A stretch of 53,158 nucleotides of DNA from assembly GCF_007713715.1 (NCBI RefSeq), contig NZ_VJWX01000004.1, positions 1 to 53,158 on the forward strand, in the 5' to 3' direction. The translations under genes were made by a program, and so were the position numbers. The notes beneath the pieces are model-generated. The model was not told the DNA's origin. It did no database searches and saw nothing but the letters and a program-made list of their open reading frames with translations. The DNA is from Amycolatopsis rhizosphaerae. Its GTDB lineage: Bacteria; Actinomycetota; Actinomycetes; Mycobacteriales; Pseudonocardiaceae. Positions 1 through 53,158 of the stretch are shown here, piece after piece. The number at the start of each line of letters is the position of its first letter. Within the stretch, counting starts at the first letter, position 1.

Positions 1-979
1 GTTTGTGGGCGCGCATGGTGGCCAGCAGGTAGGTGATGGCGATCATGGTGACGATCCCGGCCCAGAGCAGGGCGCTGTCGAAGCGCCACGGGGTGAACAG
101 CAGGCCGAGTCCGCTGGGCACGGTGGCCTGGATCATCATGGCGCCGGAGATGTTGGCCAGCGCGAGGCTGGTTTTGCCCTGGCGGACCCAGATGATCGCG
201 TTCATGATCTCGGGCAGTTCGGTGGCGATCGGGGAGAGCAGCAGCGCGGTCACTGCGCCGGCCAGGCCCAGCATCGGGCCGATCGCGTCGAGTTGGTGCA
301 CGAACAGTTGCGAGGCCAGGAAGATCACTGCCAGGGTGGCCAGCGTCTGGGCCACCACGGCCCAGGTCGCCGGCGATGTGCGGTGGGGCTGGATCTTCAA
401 CGGTGCCAGCCACTCGTTCTCGCTCTGCTCACCGGCGCCGCTGCGGATCTCGCGCCAGAAGTAGACGGCGTAGGTGGCGAAGAACAGCAGCCCCAGCCAC
501 GGTTTGATGGTGAACGCGACCAGACCGAGCCCGATCTTGACCGTGAACACCGCGAGAAACCAGCGCTGGTCTTTCACCAGCCTGTGCGTATCTTCGGGCC
601 CGGTTACCTCGGTTTGCCGCGGGGCCTCCGGTTGCGGGTTGCTGCCGCCTGCGGTGATCAGGGCCTGTGCCGCGATCTTGGGGCGTCGGGCCAGCAGCGC
701 GAAACCGGTGATGCCGTAGGCGATCGTGGCCAGCGCGAGGGGGCCGCCGAGGGCGGCGCCTACTCCGATGTCGCGGGACTGCGTTGTGCCGCCGGTGGTG
801 ACCGCGACCAGTGTGACCACCGATTCGGGAAGGGCGGTGCCGAACGCGGCCAGCACGGTGCCGACGGCCATCCGGCCGACGTTCAGCCGCTGGCCCAGCC
901 ACTCCACTGCGTTGACGAACCACTCACAGGAAAAGTAGATCGCCGCTGCACACACGACCAGTAACACGAAATGCCACAC
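1..979 (-). CDS. Cation/Ca2+ exchanger (CaCA family), C-terminus cut by window edge
   Basis: About 326 residues are visible; the 3' end lies outside the window. It is an integral membrane protein with two inverted alpha repeats. The first carries the signature GTALPES near residue 45 and the second carries SPIATELPE in the C-terminal half, as in sodium/calcium (YrbG-like) exchangers. A charged cytoplasmic loop (roughly residues 85-150) separates the halves. I chose the GTG at 979 because a GAGGA sequence lies nine bases upstream; an in-frame ATG at 1000 has no good ribosome site. A yybP-ykoY riboswitch candidate lies about 105 bases upstream, so the physiological substrate may be Mn2+ (inference). 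The long open frame on the opposite strand here is a coding shadow. Confidence 0.85.
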   Translation of the reverse strand, partial: MWHFVLLVVCAAAIYFSCEWFVNAVEWLGQRLNVGRMAVGTVLAAFGTALPESVVTLVAVTTGGTTQSRDIGVGAALGGPLALATIAYGITGFALLARRPKIAAQALITAGGSNPQPEAPRQTEVTGPEDTHRLVKDQRWFLAVFTVKIGLGLVAFTIKPWLGLLFFATYAVYFWREIRSGAGEQSENEWLAPLKIQPHRTSPATWAVVAQTLATLAVIFLASQLFVHQLDAIGPMLGLAGAVTALLLSPIATELPEIMNAIIWVRQGKTSLALANISGAMMIQATVPSGLGLLFTPWRFDSALLWAGIVTMIAITYLLATMRAHK

Positions 980-1084
980 GGCAACCCGTCCTCGTCCCAT
1001 ACCGCAGTCGGCGCGGGACCAAGGAGGGAACCTCGATCCCGCGCGACGGCGACCCTTTGCGTCAACAGAGCCATCGATTCGGGA

Positions 1085-1188
1085 CCGAAGGTCTCGCCCA
1101 CCCGCCTTCAGGCGGGCCCCGCGACCGGCACCCCCAGCGGGTGTTCAGCATGTCGATCAGCGGGCCGCGTGGGGCTACTCCCCTCCGG
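1085..1188 (-). promoter_or_regulatory. yybP-ykoY (Mn2+-sensing) riboswitch candidate
   Basis: Read on the minus strand, the element opens with CCGGAGGGGAGTAGCC, has GAACACCC in its middle and closes with GGGCGAGACCTTCGG. These match the conserved blocks of the yybP-ykoY class (GGGGAGUAGC at the 5' side, GCGAGACCUU at the 3' side). The outer bases CCGGAGG (1182-1188) and CCTTCGG (1085-1091) pair as a 7-bp P1 stem including one G-U, and internal GC-rich arms (such as CCCGCC/GGCGGG) fit the two-legged fold. It precedes a CaCA-family exchanger, a cation transporter class found downstream of this riboswitch. Ligand and mechanism are inferred from the class. Confidence 0.8.
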
Positions 1189-1609
1189 AACGTCCCCACT
1201 CCAGCACCGCGAAGCGTGTTACCGCAACCGGCGCCCGAGATCACGAAGGCGCGAAAACCCCTGTGCAGCATGGGAAACATCAGACTTGGCCGTCCCGAAA
1301 CCACGCAACGGCCGGGCCGTAAGAGCGGCCGCGGCCAGCGCGACATCCGTGCGTGAGCTCGTCTTCCGGTACGCCAACAGACGAGTGAGAGCCGGAAATC
1401 CGCCCATGCCTGGGGCAACTTGCCATGGTGAGGATCACGAGACCTGGCAGAAGTCGGGAGAGGACCGGGCGCCGGTGATCGATGGTGTCGCGGCGAAGGT
1501 CGGTTCCCCAGACATCTCCACTTCCTATGGGGAGTCCTCGTACGGCGACTCCTGCGGGCGTGTTCTCGTTGACGAGTGCGTTTTGGCGGCAGCCTGACCC
1601 CGGGCGGGT
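1189..1609. other. Intergenic region upstream of the riboswitch
   Basis: No convincing gene is seen on either strand; the open frames here are short and arginine-rich in the manner of GC-rich noncoding frames. The leader promoter of the exchanger must lie near its left end on the minus strand, but I cannot pick convincing -35 and -10 boxes. A short inverted repeat GGAGTC/GACTCC sits near 1530-1552. Confidence 0.4.
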
Positions 1610-1980
1610 GTGTCGTACCTGCACGTCGATACCTCGGACTGCGGGTCGGCGACGTCAACAGCCCCGACTACAACACTCATCAACGATGCGCTCGCGGCAC
1701 GTGCCCGTTTAACGAGCAGGCGTCGGAGAACCTGTGGAATACGGGCGCCGTATATGACTATGCGCTGGTCATTGGCGTGAACACGCGGCGCGTGCCCGGT
1801 GCCGGCAGCGTCTTCTTCCTGCATGTCAGCGACGGTGCTTCGACCGCGGGATGTGTGGCCATCCGGGCCAGCACCCTCGTATCAATCCTGCGCTGGGTCC
1901 AGGCCGGAACATTGATCGCGGTCTCATCCCGTCAGGAAATGGTCGCTGGGGCTGCACAGTCCCTGAACGGCAACGTTTGA
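1610..1980 (+). pseudogene. L,D-transpeptidase (YkuD-type) C-terminal fragment
   Basis: The frame ending at 1980 encodes about 120 residues resembling the C-terminal catalytic part of secreted L,D-transpeptidase-like proteins. It contains YNTHQRC and CPFNEQA upstream, then FFLHVSDG followed by TAGCVAI, which corresponds to the HxxxG...S/TxGC active-site block with its catalytic cysteine. The usual signal peptide and N-terminal half (over 100 residues) are missing, and no upstream frame continues it. The nominal start at 1576 has no ribosome site and adds residues unlike the family. I read it as a truncated remnant in a decayed region, not a working gene. Confidence 0.6.
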
Positions 1981-2033
1981 CCGGCGGATTCTCTGCCTGC
2001 TACCGCTGACCTGGAGACAGAGAGTCACGTTCT

Positions 2034-2082
2034 CCTCATTGACAGTGAGGGAGTCAGGGGTTCGAGTCCCTTTAGCTCCACC
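2034..2082 (+). other. 3'-half tRNA-like sequence, candidate attachment site
   Basis: The segment reads as the last two thirds of a tRNA: a 5-bp stem CCTCA/TGAGG closing a 7-base loop TTGACAG (anticodon position GAC), a 5-base variable loop, a T arm with loop TTCGAGT, then acceptor strand TAGCTCC, discriminator A and CC. The upstream sequence provides neither a D arm nor a fully matching acceptor strand (only GGAG pairs), so it is not a complete tRNA. Duplicated tRNA or tmRNA 3' ends are typical scars of integrase-mediated insertion. A tmRNA 3' end (which ends in AGCTCCA) is the alternative reading. I found no second copy in the window. Confidence 0.45.
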
Positions 2083-2130
2083 GAGGATTCGATTTTTGTA
2101 CGCTGACCTGTGTCTTTGTGCGCGTAGTGG

Positions 2131-2163
2131 CCCCTCGACCTCAATGCGAGTGAGGGGTTTTCG
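2131..2163 (+). terminator. Rho-independent terminator candidate
   Basis: CCCCTC pairs with GAGGGG across a 15-base loop and is followed directly by TTTT. It lies just downstream of the tRNA-like fragment and would end transcription from that side. The mirror orientation lacks a T tract. Confidence 0.5.
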
Positions 2164-2417
2164 GTTGTCAGAAACGGTTTTCGGATTTTAATCCCGTAAG
2201 GTGTTCGGGCTTGTTGACGCTGGTGATGTTCAGGTCGGGAGTGTCGTCGGCCGGAGCCGTGGTCTGCAGTGTCGTCCGTTTTCGGTCTCTGCCTGCCATC
2301 AGGACATCTTGCTCGCCGAGCCAGCGAAAGTGGAGGTAAGGGCGACCACGATGCCCGTGATCAAGGTTGGGGTGGTGGTCGCGGCGGTGCGCTGCGGCAT
2401 GACACGACCGCACCACC

Positions 2418-2775
2418 CCGCAGCAACGCCCTCGGGCTGGGATTCTTCGCCCTCGGCTACCTCGGCCTCGCCTTCGCGCACACGCTCCCGATCGCAATCA
2501 CCGTGCTGGTGCTCTACGGCGGCTTCAACGCCTGCACCGAAGGCGTCGGCAAAGCCTGGATCTCCACCCTCGTCCCCGCCGAAAGCCAGGGCAGCGGCCA
2601 AGGCATCTACCAAGGCGCCACCGGCGCTGCCATCCTCCTCGCCGGCATCTGGGCCGGTCTGGCCTGGGGCAGCGACGGCACACTCCCGCTGCTCATCTCC
2701 GGCAGCATCGCCGCAGTGGTGGCAGCGCTGATGGTCGTGTCCCGGACCAGACCCCTACGACCAGGACGGTCGTAG
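2418..2775 (+). pseudogene. MFS transporter C-terminal fragment
   Basis: About 118 residues match the last four helices of a 12-helix major facilitator transporter: FFALGYLGLAFA, a helix ending in VLYGGFNACTEG, the loop KAWISTLVP, then two further helices. The N-terminal two thirds are absent. The nominal frame start at 2269 adds non-homologous residues, so the gene is truncated at its 5' side. It resembles the C-terminal part of the second broken transporter at 6619-7613 in topology but is not a copy of it. Together with the tRNA-like scar it marks this stretch as rearranged. Confidence 0.6.
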
Positions 2776-2792
2776 TCGCGCGCAGGCACAGC

Positions 2793-3281
2793 TCAGATGA
2801 CGGTCACGGTCACCTGCCACTGTTGTTGTGCGACCTCGCATGGCGGGGTGGCGTGCCTGCAGGCGATATCCGTGCCGGCCGTCAGAGTGGCGGCGCCGGG
2901 CCGGGTGGCCAGGAAAGTCGCTTGCGCGGGACCACCGGCCGGGTAACCGCCCGAGGTACTCACGCGGGTGACCGCGTCGCCGGTCACGGTCGGGAGCTGC
3001 CATGACGAGTCACCCGGGCTCCCCAGGCTCACCGTGAATGACTGGCCCACCCGCACTTCGACGACGACGCCCCGGTCGGACACCGTCAGCGCCCGCGGGT
3101 TGTGCACGATCTTGGGTGTGGTCGCGGTCGGCGACGGACCGCCGGGGAAGGTGACCACGACGCCGGGTGGCTCCGTGCCGGTCTGTGGAGTCAGCGAACC
3201 GGCCGGGGCTGATCGGGTCCCGCAGGCGGCCGTTGCAGCGGTCAACAACAGCCCGACGAAAGCCGCCATCATGGTCTTCAC
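2793..3281 (-). CDS. Secreted lipoprotein in the arsenic operon
   Basis: About 162 residues. The N-terminus is a classic lipoprotein signal: K then a hydrophobic stretch (AAFVGLLLTAATAAC) with the lipobox cysteine near residue 20. A Pro/Thr-rich linker follows, then a beta-rich domain beginning VVVEVRVGQSFTVSL with later conserved-looking CRHATPPC, possibly a disulfide loop. The fold resembles chagasin-like or other Ig-like inhibitor domains, but I cannot assign a function. I prefer the GTG at 3281 because it overlaps the stop of the ACR3 gene as GTGA and puts the signal peptide at the N-terminus; a GTG at 3305 is possible. Coupling to the pump suggests it is coexpressed under arsenic control. 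Confidence 0.7.
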   Translation of the reverse strand: MKTMMAAFVGLLLTAATAACGTRSAPAGSLTPQTGTEPPGVVVTFPGGPSPTATTPKIVHNPRALTVSDRGVVVEVRVGQSFTVSLGSPGDSSWQLPTVTGDAVTRVSTSGGYPAGGPAQATFLATRPGAATLTAGTDIACRHATPPCEVAQQQWQVTVTVI

Positions 3282-4477
3282 GCTGTACGGACGAGCGGTA
3301 CGCACTGATGGGTTGCCTGCGGCGGAGTCCTGGTCTGCTTGGGCGGATGCCGATCCACCACGTGCCCGGCCGGCCGTGGATCAGTGATGTGCGCGTCGCT
3401 GTGGCTCCATCGTTTACGCAGCCAGAGGCTGACGTAGACCAGGGCGACCAGCACCGGCACTTCGATCAGCGGCCCGACGACGCCGGCCAGTGCCTGGCCG
3501 GAGGTCACGCCGAATACGCCGATGGCGACGGCGATGGCGAGTTCGAAGTTGTTGCCTGCCGCGGTGAACGCCAGGGTGGTGGTGCGGGCGTAGCGCAGGC
3601 CGATCGCTTTGCCGAGCGCGTACGAGCCTGCCCACATGATCGTGAAGTAGGCCAGCAGCGGCAGGGCGATGCGGGCGACGTCCCAGGGCTTCGCGGTGAT
3701 CGTGTGGCCCTGCAGGGCGAAGAGCACGACGATGGTGAACAGCAGACCGTACAGCGCGACGGGACCGACCTTGGGCAGGTACTTCGACTCGTACCACTGC
3801 CGCCCCTTGGCCTTTTCCCCGAGACGGCGGGACAGGTAGCCGGCGAGCAGCGGGATGCCGAGGAAGACCAGCACGCTCTTGGCGATGCTCCAGACGTTGA
3901 CGTCCAGCGCGGCGGTGTCCAGACCGAGCCAGCCGGGCAGCACCTGGAGGTAGAACCAGCCCAGCACACCGAACATAACGACCTGGAACACCGAGTTCAG
4001 CGCCACGAGCACCGCGGCGGCTTCCCGGTCGCCGCGGGCGAGGTCGTTCCAGATGATCACCATGGCGATGCACCGGGCCAGCCCCACGATGATCAGGCCG
4101 GTGCGGTACTCCGGAAGGTCCGGCAGCAGCAGCCAGGCCAGGGCGAACATCAGCGCCGGGCCGATCAGCCAGTTGAGCACGAGCGAGGAGATCACCATCC
4201 GCTTGTCGCGGGTGACGGTGTCCAGTTTGTCGTAGCGGACCTTGGCCAGCACCGGGTACATCATCAGCAGCAGGCCCAGTGCGATGGGCAGCGACACGTC
4301 GCCCACCTTCACCGCGTCCAGCACTCGCTGCAGGCCCGGCACGAACCGGCCCAGCAGGACCCCGGCGACCATCGCGGCACCGATCCACACCGGCAGGAAC
4401 CGGTCCAGCGTGGACAGCCGCTTCAGCACGGCGGCGTCGGGGGCTGCCGCGCCCTTGGTGTCGGTCGACTGCTTCAA
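3278..4477 (-). CDS. arsB: ACR3-family arsenite efflux permease
   Basis: 399 residues with about ten transmembrane helices, matching ACR3 arsenite/H+ antiporters, which expel arsenite produced by ArsC. Diagnostic stretches are LARCIAMVIIWNDLARGD (with the family's cysteine) around residue 140 and AAGNNFELAIAVAIG near residue 315. The start is TTG, backed by AAGGAGAG a few bases upstream. The last ~45 residues after LWLRKRW form a hydrophilic tail longer than usual, possibly a read-out into non-homologous sequence. It lies 30 bp after arsC on the same strand. Confidence 0.93.
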   Translation of the reverse strand: MKQSTDTKGAAAPDAAVLKRLSTLDRFLPVWIGAAMVAGVLLGRFVPGLQRVLDAVKVGDVSLPIALGLLLMMYPVLAKVRYDKLDTVTRDKRMVISSLVLNWLIGPALMFALAWLLLPDLPEYRTGLIIVGLARCIAMVIIWNDLARGDREAAAVLVALNSVFQVVMFGVLGWFYLQVLPGWLGLDTAALDVNVWSIAKSVLVFLGIPLLAGYLSRRLGEKAKGRQWYESKYLPKVGPVALYGLLFTIVVLFALQGHTITAKPWDVARIALPLLAYFTIMWAGSYALGKAIGLRYARTTTLAFTAAGNNFELAIAVAIGVFGVTSGQALAGVVGPLIEVPVLVALVYVSLWLRKRWSHSDAHITDPRPAGHVVDRHPPKQTRTPPQATHQCVPLVRTA

Positions 4478-4507
4478 CAGGCTCTCCTTGCGTTGACGTT
4501 CGGGTGC

Positions 4508-5161
4508 TCAGCCGCGGGCCGGAACGCCGAGTTCGGTGAGCAGTGCGCGGACGCGATGTTCGATCTCGTCGCGGATGGGCCGGATGTCGGCGGGGTCCTT
4601 GCCTGCCGGGTCTTCGAGTTCCCAGTTGAGGTACCGCTTACCGGGGAAGACGGGGCAGGCGTCGCCGCAGCCCATGGTGATGACCACGTCGGCGGCTCGC
4701 ACGATTTCCTCGGTCCAGGGCTTGGGGAATTCCTTGGAGATGTCGATGCCGCGTTCTGCCATCACCGCGATCGCGGCCGCGTTGACCTCCCGGCCGGGCT
4801 CGGAGCCACCGGACCAGGCCACCGCGTGATCACCGGCGAGGTATTCGAAGAAGCCCATCGCCATCTGGCTGCGTCCGGCGTTGTGCACGCACAGGAACAG
4901 CACGGTCGGCCTGCCGTCATGCGCGTTACCTTCCACTTTGGACAATGCGCGCAGGCGCTGCCGGGCGAACCGCTCGGCCAGCAGGGGCAGGAAGTTCGGA
5001 ACGGTGCTGTGCGCGGCGAACTGGTCGTAGCTGGCGTGCAGGAACCGTTCGATCGTGTCGGTGTTGAACGTCCCGCCGAACTCGCGGCCGAGGTTGGCGG
5101 CAGCGGAACTCAAGGCATGCCGTTGGGCGCCGGACAGGTCGTCTCGGTGGGAAGTGGTCAC
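4508..5161 (-). CDS. arsC: Arsenate reductase / arsenate-mycothiol transferase with N-terminal helical domain
   Basis: 217 residues. Residues 1-80 form a helical domain common in actinobacterial ArsC-like proteins; residues ~85-217 are a low-molecular-weight phosphatase fold. The active-site loop is CVHNAGRS (C-x5-R-S), and a second cysteine pair lies in MGCGDACP, followed by the acidic WELEDPAGKD loop that supplies the general-acid aspartate. In actinobacteria such enzymes conjugate arsenate with mycothiol for later reduction by mycoredoxin (family knowledge). The GTG start overlaps the previous stop as GTGA and has AGGAGA upstream, so translation is probably coupled. Confidence 0.92.
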   Translation of the reverse strand: MTTSHRDDLSGAQRHALSSAAANLGREFGGTFNTDTIERFLHASYDQFAAHSTVPNFLPLLAERFARQRLRALSKVEGNAHDGRPTVLFLCVHNAGRSQMAMGFFEYLAGDHAVAWSGGSEPGREVNAAAIAVMAERGIDISKEFPKPWTEEIVRAADVVITMGCGDACPVFPGKRYLNWELEDPAGKDPADIRPIRDEIEHRVRALLTELGVPARG

Positions 5162-5850
5162 GGTGTTTCTCCTGAAGAGTGGACTGCGGAGGCCAGGCGG
5201 GTTACCCGGTCGGTGAGTTCGTGCAGGGTGTGGTCGAAGGCGTCATCGGTATCGGCGCGAACCGGATCCGGCACCGACCAGTGCAGCCGGTCGGGCAGGG
5301 TGGCGCCGAGCTGCTCGTGTGCGTTGTCGCACACGGCAACCACCAGATCCCGGGGTCGCATCACGTCGTCGACGTGCTTGGTGCGGGCTCGGGGCAAGGA
5401 CAGGCCGTGTGAGCGAGCAGCCGCGATGGCGCGCGGGTGCACGTGCGGAGCGGGATCGGTCCCCGCCGAGGTCGCAGGAACACGGCTGTGGCGCTTCCAC
5501 AATGCCGCGGCCAGCTGTGAACGCGCCGAATTCTGGGTGCACACGAACACCACGCGGGGCGCGGTGCGCACCTCTGCCGGAGCAAGGTCGGCCAGTGCGG
5601 CGGGCTTCAACCGCAGGTAGGTGCGCCGGTGATCGCCCTCGGAGCGGGACCGTTCGATCACCCCGGCCTGCTCCAGCAGCTTGAGGTGATGCGCCAGCAG
5701 GTTGCTGGACAGCCCCAGCTCACGCCCGAGTTCACCGGGTGAGACGTCCCCGAGCACCAGGCGATCCACGATCGCCAGCCGCGCGGGCTCCCCCAGCGCC
5801 GCGTGCACCCGGGCTCGGGCCACCACCGATGAAGACCAGTCAGTGTTCAT
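5158..5850 (-). CDS. ArsR-type repressor fused to a low-MW phosphatase/arsenate-reductase domain
   Basis: 230 residues in two domains. Residues ~10-90 form a winged helix of the ArsR/SmtB type (ALGEPARLAIVDRL, then LSSNLLAHHLKLLEQAGVI). Residues ~97-215 form an LMW-phosphatase/ArsC-like fold with loop CTQNSARS and the distal DP acid loop (SVPDPV). No clear ArsR Cys-x-Cys metal site is visible in the N-domain, so sensing may use the C-terminal domain (inference). As first gene of the operon it probably autoregulates through the dyad just upstream. ArsR-phosphatase fusions are known in actinobacteria. Confidence 0.9.
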   Translation of the reverse strand: MNTDWSSSVVARARVHAALGEPARLAIVDRLVLGDVSPGELGRELGLSSNLLAHHLKLLEQAGVIERSRSEGDHRRTYLRLKPAALADLAPAEVRTAPRVVFVCTQNSARSQLAAALWKRHSRVPATSAGTDPAPHVHPRAIAAARSHGLSLPRARTKHVDDVMRPRDLVVAVCDNAHEQLGATLPDRLHWSVPDPVRADTDDAFDHTLHELTDRVTRLASAVHSSGETP

Positions 5851-5868
5851 TGAGTCAATGATGACTGA
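5851..5868 (-). promoter_or_regulatory. Operator dyad upstream of the ars operon
   Basis: TGAGTCA (5851-5857), a four-base spacer, then TGACTGA (5862-5868) form an inverted repeat with six of seven bases paired, immediately upstream of the fusion gene's start codon. The position and the AT-richer context suit an ArsR-family operator overlapping the promoter. No protein-DNA evidence is visible. Confidence 0.4.
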
Positions 5869-5930
5869 GCTAATTCAGTGGTGTCAACCCGGGTCCTCCA
5901 GCGGCGCCGCCGGGGGTGCGGCTGAGGCGT

Positions 5931-6621
5931 CTATCCGAGCGGCGCTGCGGTGGCGCTCGCATGGTTCGGCTCGGCGCAGAGCCGCGTGAGTGCGTCCACT
6001 CCGGTAGGGGGCTCGGCCTGCCACGGCACGACAGCCAGTGTGTTGTGGTGGTTGCCGACCTCCGCGATCCAGCGAGTCTCCTGCCGCGATCGTCCCGCCA
6101 GCACAGGGTCGCGGGTCATGGTGGCTGCGAGGCTCTGATTGACGATCCATGCGGTCGGCTGGATGCCGGCACGCTGGAGGTCGGCTTGCAGTTGAGCCGC
6201 TTCGTGTACCGGGGTGGGTTCGGGCAAGGTGACCAACAGCAGGGTGGTGAATGCAGGGTCGCGCAGGCGGTCCAGCAGTTGCGGTACCCCGTCGCTGTCC
6301 CCGTCGCTGTGCCGGGCGACGTCGCGTTGGTAGCTCTGGGCGGCGTCGAGCAGCAGCAGGGTGTGTCCGGTGGGCGCGGTGTCGAGCACCACGATTCCTT
6401 CGGCCGCCGAGGCGACGGTACCGGCGAAGGCCCGGAACACCGCGATCTCTGATGTGGTCGTAACCCGCGGTCGCTTCCGGATCGCCCAGCAACGCGGTGA
6501 ATTCGTCGAACGCGGCGATCTCGACCGTGCACGCACCGGAGAGCTGCTCCTCGATACCGGCCACCGTGTTCGCCGGGAGCAGGTCACGGTAGGGGCCGAC
6601 GACGCGCTCACGGTACGCGGT
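5931..6621 (-). pseudogene. arsA: Broken arsA (arsenite pump ATPase): internal deletion, frameshift and missing N-terminus
   Basis: Two frames carry pieces of an ArsA ATPase. From about 6621 to 6455 one frame reads YRERVVGPYRDLLP, EEQLSGACTVEIAAFDEF and TAGYDHI, typical of the first half just before its DTAPTGHT motif. At about 6450-6458 similarity jumps to another frame: SEIAVFRAFAGTV, VVLDTAPTGHTLLLLD and on to the end at 5931, typical of the second half. The sequence between the two halves and the N-terminal P-loop are missing. I infer a deletion between the two internally similar halves that also shifted the frame. A functional ATPase is not expected. Confidence 0.75.
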
Positions 6622-7613
6622 GCACTGGCTGACGACCCGGCTCGCCGGCGTCGAATCGCGGTGGGCGGTTATGCCGCCACTGCCGGGTTGGCCGCGTCGA
6701 CCGGTGCGGCGGCGAGCGTCTGGCAGGTCGGGCTGCGTGCCGGGGCTTGGGCCGCGCGGGGCTTGCGTGTCCCGGCGCGCAACGCGCTGCTCGCCGATGT
6801 CGTCCCGGCCGGCTCTTATGGTCGCCGAGATGACGGTCGCGGCCAGGTTGTAGCCGGTGTAGAGCAGCAACGCCAGGGTGGTCGCGGTGGCGATGCCGTG
6901 AAGGGGGGCCAGCAGGTCGGTGGCGCGCAGGATGAGCAGGGTGGCCGCGACATTCCCGACCTCGAACGCGGCGGTGGCCACCAGCAGCCTGCCGAGCCGT
7001 CCGCGTAGCACCGGCCGCACCCGCAGCCGGATCGGCACCCGCTCGCGTCGCTCCACCTTGGGGGCGTGGCGGATGGCGTAGACGATCGCCGCGGCGGCCA
7101 GCAGACCAGGGATGACCGACAAACCGATCGCCCACCGAGTGCCCACCGCGGCCACGAGACCGAGTGCCAGAAGCGGGCCGATGATCGCGCCAAGGTTGTC
7201 CATCCCCCGCTCGAACCCCCGCCGGGCGGCTGGCCGACCGGCTCGGCACCCGTGGCCCGGTCGCCGTGCTGGCCGCTGGGGTCGGGGCGTTCGCGTTGGC
7301 CTACGCCGGGTTCGCGGTCACCACCTCCGCCCTGATCGTGCTGGCGCTGCCGTTCGTGGCCGCGGGCATCGGCATCGGCGCGGCCGAAACCGCCGAACAC
7401 GCCGCGGTCGCCGCCCTGGCGCCCGCCGACCTCAGGGGCTCGGCGTTCGGGCTGCTGGCCGCCGTCCAAGCTGTCGGCAACCTCGCCGCATCAGCCGCCG
7501 CAGGTCTACTGTGGACACTCGCCTCACCTGCCGCCGCGTTCGGCTACCTCACCGGCTGGATGCTCCTGGCCCTCGCCGGGCTGCTCACCCTCACCCGCAC
7601 GAGCAACGTCTGA
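6619..7613 (+). pseudogene. MFS transporter pseudogene with its central segment inverted
   Basis: Three pieces of one transporter are present. On the plus strand, 6619-6825 encodes GALADDP, AVGGYAATAGL and ALLADVVPAGSYGR. On the minus strand, about 7218 down to 6826 encodes FERGMDNLGAIIGPLLA through LLLYTGYNLAATVIS. On the plus strand, about 7218-7613 continues PAGRLADRLGTRGPV to the C-terminus. Reversing the central ~392 bp restores the usual order (YGR...FERGMDN...ATVIS...PAGRLADR) to within about one base. The first transmembrane helices are also missing. The neighbouring arsA remnant suggests it belonged to an arsenic-associated cluster. Confidence 0.75.
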
Positions 7614-7843
7614 CAGACACGGCAGTACGAGGAAGACGTGACTTTCAGATGGCCCAGAGTGACTTCAGGCCCTCTTCTGCCCCGCCCTGCCGCAGCGAAG
7701 CGGGTCGGTGACGTGTCGATCCTCCGCTCCTGGCACAGCCCGAAACCAAGTGACTGCGCGCACTCTGGCACAACGAGCCCGACTTTCTCGTAGCTGGGGG
7801 ACTATCGAAATCGTCGCTGGGTTTCGGGAGGCGAATGGCGTAC
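7614..7843. other. Intergenic spacer without recognisable gene
   Basis: Only short shadow frames are present. I see no hairpin followed by a T tract and no promoter pair that I would defend. Confidence 0.4.
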
Positions 7844-8284
7844 TCACGATCGTGGTCGTCCCTGAGAGTCGCGGGTAGGAACGCCGCGTTCCCGGAGTCT
7901 GGTCAGCACGGTGGTGTGGTTGACGCCCAGATGCCGGCCGACCCGGGCGAGGGACCAGCCGAGGTTGTAGAGGTGGATGGCGTCGTCGACCTGCTCAGGT
8001 GAGAGGCCGCGGCGGCGCATCGGCACTTCGCGCCGGTGGAGGATGTTGCTGACCGTGCGCCGCTCGATGCCGAACTGCTCGCCCAGGTCGTACACGGTCG
8101 CGCCGGACCGGTAGGCGGCGATCAACTGCTGGATCTGTTCGTCGGTGAGTTGGCGGACACGCCGTGGCCGGTCCCGCTTGGTCGAGGGCGGCTCGGGCGC
8201 ATTGATGCGCGGAAGCTTCTCGCGGAGCTGTTCCAGGGCCCTGACCTGGTCTTTCGGGTTGTAATAAGCTCCCCCAGGGTCCAC
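7844..8284 (-). CDS. Double helix-turn-helix protein, possibly a recombinase-derived DNA-binding remnant
   Basis: 146 residues from a GTG at 8284 without a clear ribosome site. Two HTH modules are visible: [19 protein letters not shown]...[16 protein letters not shown] (residues ~46-82) and [19 protein letters not shown]...[16 protein letters not shown] (~93-135). Both resemble the HTH used at the C-terminus of serine recombinases and in standalone actinobacterial proteins. The same frame extends upstream to an ATG at 8347 (MNALKRLENSLEIREPGL) but is broken by a TGA at 8291-8293, so this may be the residue of a longer gene with a nonsense mutation. No catalytic recombinase domain is present. 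Confidence 0.5.
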
Positions 8285-8538
8285 AGCAGGTCAGAGGCCC
8301 GGCTCGCGGATTTCGAGGCTGTTTTCCAGTCGTTTCAGAGCGTTCATTCCTTGTGTGACTTCGCAGGTGCGGATCAAGGAGCTTTTCGAGTTGATCGATG
8401 AGTTTCTGGCGTTCCGGGACACGAGTGCCGTGAAGGCTATGGCTGCCGATGGGTATCTCGCAGTGTCAAATGCAACAAGACTGGCAGACGACGAGAGTCG
8501 AGTGTTGGCGATGGAGGCTTCACGAGCGGCCTTCCTTC
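8285..8538. other. Spacer containing the broken N-terminal extension of the HTH gene
   Basis: On the minus strand, 8347-8291 encodes an 18-residue peptide in frame with the HTH gene and ending in TGA. On the plus strand a frame from GTG 8355 begins VRIKELFELIDEFLAF and has protein-like composition for ~55 residues, but then runs antisense through the methyltransferase. I treat it as a possible fragment only. Confidence 0.3.
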
Positions 8539-9402
8539 TCAGGCGCGGCGTGCGGCCCAGACGGAACGCTTGGTGCGGACCACGAGGTCGTCACGCCGCA
8601 GGAGGCTGTGCGGGCTGTCGGCGTCGAGCAGCCGGTCGAGCGCGACGAGGTCCTCGGTGTCGAGCTCGGCTGCGACCGAGCCGCGAACGCGTTGCAGCGC
8701 ACCGAGGGCGTACTGGCCGATCGCCGCGTTGCCGGCGCCCCTGACGTCCACATCGACGATGAGTTCGCCCTCCACCGCGAATCCGGCGGCGGTGAGCATC
8801 GGTCCCCAGTCGGCGCCGCGGTGGGGGAGGTGCTGGCCGTGGAGCCGGTTGCTCACGGCGTGGACGCGGTCTTCCAGGCCGGGCCGGTCGGCGGGTGCGG
8901 TTCTGGGCAGGAAGCGGGGAAGGCCCGCCATCTCGATCACGACGAACAGGCCTCCTGGTGCGAGCAGGTCGTGGACGGAGCGCAGGGCGTGGCCGGGATC
9001 AGCCATGTGGTGCAGGGAGCCCGAGGCCCACACGAGGTCCGGGGTGCCGAGGTCGGGCCAGGTGGCATCGTCGAGGTTGGCGAGCACCGTGCGCACGTGC
9101 CCGTCCACCCCGCGGGCGCACGCGTTCTCGTTGAGCCGCCGCAGGTGGCCGGGCGAGGTGTCCACGGCTGTGACATGCGCCTCGGGGAACTGGTCGAGAA
9201 GGGCGAACGCGCCCGCTCCGGTTCCCGAGCCGAGGTCGACGAGCTGGTGCGGGTCGCCGTGCAGGGGCAGCCACCTGATGATCTCGGTGGTGTGCTCGGC
9301 GAGGACTTCCGCGTCCAGCTCGAGGATCTCCGCCTGTGCGCTGTCCGCGTCGTGGTGATGGTGGCCGTCGCCGTGATTGTGCTGGGCATGCGCGTGCGTC
9401 AT
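8539..9402 (-). CDS. Class I SAM-dependent methyltransferase with histidine-rich N-terminus
   Basis: 287 residues. The Rossmann motif I is LVDLGSGTGAGAF near residue 55, followed by the acidic VTAVDTS strand and the post-motif DLVWASGSLHHM around residue 125, so this is a standard SAM-binding methyltransferase. The first ~20 residues hold many histidines (HAHAQHNHGDGHHHHD), which could bind metal. The substrate cannot be read from sequence; it is not an ArsM by its cysteine pattern. The gene ends the accessory block and is followed upstream (at 9442) by a palindrome that may regulate it. Confidence 0.8.
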   Translation of the reverse strand: MTHAHAQHNHGDGHHHHDADSAQAEILELDAEVLAEHTTEIIRWLPLHGDPHQLVDLGSGTGAGAFALLDQFPEAHVTAVDTSPGHLRRLNENACARGVDGHVRTVLANLDDATWPDLGTPDLVWASGSLHHMADPGHALRSVHDLLAPGGLFVVIEMAGLPRFLPRTAPADRPGLEDRVHAVSNRLHGQHLPHRGADWGPMLTAAGFAVEGELIVDVDVRGAGNAAIGQYALGALQRVRGSVAAELDTEDLVALDRLLDADSPHSLLRRDDLVVRTKRSVWAARRA

Positions 9403-9441
9403 GCTGCCACGATAGAAGCACTATGCCTGTTCTGCATATTG

Positions 9442-9460
9442 CCTTGCGTATTGCGCAAGG
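9442..9460. promoter_or_regulatory. Palindromic operator candidate CCTTGCG-N5-CGCAAGG
   Basis: On the plus strand CCTTGCG (9442-9448) and CGCAAGG (9454-9460) are perfect 7-bp inverted repeats around TATTG, with an additional GCGCAAT nearby. It lies between the XRE-cupin gene and the methyltransferase, about 40 bp upstream of the methyltransferase start. A repressor site is plausible; the cognate protein is unknown. Confidence 0.4.
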
Positions 9461-9499
9461 AGATGGGCTCGCGCAATGCCGTCGGCGCAAGTGGTGTCG

Positions 9500-10081
9500 T
9501 TATGAGTCGGTGTCTTCGGTGTCGTCGTTCTCGCGATGCCCGCGGCGGGCGTCCCGGTCGAAGATGAACATGACGTCGCACGGGCGACCTTCCGCGCCGA
9601 TGGCGTGCGGCATCATGGTCGGGAACTCGGCGGCACGATTGGTCTCGACGCGGAAGCGGCGGTCGCCGAGCAACAGGGTCGCGGTGCCGGACAGCACGAC
9701 GAGCCACTCCCTGCCCGGATGGGCTCGCATCTTGGCGGGATTGTCCGGCGGTGGCTCGGTAAACCGCCGGCGCATGACGCTCATGGCCGGGTCGCCCTTC
9801 ATCGGCCAGCTCAGGCCGTTGGCGCCGTGGTTCATCGGATTGATGACAACATCATCCGCCGCGTTCTCGACCAACTGGTCGAGGGTGGTGTCCAAGGCGC
9901 GGGCCAGCGCGACGAGCTGGTCCAGCGCCAGGCGGCGCTGGCCGTTCTCGATGCGGCTCAGCGAGGACTGTCCCAGGTGGACTCGCTGGGCCAGTTCCTC
10001 CAGGGACAGGCCCTGTGCGACCCGCAGTGCCCGGATCCGTTTGCGCACGAGGCCGTCCAGCGTGCCTTCTTCTTGCGTCAT
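9500..10081 (-). CDS. XRE-family regulator with C-terminal cupin domain
   Basis: 193 residues. Residues ~12-68 form a lambda-repressor-like HTH (IRALRVAQGLSLEELAQRV...LSRIENGQRR). Residues ~115-175 form a small cupin barrel (HPGREWLVVLSGTATLLLGD...). Such proteins usually bind a small effector in the cupin domain and repress an adjacent gene. It is divergent from the flavoprotein gene at 10181, with a 99-bp shared promoter region, so that flavoprotein and the downstream efflux pump are the probable targets. The acidic/basic tail after FDRDARR is of low complexity. Confidence 0.88.
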   Translation of the reverse strand: MTQEEGTLDGLVRKRIRALRVAQGLSLEELAQRVHLGQSSLSRIENGQRRLALDQLVALARALDTTLDQLVENAADDVVINPMNHGANGLSWPMKGDPAMSVMRRRFTEPPPDNPAKMRAHPGREWLVVLSGTATLLLGDRRFRVETNRAAEFPTMMPHAIGAEGRPCDVMFIFDRDARRGHRENDDTEDTDS

Positions 10082-10180
10082 AGGCAAGATGGTATGCCAA
10101 GTCTGCAAATCCTGCTTAGCATCGTGGCAGATGGCCCCGGAACGACTCGGGCCACGCACGAGGAGAAAGGGCGCGCAGAG

Positions 10181-11182
10181 ATGTCCGCACAGACTTCCGC
10201 GTACGCGAGCGACGCACTGACCGGCGAGACCGTGGACGTTGTGGTGATCGGCGGGGGAGCCGCCGGCCTGAACGGTGCGCTGATGCTCGCCCGCTCTCGC
10301 CGCTCCGTCGTCGTGGTCGACAGCGGCAATCCCCGCAACGCACCGGCCGAGGCCATGCACGGCTTCATCGTGCTGGACGGTACGCCGCCCGCCGAGATCC
10401 TGGAGCGTGGCCGCGAGCAGGTGCGCCACTACGGCGGCAAGGTCGTCTTCGGCGAGGTGACCGCGGCGGAACCCGCCGAGGCGTCGGACGACGGCGACCT
10501 GCGCTTCACCGTCACCCTGTCCGACGACAGGACCATCACGGCACGCCGGGTACTGGTGGCCACCGGTCTGCGGGACGTGCTGCCCGACGTGCCGGGGCTC
10601 GCCGAGCACTGGGGCCACGGTGTCGTGCACTGCCCGTACTGCCACGGCTGGGAAGTGCGGGACGAGGCCATCGGCGTCCTCGCCACCGGCCCCGCGTCCG
10701 TCCACCACGCCCTGCTGTTCCGGCAGTTGAGCGACGACCTCGTCTACTTCACCCGCGACAGCGAGCTCGACGAGAACACCCGCGAACGCTTTGCCGCCAG
10801 GGGTATTCGCATCGTCGACATCCCGGTGGAAGAGGTCTTGGCGGCCGACGACGGCAGCGTCGCCGGCCTGCGCCTGGCCGACGGTTCGGTCATCGCCAGG
10901 AGCATTCTCGCGGTCTCCACCCGGATGCAGGCCCGCACCGACGGACTGGACGGGCTGAAGCTGCCGATGGAGGACCTGCCCGACGACATGGGCCGCCGCT
11001 TCGTCGCCGGGCCGGCCGGGACGACCGACGTGCCCGGCGTGTGGGTGGCCGGCAACGCCACCGACCCGGCCGCCCAGGTCGGAGCCTCCGGCGCGGCCGG
11101 TGCCCTGGCCGCCGCGCATATCAACTCACTGCTCGTCACGGCCGACACCGACGCGGCGCTGAACCGCGTCACCACCGGCTGA
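10181..11182 (+). CDS. Thioredoxin-reductase-like FAD/NAD(P) oxidoreductase
   Basis: 333 residues. The FAD-binding dinucleotide motif is VVVIGGGAAGLNGAL near residue 20; the redox pair is CPYCHGWE near residue 150; and a C-terminal FAD site reads GVWVAGNATDPAAQVGASGAAG. The layout matches the compact thioredoxin-reductase-like family often encoded beside antibiotic-related or stress genes. The NADPH-domain glycine motif is weak (IGVLATGPASVHHALL), so the electron donor is uncertain. The ATG at 10181 follows AGGAGAAAGG. It sits 78 bp before the DHA2 pump on the same strand and is divergent from the XRE-cupin regulator. Confidence 0.88.
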   Translation: MSAQTSAYASDALTGETVDVVVIGGGAAGLNGALMLARSRRSVVVVDSGNPRNAPAEAMHGFIVLDGTPPAEILERGREQVRHYGGKVVFGEVTAAEPAEASDDGDLRFTVTLSDDRTITARRVLVATGLRDVLPDVPGLAEHWGHGVVHCPYCHGWEVRDEAIGVLATGPASVHHALLFRQLSDDLVYFTRDSELDENTRERFAARGIRIVDIPVEEVLAADDGSVAGLRLADGSVIARSILAVSTRMQARTDGLDGLKLPMEDLPDDMGRRFVAGPAGTTDVPGVWVAGNATDPAAQVGASGAAGALAAAHINSLLVTADTDAALNRVTTG

Positions 11183-11205
11183 CCTTCACTTCCCCCAACC
11201 ACTTC

Positions 11206-11230
11206 CGGCGCCGGGCACCGCCCGGCGCCG
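11206..11230. terminator. Perfect 11-bp hairpin between oxidoreductase and efflux pump
   Basis: CGGCGCCGGGC, a three-base loop, then GCCCGGCGCCG. There is no T tract, as is common for actinobacterial terminators; it may attenuate transcription or stabilise the upstream message. Confidence 0.4.
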
Positions 11231-11260
11231 TGATTTCCCATGCCCTTCTGAGAGGAACCG

Positions 11261-12850
11261 ATGAGCACCAACCAGCCCGCACAGGGGACGGCCACACCGG
11301 ACGCGCGTCAGCTGCGCACCATCCTCATCTCCGTGTCCATCTCGTTGATGGCCGTCGTCGCCTCGGTCTCGGGCCTCAACGTCGCGCAGACCCAGATGGC
11401 CGTCGAGTTCGGGGCCTCGCTGGGCACGGTTCTCTGGATCATCAACATCTACACCCTGACCCTGGCCGCGCTGCTGCTGCCGCTCGGCGCGATCGGTGAC
11501 CGCCTGGGCCGCAAGCCCATGCTGACCGCCGGGCTGACGTTGTTCGGCATCGCGAACGTGGTGGCGGCACTGTCCCCGACCGCCGGGGTCATGATCGCGG
11601 CGCGCGCGATCGGCGGTGCCGGCGCCGCGATCATCATGCCGATCACCCTGGCCGTGATCACCTCCACCTTCCCTGAGGAACGGCGCGGCAAAGCCATCGG
11701 CGTGTGGACGGGCGTCGCGGGAGGTGGCGGCATCCTGGGCATGTTCCTCTCCGCGGTCCTGGTCGACATCGCCGACTGGCGCTGGCTGTTCGCGCTCCCG
11801 ACCGCGCTGATCGTCGTGGCGCTCGTGACGACGGTGAAGTCGGTGCCCAACTCCCGCGAGCGCTCGGCTCACCCCTTCGACACCGTCGGCGCGCTGCTCT
11901 CCGCCGTTGCCGTCGTCGGCCTCATCTTCGTGCTGCAGGAGGGACCCGAACGCGGCTGGACCGCCCCCGAGACGTTGATCAGCCTCGTCGTCGGCATCGT
12001 CGCCGGCATCGGCTTCGTGGTCTGGGAGTTGCGCCGCCGTGACGCCTCCCTGCTGGACGTGCGCCTGTTCCGGGAACGCGGCCTGGCGGGCGGCTCGCTC
12101 ACGTTGCTCGTGGTCTTCGGCGTCCAGGCGGGCATCGGCGTGGTGCTGTTCCCGTTCTTCCAGGCCGTGCTCGGGTGGTCGGGACTGGTGTCGACGGTGG
12201 CCCTGATGCCCATGGCGATCTCGATGATGCTGGCCTCCGGCCTCGCGGCCAAGCTGGCCGAGCGCATCGGCTCCCGCGCGACCATGACCACCGGCGTCGC
12301 GCTGGCCGGCGTGGGACTGGTGTTCATGGGACTGTTCGTCTCGGTTGAGGGCGGCTACTTGTCGATCCTGCCGGGGCTGGTCGCCATGGGCCTCGGCATG
12401 GGCCTGTCGATGACGCCGTCCACCGAGGCCATCACCGGCTCGTTGCCGCGAGACAAGCAGGGTGTCGCCTCCGCGCTCAACGACATCACCCGCGAGTTCG
12501 GCACCGCCCTGGGTGTCGCACTGCTGGGCGCGCTCCTGTCCGGCGGCTACCGCGCCTCGATCGACGGCAAGCTGTCCGGTGCCCCCCAGGAGGCCGCGGA
12601 CGTCGCCAGGGAAGGCGTCGCCAACGCCGTCGAGGTCGCGGGCAGCACCGGCTCGTACGCGACACAGATCCTCCATGCCGCCCGTGAGTCCTTTGTGGAT
12701 GGATGGCGGCAGGCCATGTGGGCGGGAGCGGCCGTCATGGTGGTGTTGTCCGTCTACGTCGCGGTGCGAGGCCCGAAGAACCGGGTGCGCTCCGCGGCGG
12801 ACGACGCCGAGACCGGTCTCGGGTCGAGCCGGGTCGAATCAGCCCTGTGA
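11261..12850 (+). CDS. DHA2-family MFS efflux transporter
   Basis: 529 residues with about 14 transmembrane helices, the length and topology of EmrB/QacA-type drug:H+ antiporters. Motif A-like GAIGDRLGRKPML lies after helix 2 (residues ~80-90), and motif C-type sequence GVAGGGGILGMFL lies in helix 5. The ATG at 11261 has GAGAGGA upstream. Its place after the flavoprotein and XRE-cupin genes suggests an inducible detoxification or export unit; the substrate is unknown. The last ~40 residues are hydrophilic. Confidence 0.93.
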   Translation: MSTNQPAQGTATPDARQLRTILISVSISLMAVVASVSGLNVAQTQMAVEFGASLGTVLWIINIYTLTLAALLLPLGAIGDRLGRKPMLTAGLTLFGIANVVAALSPTAGVMIAARAIGGAGAAIIMPITLAVITSTFPEERRGKAIGVWTGVAGGGGILGMFLSAVLVDIADWRWLFALPTALIVVALVTTVKSVPNSRERSAHPFDTVGALLSAVAVVGLIFVLQEGPERGWTAPETLISLVVGIVAGIGFVVWELRRRDASLLDVRLFRERGLAGGSLTLLVVFGVQAGIGVVLFPFFQAVLGWSGLVSTVALMPMAISMMLASGLAAKLAERIGSRATMTTGVALAGVGLVFMGLFVSVEGGYLSILPGLVAMGLGMGLSMTPSTEAITGSLPRDKQGVASALNDITREFGTALGVALLGALLSGGYRASIDGKLSGAPQEAADVAREGVANAVEVAGSTGSYATQILHAARESFVDGWRQAMWAGAAVMVVLSVYVAVRGPKNRVRSAADDAETGLGSSRVESAL

Positions 12851-12969
12851 CCGCGGCCTCCACCGCTGCTCTGCGTCCGGTGAACGAGTCCTCGCGGTCA
12901 AGCCCCAGCAACATCCCAACAACAAGCCCCGGTCAACCACGGTCGACAGAGGTACCCCGCGCACACCCC

Positions 12970-13734
12970 TTACACAGCCCCTGGGCGGAAGCTGTGCTCC
13001 AACAGCACCGGCACCGCTTCACTCCGGTCCGTCTCGCCAGCGATGTCGACGTCATGGCTGTAGCCAGCCGCAGCGAGTTCCCGGCCACTGGCTGAGGCAT
13101 GGAGCTGCTGTGGGAGGTCACCGGACACCCGCTCGAAGGCCGCGACCGCCGCCTCTGCCTCGGGCGAGCGGGAGCCGGGCCAGTAGGCACGCAGAGCTGC
13201 GAGGTACGCACCAGCACCCCAGAGATCCTCCACCGCAGGACGCAACCCACCGTGCGGCCACTGCTCACCGGCGGCCACAACGGCAACACCACTGCTGCCC
13301 TGTCCCAGACGCGCTGCCGTCCACTTCGCAGCTGCCGTCGAGTTCCGTAGCGACACGCCGATCACCTCGCCGCCCAGGCCGGCCATCGACACAGCGATGG
13401 TCGATCCATTCGGTGACGGCAGGACCAACCGGCGGATATCGCCGGCCGCGCGCAAGGTCTGCGGGGACAAGCTCACGTCACCAGCGCGAGCCTGGGACCG
13501 GCCCACCGCCAGGACTGCCCCATGCCGCTTGGCGAACCCGAGCGCCGACTCGTCGCGCCAACGATAAGGAAAGACCTCGACACCGCGGTCCATCGCGACC
13601 GTCAGGGTCGTGGTGAACGACAGGACGTCGACCACAGCGACCACCCACGACTGCTCCGCGATTTCCCGAGCCCCGGACAGGCCCCAATCGAAGCGCAAAC
13701 GGTAGCCGGCCTGCCTGTACGGACTCTGACTCAT
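12970..13734 (-). CDS. 2-phosphosulfolactate phosphatase (ComB) family protein
   Basis: 254 residues from the ATG at 13734. The family core is recognisable: VVAVVDVLSFTTTLTVAMDRG near residue 30, LPSPNGSTIAV near residue 110, GVSLRNSTAAAKW, and the C-terminal AAVAAFERV region. ComB hydrolyses 2-phosphosulfolactate in coenzyme M synthesis; actinobacterial members occur outside that pathway and no CoM genes are here, so the true substrate is open. An upstream extension to GTG/TTG starts (to 13764) is unlikely. The frame just before it overlaps its start by ATGA but is doubtful. Confidence 0.8.
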   Translation of the reverse strand: MSQSPYRQAGYRLRFDWGLSGAREIAEQSWVVAVVDVLSFTTTLTVAMDRGVEVFPYRWRDESALGFAKRHGAVLAVGRSQARAGDVSLSPQTLRAAGDIRRLVLPSPNGSTIAVSMAGLGGEVIGVSLRNSTAAAKWTAARLGQGSSGVAVVAAGEQWPHGGLRPAVEDLWGAGAYLAALRAYWPGSRSPEAEAAVAAFERVSGDLPQQLHASASGRELAAAGYSHDVDIAGETDRSEAVPVLLEHSFRPGAV

Positions 13735-14255
13735 GCAACCGATCCTGCACCACGCACCAACCACCGGGGCGCCGCCCTGGACCCCGGCACCCGGACCCGG
13801 GTTGCCGAGCCGTTGACGGTTTTGGGGATCCTGACTGGAGCCTCGACGATGATTTCTCTGCCGTGATGGAGCAGATGCCGAAGGTTCTGTCCGCTATCCG
13901 AGCCGTACGCAGGGTGGATCTCGACTTTTACAGTCAAGGAGTCGAGCGACTACTGGTGTTCGAGCGTTGAATGGTCCTCGCGTGGAGAGGTGGATCGGAT
14001 GTTCACGTCTCTGGGTGTGAATGTTGGGCGCCGTTTCCGCCGCTTGTGCGCTAATGGTCGATATTTGACTGGATGTTGCATTAAAGATCAACGCCGCACT
14101 TTACCCACGCAAAAGGGCGAGAAATCACCTGGAGCGTTTGGGATGAATCGCGCTTCCGGCCACGGTCAGCTCGATGATCACGAGGTTGAGCGCATCGGCA
14201 CTCGCCCGGGATGTCCGCCCTCAGCCCATGTAGTTGTTCAGCCGTCGCACTCGAT
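13735..14255. other. Intergenic region, with a doubtful small frame
   Basis: The stretch 13863-13970 (+) contains a 35-codon frame (MEQMPKVLSAIRAV... after GTG) and 13731-13937 (-) a 68-codon TTG-started frame that overlaps the phosphatase start by four bases. Neither has a ribosome site or recognisable domain. The part 14030-14110 is noticeably less GC-rich, suiting promoter sequence, but no gene starts downstream on the plus strand. Confidence 0.35.
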
Positions 14256-15311
14256 TCAACGGCAGAAGAGCGCGAACTCCACCCCCGTCTCGTCTCGTGC
14301 GGGGGTGCAGGTGAGGGAAGTGCCGCTGAGGTCGGCGCCAGTGAAGTCGGCGACGGTGAGGTCGGCGCCAGTGAAATGGGCGCCAGTGAGATTGGCGCCG
14401 TTGAAGAAGGCATTACGGAGGTAGGCGCCGCCGAGGTAGGCGCCGGTGAGGTCGGCGCCTCGGAAGCTGGCAGCGAGGAGGTTAGTGGGGGCGACGGCGT
14501 ATCTGGCGTCCCCGGCGATGTCGGCATAGCCGCCACCTTGGAGGTAGGCGCCGCGGAGGTCGGCGTTGTCGAAGCTGGTGGTCTCGAGGTTGGCCCCCCT
14601 GAGGTCGGCGCCGCGGAGGTTGGCGCCGGCGAGGTAGGCGTATCGGAGGTAGGCGCGTTTGAGGTCGACCTGCGCCAAGCAGACGTTACTCAAGTCGATG
14701 CGGGGATCGTTGTCTCGCGGGTTTCGGTGGGTGACAACAGTGAGTGCGGCCTGCACATCGACGGTGGGTGGTTGGTTCGGGCACCTGCCCTGTGGGTCAC
14801 GCTTGGTTGTTTCGCGCACGAAGGCGGTCAGCACGTTGACCATGGCGGGCTGATCGTCGGGGGAATCGCGGGCGATGCGTTCCAGTGCGTAGATGCCGCC
14901 GAGGCGGACGTCGAGATTGTCCCGTGTGCCAAGCTGCTCGATGGCTTTACTGAACCGATCGGTGAGCTGCTGCTGCCGAAGGTTCTCGGCCTGTGCCTCG
15001 GTGGCCTTCAGCGTGGCTTCCGCGTTTTTGGCCTGCGGAATGGCGAAGACCAAACTGACCAGCACCGCCCCGAGCGTGAGGACCTGAGTGAGGTCAAAAC
15101 GGCGCCGGGGTGAGGCTGCTGTCCCAGACGTCGAGGAAGCCGCAGCGGCCCGAGGGCGGGTCCTGGTTCGCGTTCGGTGTCGGATGCGGCCGAGCCCGGC
15201 AGGCACCCTTCGGCGAGCGGTGGGACCAGCCGGGCGGCGGATTCCCCGCATGTTCGGTCGCGAATACTGTCCAACGCGTCGGCGCCCACCGTTATGACGA
15301 CCACCAGTCAT
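14256..15311 (-). CDS. Membrane-anchored pentapeptide-repeat protein
   Basis: About 351 residues. A basic, Pro/Arg-rich N-terminus (to residue ~70) precedes one hydrophobic helix (LTLGAVLVSLVFAI), a coiled-coil-like segment (NAEATLKATEAQAENLRQQQLTDRF, split here as read in two parts), and a conserved block RLGGIYALERIARDS. The C-terminal half is pentapeptide repeats of the A(D/N)LxG type (ANLRGADLRGANL, GADLTGAYLGGAYL), which build a right-handed quadrilateral beta helix. The common GGIYALERIA module with a TM helix is widespread in actinobacteria; function is unknown. I prefer the ATG at 15311, with GGTGAG just upstream, over GTG 15320. Confidence 0.85.
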   Translation of the reverse strand: MTGGRHNGGRRRVGQYSRPNMRGIRRPAGPTARRRVPAGLGRIRHRTRTRTRPRAAAASSTSGTAASPRRRFDLTQVLTLGAVLVSLVFAIPQAKNAEATLKATEAQAENLRQQQLTDRFSKAIEQLGTRDNLDVRLGGIYALERIARDSPDDQPAMVNVLTAFVRETTKRDPQGRCPNQPPTVDVQAALTVVTHRNPRDNDPRIDLSNVCLAQVDLKRAYLRYAYLAGANLRGADLRGANLETTSFDNADLRGAYLQGGGYADIAGDARYAVAPTNLLAASFRGADLTGAYLGGAYLRNAFFNGANLTGAHFTGADLTVADFTGADLSGTSLTCTPARDETGVEFALFCR

Positions 15312-15418
15312 GATTCTCACCGTGCCATAATCGGCACCTCTCGTGGCCAGTTTCCGAACAGTTCAACCGATAGCGGACTGGGCCGCGGGAAATCTTGGGC
15401 GAGGCTGACACCGGGCAC

Positions 15419-16087
15419 TCAGGATCCGGGGTGACCAGGGCGCCGCCGCGGATGCGTTGGTGAGGAGGGGCGAGGAGGGCTGCTCTGGCGTAGCGAGGTG
15501 CCGTGTAGGTAGGCGGCGAGAATGGTTTCCAGCGAAATGGTCTCGTCGATGGCCGTTCGGTGGAACACCAGGGAGTCCGTGAGGGCGATCAGTTCCTCGA
15601 CCCGGTCGTCCGAGTTGGGGAGACCTGCGCTGGCGAGGGCTGACGCCGTCACTTGCCGGGCTATGGCGTGGAGCTCGGATTGCGTGGTCAGCTTGTGCCG
15701 AAGAAGGGGCGCGTCGTCGAGTTCGAGGATGAGTGCGTAGCGGGCCCTCATGTCGTCGCGCCGTGCCGCGAGGGTCTCAACCAGTCCTGCGATCATTGCG
15801 GCAAGATCCGCGATGTCGAGCCGGTGTCCGCTCTCGAACGCCGTGTTCAGGGAGTCCGCGAGCTTTCTGGCGTCGGCCGTCGAACGTTCGGCGAGTGCGT
15901 TGACGATAAGTTCGAGTAGCGCGAGGCGCGTCTTCGCATGATAAGAGGTCGAGCCTTGGGGGATCCCCGCCTCATTGTCGACGGCTCGGTGCGTCAGGGC
16001 GCGAACGCCGTCACGGGCGATGATGCGGATGCCGCTCTCGGCGATCGCCTCCCGCCGCTCACTGCCACTCGCCGCATTCGTAGACAT
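15419..16087 (-). CDS. TetR/AcrR-family repressor
   Basis: 222 residues. The N-terminal HTH (residues ~10-55: REAIAESGIRIIARDGVRALTHRAVDNEAGIPQGSTSYHAKTR, shown in the translation as one block) is characteristic, with the recognition helix around QGSTSYH. The rest is an alpha-helical ligand domain. It is divergent from the hydrolase at 16159, and twin palindromes lie between the two genes, so it most likely represses that gene and itself. The last ~25 residues are Pro/Arg/Ser-rich and probably disordered. Confidence 0.9.
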   Translation of the reverse strand: MSTNAASGSERREAIAESGIRIIARDGVRALTHRAVDNEAGIPQGSTSYHAKTRLALLELIVNALAERSTADARKLADSLNTAFESGHRLDIADLAAMIAGLVETLAARRDDMRARYALILELDDAPLLRHKLTTQSELHAIARQVTASALASAGLPNSDDRVEELIALTDSLVFHRTAIDETISLETILAAYLHGTSLRQSSPPRPSSPTHPRRRPGHPGS

Positions 16088-16096
16088 GACCCGATG

Positions 16097-16139
16097 CTAC
16101 AGGTGTAGAGTTCTGGTCGCGGAAGCTCTACATCTGTAG
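16097..16139. promoter_or_regulatory. Twin TetR operators CTACA-N2-TGTAG
   Basis: Two 12-bp palindromes, CTACAGGTGTAG (16097-16108) and CTACATCTGTAG (16128-16139), are centred 31 bp apart, about three helical turns. The flanking bases extend them into a larger inverted repeat (CTACAGGTGTAGAG against CTCTACATCTGTAG). They fill the 71-bp gap between the divergent TetR and hydrolase starts, the expected place for an autoregulatory operator. Confidence 0.7.
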
Positions 16140-16158
16140 TGAACGGCGGGAGAGTGCC

Positions 16159-17019
16159 ATGATGATCGACTTCGTTCCCGACGGGAACCTGTACCCCTTC
16201 GAGTCGCGCTGGTTCGACTCGTCGGTCGGTCGCCTTCACTACATCGATGAAGGGACCGGGCCTGCGTTGCTGTTCTGCCACGGCTCTCCGACCTGGAGTT
16301 TCCTCTACCGCCACCTGGTGAAGGGCCTGCGTGACCGGTACCGGTGCATCGCCGTGGACTACCTGGGCTTCGGGTTGTCCGAACGGCCCCGGAACTTCGG
16401 CTACACGATTGCCGAGCACACGACGGTCCTCGGCGAACTGATCGACCATCTGCAGCTGGACGGATTCATCGTCATGGGGCAGGACTGGGGTGGCCCGATC
16501 GGGCTGGGTGCGGCAAGCGCGCGGGCCGATCGAGTCGGCGGAATCGTGCTGGGCAACACCGTCTTCTGGCCGATCGAACCGTGGGCGAACCGGGCATTCA
16601 GTGTGATCATGAGCAGCCGCCCCGCGCAGCGGCGCATACTCGACCGGAACCTTCTCGTGGAGCAGTTCCTGCTGGGGAGATCCGGTCCCACACTGACCGC
16701 GGCGGAGGCCGACCACTACCGCATGGTGCAGCCCACGCGAGACGCGCGGCGCGGCCTCGCGGTCATGCCCAGGGAGATCCGTGCGGCCCGCCCCCTGCTG
16801 GACCGGCTCGCCGAGGACGTGCCCGCCCTCCTCGGTGACAAACCGACCCTGGCGGTGTGGGGAATGCGGGACATGGTGTTCCGGCCGAAGGCGTGCCTCC
16901 CGCGGATTCGCGCCTCGTTCACCGATCTCGAGGTCGTCGAACTCCCGCAGGCGCGGCACTTCATCCAGGAAGAAGCGCCAGAGCAGATCATGTCGGCGAT
17001 CGCCCACCGGTTCTCCTGA
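16159..17019 (+). CDS. Haloalkane-dehalogenase-like alpha/beta hydrolase
   Basis: 286 residues. The oxyanion/halide region reads HGSPTWSFLYR near residue 42; the nucleophile elbow is GQDWGGPIGLG with aspartate instead of serine near residue 109; the catalytic histidine lies in ARHFIQEE near residue 270. An aspartate nucleophile followed by tryptophan is the mark of haloalkane dehalogenases and related enzymes, which displace halide through an ester intermediate; epoxide hydrolases are the alternative. Regulation by the adjacent TetR is likely. The two consecutive ATGs leave the exact start open by one codon. Confidence 0.88.
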   Translation: MMIDFVPDGNLYPFESRWFDSSVGRLHYIDEGTGPALLFCHGSPTWSFLYRHLVKGLRDRYRCIAVDYLGFGLSERPRNFGYTIAEHTTVLGELIDHLQLDGFIVMGQDWGGPIGLGAASARADRVGGIVLGNTVFWPIEPWANRAFSVIMSSRPAQRRILDRNLLVEQFLLGRSGPTLTAAEADHYRMVQPTRDARRGLAVMPREIRAARPLLDRLAEDVPALLGDKPTLAVWGMRDMVFRPKACLPRIRASFTDLEVVELPQARHFIQEEAPEQIMSAIAHRFS

Positions 17020-17031
17020 ACCCTCGTCTGG

Positions 17032-17406
17032 TCACGTCTCCGTGAGGTCGAACGTTCGGCGCGCGCGTTGGATCTCGGGCATGTGAGTCGCGGCCCAGTC
17101 CAGCAGTACGTCGACGGGGTGCCGCAGGGTCTTGCCCAGTGGAGTGATCCGGTACTCGACGGCGACGGGGCGGGAACTGAGCAGCACGCGCTCGACGATG
17201 CCGTTGCGCTCGAGCCGCCGGAGAGTCGCGGTGAGCGATTTCTGCGTTACTGCGGGGATGCAGCGGCGGAGGTCGTTGAAACGGCAGGGCCGTTCACAGA
17301 GTTCGTTGAGGATGCTCAGCGACCATTTGTCCAGCACCTGGTCCAGGAGTTCTCGATGCGGCGCTGACACTTTGAGCTCGCCCTCGGGGGCGTCCGCGGT
17401 ATCCAT
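17032..17406 (-). CDS. HxlR-type winged-helix regulator
   Basis: 124 residues from the ATG at 17406, which has AAGGAGA eleven bases upstream; a longer frame to 17532 would run through the promoter of the divergent gene. The core LDKWSLSILNELCERPCRFNDLRR...VTQKSLTATLRRLERNGIV and the wing EYRITPLGKTL define the HxlR/MarR-like fold. A cysteine in ELCERPCRF could sense electrophiles or redox state, as in YodB/HypR proteins (inference). It faces away from the RidA gene with the dyad GGTAT-N7-ATACC between them. Confidence 0.9.
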   Translation of the reverse strand: MDTADAPEGELKVSAPHRELLDQVLDKWSLSILNELCERPCRFNDLRRCIPAVTQKSLTATLRRLERNGIVERVLLSSRPVAVEYRITPLGKTLRHPVDVLLDWAATHMPEIQRARRTFDLTET

Positions 17407-17445
17407 GGCGAAACCTGGTCTCCTTGAAGTGTCCTTTGTGTACCA

Positions 17446-17462
17446 GGTATCAAACATATACC
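17446..17462. promoter_or_regulatory. HxlR operator candidate GGTAT-N7-ATACC
   Basis: A 5-bp inverted repeat with a seven-base spacer (CAAACAT) sits in the 82-bp gap between the divergent HxlR and RidA genes, in AT-rich sequence. It matches the typical size and position of HxlR operators. Confidence 0.45.
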
Positions 17463-17488
17463 CCTGTAGTCGAAAATGAGGAGACCCG

Positions 17489-17899
17489 ATGTCCGTCCGC
17501 GGTTTCACCCCCAGCGGCATGACGCAGCCCACCCCGTACCACCACGTCGCCGTCGGCGCCGGTACGCGTCACGTACACGTCAGCGGCCAGATCGCCCGCA
17601 CCGCGGACGGGACCCCGGTGGCTCCGGGCGACCTCGCCGGGCAGGTCGCGCAGGCACTGCGCAATACCGCGACAGGTCTTGCGGGTGCGGGTGCGACCTT
17701 CGACGACGTGCTGCGGCTGACGTTCTACGTCACGCAGTGGGCACCCGAGAAGATCGACGCATTCATGGCGGGTGTCGAACAGGTCGCCGGGGAGATCGGC
17801 CTGAGCCTGCCGCTTCCCCCCGCATCGCTGATCGGGGTCGACTACCTCTTCGAGCCCGACGTGCTCGTCGAAGTCGAGGCGACCGCCATCGTCGACTGA
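17489..17899 (+). CDS. RidA/YjgF/YER057c family protein
   Basis: 136 residues, the usual length of this trimeric enamine/imine deaminase family. Visible landmarks are HVHVSGQIAR, QVAQALRNTATGLAGAGATFDDVLRLTFYV and the C-terminal PASLIGVDYLFEPDVLVEVEATA. The canonical catalytic arginine (R in the R-x-x(V/I) context before the C-terminal EVEA strand) is not in place: the segment reads PPASLIGVDYLF, so deaminase activity is doubtful. The ATG has GAGGAG upstream and the gene is probably controlled by the divergent HxlR. Confidence 0.88.
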   Translation: MSVRGFTPSGMTQPTPYHHVAVGAGTRHVHVSGQIARTADGTPVAPGDLAGQVAQALRNTATGLAGAGATFDDVLRLTFYVTQWAPEKIDAFMAGVEQVAGEIGLSLPLPPASLIGVDYLFEPDVLVEVEATAIVD

Positions 17900-17914
17900 G
17901 CCGGTTTCATCCCC

Positions 17915-17950
17915 GCCGACGCCGCGCCGGTGCACCGGCGCGGCGTCGGC
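17915..17950. terminator. Perfect 36-bp palindrome after the RidA gene
   Basis: Eighteen bases starting GCCGACGCC are followed immediately by their exact reverse complement, 15 bp after the RidA stop codon. It would fold into a very stable hairpin without a T tract, consistent with an actinobacterial intrinsic terminator acting in either direction. Confidence 0.55.
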
Positions 17951-18123
17951 CGTTCGGCCAGTGCGCCATCACAGGTTTCGTCGCCCGTCGTCCACCGGGT
18001 GAACACCGGTAATCTGGGGCAGGATCTGCCGCGCGAAAAGGCGATATCGGTGGCGATGGCCCGCGGCACCGGGACGTAGCGGCTATCCGTGGGAGGCGGT
18101 AGCCGCGCGAAAGGGGATCACCG

Positions 18124-18495
18124 GTGGACGGGGTGCCGGCCGAAGAACTGCAAAAGGCGTTGGAGCTCGAGGGGAATGTCGTCGGCAACATGCTGATGTC
18201 GAATCTCGACGACAGTTCCGCACTCGAGATGGCGGCGCGCCTGGACCGCTGCGTGGACAACCTGCTCTACGGCGTGCGCACCCAGCGCACACCGCACTCG
18301 CGCAGCGTCTACGTCGACCTGCTGACGGGCCTGGCGCTGACGGCCGAAACCCTGCGCACGAGATCCAGGGGCGACCAGGCGGCCGCGGACCGGCACGCGG
18401 CGATGGCCTCCCAGTGCCTGGCCAGAGTCAGCATGAACGAGATCCTCCCCGGCAGGCACACCGGCCGGACCGGGGACGGCGGCCCGTTCGTCTGA
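18124..18495 (+). CDS. Hypothetical protein
   Basis: 123 residues, no family recognised. The sequence is mostly helical and amphipathic (LQKALELEGNVVGNMLM, EMAARLDRCVDNLLYGV, LTGLALTAETLRTR) with a Gly/Arg-rich tail. A purine-rich AAAGGGG lies about eight bases before the GTG start. It stands alone between the terminator palindrome and the TAXI gene, 76 bp upstream of the latter on the same strand, so the two could share a transcript. Confidence 0.6.
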   Translation: MDGVPAEELQKALELEGNVVGNMLMSNLDDSSALEMAARLDRCVDNLLYGVRTQRTPHSRSVYVDLLTGLALTAETLRTRSRGDQAAADRHAAMASQCLARVSMNEILPGRHTGRTGDGGPFV

Positions 18496-18571
18496 AGCCC
18501 GCGGCGTGGCTTCCCCTTCGGACGCCGAGATCCCACTTCCGGGCGGCGTGTCCAACCGGGATGATGGTTCG

Positions 18572-19534
18572 ATGACGCGCACACCGGGCCGGTCGAAGCC
18601 GCAGGTGGGCAGACGGACGGTGCTGACGGCGGCCGGTGCGTTCCTGCTCGCCGCCTGTGGTGCCCGGTTCGACGGGCAGCGGCTCACCATCACCACCGGC
18701 AGCGCCGGGGCCGTCTACAACCAGCTCGGCCAGGCGCTCGCCGCTTCCTGGGCCGCCGAACTCGGTTTCCAACCGCAGGTGCTGACCAGCGCGGGTTCCG
18801 GGCAGAACCTGGACCGGCTGCTGGCCGGCGCCGCGGACGTGGGGATCTCCGCCGCCGACGCGGCCGCCACCCGGGCGGCGGAGTCCGGTGGCGGGCGCCT
18901 GCGGGCACTGGCCCGCATGCACGACGACTACGTGCAGCTGGTCGTGCCGGCCGCGTCGACCATCGTCCGGCCCGCCGACCTGCGGGGCAGGCGGGTTTCG
19001 GTGGGGCCGCCGGACTCCGGCGTCCGGCTCATCGCCGACCGGACGCTGTCCGTGCTCCGGCTGTCCGGCGGAGCCGATCTCGAACGCCACGAGCTCGCCA
19101 TCGACGCCGCCGCCGACGCACTGTCGCGCGGCGAGATCGACGCGTTCTTCTGGTCGGGCGGCCTGCCCACCGAACAGGTCGGCGCGCTGGCGCGGCGGCT
19201 GCCGATCCGCGTCGTCGACCTGGCCGAGGTGCTGCCGGTCCTGTTCCAGGAGTACGAGGTCTACCAGTCGGCGACGCTGCCCGCGTCGCCGTACCGGCTG
19301 CCGAACGCCGTGACGACGCTGCTGGTGCCCAACCTCCTGCTGGTCACCGACCGGATGAGCGACACGATCGCCGAGGCCCTCACCGGCGGCGTGTTCGAGG
19401 CCCAGTCCGCGCTCGCCGCGGCCAACCGCGCGGCTCGTTCCATCGATGTGCGGTCGGGCATCGAAACGGTGCCGATCCTGCTGCACCCCGGCGCGCAGGC
19501 GTACTACCGGTCGGCGCACTACACGAGCGGCTGA
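18572..19534 (+). CDS. TAXI-family solute-binding lipoprotein
   Basis: 320 residues. The N-terminus has twin arginines (GRRTVLTAAG) and a lipobox ending in LAAC near residue 29, so export as a lipoprotein, perhaps through Tat, is likely. The mature part begins LTITTGSAGAVYNQLGQALA and continues GQNLDRLLAGAADVGIS and PADLRGRRVSVGPPDSG, the pattern of TAXI (TRAP-associated extracytoplasmic immunogenic) proteins. No TRAP membrane subunits lie nearby. The gene converges on the histidine kinase, overlapping its end by 16 bp. Confidence 0.9.
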   Translation: MTRTPGRSKPQVGRRTVLTAAGAFLLAACGARFDGQRLTITTGSAGAVYNQLGQALAASWAAELGFQPQVLTSAGSGQNLDRLLAGAADVGISAADAAATRAAESGGGRLRALARMHDDYVQLVVPAASTIVRPADLRGRRVSVGPPDSGVRLIADRTLSVLRLSGGADLERHELAIDAAADALSRGEIDAFFWSGGLPTEQVGALARRLPIRVVDLAEVLPVLFQEYEVYQSATLPASPYRLPNAVTTLLVPNLLLVTDRMSDTIAEALTGGVFEAQSALAAANRAARSIDVRSGIETVPILLHPGAQAYYRSAHYTSG

Positions 19535-20928
19535 GCGGGCAGTTCCACCGTGATCCGCAGACCGCCGCCCTCGGGCAGATCCAGCCGGAGCCGCCCGGCG
19601 GACCGCTCGGCGATCTGCGCGACGATCGCCATCCCCAGCCCGGAGCCCGCCACGTTCTGCTGGCGCGGGCTGCGCCAGAACCGGTCGGTGATCCGGTCGA
19701 GTTCCTCCGGTTCGACCCCGGGGCCGTGGTCGCGGACCGCGATGGCCACCATCGCCCCGGTCCGGTACGCGCTCACCTCCACGCCGGCGTCACCGTCCGC
19801 GGGCACGTGCCCCTCGCTGAACTTCAGCGCGTTGTCCAGCAAGGCGTCCAGAATGCCGTCGACAGCGTGTGGCACGGCGTGCACGGACAGACCGTCCGGG
19901 ATGTCGGCGCGCAACTCGACGTCCCGCGATGCCGCCACCGGGCGCCACGCCGCGACCCGTTCGCTGAGCGCCGCGCTGGCGTCGATCGTCACCGGGGCGC
20001 CGGACATCGCCTCCCGTCTGGCGAGCGTCAGCAGGGCGTCCAGCACATCGTTGAGCCGCCGCGCCTCGGTGCGGGCGGCTTCGTAGTCGGACAACGCCTC
20101 CTCGGCGACCATCTCGTCGAGGTTCTGCAGCCGGAGGTTGAGTGCGGTCAACGGGTTCCGCAGCTGGTGCGAGGCGTCGGCGACGAAGGCGCGTTGCGCG
20201 GCGAGCAACTCGGTCACGCTGGTGGCCATGGAGTCGAACGACTCCGCCAGCTTGCGCAGTTCCGGCGGACCCGAGCGCAGGGCCGCCTGCGGCGGGGTAC
20301 CGCCCCGGACGGCCGCCTCGGCGACCCGCCCGGCCGCCTCGTCGAGCCTGCGGATGGGACGCAGGATCCACTGCACGACCGGCAACGCGAGCAGGGTCGC
20401 CAGCACCAATGCCACCACGCCGCCCGCCAGGACGAACGCCCACTGCACGAGGACCTTCTCGCCCAGCGCGTCCGTGGGCGAGACGGTGAGGACCGCACCC
20501 CGAACCTCGCCGTCGGCCATCACCGGTTCGGCCAGCAGCATCGGGCGTGAGTCCCAGGGCAGGAACAGGCTCGGGGGCTCCGGCTGCCGCCCGGCCAGTG
20601 CCTCGCCGAGGCGGGCCGCGATCGAGGCGTCGGTCACCGCCGGGGCGGTGGGACTCGACACCAGCGGGGTGCCGTCCCGGTCGACCATGGTGGACGAGAG
20701 GCCGTAAACCTCCTGGTAGCGCTGCAGCACCTTCCTCATGTGCGGCTCGTCCTGCCCGTTCAGCACGAGGTTCTGCGCCAGGGAGGCGAGCCGCTCGGTG
20801 ATCGTGAGCCGGTCGAGGAACATGCGCTGCTGCTCGCCGCTCGCCAGGCTCAGCGCCAGCGGGATACCCAGGCCCAGCAGTACCAGCACCACCAGCGACA
20901 GCACGACCGGCAACAATCGGGATCGCAC
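19519..20928 (-). CDS. Sensor histidine kinase
   Basis: 469 residues. A first TM helix (residues ~7-28) and a second (~165-188) flank an extracytoplasmic sensor of ~135 residues; a HAMP-like segment (WILRPIRRLDEAA) follows. The phosphoacceptor histidine is in ASHQLRNPLTAL near residue 253, and the ATPase domain shows DNALKF, DHGPGVEPEEL and GSGLGMAIV. It starts at GTG seven bases after the response-regulator stop, so the two are cotranscribed. The signal is unknown; the convergent TAXI protein is a candidate periplasmic partner. Confidence 0.93.
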   Translation of the reverse strand: MRSRLLPVVLSLVVLVLLGLGIPLALSLASGEQQRMFLDRLTITERLASLAQNLVLNGQDEPHMRKVLQRYQEVYGLSSTMVDRDGTPLVSSPTAPAVTDASIAARLGEALAGRQPEPPSLFLPWDSRPMLLAEPVMADGEVRGAVLTVSPTDALGEKVLVQWAFVLAGGVVALVLATLLALPVVQWILRPIRRLDEAAGRVAEAAVRGGTPPQAALRSGPPELRKLAESFDSMATSVTELLAAQRAFVADASHQLRNPLTALNLRLQNLDEMVAEEALSDYEAARTEARRLNDVLDALLTLARREAMSGAPVTIDASAALSERVAAWRPVAASRDVELRADIPDGLSVHAVPHAVDGILDALLDNALKFSEGHVPADGDAGVEVSAYRTGAMVAIAVRDHGPGVEPEELDRITDRFWRSPRQQNVAGSGLGMAIVAQIAERSAGRLRLDLPEGGGLRITVELPAQPLV

Positions 20929-20935
20929 GGCGGCC

Positions 20936-21622
20936 TCAGCGGGCCGGCGAGGCGCCGGAGGCGGGCTGCGCCAGGCGGTAGCCCACGCCCCGGACCGTCA
21001 CGATCAGCCCGGGCCGGTCCAGTTTCGTCCGCAACGTGGCCACGTGCACGTCGAGCGTGCGGTTCGCGCCCGCCCACGTCTTGCCCCAGACCTCGGCGAT
21101 CAACTGGTCGCGCGGGCACACCGCGCCGTCGGCGCCCGCGATGATGGCCAGCAGCTCGAACTCCTTGCGGGCCAAGGACACCGGACGGCCGCCCACCGAC
21201 ACCTGGTGCCCGGGCAGGTCGATCTCCACGTCGGCGAACCGGATCCGCTCCGGTGGCCCCGGCCGCACGGTGTTGCGCCGCCGCAGCACGGCGTGGATCC
21301 GCGCGACGAGCTCGTCGACGTCGAACGGCTTGACCAGGTAGTCGTCGGCACCCGAGCGCAGCCCGAGGATCCGGTCGTCCACCTGCCCCTTCGCGGACAC
21401 CACCAGGATGGCGACGTCGCCGCTGTTCCTGATGGACCGGCACAGGTCGAAGCCGTTCACGTCCGGCAGCCCGAGGTCGAGCAGGACGACGTCCGCCGCC
21501 CCGACCTTGGTCATCGCCGCCCGGCCGGTGGGTGCCCAGTCGGCCGCGATCCCGCGGCGCGCGAGCGCCGACCGGATCGCCGCCGCCACCCGGGCGTCGT
21601 CCTCTACCAGCAGCACTCGCAC
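20936..21622 (-). CDS. OmpR/PhoB-type response regulator
   Basis: 228 residues. The receiver carries the acidic pair EDD at residues 7-9, phosphoacceptor D49 in LLDLGLPD and the conserved lysine in YLVKPF. The C-terminal winged helix ends VTVRGVGYRL. Start GTG with GAAGGA upstream. It precedes the kinase and follows the glutamate dehydrogenase by about 97 bp on the same strand, but readthrough from that gene is not demonstrated. Confidence 0.94.
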   Translation of the reverse strand: MRVLLVEDDARVAAAIRSALARRGIAADWAPTGRAAMTKVGAADVVLLDLGLPDVNGFDLCRSIRNSGDVAILVVSAKGQVDDRILGLRSGADDYLVKPFDVDELVARIHAVLRRRNTVRPGPPERIRFADVEIDLPGHQVSVGGRPVSLARKEFELLAIIAGADGAVCPRDQLIAEVWGKTWAGANRTLDVHVATLRTKLDRPGLIVTVRGVGYRLAQPASGASPAR

Positions 21623-21719
21623 CTACGATCCTTCCGACACCGCAGATCTTTGCGGTACGGGCGGGCCGGGGCAACCCATCCGGCCTGGTCTGCCCAAGCA
21701 ATCGGCGTTCGCTGTCCGT

Positions 21720-24700
21720 TCACCCGGCCAGTGCCCGGATCTGGTTGACGGCCGCGGTCACCGCGGGCAGGTCGGCCCGCCCCGATTCGCCGACCTCGGC
21801 GAGCGCTCGCCGGACCCGGGCCAGGCGCGCCGCCTCGGCGTGCTCCCACGCGGCGATGTGCTGGTCGGCGGTACGACCGGGCGTGGCGCCTGCGGCGATC
21901 GCGAACGTGATCGCGCGGAGGGAGTCGTACAGGTCGTCCCGCAGGGACAGCCGGGCCAGCGCATGCCAGCGATCCCCGTGCGGCAGCGCGCCGACGGCCT
22001 CGAGCAGGCGGTCCACGCCGAGGTGGTCGGACAGCGCGTAGTACAGCTCCGCCGTCGCCTCCGCCGAGCCGCCTTCGATCCGTTCGGTGACCTCGGCGAT
22101 GTCCAGCAGCGGGTAGGCGGCCAGCAGACCGGGGATCCGGCCGGCCAGCGCCTCCGGGACGCCGTCGGCCAGCAGGCGCTGCGCCCCCTGCTCCAGTTCC
22201 GCGCGCACCCGGCCCCGGACCAGGGTGTTCAGCCGGGCGGCGAGCCTGCCGACGACGGGGCGGAACCGCTCGATCTCGGTGCCGACGTCCAGCGGCTGCG
22301 ACCGGCGGCGCAGCATCCAGCGTGACGCGCGGTCCAGCAGGCGGCGGGATTCCAGCAGCAGCCTGTCGGTGGTCTTCGTGGGCAGTCCGGCGCCCTCGGC
22401 ACCCTCGGTGTCGATCTGCTGCCACAGCGCGCCCAGGTCGTACACCGCGGAGACGACGGTGAAGGCGCGAACCGCGTCGGCGGGTTCGACGGCCATCTCC
22501 TCGGCGAGGCGGAAGGTGTAGGACAGGCCCGCGTTGTCGACTACCTCGTTCACCAGCAGTGTCGCCTCAATCTCCCGCCGCAGCGGGTGCCGCCGGATCG
22601 AGCCGCCGAAGCGCTGCCGCAGCGGCTGGGGGAAGTAGGCGGGTACCCGCCGGGTGAAGACCTCCTCGTCGAGCAGGTCGCTCGCCAGGATGTCCTTCTT
22701 GAGCCCGAGTTTGACGTGCGCCAGCAGCGTCGCCAGCTCCGGCGAGCTGAGTCCCTGCCCCTCCCGCTCCATCGCGGCCAACTGCCCGGGAGCGGGCAGG
22801 ACCTCGAGGCGCCGGTCGAGGCCGTGGCGCCGCTCCAGATCCGCGATCAGCCGCGCGTGCACCGGGAGCATCGCCGTCGCGTGCGAGCGGCTGACGCCCA
22901 GCACCCGGTTCTGCCGCCGGTTGTTGGCCAGCACCAGTTCCGCGACGTCGCCGGTCAGTGCGGCCAGCCGGGCGTTGCGGTCCGTCCCGGACAGGGCGGC
23001 CTTCGCCACCGCCAGGTCCAGCATGATCTTGATGTTCACCTCGTGGTCGGAGCAGTCGACCCCGGCCGAGTTGTCCAGCGCGTCGGTGTTGACCTTGCCG
23101 CCCGCCCGGGCGAACTCGATACGCCCCTGCTGGGTCAGTCCGAGGTTGCCGCCTTCGGCCACCACGCGGGCGCGCACCTCGTTGCCGTCCACGCGCACCG
23201 CGTCGTTGGCCTTGTCGCGCACCTCGGCGTGGGACTCCGCCGTGCCCTTGACGTAGGTGCCGATCCCGCCGTTCCACAGCAGGTCCACGGGGGCCAGCAG
23301 GATCGCCTTGACGAGTTCGGCGGGGGAGAGCGGCCCGGGCAGGTCGCCGAGACCGAGCGCCGCGCGGACGTGGTCGTTGAGCGGGATCGCCTTGACATCC
23401 CGCGGCCACACCCCGCCGCCCGCGCTGAGCAGGCTCCGGTCGTAGTCGGCCCACGACGAGCGGGGCAGCCGGAAGAGGCGCTGCCGTTCGGCGAAGGACC
23501 GCTCCGCGTCGGGCTCCGGGTCGAGGAACACGTGCCGGTGGTCGAACGCCGCCACGAGGCGGATGTGCCGGGACAGCAGCATCCCGTTGCCGAACACGTC
23601 ACCCGACATGTCGCCGATCCCGACGACCGTGAAGTCGTCGTGGTCCGGATCGAGGCCCAGCTCGCGGAAGTTCCGCCGCACGCTTTCCCAGGCACCACGG
23701 GCGGTGATCCCCATCGCCTTGTGGTCGTAGCCGACCGAACCGCCGGAGGCGAACGCGTCGCCCAGCCAGAACCCGTGGGCGGCGGCCACCTCGTTCGCCG
23801 CGTCCGAGAACGTCGCCGTGCCCTTGTCGGCGGCGACCACGAGGTAGGTGTCGTCCCCGTCGTGCCGCACCACGCGCGCGGGCGGGACGGTCCGCCCGCG
23901 CACCACGTTGTCCGTGACGTCGAGCAGACCGGACACGAACATCCGGTAGCAGGCAAGGGCTTCGGCCGCCAGCGCCTCCCGGTTGCCCGACGGCGGCCGC
24001 TTGAGCACGAACCCGCCCTTGGCGCCCACCGGGACGATCACCGCGTTCTTCGCCGCCTGCGCCTTGACCAGGCCCAGGATCTCGGTGCGGTAGTCCTCGC
24101 GCCGGTCGGACCAGCGCAGGCCGCCCCGGGCCACCGGGCCGTATCGCAGGTGCACGCCCTCGACCCGGGGCGAGTACACGAAGGTCTCCCGGTGCGGCCG
24201 CGGCTGGGGAAGCCCGGGCACCGCCTGGGGATCGAGCTTCAGCGTCAGCACGGGGTCAGCCGCGCCCGGCACCGGGGACCGGAAGTAGCTGGTCCGCACC
24301 GTGGCGTTGATCAGTGCGAGATACCCGCGCAGGATCCGGTCGGCGTCCAGTGTGGACACCTCGTCGATCAGCCGCCCGACCTCGGCGGTGAGTTCACCGG
24401 TCCGTTGTGGACGCTCCGGTTCGGGTAGCTCCGGGTCGAACCGCGCTTCGAACAACCGGACCAGCGCGACGACCGTGCCGGGGTGCGCGATCAACGTTTC
24501 CTGCAGGTAACTCTGGCTGTACCTGGTGCCGGCCTGCCGCAGGTACGCGGCATAGGCACGCAGGAGGGCGGCCTGGCGCCAGGTCAGGCCCGCGTACGGC
24601 ACGAGCGCGTTGAACCGGTCCGATTCCGCGTCACCGCGCCACACCGCGGTGAAGGCGTCCTCGAACCGCTCGCGCGCCCCCGGGTCCTGCCACCCGCCCG

Positions 24701-26474
24701 CGCGGTCGATCGTGAGGCCGAAATCGAACACCCGCCGTTCGGCGCCGTCCCAACCGATCTCGTACGGCCGTTCGTCGACGACTTCGACGCCAAGGTGTTG
24801 CAGCATCGGCAGCACGGCCGACAGCGTGATCCGCCGCCCCGACAGGTAGAGCTTGAAACCCGCTTCGCCCGCGGCCGCCCCGGGCGGCAGGTAGAGCGAC
24901 ACCGCGAGATCGCCCTCACCGGACAGGTCACGCAACCGGCGCAGGTCCGCCAGGCCCACCCGGGCGTCGAAATCCTCCTTGTAAGCCGGGGGAAACGCGT
25001 CGGCGTAGCGGCGGGCGAGCTCTGCCGTCACCTCTCCCGCCGCCGGATCGTCCGCTCCGGCGAGTACGGCTTCGATGAGTTGGTCGTCCCAGCCGCGCAC
25101 GGTGGCCGACAACCGCTCCTGGATCCGGGCGGTGTCGATGTCGGTGTCGGTGTCGGCCGCGGCCGCCGGATCGGTGTGCACGACGAACCGGATCGTGGTC
25201 ATCGTCGCCGTGGCCGAGCAGGGCTGTTGCTCCACCGACGTGCCCCCCAGCTCGTCGAGCAGCGCGTCCCCCATCGCCGCCCGCGTCGCGGTCGTGCAGT
25301 GATCAGTGCCGAGGTGGACCAGGCAGGAGAAGAACCGCCGGTACGGGTCTCGCCGGACGAACAGCCGGAGCCGGTGCCGTTCGGTGGGGACGAGCAGCCC
25401 GGTCGCGGCGGCGTGCAGGAACCGCCAGTCCGCGGAGAACAGTTCGCCTCGCGGGAGGTCCTGCAGGATGTTCAGCATCCGACGGCCGGAACGGGAGTCG
25501 AGCGGCACCCCGGCGTGGGAGATCGCCCGCCGGACGCGGCCGGCGATCACCGGGATCGCCGACACGTCCTCGTGCCGGGCGGAGCCGGTGAACGCGCCGA
25601 CGAAACGGTGCCGTCCCCTCGCCTGGCCGTCCGCCGCGAAAGCGGCTACGCCAATGTGGAACGGGGTGTCCGGGCCGTGCACTGTGGACGATCCCGACGC
25701 CGCGGCCAGTTCGAGGGGCGGAAGCACCGCCCCGGGTTCGGTGGGGTCCAGGCGGGCGAGCAGGGAATCCTCGCGGCGAAGCAGGCCCAGCCCTGCCCGC
25801 GACTCGGGCACCGGACCGGAAACCTCGTCGAAGCGGTAGCCGAGGAACATGAAGTTCCCGTCGGCGAGCCAGCGCAGCAGCGCGGCCGTCTCGGCGTCGG
25901 CCGTCTCGGTGGCCACCGCCACCGCGATTTCCCGCATCCGCTCGCCCGATTCGAAGACCTCGCGCACGTCGGCGAGAACCGTGTGCAGGCGCCGGCGCAG
26001 CTCCTCGATCTCGGTGGGACCGGCGATCCGGTCGACCTCGACGCTGATCCACGATTCGGTGATCGCGCCCGCGGGCGGCTCCTCCGGATCGGCGTCGGGC
26101 AGCACCTCGATCAACTCGCCCGTCCCGTCCCGGCGGGCCACCACGATGGGGTGCACGACGCGGCGGACCCGGGCACCGCCGCGGGCCAGTTCGTCGAGCA
26201 CCGAGTCGACCAGGCAGGGCATGTCATCGGTCACCACCTGGATCGCGGTGACCGCCTGGGTGCGGCCGTCGCGGGACAGCGACCTGGTGAAAATCCTGAG
26301 CACGGGTTCGGCCGGAGTCCGTTGTCGCGCCAGAGCGCGATGCGAGCCCAGCAACGCGGCCAGCTCGTCCTCGCCGGCGGCCGCGCGCTCCTCGGCCGGT
26401 AGCCCACGGGAGTAGACCCCCGCCAGCCGGTCGCCCTCAGTATCCGGAATGGACAGTCCCTGGGTCAGGGTCAT
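21720..26474 (-). CDS. gdh: NAD-dependent glutamate dehydrogenase, large (180-kDa) class
   Basis: 1584 residues, the expected size. It oxidatively deaminates glutamate to 2-oxoglutarate with NAD+. The N-terminal ~600 residues are regulatory, with ACT-like segments; the catalytic region shows RGGLRWSDRREDYRTE, the substrate-lysine loop AKGGFVLKRPP near residue 815, the nucleotide-binding VVGIGDMSGDVFGNGML near residue 955, and DLLWNGGIGTYVKG. A helical C-terminal domain completes it. It begins at an ATG beside a TGACGTCA palindrome and is divergent from an amino-acid permease, suggesting use of amino acids as carbon or nitrogen source. In mycobacteria the homologue is controlled by GarA; nothing here tests that. 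Confidence 0.95.
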   Translation of the reverse strand: MTLTQGLSIPDTEGDRLAGVYSRGLPAEERAAAGEDELAALLGSHRALARQRTPAEPVLRIFTRSLSRDGRTQAVTAIQVVTDDMPCLVDSVLDELARGGARVRRVVHPIVVARRDGTGELIEVLPDADPEEPPAGAITESWISVEVDRIAGPTEIEELRRRLHTVLADVREVFESGERMREIAVAVATETADAETAALLRWLADGNFMFLGYRFDEVSGPVPESRAGLGLLRREDSLLARLDPTEPGAVLPPLELAAASGSSTVHGPDTPFHIGVAAFAADGQARGRHRFVGAFTGSARHEDVSAIPVIAGRVRRAISHAGVPLDSRSGRRMLNILQDLPRGELFSADWRFLHAAATGLLVPTERHRLRLFVRRDPYRRFFSCLVHLGTDHCTTATRAAMGDALLDELGGTSVEQQPCSATATMTTIRFVVHTDPAAAADTDTDIDTARIQERLSATVRGWDDQLIEAVLAGADDPAAGEVTAELARRYADAFPPAYKEDFDARVGLADLRRLRDLSGEGDLAVSLYLPPGAAAGEAGFKLYLSGRRITLSAVLPMLQHLGVEVVDERPYEIGWDGAERRVFDFGLTIDRAGGWQDPGARERFEDAFTAVWRGDAESDRFNALVPYAGLTWRQAALLRAYAAYLRQAGTRYSQSYLQETLIAHPGTVVALVRLFEARFDPELPEPERPQRTGELTAEVGRLIDEVSTLDADRILRGYLALINATVRTSYFRSPVPGAADPVLTLKLDPQAVPGLPQPRPHRETFVYSPRVEGVHLRYGPVARGGLRWSDRREDYRTEILGLVKAQAAKNAVIVPVGAKGGFVLKRPPSGNREALAAEALACYRMFVSGLLDVTDNVVRGRTVPPARVVRHDGDDTYLVVAADKGTATFSDAANEVAAAHGFWLGDAFASGGSVGYDHKAMGITARGAWESVRRNFRELGLDPDHDDFTVVGIGDMSGDVFGNGMLLSRHIRLVAAFDHRHVFLDPEPDAERSFAERQRLFRLPRSSWADYDRSLLSAGGGVWPRDVKAIPLNDHVRAALGLGDLPGPLSPAELVKAILLAPVDLLWNGGIGTYVKGTAESHAEVRDKANDAVRVDGNEVRARVVAEGGNLGLTQQGRIEFARAGGKVNTDALDNSAGVDCSDHEVNIKIMLDLAVAKAALSGTDRNARLAALTGDVAELVLANNRRQNRVLGVSRSHATAMLPVHARLIADLERRHGLDRRLEVLPAPGQLAAMEREGQGLSSPELATLLAHVKLGLKKDILASDLLDEEVFTRRVPAYFPQPLRQRFGGSIRRHPLRREIEATLLVNEVVDNAGLSYTFRLAEEMAVEPADAVRAFTVVSAVYDLGALWQQIDTEGAEGAGLPTKTTDRLLLESRRLLDRASRWMLRRRSQPLDVGTEIERFRPVVGRLAARLNTLVRGRVRAELEQGAQRLLADGVPEALAGRIPGLLAAYPLLDIAEVTERIEGGSAEATAELYYALSDHLGVDRLLEAVGALPHGDRWHALARLSLRDDLYDSLRAITFAIAAGATPGRTADQHIAAWEHAEAARLARVRRALAEVGESGRADLPAVTAAVNQIRALAG

Positions 26475-26731
26475 GACGTCATCGCCTCATCCCACAAGCT
26501 TTTCCCGCAAGATGCCAGCTCGGGGCGCCCGGCGACCAGCCTTGTTGGGGGAGACTTGACGTTCGCGGGAACGCGTGCCTAAGCCTCGATCAAGCCAATC
26601 TCAAGTCTGCCTCAAGCGGCATTGCCGGGGAGTAACGCCCGCCACACCATGATCGTCCATGGCGCACCGGTCGTCTGCGTCCCGCTTTCCAGTGCGGACG
26701 AAAAATCCCTGAATCGCAGAGGAAAGACCGC
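26474..26731. promoter_or_regulatory. Divergent promoter region between gdh and the permease
   Basis: The region contains the palindrome TGACGTCA (26474-26481) touching the gdh start, and the dyad CGTTC-GCGG-GAACG (26560-26573) overlapping a TTGACG that could serve as a -35 box for the permease. No matching -10 is clear, and I do not see a convincing GlnR box array. These are candidate regulator sites only. Confidence 0.35.
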
Positions 26732-28219
26732 ATGTCCCAAGTTTCCATTCCGGTCGGCGAGACCGCTGCCTCGCAGCGGGCCGCGAAGGACTTCACGCAA
26801 GAGGATTCCGGCTACCACAAGGGGCTGAAGAACCGCCAGGTGCAGATGATCGCCATCGGTGGCGCGATCGGCACCGGCCTGTTCCTGGGAGCGGGATCCC
26901 GGCTCCACAATGCAGGACCGGCACTGGCCGTGGTGTACGCCGTGGCCGGTGTGTTCGCGTTCATCGTCGTGCGCGCCATGGGCGAACTGGTCATGTACCG
27001 CCCGTCCTCGGGATCGTTCGTTTCCTACTCCCGGGAGTTCCTCGGGGAGAAGGCCGCCTACTTCGCCGGCTGGATGTACTTCCTCAACTGGGCCACCAGC
27101 GGCATCGCCGACGTGACCGCCGTGGCCAAGTACACCCAGTTCTTCTGGCCCGACCTGCAGCAGTGGATTCCCGCGCTGATCGCGCTGTTCGTGATCCTCG
27201 CCGTGAACCTGGTCTCGGTCAAGCTGTTCGGGGAGCTGGAGTTCTGGTTCGCCGCGGTCAAGGTGCTCGCGCTCGTCGGCTTCATGATCTTCGGCATCGT
27301 GCTGCTGCTCACCCGGCATCCGGTGGACGGCCACGGCACGGGGCCAAGCCTCGTCTTCGACCACGGCGGCCTCTTCCCGGCCGGTGTGCTGCCCGCGCTG
27401 CTCATCCTGCAGGGCGTGGTCTTCGCCTACGCCGGGATCGAGATGGTCGGCGTGACCGCGGGCGAGACCAGCAACCCGCGCAAGGTGATCCCCAAGGCGG
27501 TCAACTCGGTCGCGTGGCGGATCGGGATCTTCTACATCGGCTCGGTGCTGCTGCTCGTCATGCTGCTGCCCTGGACTTCCTACCGGAGCGGGGAAAGCCC
27601 CTTCGTCACCGTGCTGTCGAAGCTCGGCATGCCCGCGGCGGGCGGCATCATGGACCTGATCGTGCTGACCGCGGCCCTGTCCAGCGTCAACTCCGGGCTC
27701 TACTCCACCGGCCGCATCCTCCGTTCGCTGTCGATGGCCGGTTCCGCGCCCAGGTTCACCGCCCGGATGAGCAGGCGCGGTGTGCCCTACGGCGGCGTGC
27801 TGCTGACCGCGGGCGTCTACGCGCTGGGAGTCGTGTTGAACCTGGTCATGCCCGGCGAAGCCTTCGAGATCGCGCTGGAGTTCTCCGCCGTCGGTATCAT
27901 CAGCATGTGGTCGATGATCGTGGTCTGCCACCTGGCGTTGCACCGCAAGGCAAAACGAGGCGAGCTCACCCGCCCGTCCTACCGCCTGCCCGGCGCTCCC
28001 TACACCAACTATGTGACGCTCGTGTTTCTGGTGCTGGTGCTGGGAATGAGCTATTTCAACGGTGAGGCGGGCCGGATCCTCATCTACGGCCTGCCCGGCA
28101 TCGCGGCCCTGCTGGTCGCGGGCTGGTTCCTGGTGCGTGGCAGGGTCCGCCGGATCGCCGCGGCACGCGGGGTGCCTGCCGAAACCCCGGGAACCGCGGG
28201 CCTGGAGGGCGCCGGATGA
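26732..28219 (+). CDS. APC-family amino-acid permease (AnsP/GabP/CycA type)
   Basis: 495 residues with 12 transmembrane helices. The N-terminal signature is GLKNRQVQMIAIGGAIGTGLFLGAG (helix 1 unwound motif), followed by AMGELVMYRPSSGSF and YAGIEMVGVTAGET. The pattern fits amino-acid/H+ symporters of the AAT subfamily, closest in feel to L-asparagine, GABA or D-Ala/Gly permeases; I cannot separate them. The ATG follows AGGAAAG. Paired divergently with NAD-GDH, it probably feeds amino acids to catabolism. Confidence 0.9.
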   Translation: MSQVSIPVGETAASQRAAKDFTQEDSGYHKGLKNRQVQMIAIGGAIGTGLFLGAGSRLHNAGPALAVVYAVAGVFAFIVVRAMGELVMYRPSSGSFVSYSREFLGEKAAYFAGWMYFLNWATSGIADVTAVAKYTQFFWPDLQQWIPALIALFVILAVNLVSVKLFGELEFWFAAVKVLALVGFMIFGIVLLLTRHPVDGHGTGPSLVFDHGGLFPAGVLPALLILQGVVFAYAGIEMVGVTAGETSNPRKVIPKAVNSVAWRIGIFYIGSVLLLVMLLPWTSYRSGESPFVTVLSKLGMPAAGGIMDLIVLTAALSSVNSGLYSTGRILRSLSMAGSAPRFTARMSRRGVPYGGVLLTAGVYALGVVLNLVMPGEAFEIALEFSAVGIISMWSMIVVCHLALHRKAKRGELTRPSYRLPGAPYTNYVTLVFLVLVLGMSYFNGEAGRILIYGLPGIAALLVAGWFLVRGRVRRIAAARGVPAETPGTAGLEGAG

Positions 28220-28385
28220 AGGTGATCGGAGAGCATGCGGTGCGGGGAACGGGCGTGAGAAACCCCATCCGGCGGAAAAGAACCGGTCCGGCTCGGGCCT
28301 CGGCAGCGTATCATGTGGACAGTCCGTCGCCGGTTCGGCGAACGCCCGTACTCTGTTTCGTCGGCAGGCGGAGAGGGAGGAACTC

Positions 28386-29009
28386 GTGGAAACGATTCGA
28401 GTGACCGTCTGCGCCCTGGACCCGATCACTCGGGCGGGACTCGTCAACTGTCTGCGGCCACGAGCCGACGTGGTCGTCGACGAGTACTCCGACGGCGAGG
28501 GCGTCGATGTCTTCGTCGCGGCCTTCGACGAGCTCGGTCCGGCCGCCATCGCCGAACTGCGGGCGGTCACGGCCGAGTCGGGCAAGCCCGTCGTCCTGCT
28601 GATGGACGGGGTGGAGGAGGCAGACCTGCTGCCCGCGGTCGACTGCCGGGTGGTCGCGATCCTGCCCAGGGCCGCGGTGACCGACGACCGTCTGCCCCGC
28701 GAGATCAGGGCCGCCGCTTCGGGGGAGGCGGGTCTGCGGGCCAGCCTGTTGGGCCGGTTGCTGGCCCACACCGAGCGGCTGCAACGCGAGGTACTCGCGC
28801 CGGCCGATGCGGACGAGAACAAGCTCTCGCCGCGGGAGATCGATGTGCTCCGGCTGATGGCCGAGGGAATGGACACCAGCGACATCGCCAGGGAACTGCG
28901 GTATTCCGACCGCACCGTGAAGAACATCATCTACACCCTGACCAGCAGGCTGCGGTTGCGGAACCGCTCGCACGCGGTGGCGTACGCCATGCGGGCGGGG
29001 CTCATCTGA
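28386..29009 (+). CDS. LuxR-type response regulator with degenerate receiver
   Basis: 207 residues from GTG 28386, preceded by GAGGGAGG. The N-terminal domain begins VTVCALDPITRAGLVNCLR in the manner of NarL receivers, but the normal acidic pocket is replaced (CALDP) and the phosphoacceptor position is not obvious, so phosphorylation is unlikely. The C-terminal HTH is LSPREIDVLRLMAEGMDTSDIARELRYSDRTVKNII. It is a paralogue of the gene at 29108, and the two converge on a shared terminator. Regulators of this type are often tied to development or secondary metabolism. Confidence 0.85.
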   Translation: METIRVTVCALDPITRAGLVNCLRPRADVVVDEYSDGEGVDVFVAAFDELGPAAIAELRAVTAESGKPVVLLMDGVEEADLLPAVDCRVVAILPRAAVTDDRLPREIRAAASGEAGLRASLLGRLLAHTERLQREVLAPADADENKLSPREIDVLRLMAEGMDTSDIARELRYSDRTVKNIIYTLTSRLRLRNRSHAVAYAMRAGLI

Positions 29010-29010
29010 G

Positions 29011-29062
29011 TACCGGTCCGGCCGGCCCCGGGATTTCCCGTGGCCGGCGGAACCGGTTTTCC
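29011..29062. terminator. Bidirectional terminator between two LuxR genes
   Basis: A long imperfect hairpin with outer arms ACCGGT/ACCGGT and inner GGCCGG/CCGGCC, followed by TTTT on the plus strand. It fills the 98-bp gap between the converging LuxR genes. Confidence 0.5.
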
Positions 29063-29107
29063 ATGACGCGCGAAATCCCTCCGGCCGGAGAGACCACCGG
29101 CGCTGAT

Positions 29108-29749
29108 TCAGATCAGGCCATTGCGAATTCCGTGGGCGACGGCGTGCACGCGGTTGTTCAGTCCGAGCCGGGTGAGCATTCCGTGGAGGATGTTCTTCAC
29201 GGTGCGTTCGGAATACGCCAGAGTCGCGGCGATCTCGCCGGTGTCCAGTCCTTCCGCCAGCAGGCGGAGGACGTCGGTCTCCCGATGGGACAGGCCGCTG
29301 AGCGTGAGATCGCGCGGGGCGAGAACCTGTTCGTTCAGCTGGGACAGCGCCCTGAGCAGGCGGCCCAGTTGCTCCGGCGGCAGCGCCGCGTGACCGCGGT
29401 ACGCGTCGTTGACCGCCCGCAGCAACCGGGCGGTGGTCGCTTCGGCCCGGGGCAGGAGGATGGTCAACCCGCGTTCGATCGCGGTCCACAGCTCCGCCTG
29501 GCGGAGCTGGTCGGCGACCAGCACGAGCCTGGTCGACGACGTCAGCAGCTCGCGCAGACCGGTCTCGGCGACGGCGATGACGACGTCTGCCCCGTCCTCG
29601 CGCAGCTCGATGCCGGGCTTGTTCCGCAACTCGCCGAGCAGGCCGGCCCGGATGATCGGGTCGATGGCCCGCACAGTCACTCCAATGGGCGAACGGCGCC
29701 GTCGAGTCGGGCCGGGACACCCCGGCGCCCATGCGGTTCGGGAGGACAT
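29108..29749 (-). CDS. LuxR-type response regulator with degenerate receiver (paralogue)
   Basis: About 213 residues from ATG 29749; the true start may be the GTG at 29680, where similarity to the facing paralogue begins (VTVRAIDPIIRAGLL). The receiver pocket is again non-canonical. The HTH reads LSHRETDVLRLLAEGLDTGEIAATLAYSERTVKNILHG and ends NRVHAVAHGIRNGLI. It is divergent from the XRE-NB-ARC gene with about 92 bp between starts, so the pair could share control. Confidence 0.82.
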   Translation of the reverse strand: MSSRTAWAPGCPGPTRRRRSPIGVTVRAIDPIIRAGLLGELRNKPGIELREDGADVVIAVAETGLRELLTSSTRLVLVADQLRQAELWTAIERGLTILLPRAEATTARLLRAVNDAYRGHAALPPEQLGRLLRALSQLNEQVLAPRDLTLSGLSHRETDVLRLLAEGLDTGEIAATLAYSERTVKNILHGMLTRLGLNNRVHAVAHGIRNGLI

Positions 29750-29841
29750 GGCACAAGAAAAGCGGTACAGATCGGCAGGAGACAAGATCGGAAGGGAGGC
29801 AGGTTTTCGATGACCGAGTTCTGCCGGTTCAATGGGGCATA

Positions 29842-32118
29842 GTGGACGAGTCAGACGAGCAGTCTTCGGTGTTCGGTCAGCTCCTGCTGAGCCACCGGCG
29901 TGCGGCCGGGCTGAGCCAGTCGGCGCTGGCCCGGCGGTCCGGGGTCAGCATCCGGGCCCTGCGGGACCTCGAACGCGGGCGTGCGCAGGCGGCCCAGCAG
30001 CGTTCCGCGGAGGTGCTGGCGGACGCGCTGAACCTGGCAGGCGCCCAGCGTGAACTCTTCCTGAGGGCCGCGAAGGAAGGCCGCCGCCGGGTCCCGAAGG
30101 TCTCCGGGGCGGCGGCACCGTGCGTGCTTCCCCCGCGGGTGCCGTCCCTGGTCGGGCGCGAGGATGAGCTGGACCGCCTGCGCTCGGAAGCGGCGGCAGG
30201 TGGGGTCGTCGCCATCGTCGGGCACCCCGGCGTCGGCAAGACGGCGCTGGCGATCGCGGCGGCCCACGAGCTGAGCGGCCGGTTCCCGGACGGCTGCTTC
30301 GCCATCGACCTGCGTGGTATGGACGACCAGCCGCTCGCCGCCCGCAACGCGCTCGGCCGGCTGCTCCGGGCGCTCGGCGTGGCGCCGACGGAGATCCCGG
30401 TGCCCGAATCGGAGCAGGCGAGCCTGCTGCGCATGCTGCTGCACAACCGCCGCGTACTGCTGGTGCTGGACAACGCCTCCGACGAGGCGCACGTCCGCCC
30501 GCTGCTGGCGACCGGCCCCGGCTGCCTGACCCTGGTCACCTGCCGCCGTGCGCTCGCCGGACTGGAGTACGCCCGGTGGCTGTGGCTGGACCTGCTGACC
30601 CCCGAACACGCCGTCGAGTTGCTGTCGGCGGCCATCGGCGCCGACCGTGTCGAAGCCGAGCGGGCCGCGGCGGCTGAGCTCGTCGAGCTGTGCGGCTGCC
30701 TGCCGCTGGCGGTCCGCATCGCGGGCAACCGGCTGGCGAACCGGCCGCACTGGTCGCTCGCCCACCTCGTCGACGAGCTGCGCGACGCCCGGACCAGGCT
30801 GAACTCGCTGTCCACCGGTGACCTGCAGCTCCGCTCCGCGTTCGGTATGTCCTACCGCCGCCTTTCGCCCGCGGCGCGGCTGCTGTTCCGCAGGCTGGCC
30901 GTCGTTCCCGGGCCGGACTTCGGCCTCGGACTGGCACAGGTCGTAACGGGGAAGAGCGAACCGGAGGTGCGGCTCCAGCTGGAGGAACTCGCCGAGGCAA
31001 ACCTGGTGCAGGCCACGCAGCGGACCGGACGATTCCAGTTCCACGACCTGATCCGCATCTTCGCCGCCGAGCGCATGGAGGCGGAGGAGGAACCCGCCGA
31101 ACGGGACCGGCTGATCAACGCCGTGCTCGACCACCTGCTCGGCACGGCGATCTCGGCGGGCCTGATGTTCTTCCCGGACGCCCAGCCGGGCGAGCGGTTC
31201 GCCACGCAGGACGACGCGGCCGAGTGGCTGGACCTGGAGGCGGGGAACTGGCTGGCCGCGCAGCACGTGGCGACGCGGCTGGGCCGGGATCGGGACGTGC
31301 TGGAGCTGGCCAGGGCGATGCACTGGTACTCGGACAGCCGCTGGCTGCACGGCCCGTGGGACCGCATCTTCGCCCTCGGCGTGGCCGCCGCGCGGGCACT
31401 CGGCAGCCGGCAGGAACTGGCGATGATGCTCAACTTCCTCGGCTGGGCGCAGCACGTGTGCCTCGGGGACAACGAGGCGGGCCTCGTGACGCACCAGGAG
31501 GCGCTGGCGGTCGCGACCGAAGCGGGGGACCGGCAGGAGCGGGCCTGGGCCCACGCCTACCTCGGCTCCGTGCTGATGCGGCTGGGCAGGCTCGACGAGG
31601 CGAGGGAGCACGCGCAGCAGTCCTGCCTGCTGGCCGGGGAGTTCGGGTTCTGGACCATGCAGATCTCGGTGCGGAACCGGCTGGGCCGCGTGCTGCGGGC
31701 GATGGGCCGCTACGAGGAGGCCATCGCGGTGCACCGGCGGCTGATCGAGGACGCCGAGCGGCACCAGGACGAGGCGCCGCAGGGGACGCGGCTGTGGATG
31801 ACCGGGGTCGTCGTCGAGGAGATCGGGCACTCCTTGAAGGGCCTGAAGGAGTGGCGTCAGGCGGCCGAGACCTTCCGGGACGTGCGCTGGGTGTACACCA
31901 AGGGCGGTATGCCGAGCCTCGCGGCCGATGCCGCGCTGTACGAGGGATCGGCGTGGCGCGAGGCGGGGGAGTACGCGCGGGCGCGGGAATGCCTGCAACT
32001 GGCCCTGGACGCGCTGACCGACTCGATGGTGTGGACCCGCCGGGACGAGGTGCTGGCCGAACTGCGGCGGCTGCCCCCTGCCGACGGTGGCGCCGAAGCG
32101 GGCCGGAAGGGCCCATGA
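29842..32118 (+). CDS. XRE-NB-ARC-TPR regulatory ATPase
   Basis: 758 residues from GTG 29842. Residues ~8-65 are an XRE HTH (LSQSALARRSGVSIRALRDLERG). An NB-ARC module follows: Walker A GHPGVGKTAL near residue 127, Walker B VLLVLDNAS near 208, the GxP-like CGCLPLAVRIAGNRL near 285 and an ARC2 winged segment. The last ~250 residues are TPR-like helical repeats. It is a signal-transducing STAND ATPase of the AfsR kind but with an HTH replacing the SARP domain. Target genes are probably nearby. Confidence 0.9.
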   Translation: MDESDEQSSVFGQLLLSHRRAAGLSQSALARRSGVSIRALRDLERGRAQAAQQRSAEVLADALNLAGAQRELFLRAAKEGRRRVPKVSGAAAPCVLPPRVPSLVGREDELDRLRSEAAAGGVVAIVGHPGVGKTALAIAAAHELSGRFPDGCFAIDLRGMDDQPLAARNALGRLLRALGVAPTEIPVPESEQASLLRMLLHNRRVLLVLDNASDEAHVRPLLATGPGCLTLVTCRRALAGLEYARWLWLDLLTPEHAVELLSAAIGADRVEAERAAAAELVELCGCLPLAVRIAGNRLANRPHWSLAHLVDELRDARTRLNSLSTGDLQLRSAFGMSYRRLSPAARLLFRRLAVVPGPDFGLGLAQVVTGKSEPEVRLQLEELAEANLVQATQRTGRFQFHDLIRIFAAERMEAEEEPAERDRLINAVLDHLLGTAISAGLMFFPDAQPGERFATQDDAAEWLDLEAGNWLAAQHVATRLGRDRDVLELARAMHWYSDSRWLHGPWDRIFALGVAAARALGSRQELAMMLNFLGWAQHVCLGDNEAGLVTHQEALAVATEAGDRQERAWAHAYLGSVLMRLGRLDEAREHAQQSCLLAGEFGFWTMQISVRNRLGRVLRAMGRYEEAIAVHRRLIEDAERHQDEAPQGTRLWMTGVVVEEIGHSLKGLKEWRQAAETFRDVRWVYTKGGMPSLAADAALYEGSAWREAGEYARARECLQLALDALTDSMVWTRRDEVLAELRRLPPADGGAEAGRKGP

Positions 32119-32434
32119 GCGAGATCACCCGGGCCGAGCACACGGATGAGTGCCCGAAAGCGCGGTTCCGGCGGGTGGGAATACGATAAGCGGCCGAACC
32201 GCCTCGGCCATTGTGACGGCACGCGCCGTGGGAAATGCAGGAATCGTTCCTCCGGGATGCGCTCGGGAATTGCCCGCACGGATTTCCCGGCCATCGGGTT
32301 CCGTCGCCGCCGGGGGATGGAGTCTTTCGTGCAGACAAACCGGTTCGTTCGCCTGGACCGCCCTTTCCGCTGTCCGTTCCGCTGTTAGCGTGCACGGCGC
32401 AGCCAGCATGATCCGAGCTGGAAGGACAGTCGGA
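32119..32434. other. Leader region upstream of the LAL regulator
   Basis: The reading frame of the next gene stays open across this stretch (to 32150), but the residues are unlike the family and a good ribosome site favours the start at 32435. The sequence GGGAAAT/ATTTCCC occurs as scattered inverted arms (around 32230-32305). No independent gene is seen; it probably holds the promoter and 5' leader. Confidence 0.4.
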
Positions 32435-35092
32435 ATGGCACGTCAGCGCGCGGAGCTCGCAGGTCGGCAGGACGTGTTCGACGTTCTGCGCTGGGACGGC
32501 ACGCGCCCGGCGTTCACGCTCGTCCGCGGTGTTTCGGGCAGCGGCAGGACGGCGGTACTCGCCCGCGCCTGCCGGGAACTGCGCGACAGCGGGTTCGTGG
32601 TGCTCGAGGTGGCCGGTGCCGGGGAACGTGCCGACTGGGACCTGTTCGGCGTCCGTCCGGTGCTCGGCTCGGTCCGGGAGCAGTTCGAGCAGATCGGTGC
32701 CGACCCCCGGCTGGTGGGCGCCATCGACCTCGTCAGCCGCCTGTGCACCGCCGAGGTCTACGCCTCCCCCTGGCAGCGTTCCTCCCTGCTGAGCGCACTG
32801 GTCACCCTGTTCGCCCGCATCCGCGCCACCCGGCCGGTCGCGCTGGTCGTCGACGACGCCTGCCGGATCCCGCAGCCCTTGTTCGTGCTCGCCGCGGCGC
32901 ACCGCGCCGGGTACTTCGTCGTCGCCTCGGCCGAAGCGGACGCGCGCGGCGAGCCGGCGGAACTGGCCGCACTCGCCGACCGCGTGATCGACCTGAGCCC
33001 GCTGACCGACGAGGACGTGGACAGCCTGCTCAGGCAGGTCGCCAACGGTCCCGTCGACGAGGCGGCCCGGCGCGCGCTGCGGGACGGCCTCGGCCCCCTG
33101 TACGGCAATCCCGGCACGCTGGTGTCCACCGTGGCCGAACTGCGCCGCCGGGACCGGCTGATCGTGGCGGGTGGCAGGCTCTGCCTGCGCGACCCTTCGC
33201 GGCCCGTCGGGCTCCCCGCAGGGCACGCGCTGCTCGCCTCCGTCGAGGGCGACGTCGGGCGGAACGTGGTGGTGCTCGCGGCGAGTGAGACCGGCTTCGG
33301 CATCGACGACGTCCCGGTGCTCGCCGAAGCCACCGGGCACCCGGTCGCGGACTACGGACGCGCCATCGACCGGCTCGTCGCCGACGGGATCCTGGAGGGC
33401 GGGGCCACCGGACGGCTCCGCTGCCGCTGCCCCGCACTGGCCGTCACCGCGGTCGAGGAGATCGGCGAGGACGCGGTGCGGCGGTTGCACCGGGAGATCG
33501 CCGTCCGGCTGCTCGACGCGCCCGCTCCGGACGGCCGGGCCAGGTCCTTGCTCGCCGGTCACGTCGCGGCCGCGGGCCGTGCCCTGCCTTCCCGGCCCGG
33601 TCTGGTCGCCGTGCTGCGCGACGAGGAGAACCGGATGGGCCCGCTCGACCCGGCCCGGCTCGCCCGGTACCGGTACGCGGCCTGGTGGCATGCGACCGGC
33701 ACGGACGAGCGAGCGCGGTTGCGGTCCGAAGTGGTGCGCGCGCTGGTGCACGCCGCCGAGTACGCGCGGCTGGCCGAGTTCATCGCCGAGGTGGTCGAGT
33801 GCGGCGGTCCGGCCTTCGATTCCGGTGCGCGGGCCGAGCTGTCGGCCGCGGCCGCGCTCGCCGCCATCCATTGTGGACGGCCCGTTCGCCCCTCGGTCCG
33901 GCGGGCGCTTTCCGGACCGGGGGACACCGGCGGACCCTTCGCCTTCGCCGACCGCTGGTTCGCGGGAGAGGCGGTGCTCCCGGAGCAGGTGGCGGCCTCG
34001 TTCGCGCCGGTATGGCTGCGGCACTGGTCCGCCACGCCGACCATCGACGGCCGGACCCGGCACCGGAAGCAGTCCGGGGCGTCGGTCGAGACCGCGTGCG
34101 CACACCGGGATCTCGTGCCGGTCTTCCGGGCCGTGCTCGGCTCCGACTACCGCTCGCCCACCGCGGGACCGGTCGCCGTCCACCACCGGGTCTTCACCGG
34201 GTACACCGACGGCGAGTGGGCCTCGGCGCTCAGCGCCGCGCGGGAGCTGGAGCTCACCGGACAGGCCGACGAGCGCGCCCTGTGGTGCGCCCGCATCCTC
34301 GCGGCGGAGATGTGCTGGTGGCGCGGCGAGGACCGGCAGGCCAAGGCGTGGCTCGACGCGGTACCTGAGGACTCGCCGTTCCCGGCGATGCGCGCCTGGG
34401 TGGCGCTCGGCATGAGGCACCACGCCGGGGACGACGGAGCCTTCGACGAGGGCTGGCGCCAGTACCGCGCGCACGCCGAGGGCGCGGACGAACCCGGCGC
34501 GGCCCGGCTGCTGGTGCGCCTCGCCTCGGTCGCGGTCGAGTCCGGCCGGAGCTACCTGGCCCGGACCGTGCTCGGCGAGGTCGAATCCCGGTACGCGGGG
34601 CGCGACCGCGGCGACCTGCCCGCCGAGCCGGTACTGCTGGTCCGCGGGCTGGTCGAGGTGGACCCGGTGGCGATCCGGTCCGCCGAGCGGCTCGTGCGCC
34701 GCCGCGGCAACCGGCTGGACCTCGCGCTGGCCTGCCAGCTGGTCGGCCGGATCGCCGGGGAGCCCCGGCCCTGGCTGGAGGAGGCCTACCACCTCGCCCG
34801 GTCCATCGGCGCCACCCGGCTCGTCGCCAGGACGCGGACCTCACTGAAGTGCACCCAGGCGCCGGCCCCGCCGACCGCCGGACGAGGCCCCGAACTGTCC
34901 GATGTGGAGCTGCGGATCATCGAGCTGATCCGGCAGGGCAAGACGAACCGGCAGATCGCGCTGACGCTGCGGGTGAGCGCGAAGACCGTGGAGAAGCACC
35001 TCACCAGGCTGTTCGCGAAGGCGGGCTGCCGCACCAGGCACGGGCTGGCCATGTCCGGACTTGGCGGAGGGCTGGAAACGATCGGCGCATGA
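32435..35092 (+). CDS. LAL-type LuxR regulator with degenerate P-loop
   Basis: 885 residues. The ATG follows GGAAGGA by eight bases. An N-terminal AAA-like domain shows [14 protein letters not shown] near residue 32, where the P-loop lysine is replaced by arginine, and a Walker-B-like VALVVDDA near 140. A long helical middle lacks strong motifs. The C-terminal HTH (residues ~825-875) reads [36 protein letters not shown]. It ends 40 bp before the first type VII secretion gene on the same strand and is the obvious candidate regulator of that locus. Confidence 0.85.
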
Positions 35093-35132
35093 GGGACGCG
35101 TGCACACGAGGCAGTACGGAGGACCCGGGAAC

Positions 35133-37523
35133 GTGAGTCAGAATTCGATCGTGGTCTCCCAGGCGCCCGGCCCGGGATACCGGACCATCGGCGACGCACT
35201 CGCCGCCGCGTCCGACGGTGCCGTGATCCTCGTCGGTCCCGGCCGCTACAGCGAGAACCTGATCGTCACCAAGGCGGTCACGATCACCGCCGAGGACGGG
35301 CCGGGCACCGTCCAGCTCATCGCCGAGGACGGCATCGCGGTCGTGGTCGACGCGCGGTCGGCCGCCCTGTCGGGGCTCACCGTCGTCTCGTCCGATGAGG
35401 ACAGTCCGGCCGTCCTCGTGGTACGCGGGCAGTTCAGCGCCACCGAGTGCCTCGTGCGGGCCTCCGCCTGGGCCACGGTGTTCGTCCGCGACCAGGGCAC
35501 CGTGCTGATGCGCGAGTGCGAGGTCCGCAACGCGGTCGGCGCGGGCGTGGTGGTCACCTCGGCGACGGGCGGGGTGCTCGACTCCTGCCGCGTCGAGGAG
35601 GTCGGCACGTCGGGCATCGTGGTCGCCGACGACGGGGTGCTGCTGGCCCGCTCGTGTTCGGTGCGCACGGCGGGCGGCAACGGGATCTGCCTCAACGGCC
35701 GGGGCAGGCTCACGGTCGAGGACACCACACTCTCGGCCACCGCGAAACCCGCGGTGGCGGTGGAGCAGGAGGCGGCGCTCACCGCGACCAGGGTCACCGT
35801 GAGCGCGGCCGACACGATCGGCATGTACCTCGCCACCAGCGGACCGGTGCTGCTGGAGGACTGCTCGGTGCGTGGCGCCGGTGCCGAAGGGGTGTTCGTG
35901 GCCGAGGGCTGCGCCCCGGTCCTGCGGGCCTGCTCGGTGACCGGCACCCGCGGCCGCGGGATGCACTTCGCCGGGCGGTCGGCGGGTACCGTCTCCGGCT
36001 GCGACGTGTCCGATGTGGACGGTATCGGGGTGGCGGTGACCGAGCGCGGGGTCACCGAGTTCGACGGGATGACCGTCTCGGGCTGCACCACCGGCGTACG
36101 CGTCGAGGAGGGCGCCGACCCGCTGTTCCGCCGCCTGCGGGTGCTCGGCTGCGACGGCGCCGCGATCGAGGTCGACGGGGCCAGGGGCACGCTGGAGAAC
36201 ATCGAGATCGACGGTGGCGGCACCGGGCTGTCCGTGACGGGTTCCGCGCGCGGATCGGTCACCGGCCTCAGCTTGCGCAAGACCGCCGGGGCGGGGGTCA
36301 GCGTGACGGGAGCGGCGCTGGCGCTCGCGGACGGTGCGATCGACCGGGCGGGTGCGGACGGCGTGCACGCGGGGGCGGGCGCCGACGTGTCACTGGTGCG
36401 CTGCAGGGTGCAGGGCAGTGCGGGCGTCGGCTGCCTGTTCGCCGAGGGCGCGTCGGGATCGGTCACCGACTCCGAGTTCTCCGGCGGCTCGGCGGACGGC
36501 ATCCGGCTGGACACCGAGGAGTCCGTGCGGGTGTCCGGCTGCACGGTGCGCGACAACCACGGCAGCGGCGTGCGGCAGACCCGGCCGGGCGGCGCGATCG
36601 AGGTGCTGGACCTGGTGACCAGCGGCAATCTCGCCCCCGACGCCTACGGCACCGCGGCCACCGCCCCGGCGCCCGCGCCTCAGCGGTCCGAGGCGGCGCA
36701 GATCCGGCTCCCGGCCTCCGACCCGCTCGCCGAACTGCAGGCCCTGGTCGGGCTGGCCGGGGTGAAGGCCGAGGTCACCTCCCTGATCAACCTCAACAAG
36801 ATGGCCAAGCGCAGGCTGGACGCCGGGCTGTCCGCCCCGCCCATGGCCCGGCACCTGGTCTTCGCCGGGGCGCCCGGCACCGGCAAGACGACGGTCGCCC
36901 GCCTCTACGGGCAGATCCTGGCCCAGCTCGGGGTGCTGCGGCAGGGGCACCTGGTCGAGGTGGCCAGGGCGGATCTGGTCGCCCAGATCATCGGTGGCAC
37001 GGCCATCAAGACCACCGAGGCGTTCAACACCGCGCTCGGCGGCGTGCTGTTCATCGACGAGGCGTACACCCTCAGCACCGGGGGTGGCGGCACCGGGCCG
37101 GACTTCGGGCGGGAAGCGATCGACACGCTCGTGAAGCTGATGGAGGACCACCGCGACGACGTGGTGGTGATCGCGGCCGGTTACTCGGCGGAGATGAAGG
37201 AGTTCCTGGAATCCAACCCGGGCATGGAATCCCGCTTCAGCCGCACGATCGAGTTCGCCAACTACACCGCCGAGGAACTGGTGACCATCGTGCGCGCGCA
37301 GTGCGCCAAACACGACTACCGGCTCGACGACGCCGCCGGTGAAGTTCTGCTGCGGTACTTCGAAGAGATCCCCAAGGACGGGACGTTCGGCAACGGGCGA
37401 ACCGCCAGGCGGGTGTTCGAGCGGATGACGGACCGGCAGGCGTCGAGGCTGGCGGCGGCGACCGCCGTGGCTCCCGCCGACCTCACGCTGCTCACGGTGG
37501 ATGACGTCCAGGTCAATGTCTGA
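35133..37523 (+). CDS. Beta-helix / AAA+ ATPase fusion of the type VII secretion locus (EccA/CbxX-like)
   Basis: 796 residues from GTG 35133 (GGAGG ten bases upstream). Residues ~10-500 are a right-handed parallel beta helix: dozens of short strands with patterns such as [18 protein letters not shown] and [18 protein letters not shown] Pro/Ala linker leads to a CbxX/CfqX-class AAA+ domain: Walker [10 protein letters not shown] near residue 581, Walker B LFIDEAY near 640, sensor and arginine-finger region [12 protein letters not shown], and the small helical lid. EccA proteins carry this AAA class after a TPR domain; here the TPR is replaced by the beta helix. It probably acts in the cytosol on secretion clients (inference). 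Confidence 0.88.
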
Positions 37524-37570
37524 CGAGGAATCGGTGCTGGTCGCCGACGTGCTCGACGGCGGGAGTGAAG

Positions 37571-40105
37571 ATGGATCGCAATGCCGACCGGCAGTCGCTC
37601 GACGAGTTGGTCGCCGAGCCCCAGGGCGGGCACCTGCTGGTCCGCCACCGCACCGAGCCCGCCGCTGACGCCGGTCCGCGGCATCCCGCTCCCGCCCAGC
37701 TGATCGTGCTGATCTCTCCGCGGGCGCGGCAGGTGCCCTCGCTCGTCGCGGCCCTGCCCGCCCTGCTGCGCCCGCTGCCGGAGGGTGTGCGGTCGCTGTG
37801 CGTCGCCCTGCCCGGGCTGGCCGCCGATCCCGCACCGGTCCAGGTGCTGGCGAAGGAACTCGACATCGAGGTCCTCGCCCCGGACGGCGAATTCGTGCCG
37901 GAGCCCGCCGCAGCCTGGTACGCGGGGCACGGCAGCGGGGGCACCGGCTGGTGGCGTTTCCGGCCCGACGCACCCCCCGCCTTCGCCGGGGCCCGCCTCC
38001 CGGCGCCCCGGTGGGAAGGCGCCGTCCCCGTCACCGCCGTCCCGCTGGACGCCGCGACGGTCGCCGAGCCGGTGGCGGCCGGGATCCTCCTCCGTTCCGT
38101 GGACGCACCGGCTGCGGGCGTGGGGCATCCCGCGTTCACCGTGCCCGTCGACGAGCACTTCCCCAAGGTTCTGGTCGGTGGCGCGGGTCCGGTGCCGACC
38201 CCGGCCGCGGTGGCGGCCGTGCTCGACCGGCTCGCCCCGGTGGGGCCGGTTCTCGTTCCGGTAGACCCCGGGGCCTCGTCGCACGTGTGGCAGGCCGAAC
38301 TCGCGTTGCGCACCGGACGGGAGGTGCTGTTCACCCCGGGAGTGCCGCTCGGTCCCGCACTGGCCACGGCACTGACACCGGAAGGCGAACCGCTGTTCCA
38401 GCCCTTCCCGGCCCTGCTCCGGCAGACCGCGCGCGGCGGAGATCAGCAGGTACTGGAGGTCGGCCCGCCGCCCACCGGCTGGACGCGCAGCGGACCGCGC
38501 ACCTACCGCCTGGGTGCGGGCGAGACGGCGGTGTACGCGGATGTCGTTCCGTCGGGGCTGGTGCTGAGACCGGCGTCGCCGGAGTGCGCCGCGGAGATCG
38601 CGCCGTTCGACCCGACGGGGTGGACACTGACGCTCGGCACCCCTGGGGACGTGGTCGGGCTGCGGCTCCTCGTCGCGGCGGAACGCCTGGTGGCGGGGCT
38701 GGATCCGGGCCGCCGCGCGGTGGTCCGGGTGCGCGTCGGCGGGGAGCTCGACGAACAGGCCGGGGCCATCCTCCACCGCATGGCGGAGGCCTTGCCGTCG
38801 CCGCGGGTCCCGCCGACGGGACCGGCACCCGCCGTGCCGCCGGTCGAACCTGCCGTACCGGTGGCTGAACCGGCCGTGCCGCTGGCTGAACCTGCCCCGC
38901 TGCCGCGGCCACCGGTCTCGTACGCGGCGCCGCCCATCGCGACGATGTCGAGCGTCCCGGTGTCCACCGTCTCCGAGCCGCGTCGTCCCGCCGAACAGCC
39001 GGTCCCGGAGCCCGAAGCCCCGGCCGCGGGAACCACCCCCGAAACCGGGCAGGTACCCGCCGAGCCCGTGGTCCAGGCCCCGGTGCCCCTCGAGAACACC
39101 GAGGACGTCCCGATCGCCGAGGTTCCCGAGGCAGAGGCGCCGGAGGAGCCGCACCCGGTCCAGCAGGCCGAGGACGAGTCTCCGGCCGCGCCGGTCGAAC
39201 CCGCGCCGGTCGAACCGGCGGAAGCCGCCGCGGCAGGCGGTCCCGCGAAACCGCTGGTGCCCAAGGACCGCCCGAGCACCACGGCCGAACAGAACCGGTT
39301 CGCCGTGGCGGCCGGAGAGGCGTTCACCGAGGCGCTGGCCACGGTGAACGCGGCGCTGGCGGCGTGGCCGTCGATGCGGCAGGGTGACGCGAACGAGGCC
39401 AAGGCCGACTACGTCGCGGTCTGCCTTTACCTCGGCCGCGGCGAGACCGGTGCGACGCAGGTCAACGGCGCCGTCCGCGCCGGGCGGAAGGGACCGGTGG
39501 ACGCGCAGCTGCCGTGCCTGGTCTCCGGTATCCGGCGGCTGCCCACGCACCGCCGGGCCGTGCTGCGCCAGGGCAGGGTGGGCGAGTCGCTGGAGCATCA
39601 AAGCAGCCCCGGAACCGTGCTCACGGAGCCGGGTTTCCTCACTGGCAGCATGGATCTCGACGTGACCGTGCCCGGGGCCGACCTCGACGTGCTGATCTGG
39701 CCCGCTTCCGCCCGGCGCACCTCCGAGCTGATGATCAGCCGCCCCATGAACGAGGTCGTGTTCGCCGCCGGAGCCCGGTTCAAGGCGCTCGCCGTGCGCA
39801 CCGCGGAGGACGGCGATGACGACGGGGAAGGCGGCGACGAACGCGGTGAGGGCGTGTCCGCGCCGCGCGTGGCCGTGTTGTTCCGGGAACTGACCCCCGG
39901 CGAGTCGCCGGGCACCGAACTCGACGAACGCGACCTCATCGTGCTCGCCAAACTCGACCGCGTGCTGGCCTCGCGGCAGCAGGGCGGGGTCCGGGTCGTG
40001 GAGGATCCGGAGGTGGCCGCGCGCCTCACCACCTCGCTGCTCGAATGGCAGCCGGAGGCGGCCGAGCCGGAACTGGCCGGGCACGCCGCGGCGGCGACCC
40101 GATGA
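37571..40105 (+). CDS. Type VII locus protein with ADP-ribosyltransferase-like C-terminal domain
   Basis: About 844 residues; no transmembrane segment, so it is not EccE. The N-terminal ~400 residues are a repetitive alpha/beta region (LIVLISPRARQVPSLVAAL, later WRFRPDAPPAF), with no family I can name. A Pro/Glu/Ala-rich linker spans ~residues 410-560. The C-terminal ~200 residues look like an ART fold: HRRAVLRQGRVG (R near 663), then SMDLDVTVPGADLDVLIW and MNEVVFAAGARFKALAV, in the order R, S, E used by ADP-ribosyltransferases; the serine motif is weak and activity is uncertain. It sits between the AAA+ gene (47 bp) and mycP (4-bp overlap). The ATG at 37571 has GGGAG just upstream; GTG 37565 is an alternative. 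Confidence 0.75.
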   Translation: MDRNADRQSLDELVAEPQGGHLLVRHRTEPAADAGPRHPAPAQLIVLISPRARQVPSLVAALPALLRPLPEGVRSLCVALPGLAADPAPVQVLAKELDIEVLAPDGEFVPEPAAAWYAGHGSGGTGWWRFRPDAPPAFAGARLPAPRWEGAVPVTAVPLDAATVAEPVAAGILLRSVDAPAAGVGHPAFTVPVDEHFPKVLVGGAGPVPTPAAVAAVLDRLAPVGPVLVPVDPGASSHVWQAELALRTGREVLFTPGVPLGPALATALTPEGEPLFQPFPALLRQTARGGDQQVLEVGPPPTGWTRSGPRTYRLGAGETAVYADVVPSGLVLRPASPECAAEIAPFDPTGWTLTLGTPGDVVGLRLLVAAERLVAGLDPGRRAVVRVRVGGELDEQAGAILHRMAEALPSPRVPPTGPAPAVPPVEPAVPVAEPAVPLAEPAPLPRPPVSYAAPPIATMSSVPVSTVSEPRRPAEQPVPEPEAPAAGTTPETGQVPAEPVVQAPVPLENTEDVPIAEVPEAEAPEEPHPVQQAEDESPAAPVEPAPVEPAEAAAAGGPAKPLVPKDRPSTTAEQNRFAVAAGEAFTEALATVNAALAAWPSMRQGDANEAKADYVAVCLYLGRGETGATQVNGAVRAGRKGPVDAQLPCLVSGIRRLPTHRRAVLRQGRVGESLEHQSSPGTVLTEPGFLTGSMDLDVTVPGADLDVLIWPASARRTSELMISRPMNEVVFAAGARFKALAVRTAEDGDDDGEGGDERGEGVSAPRVAVLFRELTPGESPGTELDERDLIVLAKLDRVLASRQQGGVRVVEDPEVAARLTTSLLEWQPEAAEPELAGHAAAATR

Positions 40106-41349
40106 GGGCCCGCCGGTTCTCCGCCGCGACGGGCAGCGCGCTGCTGCTCGCGCTCGTGGCGGCGCCGCAACCGGCCCTGGCGCAGCAGGCCGCGACACCG
40201 TTGCCGAACAACCAGCAGACCTGCCTTCCCGCACCGCAGGGCATGGCGACGGCTGTGCCGTGGGCACAGCAACAGCTTGCGCCGCAACGGGTCTGGCCCC
40301 TGACGAAGGGCGCGGGCGTGATCGTCGGCGTCGTCGACACCGGGGTCGACGCGAGCACCCCGCAACTCGCGGGCAAGGTCCAGCGCGGGGTCGACGTGAC
40401 GACCACGGACCGCGGGCCTGCCGACAGCGACTGCTACGGGCACGGCACCTTTCTCGCCGGGATCATCGCCGCGTCGAGCGTGCCGGGTACCGGCTTCGCC
40501 GGCGTGGCCCCCGACGCGACCATCATGCCGATCCGGTGCGCCACCTCGGCGGCGGGCAGTACCCCCGGCGCGCTGACGCCGGAGGGGATGGCGCGGGGGA
40601 TACGCCAGGCCGTGGACTCCGGTGCGCAGGTCATCAACGTCTCCGCCAGCACGACGCTGCCGAACGCGGAACTGGCCGCGGCGGTGCGGTACGCGGCGGA
40701 CCACGACGTGGTGGTGGTGGCGTCCGCGGCGAACAGCGCCCAGCAGGGCGACCCGGTGACCTATCCGGCGTCGTACCCCACCGTGATCGCGGTCGGCGCC
40801 GTGGATGCCAACGGCCAGCGCGCGGACTTCTCGCAGACCGGGCCGTTCCTGGCGCTGATGGCACCCGGGGTGGACGTGGTCAGCGTGGGCCCGGGCGGCC
40901 CCGGGCACTGGCAGGGCAGCGGTACCAGCTACGCCGCGCCGTTCGTGACGGGCGCCGCCGCGCTGGTCCGGTCCTACCGGCCGTCGCTGACCGCGGCCCA
41001 GGTGAAGCACCGGCTGGAGGTCACGGCGAACCACCCGGCCGCCACCCTGCCGGACCCGAGACTGGGCTGGGGCACGGTGAACCTGATGGCGGCGGTGACC
41101 GCCGTGCTGCCCGAGGAGTCGGCCTCCGGCCCGGCGAAGGTCGTCGCCCCGCCGCCCGCGAAGCTGCCGCGGGCCGAGCCGCGGGACGAACTCGGCCCGG
41201 TGCTGGCCGCCGTCGGTGTCATACTGGCCGGGATCTTCGCGTTCGGTCTGGTGCGGATCACCCGCCTGTCGCGGGCCGGGCGCCGTCGCGGCTGGCGGCG
41301 CGCGCGGGTCGTGGAGGTCGTGTCGTCCCCGGCGGACCCTCTGCCCTGA
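40102..41349 (+). CDS. mycP: Mycosin, subtilisin-like protease of type VII secretion
   Basis: 415 residues. A signal peptide ends near residue 27 (ALVAAPQPALA). The catalytic triad is visible: D79 in GVVDTGVD, H114 in YGHGTFLAG, S276 in GTSYAAPFVTG, with N211 (SAAN) as oxyanion residue. A proline-rich linker and one C-terminal TM helix (VLAAVGVILAGIFAFGLV) followed by basic residues anchor it in the membrane with the protease outside. Mycosins are needed for ESX stability and process some substrates. The ATG overlaps the previous stop as ATGA. Confidence 0.95.
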   Translation: MRARRFSAATGSALLLALVAAPQPALAQQAATPLPNNQQTCLPAPQGMATAVPWAQQQLAPQRVWPLTKGAGVIVGVVDTGVDASTPQLAGKVQRGVDVTTTDRGPADSDCYGHGTFLAGIIAASSVPGTGFAGVAPDATIMPIRCATSAAGSTPGALTPEGMARGIRQAVDSGAQVINVSASTTLPNAELAAAVRYAADHDVVVVASAANSAQQGDPVTYPASYPTVIAVGAVDANGQRADFSQTGPFLALMAPGVDVVSVGPGGPGHWQGSGTSYAAPFVTGAAALVRSYRPSLTAAQVKHRLEVTANHPAATLPDPRLGWGTVNLMAAVTAVLPEESASGPAKVVAPPPAKLPRAEPRDELGPVLAAVGVILAGIFAFGLVRITRLSRAGRRRGWRRARVVEVVSSPADPLP

Positions 41350-41377
41350 GGGGCCCCCTCACGGCAAGAGCCTCAGT

Positions 41378-41513
41378 TTGTGTCCCACGCTCCTGCGGTT
41401 GTGTCCCACCTTCGTGCGCGTGAGTCCCACGCTCCTGCGCACGAAGGTGGGACACAAGCGCCGGAAGGTGGGACACAAGCGCACGAAGGTGGGACACAAG
41501 CGCACGCGCAACG
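41378..41513. repeat. Cluster of inverted 21-bp repeats between mycP and eccC
   Basis: Three direct copies of a ~21-bp unit containing TGTGTCCCAC or TGAGTCCCAC (41378-41441) are followed by three copies of its inverse, GAAGGTGGGACACAAGCGC (41442-41505). The block lies between the convergent mycP and eccC genes and could fold into a long hairpin, so it may terminate both. The unit reads as KVGHKR in one frame. A six-copy repeat array of this kind is not CRISPR: spacers are absent. Confidence 0.7.
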
Positions 41514-41525
41514 CCTGGCCCCGGT

Positions 41526-44500
41526 TCACTGTGCGGGTTCCCGCGGCACCAGCGGGGTCTGGACCAGCCGGACCGACCGGCGGCGGTTGACGAACTGACC
41601 CCGCCCGGGCGGCAGGGTGCGCGGCTTGAGGTTGCCCAGGAACGCCCCCTCCGACTTGGGGCAGGACAGCAGCAGCGCGGGCGTGCCCAGCTCCCACATC
41701 CGGCGGATGGCCGGGTTCATCATCGACCGGCCCGCGCCCGCCGTGCTGCGCGCGACGATCACGTGCACACCCACGTCCGCGGCGTGCGGCAGGACCGGGA
41801 GCAGCGGCTGGAGCGGGTTCACCCCGCCGCCGGTGCCCTCCGCGAGCTCGAAGTCGTCGATGATGATGTACAGGCGCCCGCCCTTCCACCAGTCGCGCTT
41901 CGGCAGCCGGCTCGGGCTGATCTCCGGGCCGGGGATGCGCTGTTCGATCGCCGAGGCCGCGCCCGCGATGGACTTGGCCAGTGCCTCCACCCCCACCGCG
42001 TACTCCAGTTGGTGCGTGGCGGGAATCGAGTCGTGCAGTTCGCGGCGGAAGTCGCCGAACATCACGCGCGCCTCGTCCGAGCTGTGGTGCGCCGCGACCG
42101 AACGCGCGATGTGCCGCAACAGGTTCGTCTTGCCGGTTTCGGCGTCGCCGTAGATCAGCAGGTGCGGGCTCGCGTCGAAGTCGTGCCACAGCGGGCCGAG
42201 TTCGACGTCGTCGATGCCCAGCGCCATCCGCATCTCCGCCGTCGGGGACGGCGCGTTCGGCGGGGGCAGCTCGGAGACCTCGAGCTTGTGCGGCAGCATG
42301 CGCACCTGCGGCGCCCTCGGCGCTTGGCGCAGGTCCAGCGCTTCGGCCAGTTCCACCGTGGCGTCGGCGAGGTCGTCCGTTGTGGACTGACCGTCGATGC
42401 GGGGCAGGGCGGCGAGGAAGTGCAGCCGGTCCGGCGTGATGCCGCGGCCCGGGATCGCGGGCACGGTGGCCGCGAAACGGCTGTTGATCTCCGAGTCGAC
42501 CGGGTCGCCGAGCTTGAGCTCGAACCGGGTGCCCATCACGTCCCGCAGCCACGGCCGCATCTCCGACCACCGGTTGCTCGCGATGACGAGGTGAATGCCG
42601 AAGCTGAGCCCGCGGGCCGCGAGCTCGGTGAACCGCTCCTCGATGTCCTCGAAGTCCTGCCGGACCGTGTACCAGCCGTCGACCACCAGGAACACGTCGC
42701 CGTAGGGGTCGATGTCCTTGTGGCGTCCCTGTTTGCGCGCCCGCCGGTAGGAGGCCATCGAGTCGATGTTGTGTTCGGCGAAGATCGCCTCCCGCCGGGT
42801 CATCAGGTTGGTGACCTCCAGCACCGTCCGCGTGACCCGGTCGCGGTCGAGCCGGTTGGCGATGCTGCCGACGTGCGGCAGCTTGGCCAGCGCGGTGAGA
42901 GTGCCACCGAAGTCCAGGCAGTAGAACTGCACCTCCTCGGCGGTGTGGGTGAGCGCGAGCCCGCACATCAGCGTGCGCAGCAGCGTGCTCTTGCCGCTCT
43001 GCGGACCACCGACCACCGCGACGTTGCCCTTGGCGCCGGCCAGGTCCGCGGTGAGCAGCTCGCGCTTCTGCTGGGCGGGCAGGTCGATCAGGCCGACGGG
43101 CACCGTCAGGTCGGCGGTGTCCAGGTCGCCGACCGGGCGCGGGCCGAGTTGCGGGTGGTCCACCAGCGGCGGCAGGAGCTGGTCCAGCGTGGCCGACTCC
43201 TTCAGCGGCGGCAGCCAGACCTGGTGGGCCCGGGGGCCGACCCCCTTCAGACGTTCGATCAGCACGTCCAGCATGGTCAGCTGGCTTTCCTGCCCGTCGT
43301 TCTCCGGCTCCGGTTCCGGCTCCGGCTCGACGGTCGCGGGTGGTTCGATGTAGCGGGTGCCGAAGGGCACGATGTGCTGCTCGACCGAGGTGAGCGCGCG
43401 CTGTTGCCGCTTGGGGCGGTAGGGCGCAGAGGAGAAGGCGCCCTTGAACCGGACGAGCGTCTGGGTGTCCGGGCGCAGGTAGCCGTTGCCGGGGCTGTTC
43501 GGCAGCTCGTAGGCGTCCGGCACGCCGATGACGCTGCGGCTTTCCATCGCCGAGAACGTGCGCAGGCCGATCCGGTACGACAGGTGGGTCTCGACCTTGT
43601 GGATCCGGCCCTCGTCGAGCCGCTGGGAAGCCAGCAGCAGATGCACGCCGAGGCTGCGGCCGAGCCTGCCGATCATCGCGAACACGTCGATGAACTCCGG
43701 TTTGCTCGACAGCATCTCGCTGAACTCGTCGACCACGATGAACAGCGCGGGCATCGGCTCCAGCGGCACGCCCTGCGCCCGCGCGGCCTCGTAGTCCCGC
43801 CGGGACGCGTAGTTGCCCGCCGCGCGCAGGTACTCCTGCCGCCGGTTGAGCTCGCCGGTGAGCGCGTCCTGCATCCGGTCGACCAGTTCGAGCTCGTCGA
43901 CCAGGTTCGTGATCACCGCCGAGGTGTGCGGTAACTGGTCGAAACCGAGGAACGCCGCACCGCCCTTGAAGTCGACCAGCACGAAGTTGAGGTCCTCGGA
44001 GGAGTGCGTGGTCGCCAGCGCCAGCACGAGCGTGCGCAGCAGCTCGCTCTTGCCGGAACCGGTGGCGCCGATGCACAGCCCGTGCGGGCCCATACCGTCC
44101 TCGGCGGCCTCCTTGATGTCCAGCTCCAGCGGCGTGCCCGAGCCGGAGATGCCGATCGGCACGCGCAGCCGCCGCTTGCTGGTCATCCGTTCCCGGCGGT
44201 ACTTGGTGGGTTCGAAGTTCGCGACGTCACCGAGGCCGAGCAGGCCCGCCAGGTCGTAGTCCGCCGCCATCGGCTCCTGGTCCTCCTCGGTCACCTCGCC
44301 GACGCGGAACCGGGCCATGGTCCTGGCCAGCGCCCCGGCCGAGATCTCGCTCAGCCGGTCGGGCCTGCACAGCGGCTTGGCCTTCGGCTTGCCGAGCCGG
44401 TCGAAGGTGACCGTCCTGACCTCCTCGGCGTCCACTTCGAGGAAGAGCACGCCCGGTCGCGCCTGCCACGGCAGGGAACCGGACACGTCGAGCACCACGG

Positions 44501-45518
44501 CGTTGCGGTAGCCCTCGTCCGCGACGCGGTGGTCCTCCGGCACCCGCACCCCGTCCACCACGAGGATCACGAACGGTTCCGACGCGGTGATCGGGGTGTC
44601 GGCCTCGAACCTTGGCCTGCCGGTGAACGCCGGGCCGCCCAGCAGCAGTTCGAGCTCGGCGATGCCGTCGGCGACCAGGCGGCGGGCACCCGCCGCGTCG
44701 CGGCTTTCGGGATCCTGGTTGTGGGGCAGCCACTTCAGCCAGTCCCAGCGGTCCATCCGCTCTTCACTGGCCCAGACCGCGATCCGCGCGTCGCCGGGCG
44801 CGTGGGCGGTGGCGAACTGGCCGATCATGGCCCGGACCATGCCCAGCACGGCCTCGTCGTCGCCGCTGAACTGGATCTGCCCGAAGCCGCGCAGGTACAC
44901 CGCGATCGGGGCGTTCGGCAGGGTCGAGTAGGCCCGCAGGAACCGCCGCAGCGCGTGCGCGGCCAGCGGTTCGAGGTCCTCGATCGGCTTGGTGTCGGGC
45001 GGCAGCAGCTTGAGCGTGGCACGCTGGACGCCCTGTCCGATGCGGACCTCGCCGAAGTCGTCGTGCGCGGGTCTGCGTTCCCACAGCCGGTAGCCCAGCG
45101 CGAGCGACCAGAGCGCGTGCGGGTCCGGGTGGATCCAGCGGGCGGCGCGCTGCTGCGCGGTCAGCGCCTCCCGCACCCGGCCGCGCAGCTGGGTGAGGTA
45201 GCGGATGTAGTCGCGCCGGTGCCCGTGCAGCTTCTGCTTGTGGGTCACCGAACTGCGCAGCAGCTGCGCGACCAGCATGCCGATCACCGAGAGCACCATC
45301 ATGCCCCCGCCGATGTAGGACATCGTGCCGGAGCCGGGCCGGACGAACATCATCACCATGGCCATCGAGCCCAGGCCCATCGGCGCGTACAGCAGCACGT
45401 TGCTGATGCCGCCGCCGGTGTCCTCCGGCACGGCGGGCGGCTCCTGTATCTCGATCTCCGAGGCCGGGGCCGACGGCTTCGGTCGCCGAGACCGCCGGGC
45501 GAACAGGATCGTGCTCAA
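41526..45518 (-). CDS. eccC: EccC, FtsK/SpoIIIE-type ATPase of type VII secretion
   Basis: 1330 residues from a TTG start (GGAGGAG upstream). Two N-terminal TM helices (~38-58 and ~68-86) are followed by a DUF-like stalk region and three ATPase domains: Walker A GATGSGKSE near residue 486, GGPQSGKST near 839 and GDAETGKTN near 1126. Walker B is FIVVDEF in domain 1, VFLVVDGW in domain 2 (glutamate replaced by glycine) and YIIIDDF in domain 3. The protein drives substrate export and binds C-terminal signals of clients. It is divergent from eccD and convergent with mycP. Confidence 0.97.
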   Translation of the reverse strand: MSTILFARRSRRPKPSAPASEIEIQEPPAVPEDTGGGISNVLLYAPMGLGSMAMVMMFVRPGSGTMSYIGGGMMVLSVIGMLVAQLLRSSVTHKQKLHGHRRDYIRYLTQLRGRVREALTAQQRAARWIHPDPHALWSLALGYRLWERRPAHDDFGEVRIGQGVQRATLKLLPPDTKPIEDLEPLAAHALRRFLRAYSTLPNAPIAVYLRGFGQIQFSGDDEAVLGMVRAMIGQFATAHAPGDARIAVWASEERMDRWDWLKWLPHNQDPESRDAAGARRLVADGIAELELLLGGPAFTGRPRFEADTPITASEPFVILVVDGVRVPEDHRVADEGYRNAVVLDVSGSLPWQARPGVLFLEVDAEEVRTVTFDRLGKPKAKPLCRPDRLSEISAGALARTMARFRVGEVTEEDQEPMAADYDLAGLLGLGDVANFEPTKYRRERMTSKRRLRVPIGISGSGTPLELDIKEAAEDGMGPHGLCIGATGSGKSELLRTLVLALATTHSSEDLNFVLVDFKGGAAFLGFDQLPHTSAVITNLVDELELVDRMQDALTGELNRRQEYLRAAGNYASRRDYEAARAQGVPLEPMPALFIVVDEFSEMLSSKPEFIDVFAMIGRLGRSLGVHLLLASQRLDEGRIHKVETHLSYRIGLRTFSAMESRSVIGVPDAYELPNSPGNGYLRPDTQTLVRFKGAFSSAPYRPKRQQRALTSVEQHIVPFGTRYIEPPATVEPEPEPEPENDGQESQLTMLDVLIERLKGVGPRAHQVWLPPLKESATLDQLLPPLVDHPQLGPRPVGDLDTADLTVPVGLIDLPAQQKRELLTADLAGAKGNVAVVGGPQSGKSTLLRTLMCGLALTHTAEEVQFYCLDFGGTLTALAKLPHVGSIANRLDRDRVTRTVLEVTNLMTRREAIFAEHNIDSMASYRRARKQGRHKDIDPYGDVFLVVDGWYTVRQDFEDIEERFTELAARGLSFGIHLVIASNRWSEMRPWLRDVMGTRFELKLGDPVDSEINSRFAATVPAIPGRGITPDRLHFLAALPRIDGQSTTDDLADATVELAEALDLRQAPRAPQVRMLPHKLEVSELPPPNAPSPTAEMRMALGIDDVELGPLWHDFDASPHLLIYGDAETGKTNLLRHIARSVAAHHSSDEARVMFGDFRRELHDSIPATHQLEYAVGVEALAKSIAGAASAIEQRIPGPEISPSRLPKRDWWKGGRLYIIIDDFELAEGTGGGVNPLQPLLPVLPHAADVGVHVIVARSTAGAGRSMMNPAIRRMWELGTPALLLSCPKSEGAFLGNLKPRTLPPGRGQFVNRRRSVRLVQTPLVPREPAQ

Positions 45519-45651
45519 GGCTCTCCTCCGGTGAGTGGACTTCCCCTATTTCGCGCCGGCAGCCTTCGGCACACGGATGTTCGTGTTACGCGGAGCTACC
45601 TTTGCGCCGGGTCACGGTCTCTAGCCCTGGCAGGAAGGACCTGGACACCTG
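45519..45651. promoter_or_regulatory. Divergent promoter region of eccC and eccD
   Basis: The 133-bp gap holds the ribosome sites of both genes (GGAGGAG for eccC; GGAAGGA for eccD). An AT-richer patch (45543-45610) could hold back-to-back promoters, but no pair of boxes is clear. Confidence 0.4.
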
Positions 45652-47049
45652 ATGGAAGAGCAGACACAGCATCGCACAACTACCTCGGCGAGGCTACGGT
45701 TCGTGCTGGGGAAAAAGGCGACGGATGTGGCGCTCCCGGCCGAGGTTCCCCTCGCCGAACTGCTGCCCGCCATCCTGCCCCAGTTCGGGGCCGAGTGGAT
45801 CGAGCAGGGTGCGGATCACGAGGGCTGGGTCGTGCAGCGGCTCGGCGAGGAGCCGCTCGACGAGGATCTCTCGCCCGCCGAGCTGAACCTGCTCGACGGT
45901 GAGACCGTCTACTTGCGACCCCGGGCCGACCGGCTCGCCGCGATCGACTACGACGACCTCGTCGACGGTGTCGGCCAGCAGGTCCGCGAGCATCCGGGCG
46001 TGTGGACGCCCGCGCACAGCCGGTGGATGTTCCGGATCGGCGCGGGGGTGGCCCTGCTGCTCGGCCTGTTCCTCGTCCCCGGTGCGGGTCCGGTTTGGAT
46101 CCAGGCCCTGTTGACCGCGGTGACGGCGTTGCTGCTGCTGACCAGCAGCGCGCTGGTCGCCCGCGGGGCGGGAAGACCGCAGGTCGCGACGATCCTGGCG
46201 GGCGCCGGTGCCTTTTACGCCGCGGTTTCCGGTGCGCTGTGGGTGGACGCGCTAGATCCCGCCGCCACGTCGATGGTCCGCCTGACCGGCGGTGCCGTGG
46301 GCGCGCTGGTGGCGCTCGCGGCCGGGCTGGTCGCGGTCGCCGACGCGGCACTGCTGTTCACCGGTGCCACCCTGTTCGCGCTGGTGCTCGCCCTGACCGG
46401 TTTGCTCGGCGCGGTCACCCCGGTCACCCCGACCCAGGCGGCGGCGATCGTGCTGGTGGTCACCCTGATCGTCGGGGTTTTCCTGCCCGCCACGGCGTTC
46501 CGGCTGTCCGGGCTGACGCTGCCGATGCTGCCGACCGGGGCGGAGGAACTCGGCGAGGACATCGAGCCGGTGCCGCACAGGCTGGTCGTCGAGCGGGGCG
46601 CCGCCACCGTCGGCTACTCCACCGCGCTGCACATCGGGCTCGGGCTCGCCCAGACGGTGTTGCTGCCCATGCTGGTCTTCGACGGCTGGATCTGGATGCT
46701 GGTGCTGTCGCTGGTGATGGCCTTCCTGCTGTTCCTGCGCGCCCGGCACCCGGGCGCGACGGTGCAGCGGTGGTCGATCCTGGTGCCCGCGATCGTCACG
46801 GTGGTGGGAGCCCTCGTGCACGTCGGTGCGGGACAGGACCCGTTCGGCAGGCTGCTGGTCGTGTTCCTGCCGGTGTTCGCCGCCGGGATCGTGCTCCTGC
46901 TGCTCGGTGAGCGCCTGCCGGGCCGTCGCCTGCGGCCGTACTGGGGCCGGGCGGTGGAGATCCTCGAATCGGTGACCGCCGTGGCCATCCTGCCGATCCT
47001 GCTGCAGGTTCTGCACGTCTACGCGTTCATGCGGGGGTTGGCAGGCTGA
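45652..47049 (+). CDS. eccD: EccD, polytopic channel component of type VII secretion
   Basis: 465 residues. A ubiquitin-like cytosolic domain (residues ~10-90, with LRFVLGKKATDVALP and EEPLDEDLSPAELNLLDGETVYLRP) precedes eleven TM helices from about residue 125 to the end, the expected topology of EccD. It forms the membrane barrel with EccB, EccC and, in other systems, EccE. It shares one base with the eccB start, so the two are translationally coupled. Confidence 0.95.
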   Translation: MEEQTQHRTTTSARLRFVLGKKATDVALPAEVPLAELLPAILPQFGAEWIEQGADHEGWVVQRLGEEPLDEDLSPAELNLLDGETVYLRPRADRLAAIDYDDLVDGVGQQVREHPGVWTPAHSRWMFRIGAGVALLLGLFLVPGAGPVWIQALLTAVTALLLLTSSALVARGAGRPQVATILAGAGAFYAAVSGALWVDALDPAATSMVRLTGGAVGALVALAAGLVAVADAALLFTGATLFALVLALTGLLGAVTPVTPTQAAAIVLVVTLIVGVFLPATAFRLSGLTLPMLPTGAEELGEDIEPVPHRLVVERGAATVGYSTALHIGLGLAQTVLLPMLVFDGWIWMLVLSLVMAFLLFLRARHPGATVQRWSILVPAIVTVVGALVHVGAGQDPFGRLLVVFLPVFAAGIVLLLLGERLPGRRLRPYWGRAVEILESVTAVAILPILLQVLHVYAFMRGLAG

Positions 47050-48479
47050 TGCAGTCCCGCAAGGATCAGGTCCAGGCCTATTTCTTCGTCGTCGGCAGGC
47101 TCGCGGCCGCCGTGACCCACGGCCGTCCGGACGTCCTGCAGCCGCCGAACAGGAGGCTGAACAGCGGGATGGTGCTGGGCGTCCTGCTGGCCTGTGTGCT
47201 GGCGGGGGTCTTCGGCATCTACGGTGTGTTCAAGCCCGGCGGCGACACGTCGTGGCGTCAGCCCGGGGCCATCGTGATGGACAAGAACAGCGGCGCCCGT
47301 TACGTCTACCTCGACGGACAGCTCCGCCCGGTGCTCAACTACTCCTCGGCCCGGCTCGTGTCCGGGCAGTCCGGCGGCGGGCAGGTCATCTCGGTCTCGC
47401 AGAGTTCGCTTACCGGTACCCCGGTCGGCCAGCCGATCGGCATTCCGGGCGCGCCCGACGCACTGCCGTCGGCGAACCGGCTCGACACCGGGCCGTGGAC
47501 GGTCTGCACGGAGCCTGCGGGCAGCGCCCCCGGCTCGGCCGGGCCCGCCGTGACGCTGTTGCTCGGCCGGTCCGAAGGCGCGGTCCTGCAGCCGGACCAA
47601 GCCCTTGTCGTGTCCACATCGGACAGTACGAACTGGTTGGTCTGGCAGGGCAAGCGGCACCGGCTGGGCGACCGCACGGTGCTGGAGACGCTGGGCTACG
47701 GCGACGCCCGGCCGGTGCTCGTGGCGCCGAGCTGGCTCAACCCCATCCCACAGGGCCAGGACATCTCGGTGCCGGTCACGCCCGGCGCCGGGCTGCCCGG
47801 TCCGCTGATCGACGGCGTGGAGAGCGTGGTCGGCCAGGTCTACGAGGTCCGCAACCCGGCGATCGGCACGGATCAGCTCTACCTCGTGCGCCAGGACGGG
47901 ATCGCGCCACTGAGCCGGACGAGCGCGGCATTGCTGCTGGCGGCACCCTTCACCAAACAGTCCTATCCGGACTCGCCGGTCCGGCCGATCGAGGTCGGAC
48001 CGGCGGCGATGGCGGGAGTTCCCGCATCGGCCGGCGCGGATCTCGTCGGCGGCCTCCCGCAGGTACCTCCCCGAGCGGTCACCCCCACGGCGGACTCCTA
48101 CCCCTGCGTGCTGTTCGGCCCCTCGGTGGGCGGCGAACTGAAAGCGACAGCGGAGTTGTTGCCCGCCAAGCAGGTGCGGGCGGAAGCGGTGCCGGTGGGG
48201 GCGCATGTGGCCGGCACGACCGCGGACGAGGTCGTCATCCCGGCGGGTGGCGGGGTGCTGGCGCGGGACCAGCCCGCGCCGGGGGCGACCCCCGGTCCGG
48301 CGTACCTCATCACCGAGGTCGGTACGAGGTTCCCACTGGCCGACGTGAACGTGATGGCCGCATTGGGTTATTCGGAATCCTCCGTCGTGAGGGTGCCCGC
48401 CGAACTGCTGCAATTGCTGCCCACCGGTCCGCTGCTGATTGTCCAGTGCGCACTGCAGGTATCGGCGCCGCGGTCGTGA
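47049..48479 (+). CDS. eccB: EccB, membrane-anchored component of type VII secretion
   Basis: 476 residues. It begins MQSRKDQVQAYFFVVGRLAAA, the usual EccB N-terminal motif, followed by one TM helix (MVLGVLLACVLAGVFGIYG, residues ~38-57) and a large periplasmic/extracytoplasmic domain with the repeated beta blocks of the family (e.g. LNYSSARLVSG, TWLVWQGKRHRLGD-like sequence). C151-type and C-terminal cysteines suggest a disulfide. TGATG overlap with eccD. Confidence 0.95.
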   Translation: MQSRKDQVQAYFFVVGRLAAAVTHGRPDVLQPPNRRLNSGMVLGVLLACVLAGVFGIYGVFKPGGDTSWRQPGAIVMDKNSGARYVYLDGQLRPVLNYSSARLVSGQSGGGQVISVSQSSLTGTPVGQPIGIPGAPDALPSANRLDTGPWTVCTEPAGSAPGSAGPAVTLLLGRSEGAVLQPDQALVVSTSDSTNWLVWQGKRHRLGDRTVLETLGYGDARPVLVAPSWLNPIPQGQDISVPVTPGAGLPGPLIDGVESVVGQVYEVRNPAIGTDQLYLVRQDGIAPLSRTSAALLLAAPFTKQSYPDSPVRPIEVGPAAMAGVPASAGADLVGGLPQVPPRAVTPTADSYPCVLFGPSVGGELKATAELLPAKQVRAEAVPVGAHVAGTTADEVVIPAGGGVLARDQPAPGATPGPAYLITEVGTRFPLADVNVMAALGYSESSVVRVPAELLQLLPTGPLLIVQCALQVSAPRS

Positions 48480-48525
48480 AATGCGGTTTCCCTCATGAGG
48501 GGAGTTCCTCCCCTCCGCGGCAGGT

Positions 48526-48549
48526 GCGCCGGAAAGCAATTTCCGGCGC
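48526..48549. terminator. Hairpin with GCAA tetraloop after eccB
   Basis: GCGCCGGAAA, loop GCAA, TTTCCGGCGC form a perfect 10-bp stem between eccB and the first Esx gene; GAGGGGA/TCCCCTC forms a second stem just upstream (48497-48515). No T tract follows, so this may be a terminator, attenuator or mRNA stabiliser that separates the ecc and esx messages. Confidence 0.45.
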
Positions 48550-48644
48550 GAGGAAAAACCTATCGTCTTCAGTTGTAGCCAACCTGTGGCTCGGCACCGC
48601 TAGAGCCCGCCGAGCACACGCCACCGACAGCAGGAGGCCCACCA

Positions 48645-48977
48645 GTGTCCCACTCAACCCAGCTGAGCGTTGAGCAGATCAACCAGCAGGCGACGCGTCA
48701 CGAAGACACCGCCAACAACATCAGCCAGCAGCTCGACCAGCTCAAGGCCCAGGTCGACGCCACGCTCCAGGCCAGCCCGAGCGCGGCGACCCGTGCACTG
48801 AGCACCACCTGCGACAACTGGATCGAGTCGGTCCGCAAGTCGGTGCTGGCGCACCTGCAGACGATGGCCGAGAACATCCGCCGTGAGGCCCACAACCAGG
48901 ACGGCACCGACCAGACGAGCATGCAGACGATCATGAACCTGCCGATGGAGACCGGAAACTTCCTCGGCGTCTCCTGA
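48645..48977 (+). CDS. Esx/WXG100-like protein, WIE variant
   Basis: 110 residues, start GTG after AGGAGG. It has the two-helix hairpin pattern of WXG100 proteins, with the tryptophan at position 59 in CDNWIES, where the glycine of WxG is glutamate. Its size and its place beside the canonical member at 49031 suggest the two form a heterodimer exported by the ESX machinery. I see no Y-x3-D/E export motif at the C-terminus (FLGVS). Confidence 0.85.
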   Translation: MSHSTQLSVEQINQQATRHEDTANNISQQLDQLKAQVDATLQASPSAATRALSTTCDNWIESVRKSVLAHLQTMAENIRREAHNQDGTDQTSMQTIMNLPMETGNFLGVS

Positions 48978-49030
48978 CCGGCCTGTTCCCGCGCGGCATC
49001 CGGACTCCCATTCCCGAAAGGACCACGATC

Positions 49031-49324
49031 ATGTCCAGCGATCTGATCAAGTACGACTACCCGGTCATCGAAGAGTGCATCTCGATGATGAGCAAGAAGG
49101 CCCAGGAGATCCAGCAGCAGACGGACGAGCTCGAAAACGACGTCAAGCGGATCATGCAGGACTGGCAGGGTTCGACGGCCGAGTCCTACAACGCGCTCGC
49201 CAACGACATGAAGAACGACCTGGAGCAGAACCGGGCCAACCTGGACAACCTCAACTCCGCACTGCACCGGGCAGCGGACGACATGCAGCAGCAGGACAAG
49301 CGCGGCGCGGGCAACCTGCTCTAG
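49031..49324 (+). CDS. Esx/WXG100 protein
   Basis: 97 residues with canonical W45-Q-G47 in IMQDWQGSTAESYN, flanked by two amphipathic helices. The ATG has AAAGGA upstream. A strong hairpin follows the stop, so this gene ends a short, probably highly expressed esx message. Confidence 0.93.
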   Translation: MSSDLIKYDYPVIEECISMMSKKAQEIQQQTDELENDVKRIMQDWQGSTAESYNALANDMKNDLEQNRANLDNLNSALHRAADDMQQQDKRGAGNLL

Positions 49325-49336
49325 CAGCCGCCACCG

Positions 49337-49378
49337 CCTGGTGTGCCGGACCGGGATCCGGTCCGGCACACCAGGTTT
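49337..49378 (+). terminator. Terminator after the second Esx gene
   Basis: CCTGGTGTG...CCGG and its exact complement form an 18-bp stem with loop GAT, followed by TTT. It lies 13 bp after the Esx stop codon, making it the clearest terminator in the locus. Confidence 0.7.
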
Positions 49379-49415
49379 CGGATCCCTCGGGGCGAGACCT
49401 AAGGAGCTGCCAGTC

Positions 49416-49844
49416 ATGTCCACCAATTTCGATGCCAACGGAATCAAGAACTCGGCGAAGAGCATCGGCGCGCTGCTCGACGACATGTCCGCCTTCACCG
49501 CACTCAAGCCGCAGTGGCCCAACGCCGGACACTTCGCGCTCGCGGAGTGGCTGGAACGGATCGTCGACGACCGCCGCAACGCCATCGTCGCGCACGCCGA
49601 GCACCTCAAGCTCGCGTTCGAGCAGATGGAAACGACGCTGACGAAGATCGCGGACGACTTCCAGAACGCCGATGGCGACAACGCCGCCAAGATCAAGACC
49701 AGTATCACCGAGCTGCAGACGCACATCATCGACGACGTGTCCAAGATGGACAAGAACACCGAGAACGACCAGCACAACTTCACCGGCGACAAGAAGTCCG
49801 GTGACGGTGACGGTTACAGCGACAACCTGACCACCCCCGTCTGA
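49416..49844 (+). CDS. Small helical protein of the type VII locus
   Basis: 142 residues, mostly helical: KNSAKSIGALLDDMSAF, LAEWLERIVDDRRNAIVAHAEHL, MKTSITELQTHIIDDVSKM-like helices, and a Gly/Asp/Lys-rich C-terminus. The length and helical hairpin layout resemble larger Esx-family proteins, but the WxG is absent (LAEWLER). Start ATG after AAGGAG. It probably is a secreted partner or chaperone for the following repeat protein. Confidence 0.75.
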   Translation: MSTNFDANGIKNSAKSIGALLDDMSAFTALKPQWPNAGHFALAEWLERIVDDRRNAIVAHAEHLKLAFEQMETTLTKIADDFQNADGDNAAKIKTSITELQTHIIDDVSKMDKNTENDQHNFTGDKKSGDGDGYSDNLTTPV

Positions 49845-49902
49845 CGTTCCGCCGCTCGGCCCCAGCTCGTACCGAACATTCGCCCGGTGAGGATTAGTTG
49901 CC

Positions 49903-52900
49903 ATGCCCGATTCGTCTTACGACGGCCAGCTCGTCGGCGAGTACAACGCATCCGCGCCGGCGTTCCTGCCCGACCAGTACAAGTCGTACGGTGACCTCGA
50001 GGCGGCCGTCGGGGACCTCCTTTACACCGCTGCCAAGAACAACGGTGTAGAGGGGAGCCTGAGCAGCAACGTCACCGCGGAGGCATGGTACAAGCTCGAG
50101 TTCACGATCAAGGACGCGACGAAGAAGCTCGGTGACGTCAACACCAAGTTCGCCGCCGAGATCAAGTCGATGAAGGACCACCTGCAGGGTGACGCGGGCG
50201 ACGCCTTCAACAAGTACGCCACGGATCTGCTCAACGAGAGCGAGGAGCTGTACACAACGCTCGACGGCAAGCAGTACGGCACCACCGTCGGCAACATCGG
50301 CCACACCATCCAGTGGTTCGCCAACGAGTGGTGGCGGCTCGTGCAGCAGTACGACAAGGATCGCAAGAGCCAGGAAGAGCGGATCAAACAGGCGGGCATC
50401 GACGGCATCAACTCCCTGGCCGATCTCGCCAACGACCTGTATGACTCCGATATCCAGGCCCTGATCAAGAAGATCGAGCAGGCCACGATCGACGAGATCG
50501 ACAAGCTGGACAAGACGACCCAGGAGAACCTGCTCCGCGATCTGCGGAACCTCAGCACCAGCCTGGCCAACCAGTACAACGACCGCGGTGCGGAACTCGT
50601 CCCGCTGCGCATCGTCAACGGCAAGCCCAAGTCGGATGACGCGCGGTACAAGGGCAGCGGCAACAACGACGGTAAGGGCGGTAACAACGACGGCAAGGGT
50701 GGCAACAACGACGGTAAGGGCGGTAACAACGACGGCAAGGGTGGCAACAACGACGGCAAGGGCGGCAACAACGACGGCAAGGGCGGCACCGACAGCGGCA
50801 GCGGCAGCGGCAGTGGCAGTGGCAGCGGCAACGACAGTGGCAGCGGCGGCAGCGGCAGCGGTAACAGCGGCGGGAGCGGGAACTCCGACTCCGGCTACTC
50901 GAAGGGCAAGGCCGACGCCAAGAAGGCCGCGGACGACGCGATCGACAAGCTGGCAGGCCAGACGTCCGACCCGAAGACGAAGGATGCGCTGAACAAGGCC
51001 AAGGGCGCGGTCGACGACGCGATCGACAAACTCGGTGACGGTTCGAGCGGCAACGCGGGCAACCAGGCGACCGACTCGAAGGGCCAGGGCTCGCAGGGAG
51101 GACAGGGTTCGTCGAGCGGCCTGCCGAAAACGGAGAGCGGCGGTTCGCCGGGCAGTTCCGGTTCCGGTTCCGGTTCCGGTGGCGGGGCGGGCGATTCGCA
51201 GCGTCAGCAGGCGCTGGAGGACGCGAAGAAGGCGGCGAACGGCGCCATCGACGGCCTGAAGTCCCAGGGCGGCGACCCGAACACGCAGGCAGCGCTCGAC
51301 CAGGCCAAGCAGGCCGCGAACAAGGCCATCGACGGCCTGACGGGTTCGGGCTCCTCCGGCGGCAGCGGCGGTTCACCCAGCGGCGGCAGTTCGCCCACCG
51401 ACGCCGGCGGGGCGCCCACGCCCACGGCGTCGACGGGGGGCACCACCGGCGGCGGGAGCGGCGGAACCAGCGGAAGCGGCGGGGGTAGCGGCAACGCCGC
51501 CCGGCAGAAGGCACTGCAGGACGCGAAGGACGCCGCCAACAAGGCGATCGACGGCCTCACCGGCGCCGGAGGCTCCTCCCCGGGCACGGGCGGCGATCCG
51601 GGCGGCACCGGAAGCGGCGGCAGCGGCGGGCAGGACCCGGCACTGTCCACTCCGGAGGGTCGGAAGGCACTGCATGACGCCAAGGACGCCGCGGGCAAGG
51701 CCATCGACGGCATCGCGGGCCAGTCCGGCGATCCGGGTACCAACGCCGCGCTGCAGAAGGCCAAGGACGCCGCGCAGAAGGCGATCGACGGTCTCAGCGG
51801 TTCGGGTACCGCGGGCGGCGGCGGCAATCCGGCGACCAGTTCCAGCGGTCCCGGCGACTCCACGTCCGGCCAGACCGATCCCGGTCGGCAGCAGGCGTTG
51901 CAGGACGCGAAGAACGCGGCGGACAAGGCGATCGACGGTCTCACCGGCACCGGCACCGGCACCGGCACCGGCACCGGCACCGGCACCGGCGACGGCACGA
52001 CGGATCCGGCCCACCGGCAGGCGCTGCAGGACGCCAAGCACGCGGCGGACAAGGCGATCGACGACCTGCTGAAGCAGACGTCCGACCCGAACCGGCAGAA
52101 GGCGCTGGAGGCGGCGAAGGGCGCGCTCGACAACTCGATCGACAACATGATCGACCCCAAGCACCACCAGGCCGTCGAGGACGCGAAGAACGCCGCCGCC
52201 AAGGCGATCGGCGACATCAACGCCCCGAGCGACGCGCTGGCGAAGGCCAGGGACGCGGCGGGCAAGGCGATCGACGGCCTCAACGACCAACTCGACCCGA
52301 ACGCGCCCGGCCACACGCAGGCCGTTCAGGCCGCGAAGGACGCCGCGGACAAGGCCATCGACGCGCTCGCCACGCCGAACGACTCACCCGAGCAGAGGCA
52401 GGCCCTCGAAGCGGCGAAGCAGGCCGCGCACAAGGCCATCGACGGCATCGACCGGGTCGGCGCCAACGACCCGCTCGGGAGCTCGGCGCTGCGAAGCTTC
52501 CTCAGCCCGACCGATGCCACGGCCAAGGCGGCCGACGCCGCGGCCCTGAGCGGCCACGCCGGCGGCGGTGGTGGCAGCGCCGGTGGCGTCGGTGGGCTCG
52601 GTGGGCTCGGTCACCTGAGCTCGAAGCTCGACGCCGGCTTCTCGCCCGCCAACCCGGCGCAGTTCGACACGGAAGTGGCCCAGCAGCGCGGGTTCGCGGT
52701 GCCCGGCACCACTCCCGCGGTCCCGGCGACCACCGCGGCCCTGCCGCTGTCCAACGCCCAGGCGCTGGCCCAGCAGAGCCCCGGCATGCCGATGGGTGGC
52801 ATGGGAGGCATGGGCGGGATGGGGGCCAATCAGCAGAACAAGGAACGGGAGCCGCAGATCTGGCTGCAGGCCGACCGGCGGGACTGGGACGACGACGACG

Positions 52901-52938
52901 CCGACTCGCCGCCTTCGCCGGTGCTGGGCAGGAGCTGA
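49903..52938 (+). CDS. Large repetitive type VII secretion client
   Basis: 1011 residues. Residues ~1-245 are a helical WXG/LXG-like domain with DHLQGDAGDAFNKYATDL in the hairpin position of WxG. Six 7-residue repeats GNNDGKG (50659-50784) and a Ser/Gly linker follow. Residues ~330-860 hold 14 copies of a helical unit of the form DAK-x-AA-x-KAIDGL separated by Gly/Ser/Thr linkers, one of them an eightfold TG dipeptide (51943-51990). The C-terminus has MGGMGGMGGMG then an acidic tail (WLQADRRDWDDDD), a pattern common at the ends of actinobacterial ESX-linked proteins. No enzyme domain is seen; a structural or surface role is an inference. Confidence 0.8.
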   Translation: MPDSSYDGQLVGEYNASAPAFLPDQYKSYGDLEAAVGDLLYTAAKNNGVEGSLSSNVTAEAWYKLEFTIKDATKKLGDVNTKFAAEIKSMKDHLQGDAGDAFNKYATDLLNESEELYTTLDGKQYGTTVGNIGHTIQWFANEWWRLVQQYDKDRKSQEERIKQAGIDGINSLADLANDLYDSDIQALIKKIEQATIDEIDKLDKTTQENLLRDLRNLSTSLANQYNDRGAELVPLRIVNGKPKSDDARYKGSGNNDGKGGNNDGKGGNNDGKGGNNDGKGGNNDGKGGNNDGKGGTDSGSGSGSGSGSGNDSGSGGSGSGNSGGSGNSDSGYSKGKADAKKAADDAIDKLAGQTSDPKTKDALNKAKGAVDDAIDKLGDGSSGNAGNQATDSKGQGSQGGQGSSSGLPKTESGGSPGSSGSGSGSGGGAGDSQRQQALEDAKKAANGAIDGLKSQGGDPNTQAALDQAKQAANKAIDGLTGSGSSGGSGGSPSGGSSPTDAGGAPTPTASTGGTTGGGSGGTSGSGGGSGNAARQKALQDAKDAANKAIDGLTGAGGSSPGTGGDPGGTGSGGSGGQDPALSTPEGRKALHDAKDAAGKAIDGIAGQSGDPGTNAALQKAKDAAQKAIDGLSGSGTAGGGGNPATSSSGPGDSTSGQTDPGRQQALQDAKNAADKAIDGLTGTGTGTGTGTGTGTGDGTTDPAHRQALQDAKHAADKAIDDLLKQTSDPNRQKALEAAKGALDNSIDNMIDPKHHQAVEDAKNAAAKAIGDINAPSDALAKARDAAGKAIDGLNDQLDPNAPGHTQAVQAAKDAADKAIDALATPNDSPEQRQALEAAKQAAHKAIDGIDRVGANDPLGSSALRSFLSPTDATAKAADAAALSGHAGGGGGSAGGVGGLGGLGHLSSKLDAGFSPANPAQFDTEVAQQRGFAVPGTTPAVPATTAALPLSNAQALAQQSPGMPMGGMGGMGGMGANQQNKEREPQIWLQADRRDWDDDDADSPPSPVLGRS
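50659..50784 (+). repeat. Six 21-bp tandem repeats inside the client gene
   Basis: GGCAACAACGACGGTAAG and near-identical copies encode GNNDGKG six times. Wobble differences between copies show they are not a perfect recent expansion. Confidence 0.9.
51943..51990 (+). repeat. Eight ACCGGC repeats inside the client gene
   Basis: ACCGGC repeats eight times without interruption, encoding eight Thr-Gly pairs between two helical units. Such perfect runs are prone to copy-number change. Confidence 0.9.
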
Positions 52939-52941
52939 TCC

Positions 52942-53158
52942 ATGGCCGCCACCGACCCGGCTCCGCCGATCTTCGACCCCGAGCTGGAAAAGCTGACCTC
53001 CGACCAGATCGCCCAACTGATCAACGAGCTCCCGCCCGAGCTCTTCTACCAGCAGGCGCGGCTGTTCGATGCCGCGGCCGCGCGGATGGAGACCGTGCTC
53101 GGCGATTTCCGCCGCGAGAGCAGGCAGATGCACGAGTACTGGGGCGGCCAGGTTTCGG
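52942..53158 (+). CDS. Partial WXG-domain protein, cut by window edge
   Basis: 72 codons are visible. The start ATG follows the client stop by three bases, with GGAG upstream, so the two are cotranscribed. A Pro-rich start leads into helix ELEKLTSDQIAQLINELPPELF and the WxG hairpin with EYWGGQVS. This looks like a WXG100 or PPE-like domain at the head of a longer protein; the rest lies outside the window. Confidence 0.8.
   Translation, partial: MAATDPAPPIFDPELEKLTSDQIAQLINELPPELFYQQARLFDAAAARMETVLGDFRRESRQMHEYWGGQVS

Follow-up and report, generated by a model that had tools for sequence, protein, structure and literature searches.

The analyzed stretch of Amycolatopsis rhizosphaerae DNA (NZ_VJWX01000004.1, positions 1 to 53,158; 53,158 nucleotides, hereafter the window) contains, on its minus strand at 1085–1188, a putative Mn2+ riboswitch aptamer of the yybP-ykoY class without the P2 hairpin. 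The identification was based on a structure shared by 75 leaders and on a match to a held-out model, R3. Judged from its sequence, the RNA is confirmed as a true member of a known riboswitch class, in a form without P2 (a three-way junction), and very probably it acts as a Mn2+-sensing genetic ON switch for the CaCA exchanger gene that follows it. Among the close relatives of this exchanger (80 kept as the best of 500 found), 66 are preceded by a Mn2+-type switch, which is a direct hint to the exchanger's substrate.

All of the aptamer elements are on the minus strand. The 5′ strand of P1 (P1.1 in the literature), CCGGAGG at 1182–1188, pairs with CCUUCGG at 1085–1091, the presumed switching strand, which can pair either with 1182–1188 or with a downstream segment, D. 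In the window P1 consists of seven base pairs, including one G-U, between the first and last elements of the aptamer; because these pair, the coordinates 1085–1188 given in a preliminary description of this DNA are the exact ends of P1, and its claim that the minus strand carries both conserved blocks and a pairing P1 was borne out. The 5′ side of L1, GGAGUA (1176–1181), occupies columns that are invariant in the 75 leaders, and its 3′ side, GAGA (1092–1095), is part of the GAGACC block identified from the sequence and the alignment of the 75 leaders. P1.2 pairs GCCC (1172–1175) with GGGC (1096–1099), the latter read from the sequence. P3.1 pairs CCCGC-U-GAUCG (1154–1164, with U 1159 bulged) with CGGUC-GCGGG (1118–1127) and has family-wide support in the leader alignment. 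The L3 heptamer ACAUGCU lies at 1147–1153, the P3.2 hairpin, with two A-G mismatches in the window copy, at 1128–1146, and the P4 hairpin GCCCGCC-UGAA-GGCGGGU, found from the sequence and the leader alignment, at 1100–1117.

In the crystal structure of the X. oryzae riboswitch, L3 has the sequence ACA48UACU and Mn2+ is contacted through N7 of A48 (PMC6754395); the A at 1151 is the counterpart of A48. This A, L1, and GAGACC are all intact in the window copy, where pairing is complete in P1, P1.2, and P4 and is interrupted by one bulge in P3.1. The P2 hairpin, part of the four-way junction of the crystal structures, is absent, the linker in the aligned leaders being about 4–8 nt and too short for it. 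Folded as a single sequence, the window RNA was no more stable than shuffled sequences (z = −0.08).

The gene behind the aptamer (2–979, minus strand) has a likely GTG start at 979 and is cut by the end of the window and contig; an in-frame ATG is present upstream at 1000, and the reading frame is open. When the longer frame was scanned, Pfam Na_Ca_ex (PF01699) matched over 2–1000 with 91 bits in two stretches, corresponding to the two repeats. The closest protein among the matches listed was from Amycolatopsis taiwanensis (80% identity). P1 and the likely GTG are separated by 105 nt, in agreement with the spacing of about 105 bases to a CaCA exchanger that had been claimed earlier. An AlphaFold model of the exchanger had a mean pLDDT of 49.8, which is too poor for judging the site and supports no claim.

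Computation showed that the aptamer is conserved before this exchanger family. The exact core, GGGGAGTAG[CT], was found within 250 nt upstream of the gene for 66 of the 80 highest-ranking exchanger homologues out of 500. In the remaining 512,125 bases of the exchanger loci it occurred four times on the same strand and once on the opposite one. Among the 14 related exchangers of these 80 (best 80 of 500) with no exact core within 250 nt upstream, one (L043) has a one-base variant of the core, and two (L026 and L048) retain the 3′ block, GCGAGACC, alone. In a blastn search with the leader, 18 of the 61 related genomes, its own among them, had a match. The core was present on the strand read in 9 of 21 other blastn places, and at least four more were matched by the RNA model. 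The script read one strand, so some true copies are missing from the alignment (A1): 12 of the 21 blastn loci (L082–L102) gave no core, and of these 12, L088, L089, and L091 were later matched by model R2 on the minus strand and L086 on the plus strand. A suspicion of tandem copies at L100 and L102 was dropped, as these were GC-rich repeats in which the core was not found. Alignment A1 comprises 75 distinct leaders (the window + 67 + 7); 13 of the 80 protein-derived loci (best 80 of 500), where no core lies within 330 nt, and two blastn duplicates were left out, and for L015 the 3′ boundary was placed manually at a later GAGACC.

When the RF00080 architecture minus P2 was placed on the 75 leaders, 96.0% of 2396 cells were standard pairs, and 19 of the 32 pairs had two-sided changes. 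The P1 helix, with six counted pairs, was 99.6% paired; P1.2 was 100% paired, and one of its pairs was altered on both sides in 25 of the 75 sequences. None of 500 shuffles did as well on any of five measures, and sliding the partners by 1–3 columns lowered pairing to 34.5–52.0%. The third-position A of L3 was present in 75 of 75 leaders, in which the heptamers were ACAUGCU (31), ACACACU (24), ACAUACU (10), ACACGCU (9), and ACAUCCC (1). The consensus drawn by RNAalifold itself (model R1) pulled part of L3 into P3 and was set aside for the RF00080-type architecture. P1, P1.2, P3, P4, and covariation were also upheld in a set of 32 sequences without records titled Pseudonocardiaceae; within that set P1 itself had no two-sided change.

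A subset of 32 of the 75 leaders, with no record titled Pseudonocardiaceae (the likely family of the window's genome) among them, served to build model R3; L011 in this subset is a record of unclassified Actinomycetes. R3 matched the window at 1076–1191 with 74.9 bits (E 3.5e-18), the next best match in the window scoring 12.4 bits. The alx and mntP leaders of E. coli, which we take to be experimentally established Mn2+ riboswitches, scored 36.3 bits (E 1.5e-7) and 25.3 bits, respectively, with R3; R2, the 75-leader model, gave 38.8 bits (E 2.5e-8) with the leader of alx, a gene annotated as Mn2+ exporter Alx. The R2 alignments placed L1, L3, and GAGACC of both E. coli leaders in register, and alx was aligned without a P2 insert. 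Absence of P2 is therefore not disqualifying, and the P2-less form is common to the window group and the alx leader. The alx leader differs in its TerC/Alx target, in an L3 of the UCA type, and in its GC-content (0.50 as against 0.72). The claim of the yybP-ykoY class is thus supported by covariation, by invariant L1 and L3 residues, by the alx and mntP matches, and by gene context.

The covariance model RF00080, which had been suggested as the check, did not match the window at the thresholds applied; of the stems P1–P4 expected to accompany a match, P1, P3, and P4 were found and P2 was absent. The same model had no match in the window's whole genome and none reaching the cut-off in 20 related loci. 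Among six related actinobacterial loci, L016 (36.9 bits), L022 (30.4), L094 (27.8), and L096 (16.4) were all below the cut-off, and L068 and L087 had no match. RF00080 does work on controls, with matches in 3 of 14 named genomes, including those of E. coli and B. subtilis. With the Rfam 15 model, the E. coli alx leader (L104:2350–2600, a 251-base search) had no match at E ≤ 10, so that it is missed as the window is, and the mntP leader scored 41.6 bits against a gathering cut-off of 45; the cut-off is therefore not discriminating. RF00080, silent or weak in the related genomes and then failing on alx as well, was dropped as an arbiter. The window RNA resembles RF00080 in P1, L1 (GGAGUA/GAGA), P1.2, P3 with a seven-nucleotide L3 bulge (ACA-NN-CU), and P4, and in preceding a cation transporter gene; it differs in having no P2, in an L3 of ACAUGCU rather than ACAUACU, and in a score below the reach of the Rfam model.

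In the 61 related genomes, RF00080 had matches in 5 at E ≤ 0.01, none above the cut-off, whereas R2, 8 of whose 75 training sequences derive from these genomes, had matches in at least 52. In practice, the P2-less Mn2+-type switch, which is common in Actinobacteria, may therefore go unannotated wherever RF00080 is relied on. Among 396 genomes drawn across the phylum, R2 matched at least 80. Both of these counts (52 of 61 and 80 of 396) are lower bounds because the filters were strict; the search of the 61 genomes missed the TerC leader of the window's own genome.

To describe the genes behind the RNA, the core was placed in 92 of 96 loci, four without a recognizable core being skipped. The downstream genes encoded GDT1 (38), TerC (37), CaCA (12, including the window), P-type ATPase (2), and unknown proteins (3), in a set that is not a random sample because it combines the best matches (L105–L160, 56 loci) with others chosen among further matches (L161–L200, 40 loci), holds two places twice (L134/L174 and L160/L198), and includes the window itself (L120). 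The proteins for classifying these genes came from the same loci plus the window, and representatives were named by Pfam. The 12 CaCA genes are divided between the clade of the window (6, window included) and a second CaCA clade (6), whose proteins (L113, L116, L121, L124, and others) are about 410 aa long and distantly related. In the window's genome the TerC gene also carries the RNA in its leader (L203, 53.0 bits), and a GDT1 gene there has no such RNA just upstream. According to a review, the UPF0016 (GDT1) gene is under a yybP-ykoY riboswitch in 328 of 333 screened strains having the gene (PMC7380456). TerC proteins have also been described as aiding Mn-binding exoenzymes (PMC10898510). 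The RNA is also found before the gene for a protein of some 290 aa, a candidate member of the Mn2+ regulon, at L160:593–1468 (minus strand) and L199:364–1227 (plus strand); neither protein had a Pfam match, and that of L160 had no NCBIfam match. Another place in the window's genome, L099:1511–1590, holds a decayed second copy of the 5′ half of the aptamer with the core GGGGAGCACC, and no exchanger was seen behind it.

The region between P1 and the exchanger gene was examined in 66 leaders (the window and 65 of the best 80 loci), one of which had no D match in the duplex test. Segment D, GGGAUCGAGGUU (1029–1040, minus strand), is an alternative partner of 1081–1093. By computation this alternative is conserved: a D segment able to pair with the 3′ strand of P1 is located downstream of it in 65 of the 66 exchanger leaders. 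The duplex of this strand with D has a free energy of −20.5 kcal/mol in the window and a mean of −20.2 kcal/mol in 65 leaders, as compared with −10.9 for shuffled sequences and −18.7 when D was swapped among loci (sd 0.26, 20 swaps); swapping is the fair control because the pattern used for finding D itself favors complementarity. D was the best partner of the strand in 63 of 65 leaders. In ligand-free folds P1-D pairing prevailed over P1 in 62 of 66 leaders, with mean probabilities of 0.75 and 0.004, respectively. For the window the probability of P1-D was only 0.47, and there a D-E hairpin competes: segment E, GGUCCCGCGC (1011–1020, minus strand), pairs with 1035–1044 and so competes with the P1-D duplex. 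A putative Shine-Dalgarno sequence, GAGGA, is located at 989–993 (minus strand).

The ability of the P1 3′ strand to pair with a conserved downstream segment makes an ON switch likely. Published work describes Mn2+ as stabilizing P1.1 against a terminator (PMC6754395, PMC11087558), and the choice between P1 and D in the window group fits that logic. In the mechanism we propose, the 3′ strand of P1 (GACCUUCGGUCCC) would pair with D (GGGAUCGAGGUU) at low Mn2+, and expression would be blocked. As Mn2+ rises, L1 and L3 would dock around the metal and stabilize P1, the P1-D hairpin would be unable to form, and the exchanger would be made, which would then remove Mn2+ and perhaps also Ca2+. We infer the ligand (Mn2+), the direction of control, the choice between a terminator and masking of the ribosome site, and the exported ion.

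It is nearly as likely as not that the platform works on translation, in that P1-D pairing, or a relay from D through E to the Shine-Dalgarno sequence, would mask the ribosome site and transcription would not be stopped. Such a platform would fit the TerC leaders inspected (seven and L203), which have a GGAGG-type ribosome site inside segment D, and the D-E duplex, which outdid its shuffled versions in 61 of the 66 exchanger leaders. It would also fit the scarcity of terminator-like T runs: the window has none after D, a scan there for promoters and terminators turned up nothing resembling either, and only 3 of the 66 leaders have a strong run (at least 6 T in 8 bases), 63 being without one. 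However, removal of the P1 strand had no consistent effect on the predicted accessibility of the ribosome site in the exchanger leaders (18 up and 12 down of 66), and translational masking there was set aside on this account; and in the Actinoallomurus records L057 and L069 the P1-D hairpin is followed by five to six T, like an intrinsic terminator. An RNA that responds chiefly to Ca2+, or equally to Ca2+ and Mn2+, with an exchanger that exports Ca2+, is unlikely. The gene does fall in Na_Ca_ex, and a yybP-ykoY leader with a three-way junction, that of Streptococcus mgtA, is described as binding Ca2+ more tightly than Mn2+ and regulating Ca2+ efflux (PMC9495176, citing a Streptococcus paper). 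Yet Mn2+ activates transcription more in that leader (PMC9495176), the metal-contacting A is kept in 75 of 75 leaders, and 75 of the 92 copies examined in Actinobacteria precede GDT1 or TerC, families listed as Mn exporters (PMC9334652). The mgtA leader, compared by description only, shares the three-way junction with the window RNA and differs in controlling a P-type ATPase, according to the title of the paper cited (PMC9495176).

Loss of function, so that the window copy is a relic, would be in keeping with the decayed copy at L099 (GGGGAGCACC) in the same genome and with the two mismatches in P3.2, but is very improbable given the intact core residues and near-complete pairing described above, the 74.9 bits obtained with the held-out R3, and the open exchanger frame. 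A chance likeness of a GC-rich leader to two conserved blocks might be suspected from the silence of RF00080 and from the lone sequence folding no better than shuffled ones; conservation and covariation already refute it, the core standing before 66 of 80 homologues (best 80 of 500), 19 of 32 pairs covarying in 75 leaders, and R3 matching the window.

The manganese-type switch in the leader suggests that the exchangers behind it export manganese. The Na+/Ca2+ exchanger NCX_Mj (3v5s and others) was used for comparison. Both halves of its PDB chain align to the first half of the family profile, with GTALPE against GTSLPE, although the similarity to the exchanger family is weak (best E 2.9e-8 with the profile) and the stretch after GTALPE, GAAMGGPLALAT, is unlike GNAIGSCICNIG; because of this last difference the choice of ion is not readable from NCX_Mj. 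CaCA proteins do not appear among the Mn2+ exporter families listed in the available part of PMC9334652, and other literature may list CaCA or P2-less members. On balance we favor the view that the two CaCA clades form a further bacterial Mn2+ exporter family in Actinobacteria, under a common P2-less switch largely invisible to RF00080; the interest of these exchangers lies in this likely addition to the Mn2+ exporters.

Two further observations concern the plus strand of the window. Just upstream of the riboswitch, at 1482–1980, overlapping short frames resemble pieces of a secreted-enzyme gene; our impression is that they look like a broken gene. At 1948–2083 there is a piece like the 3′ end of a tmRNA (RF00023, 22.6 bits, below the cut-off), at which ARAGORN found no tmRNA. 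A different contig (C202) carries the complete tmRNA of the genome, and several more partial matches occur elsewhere; the piece in the window looks like a duplicate of an attachment site, of the kind that integrating elements may leave behind.
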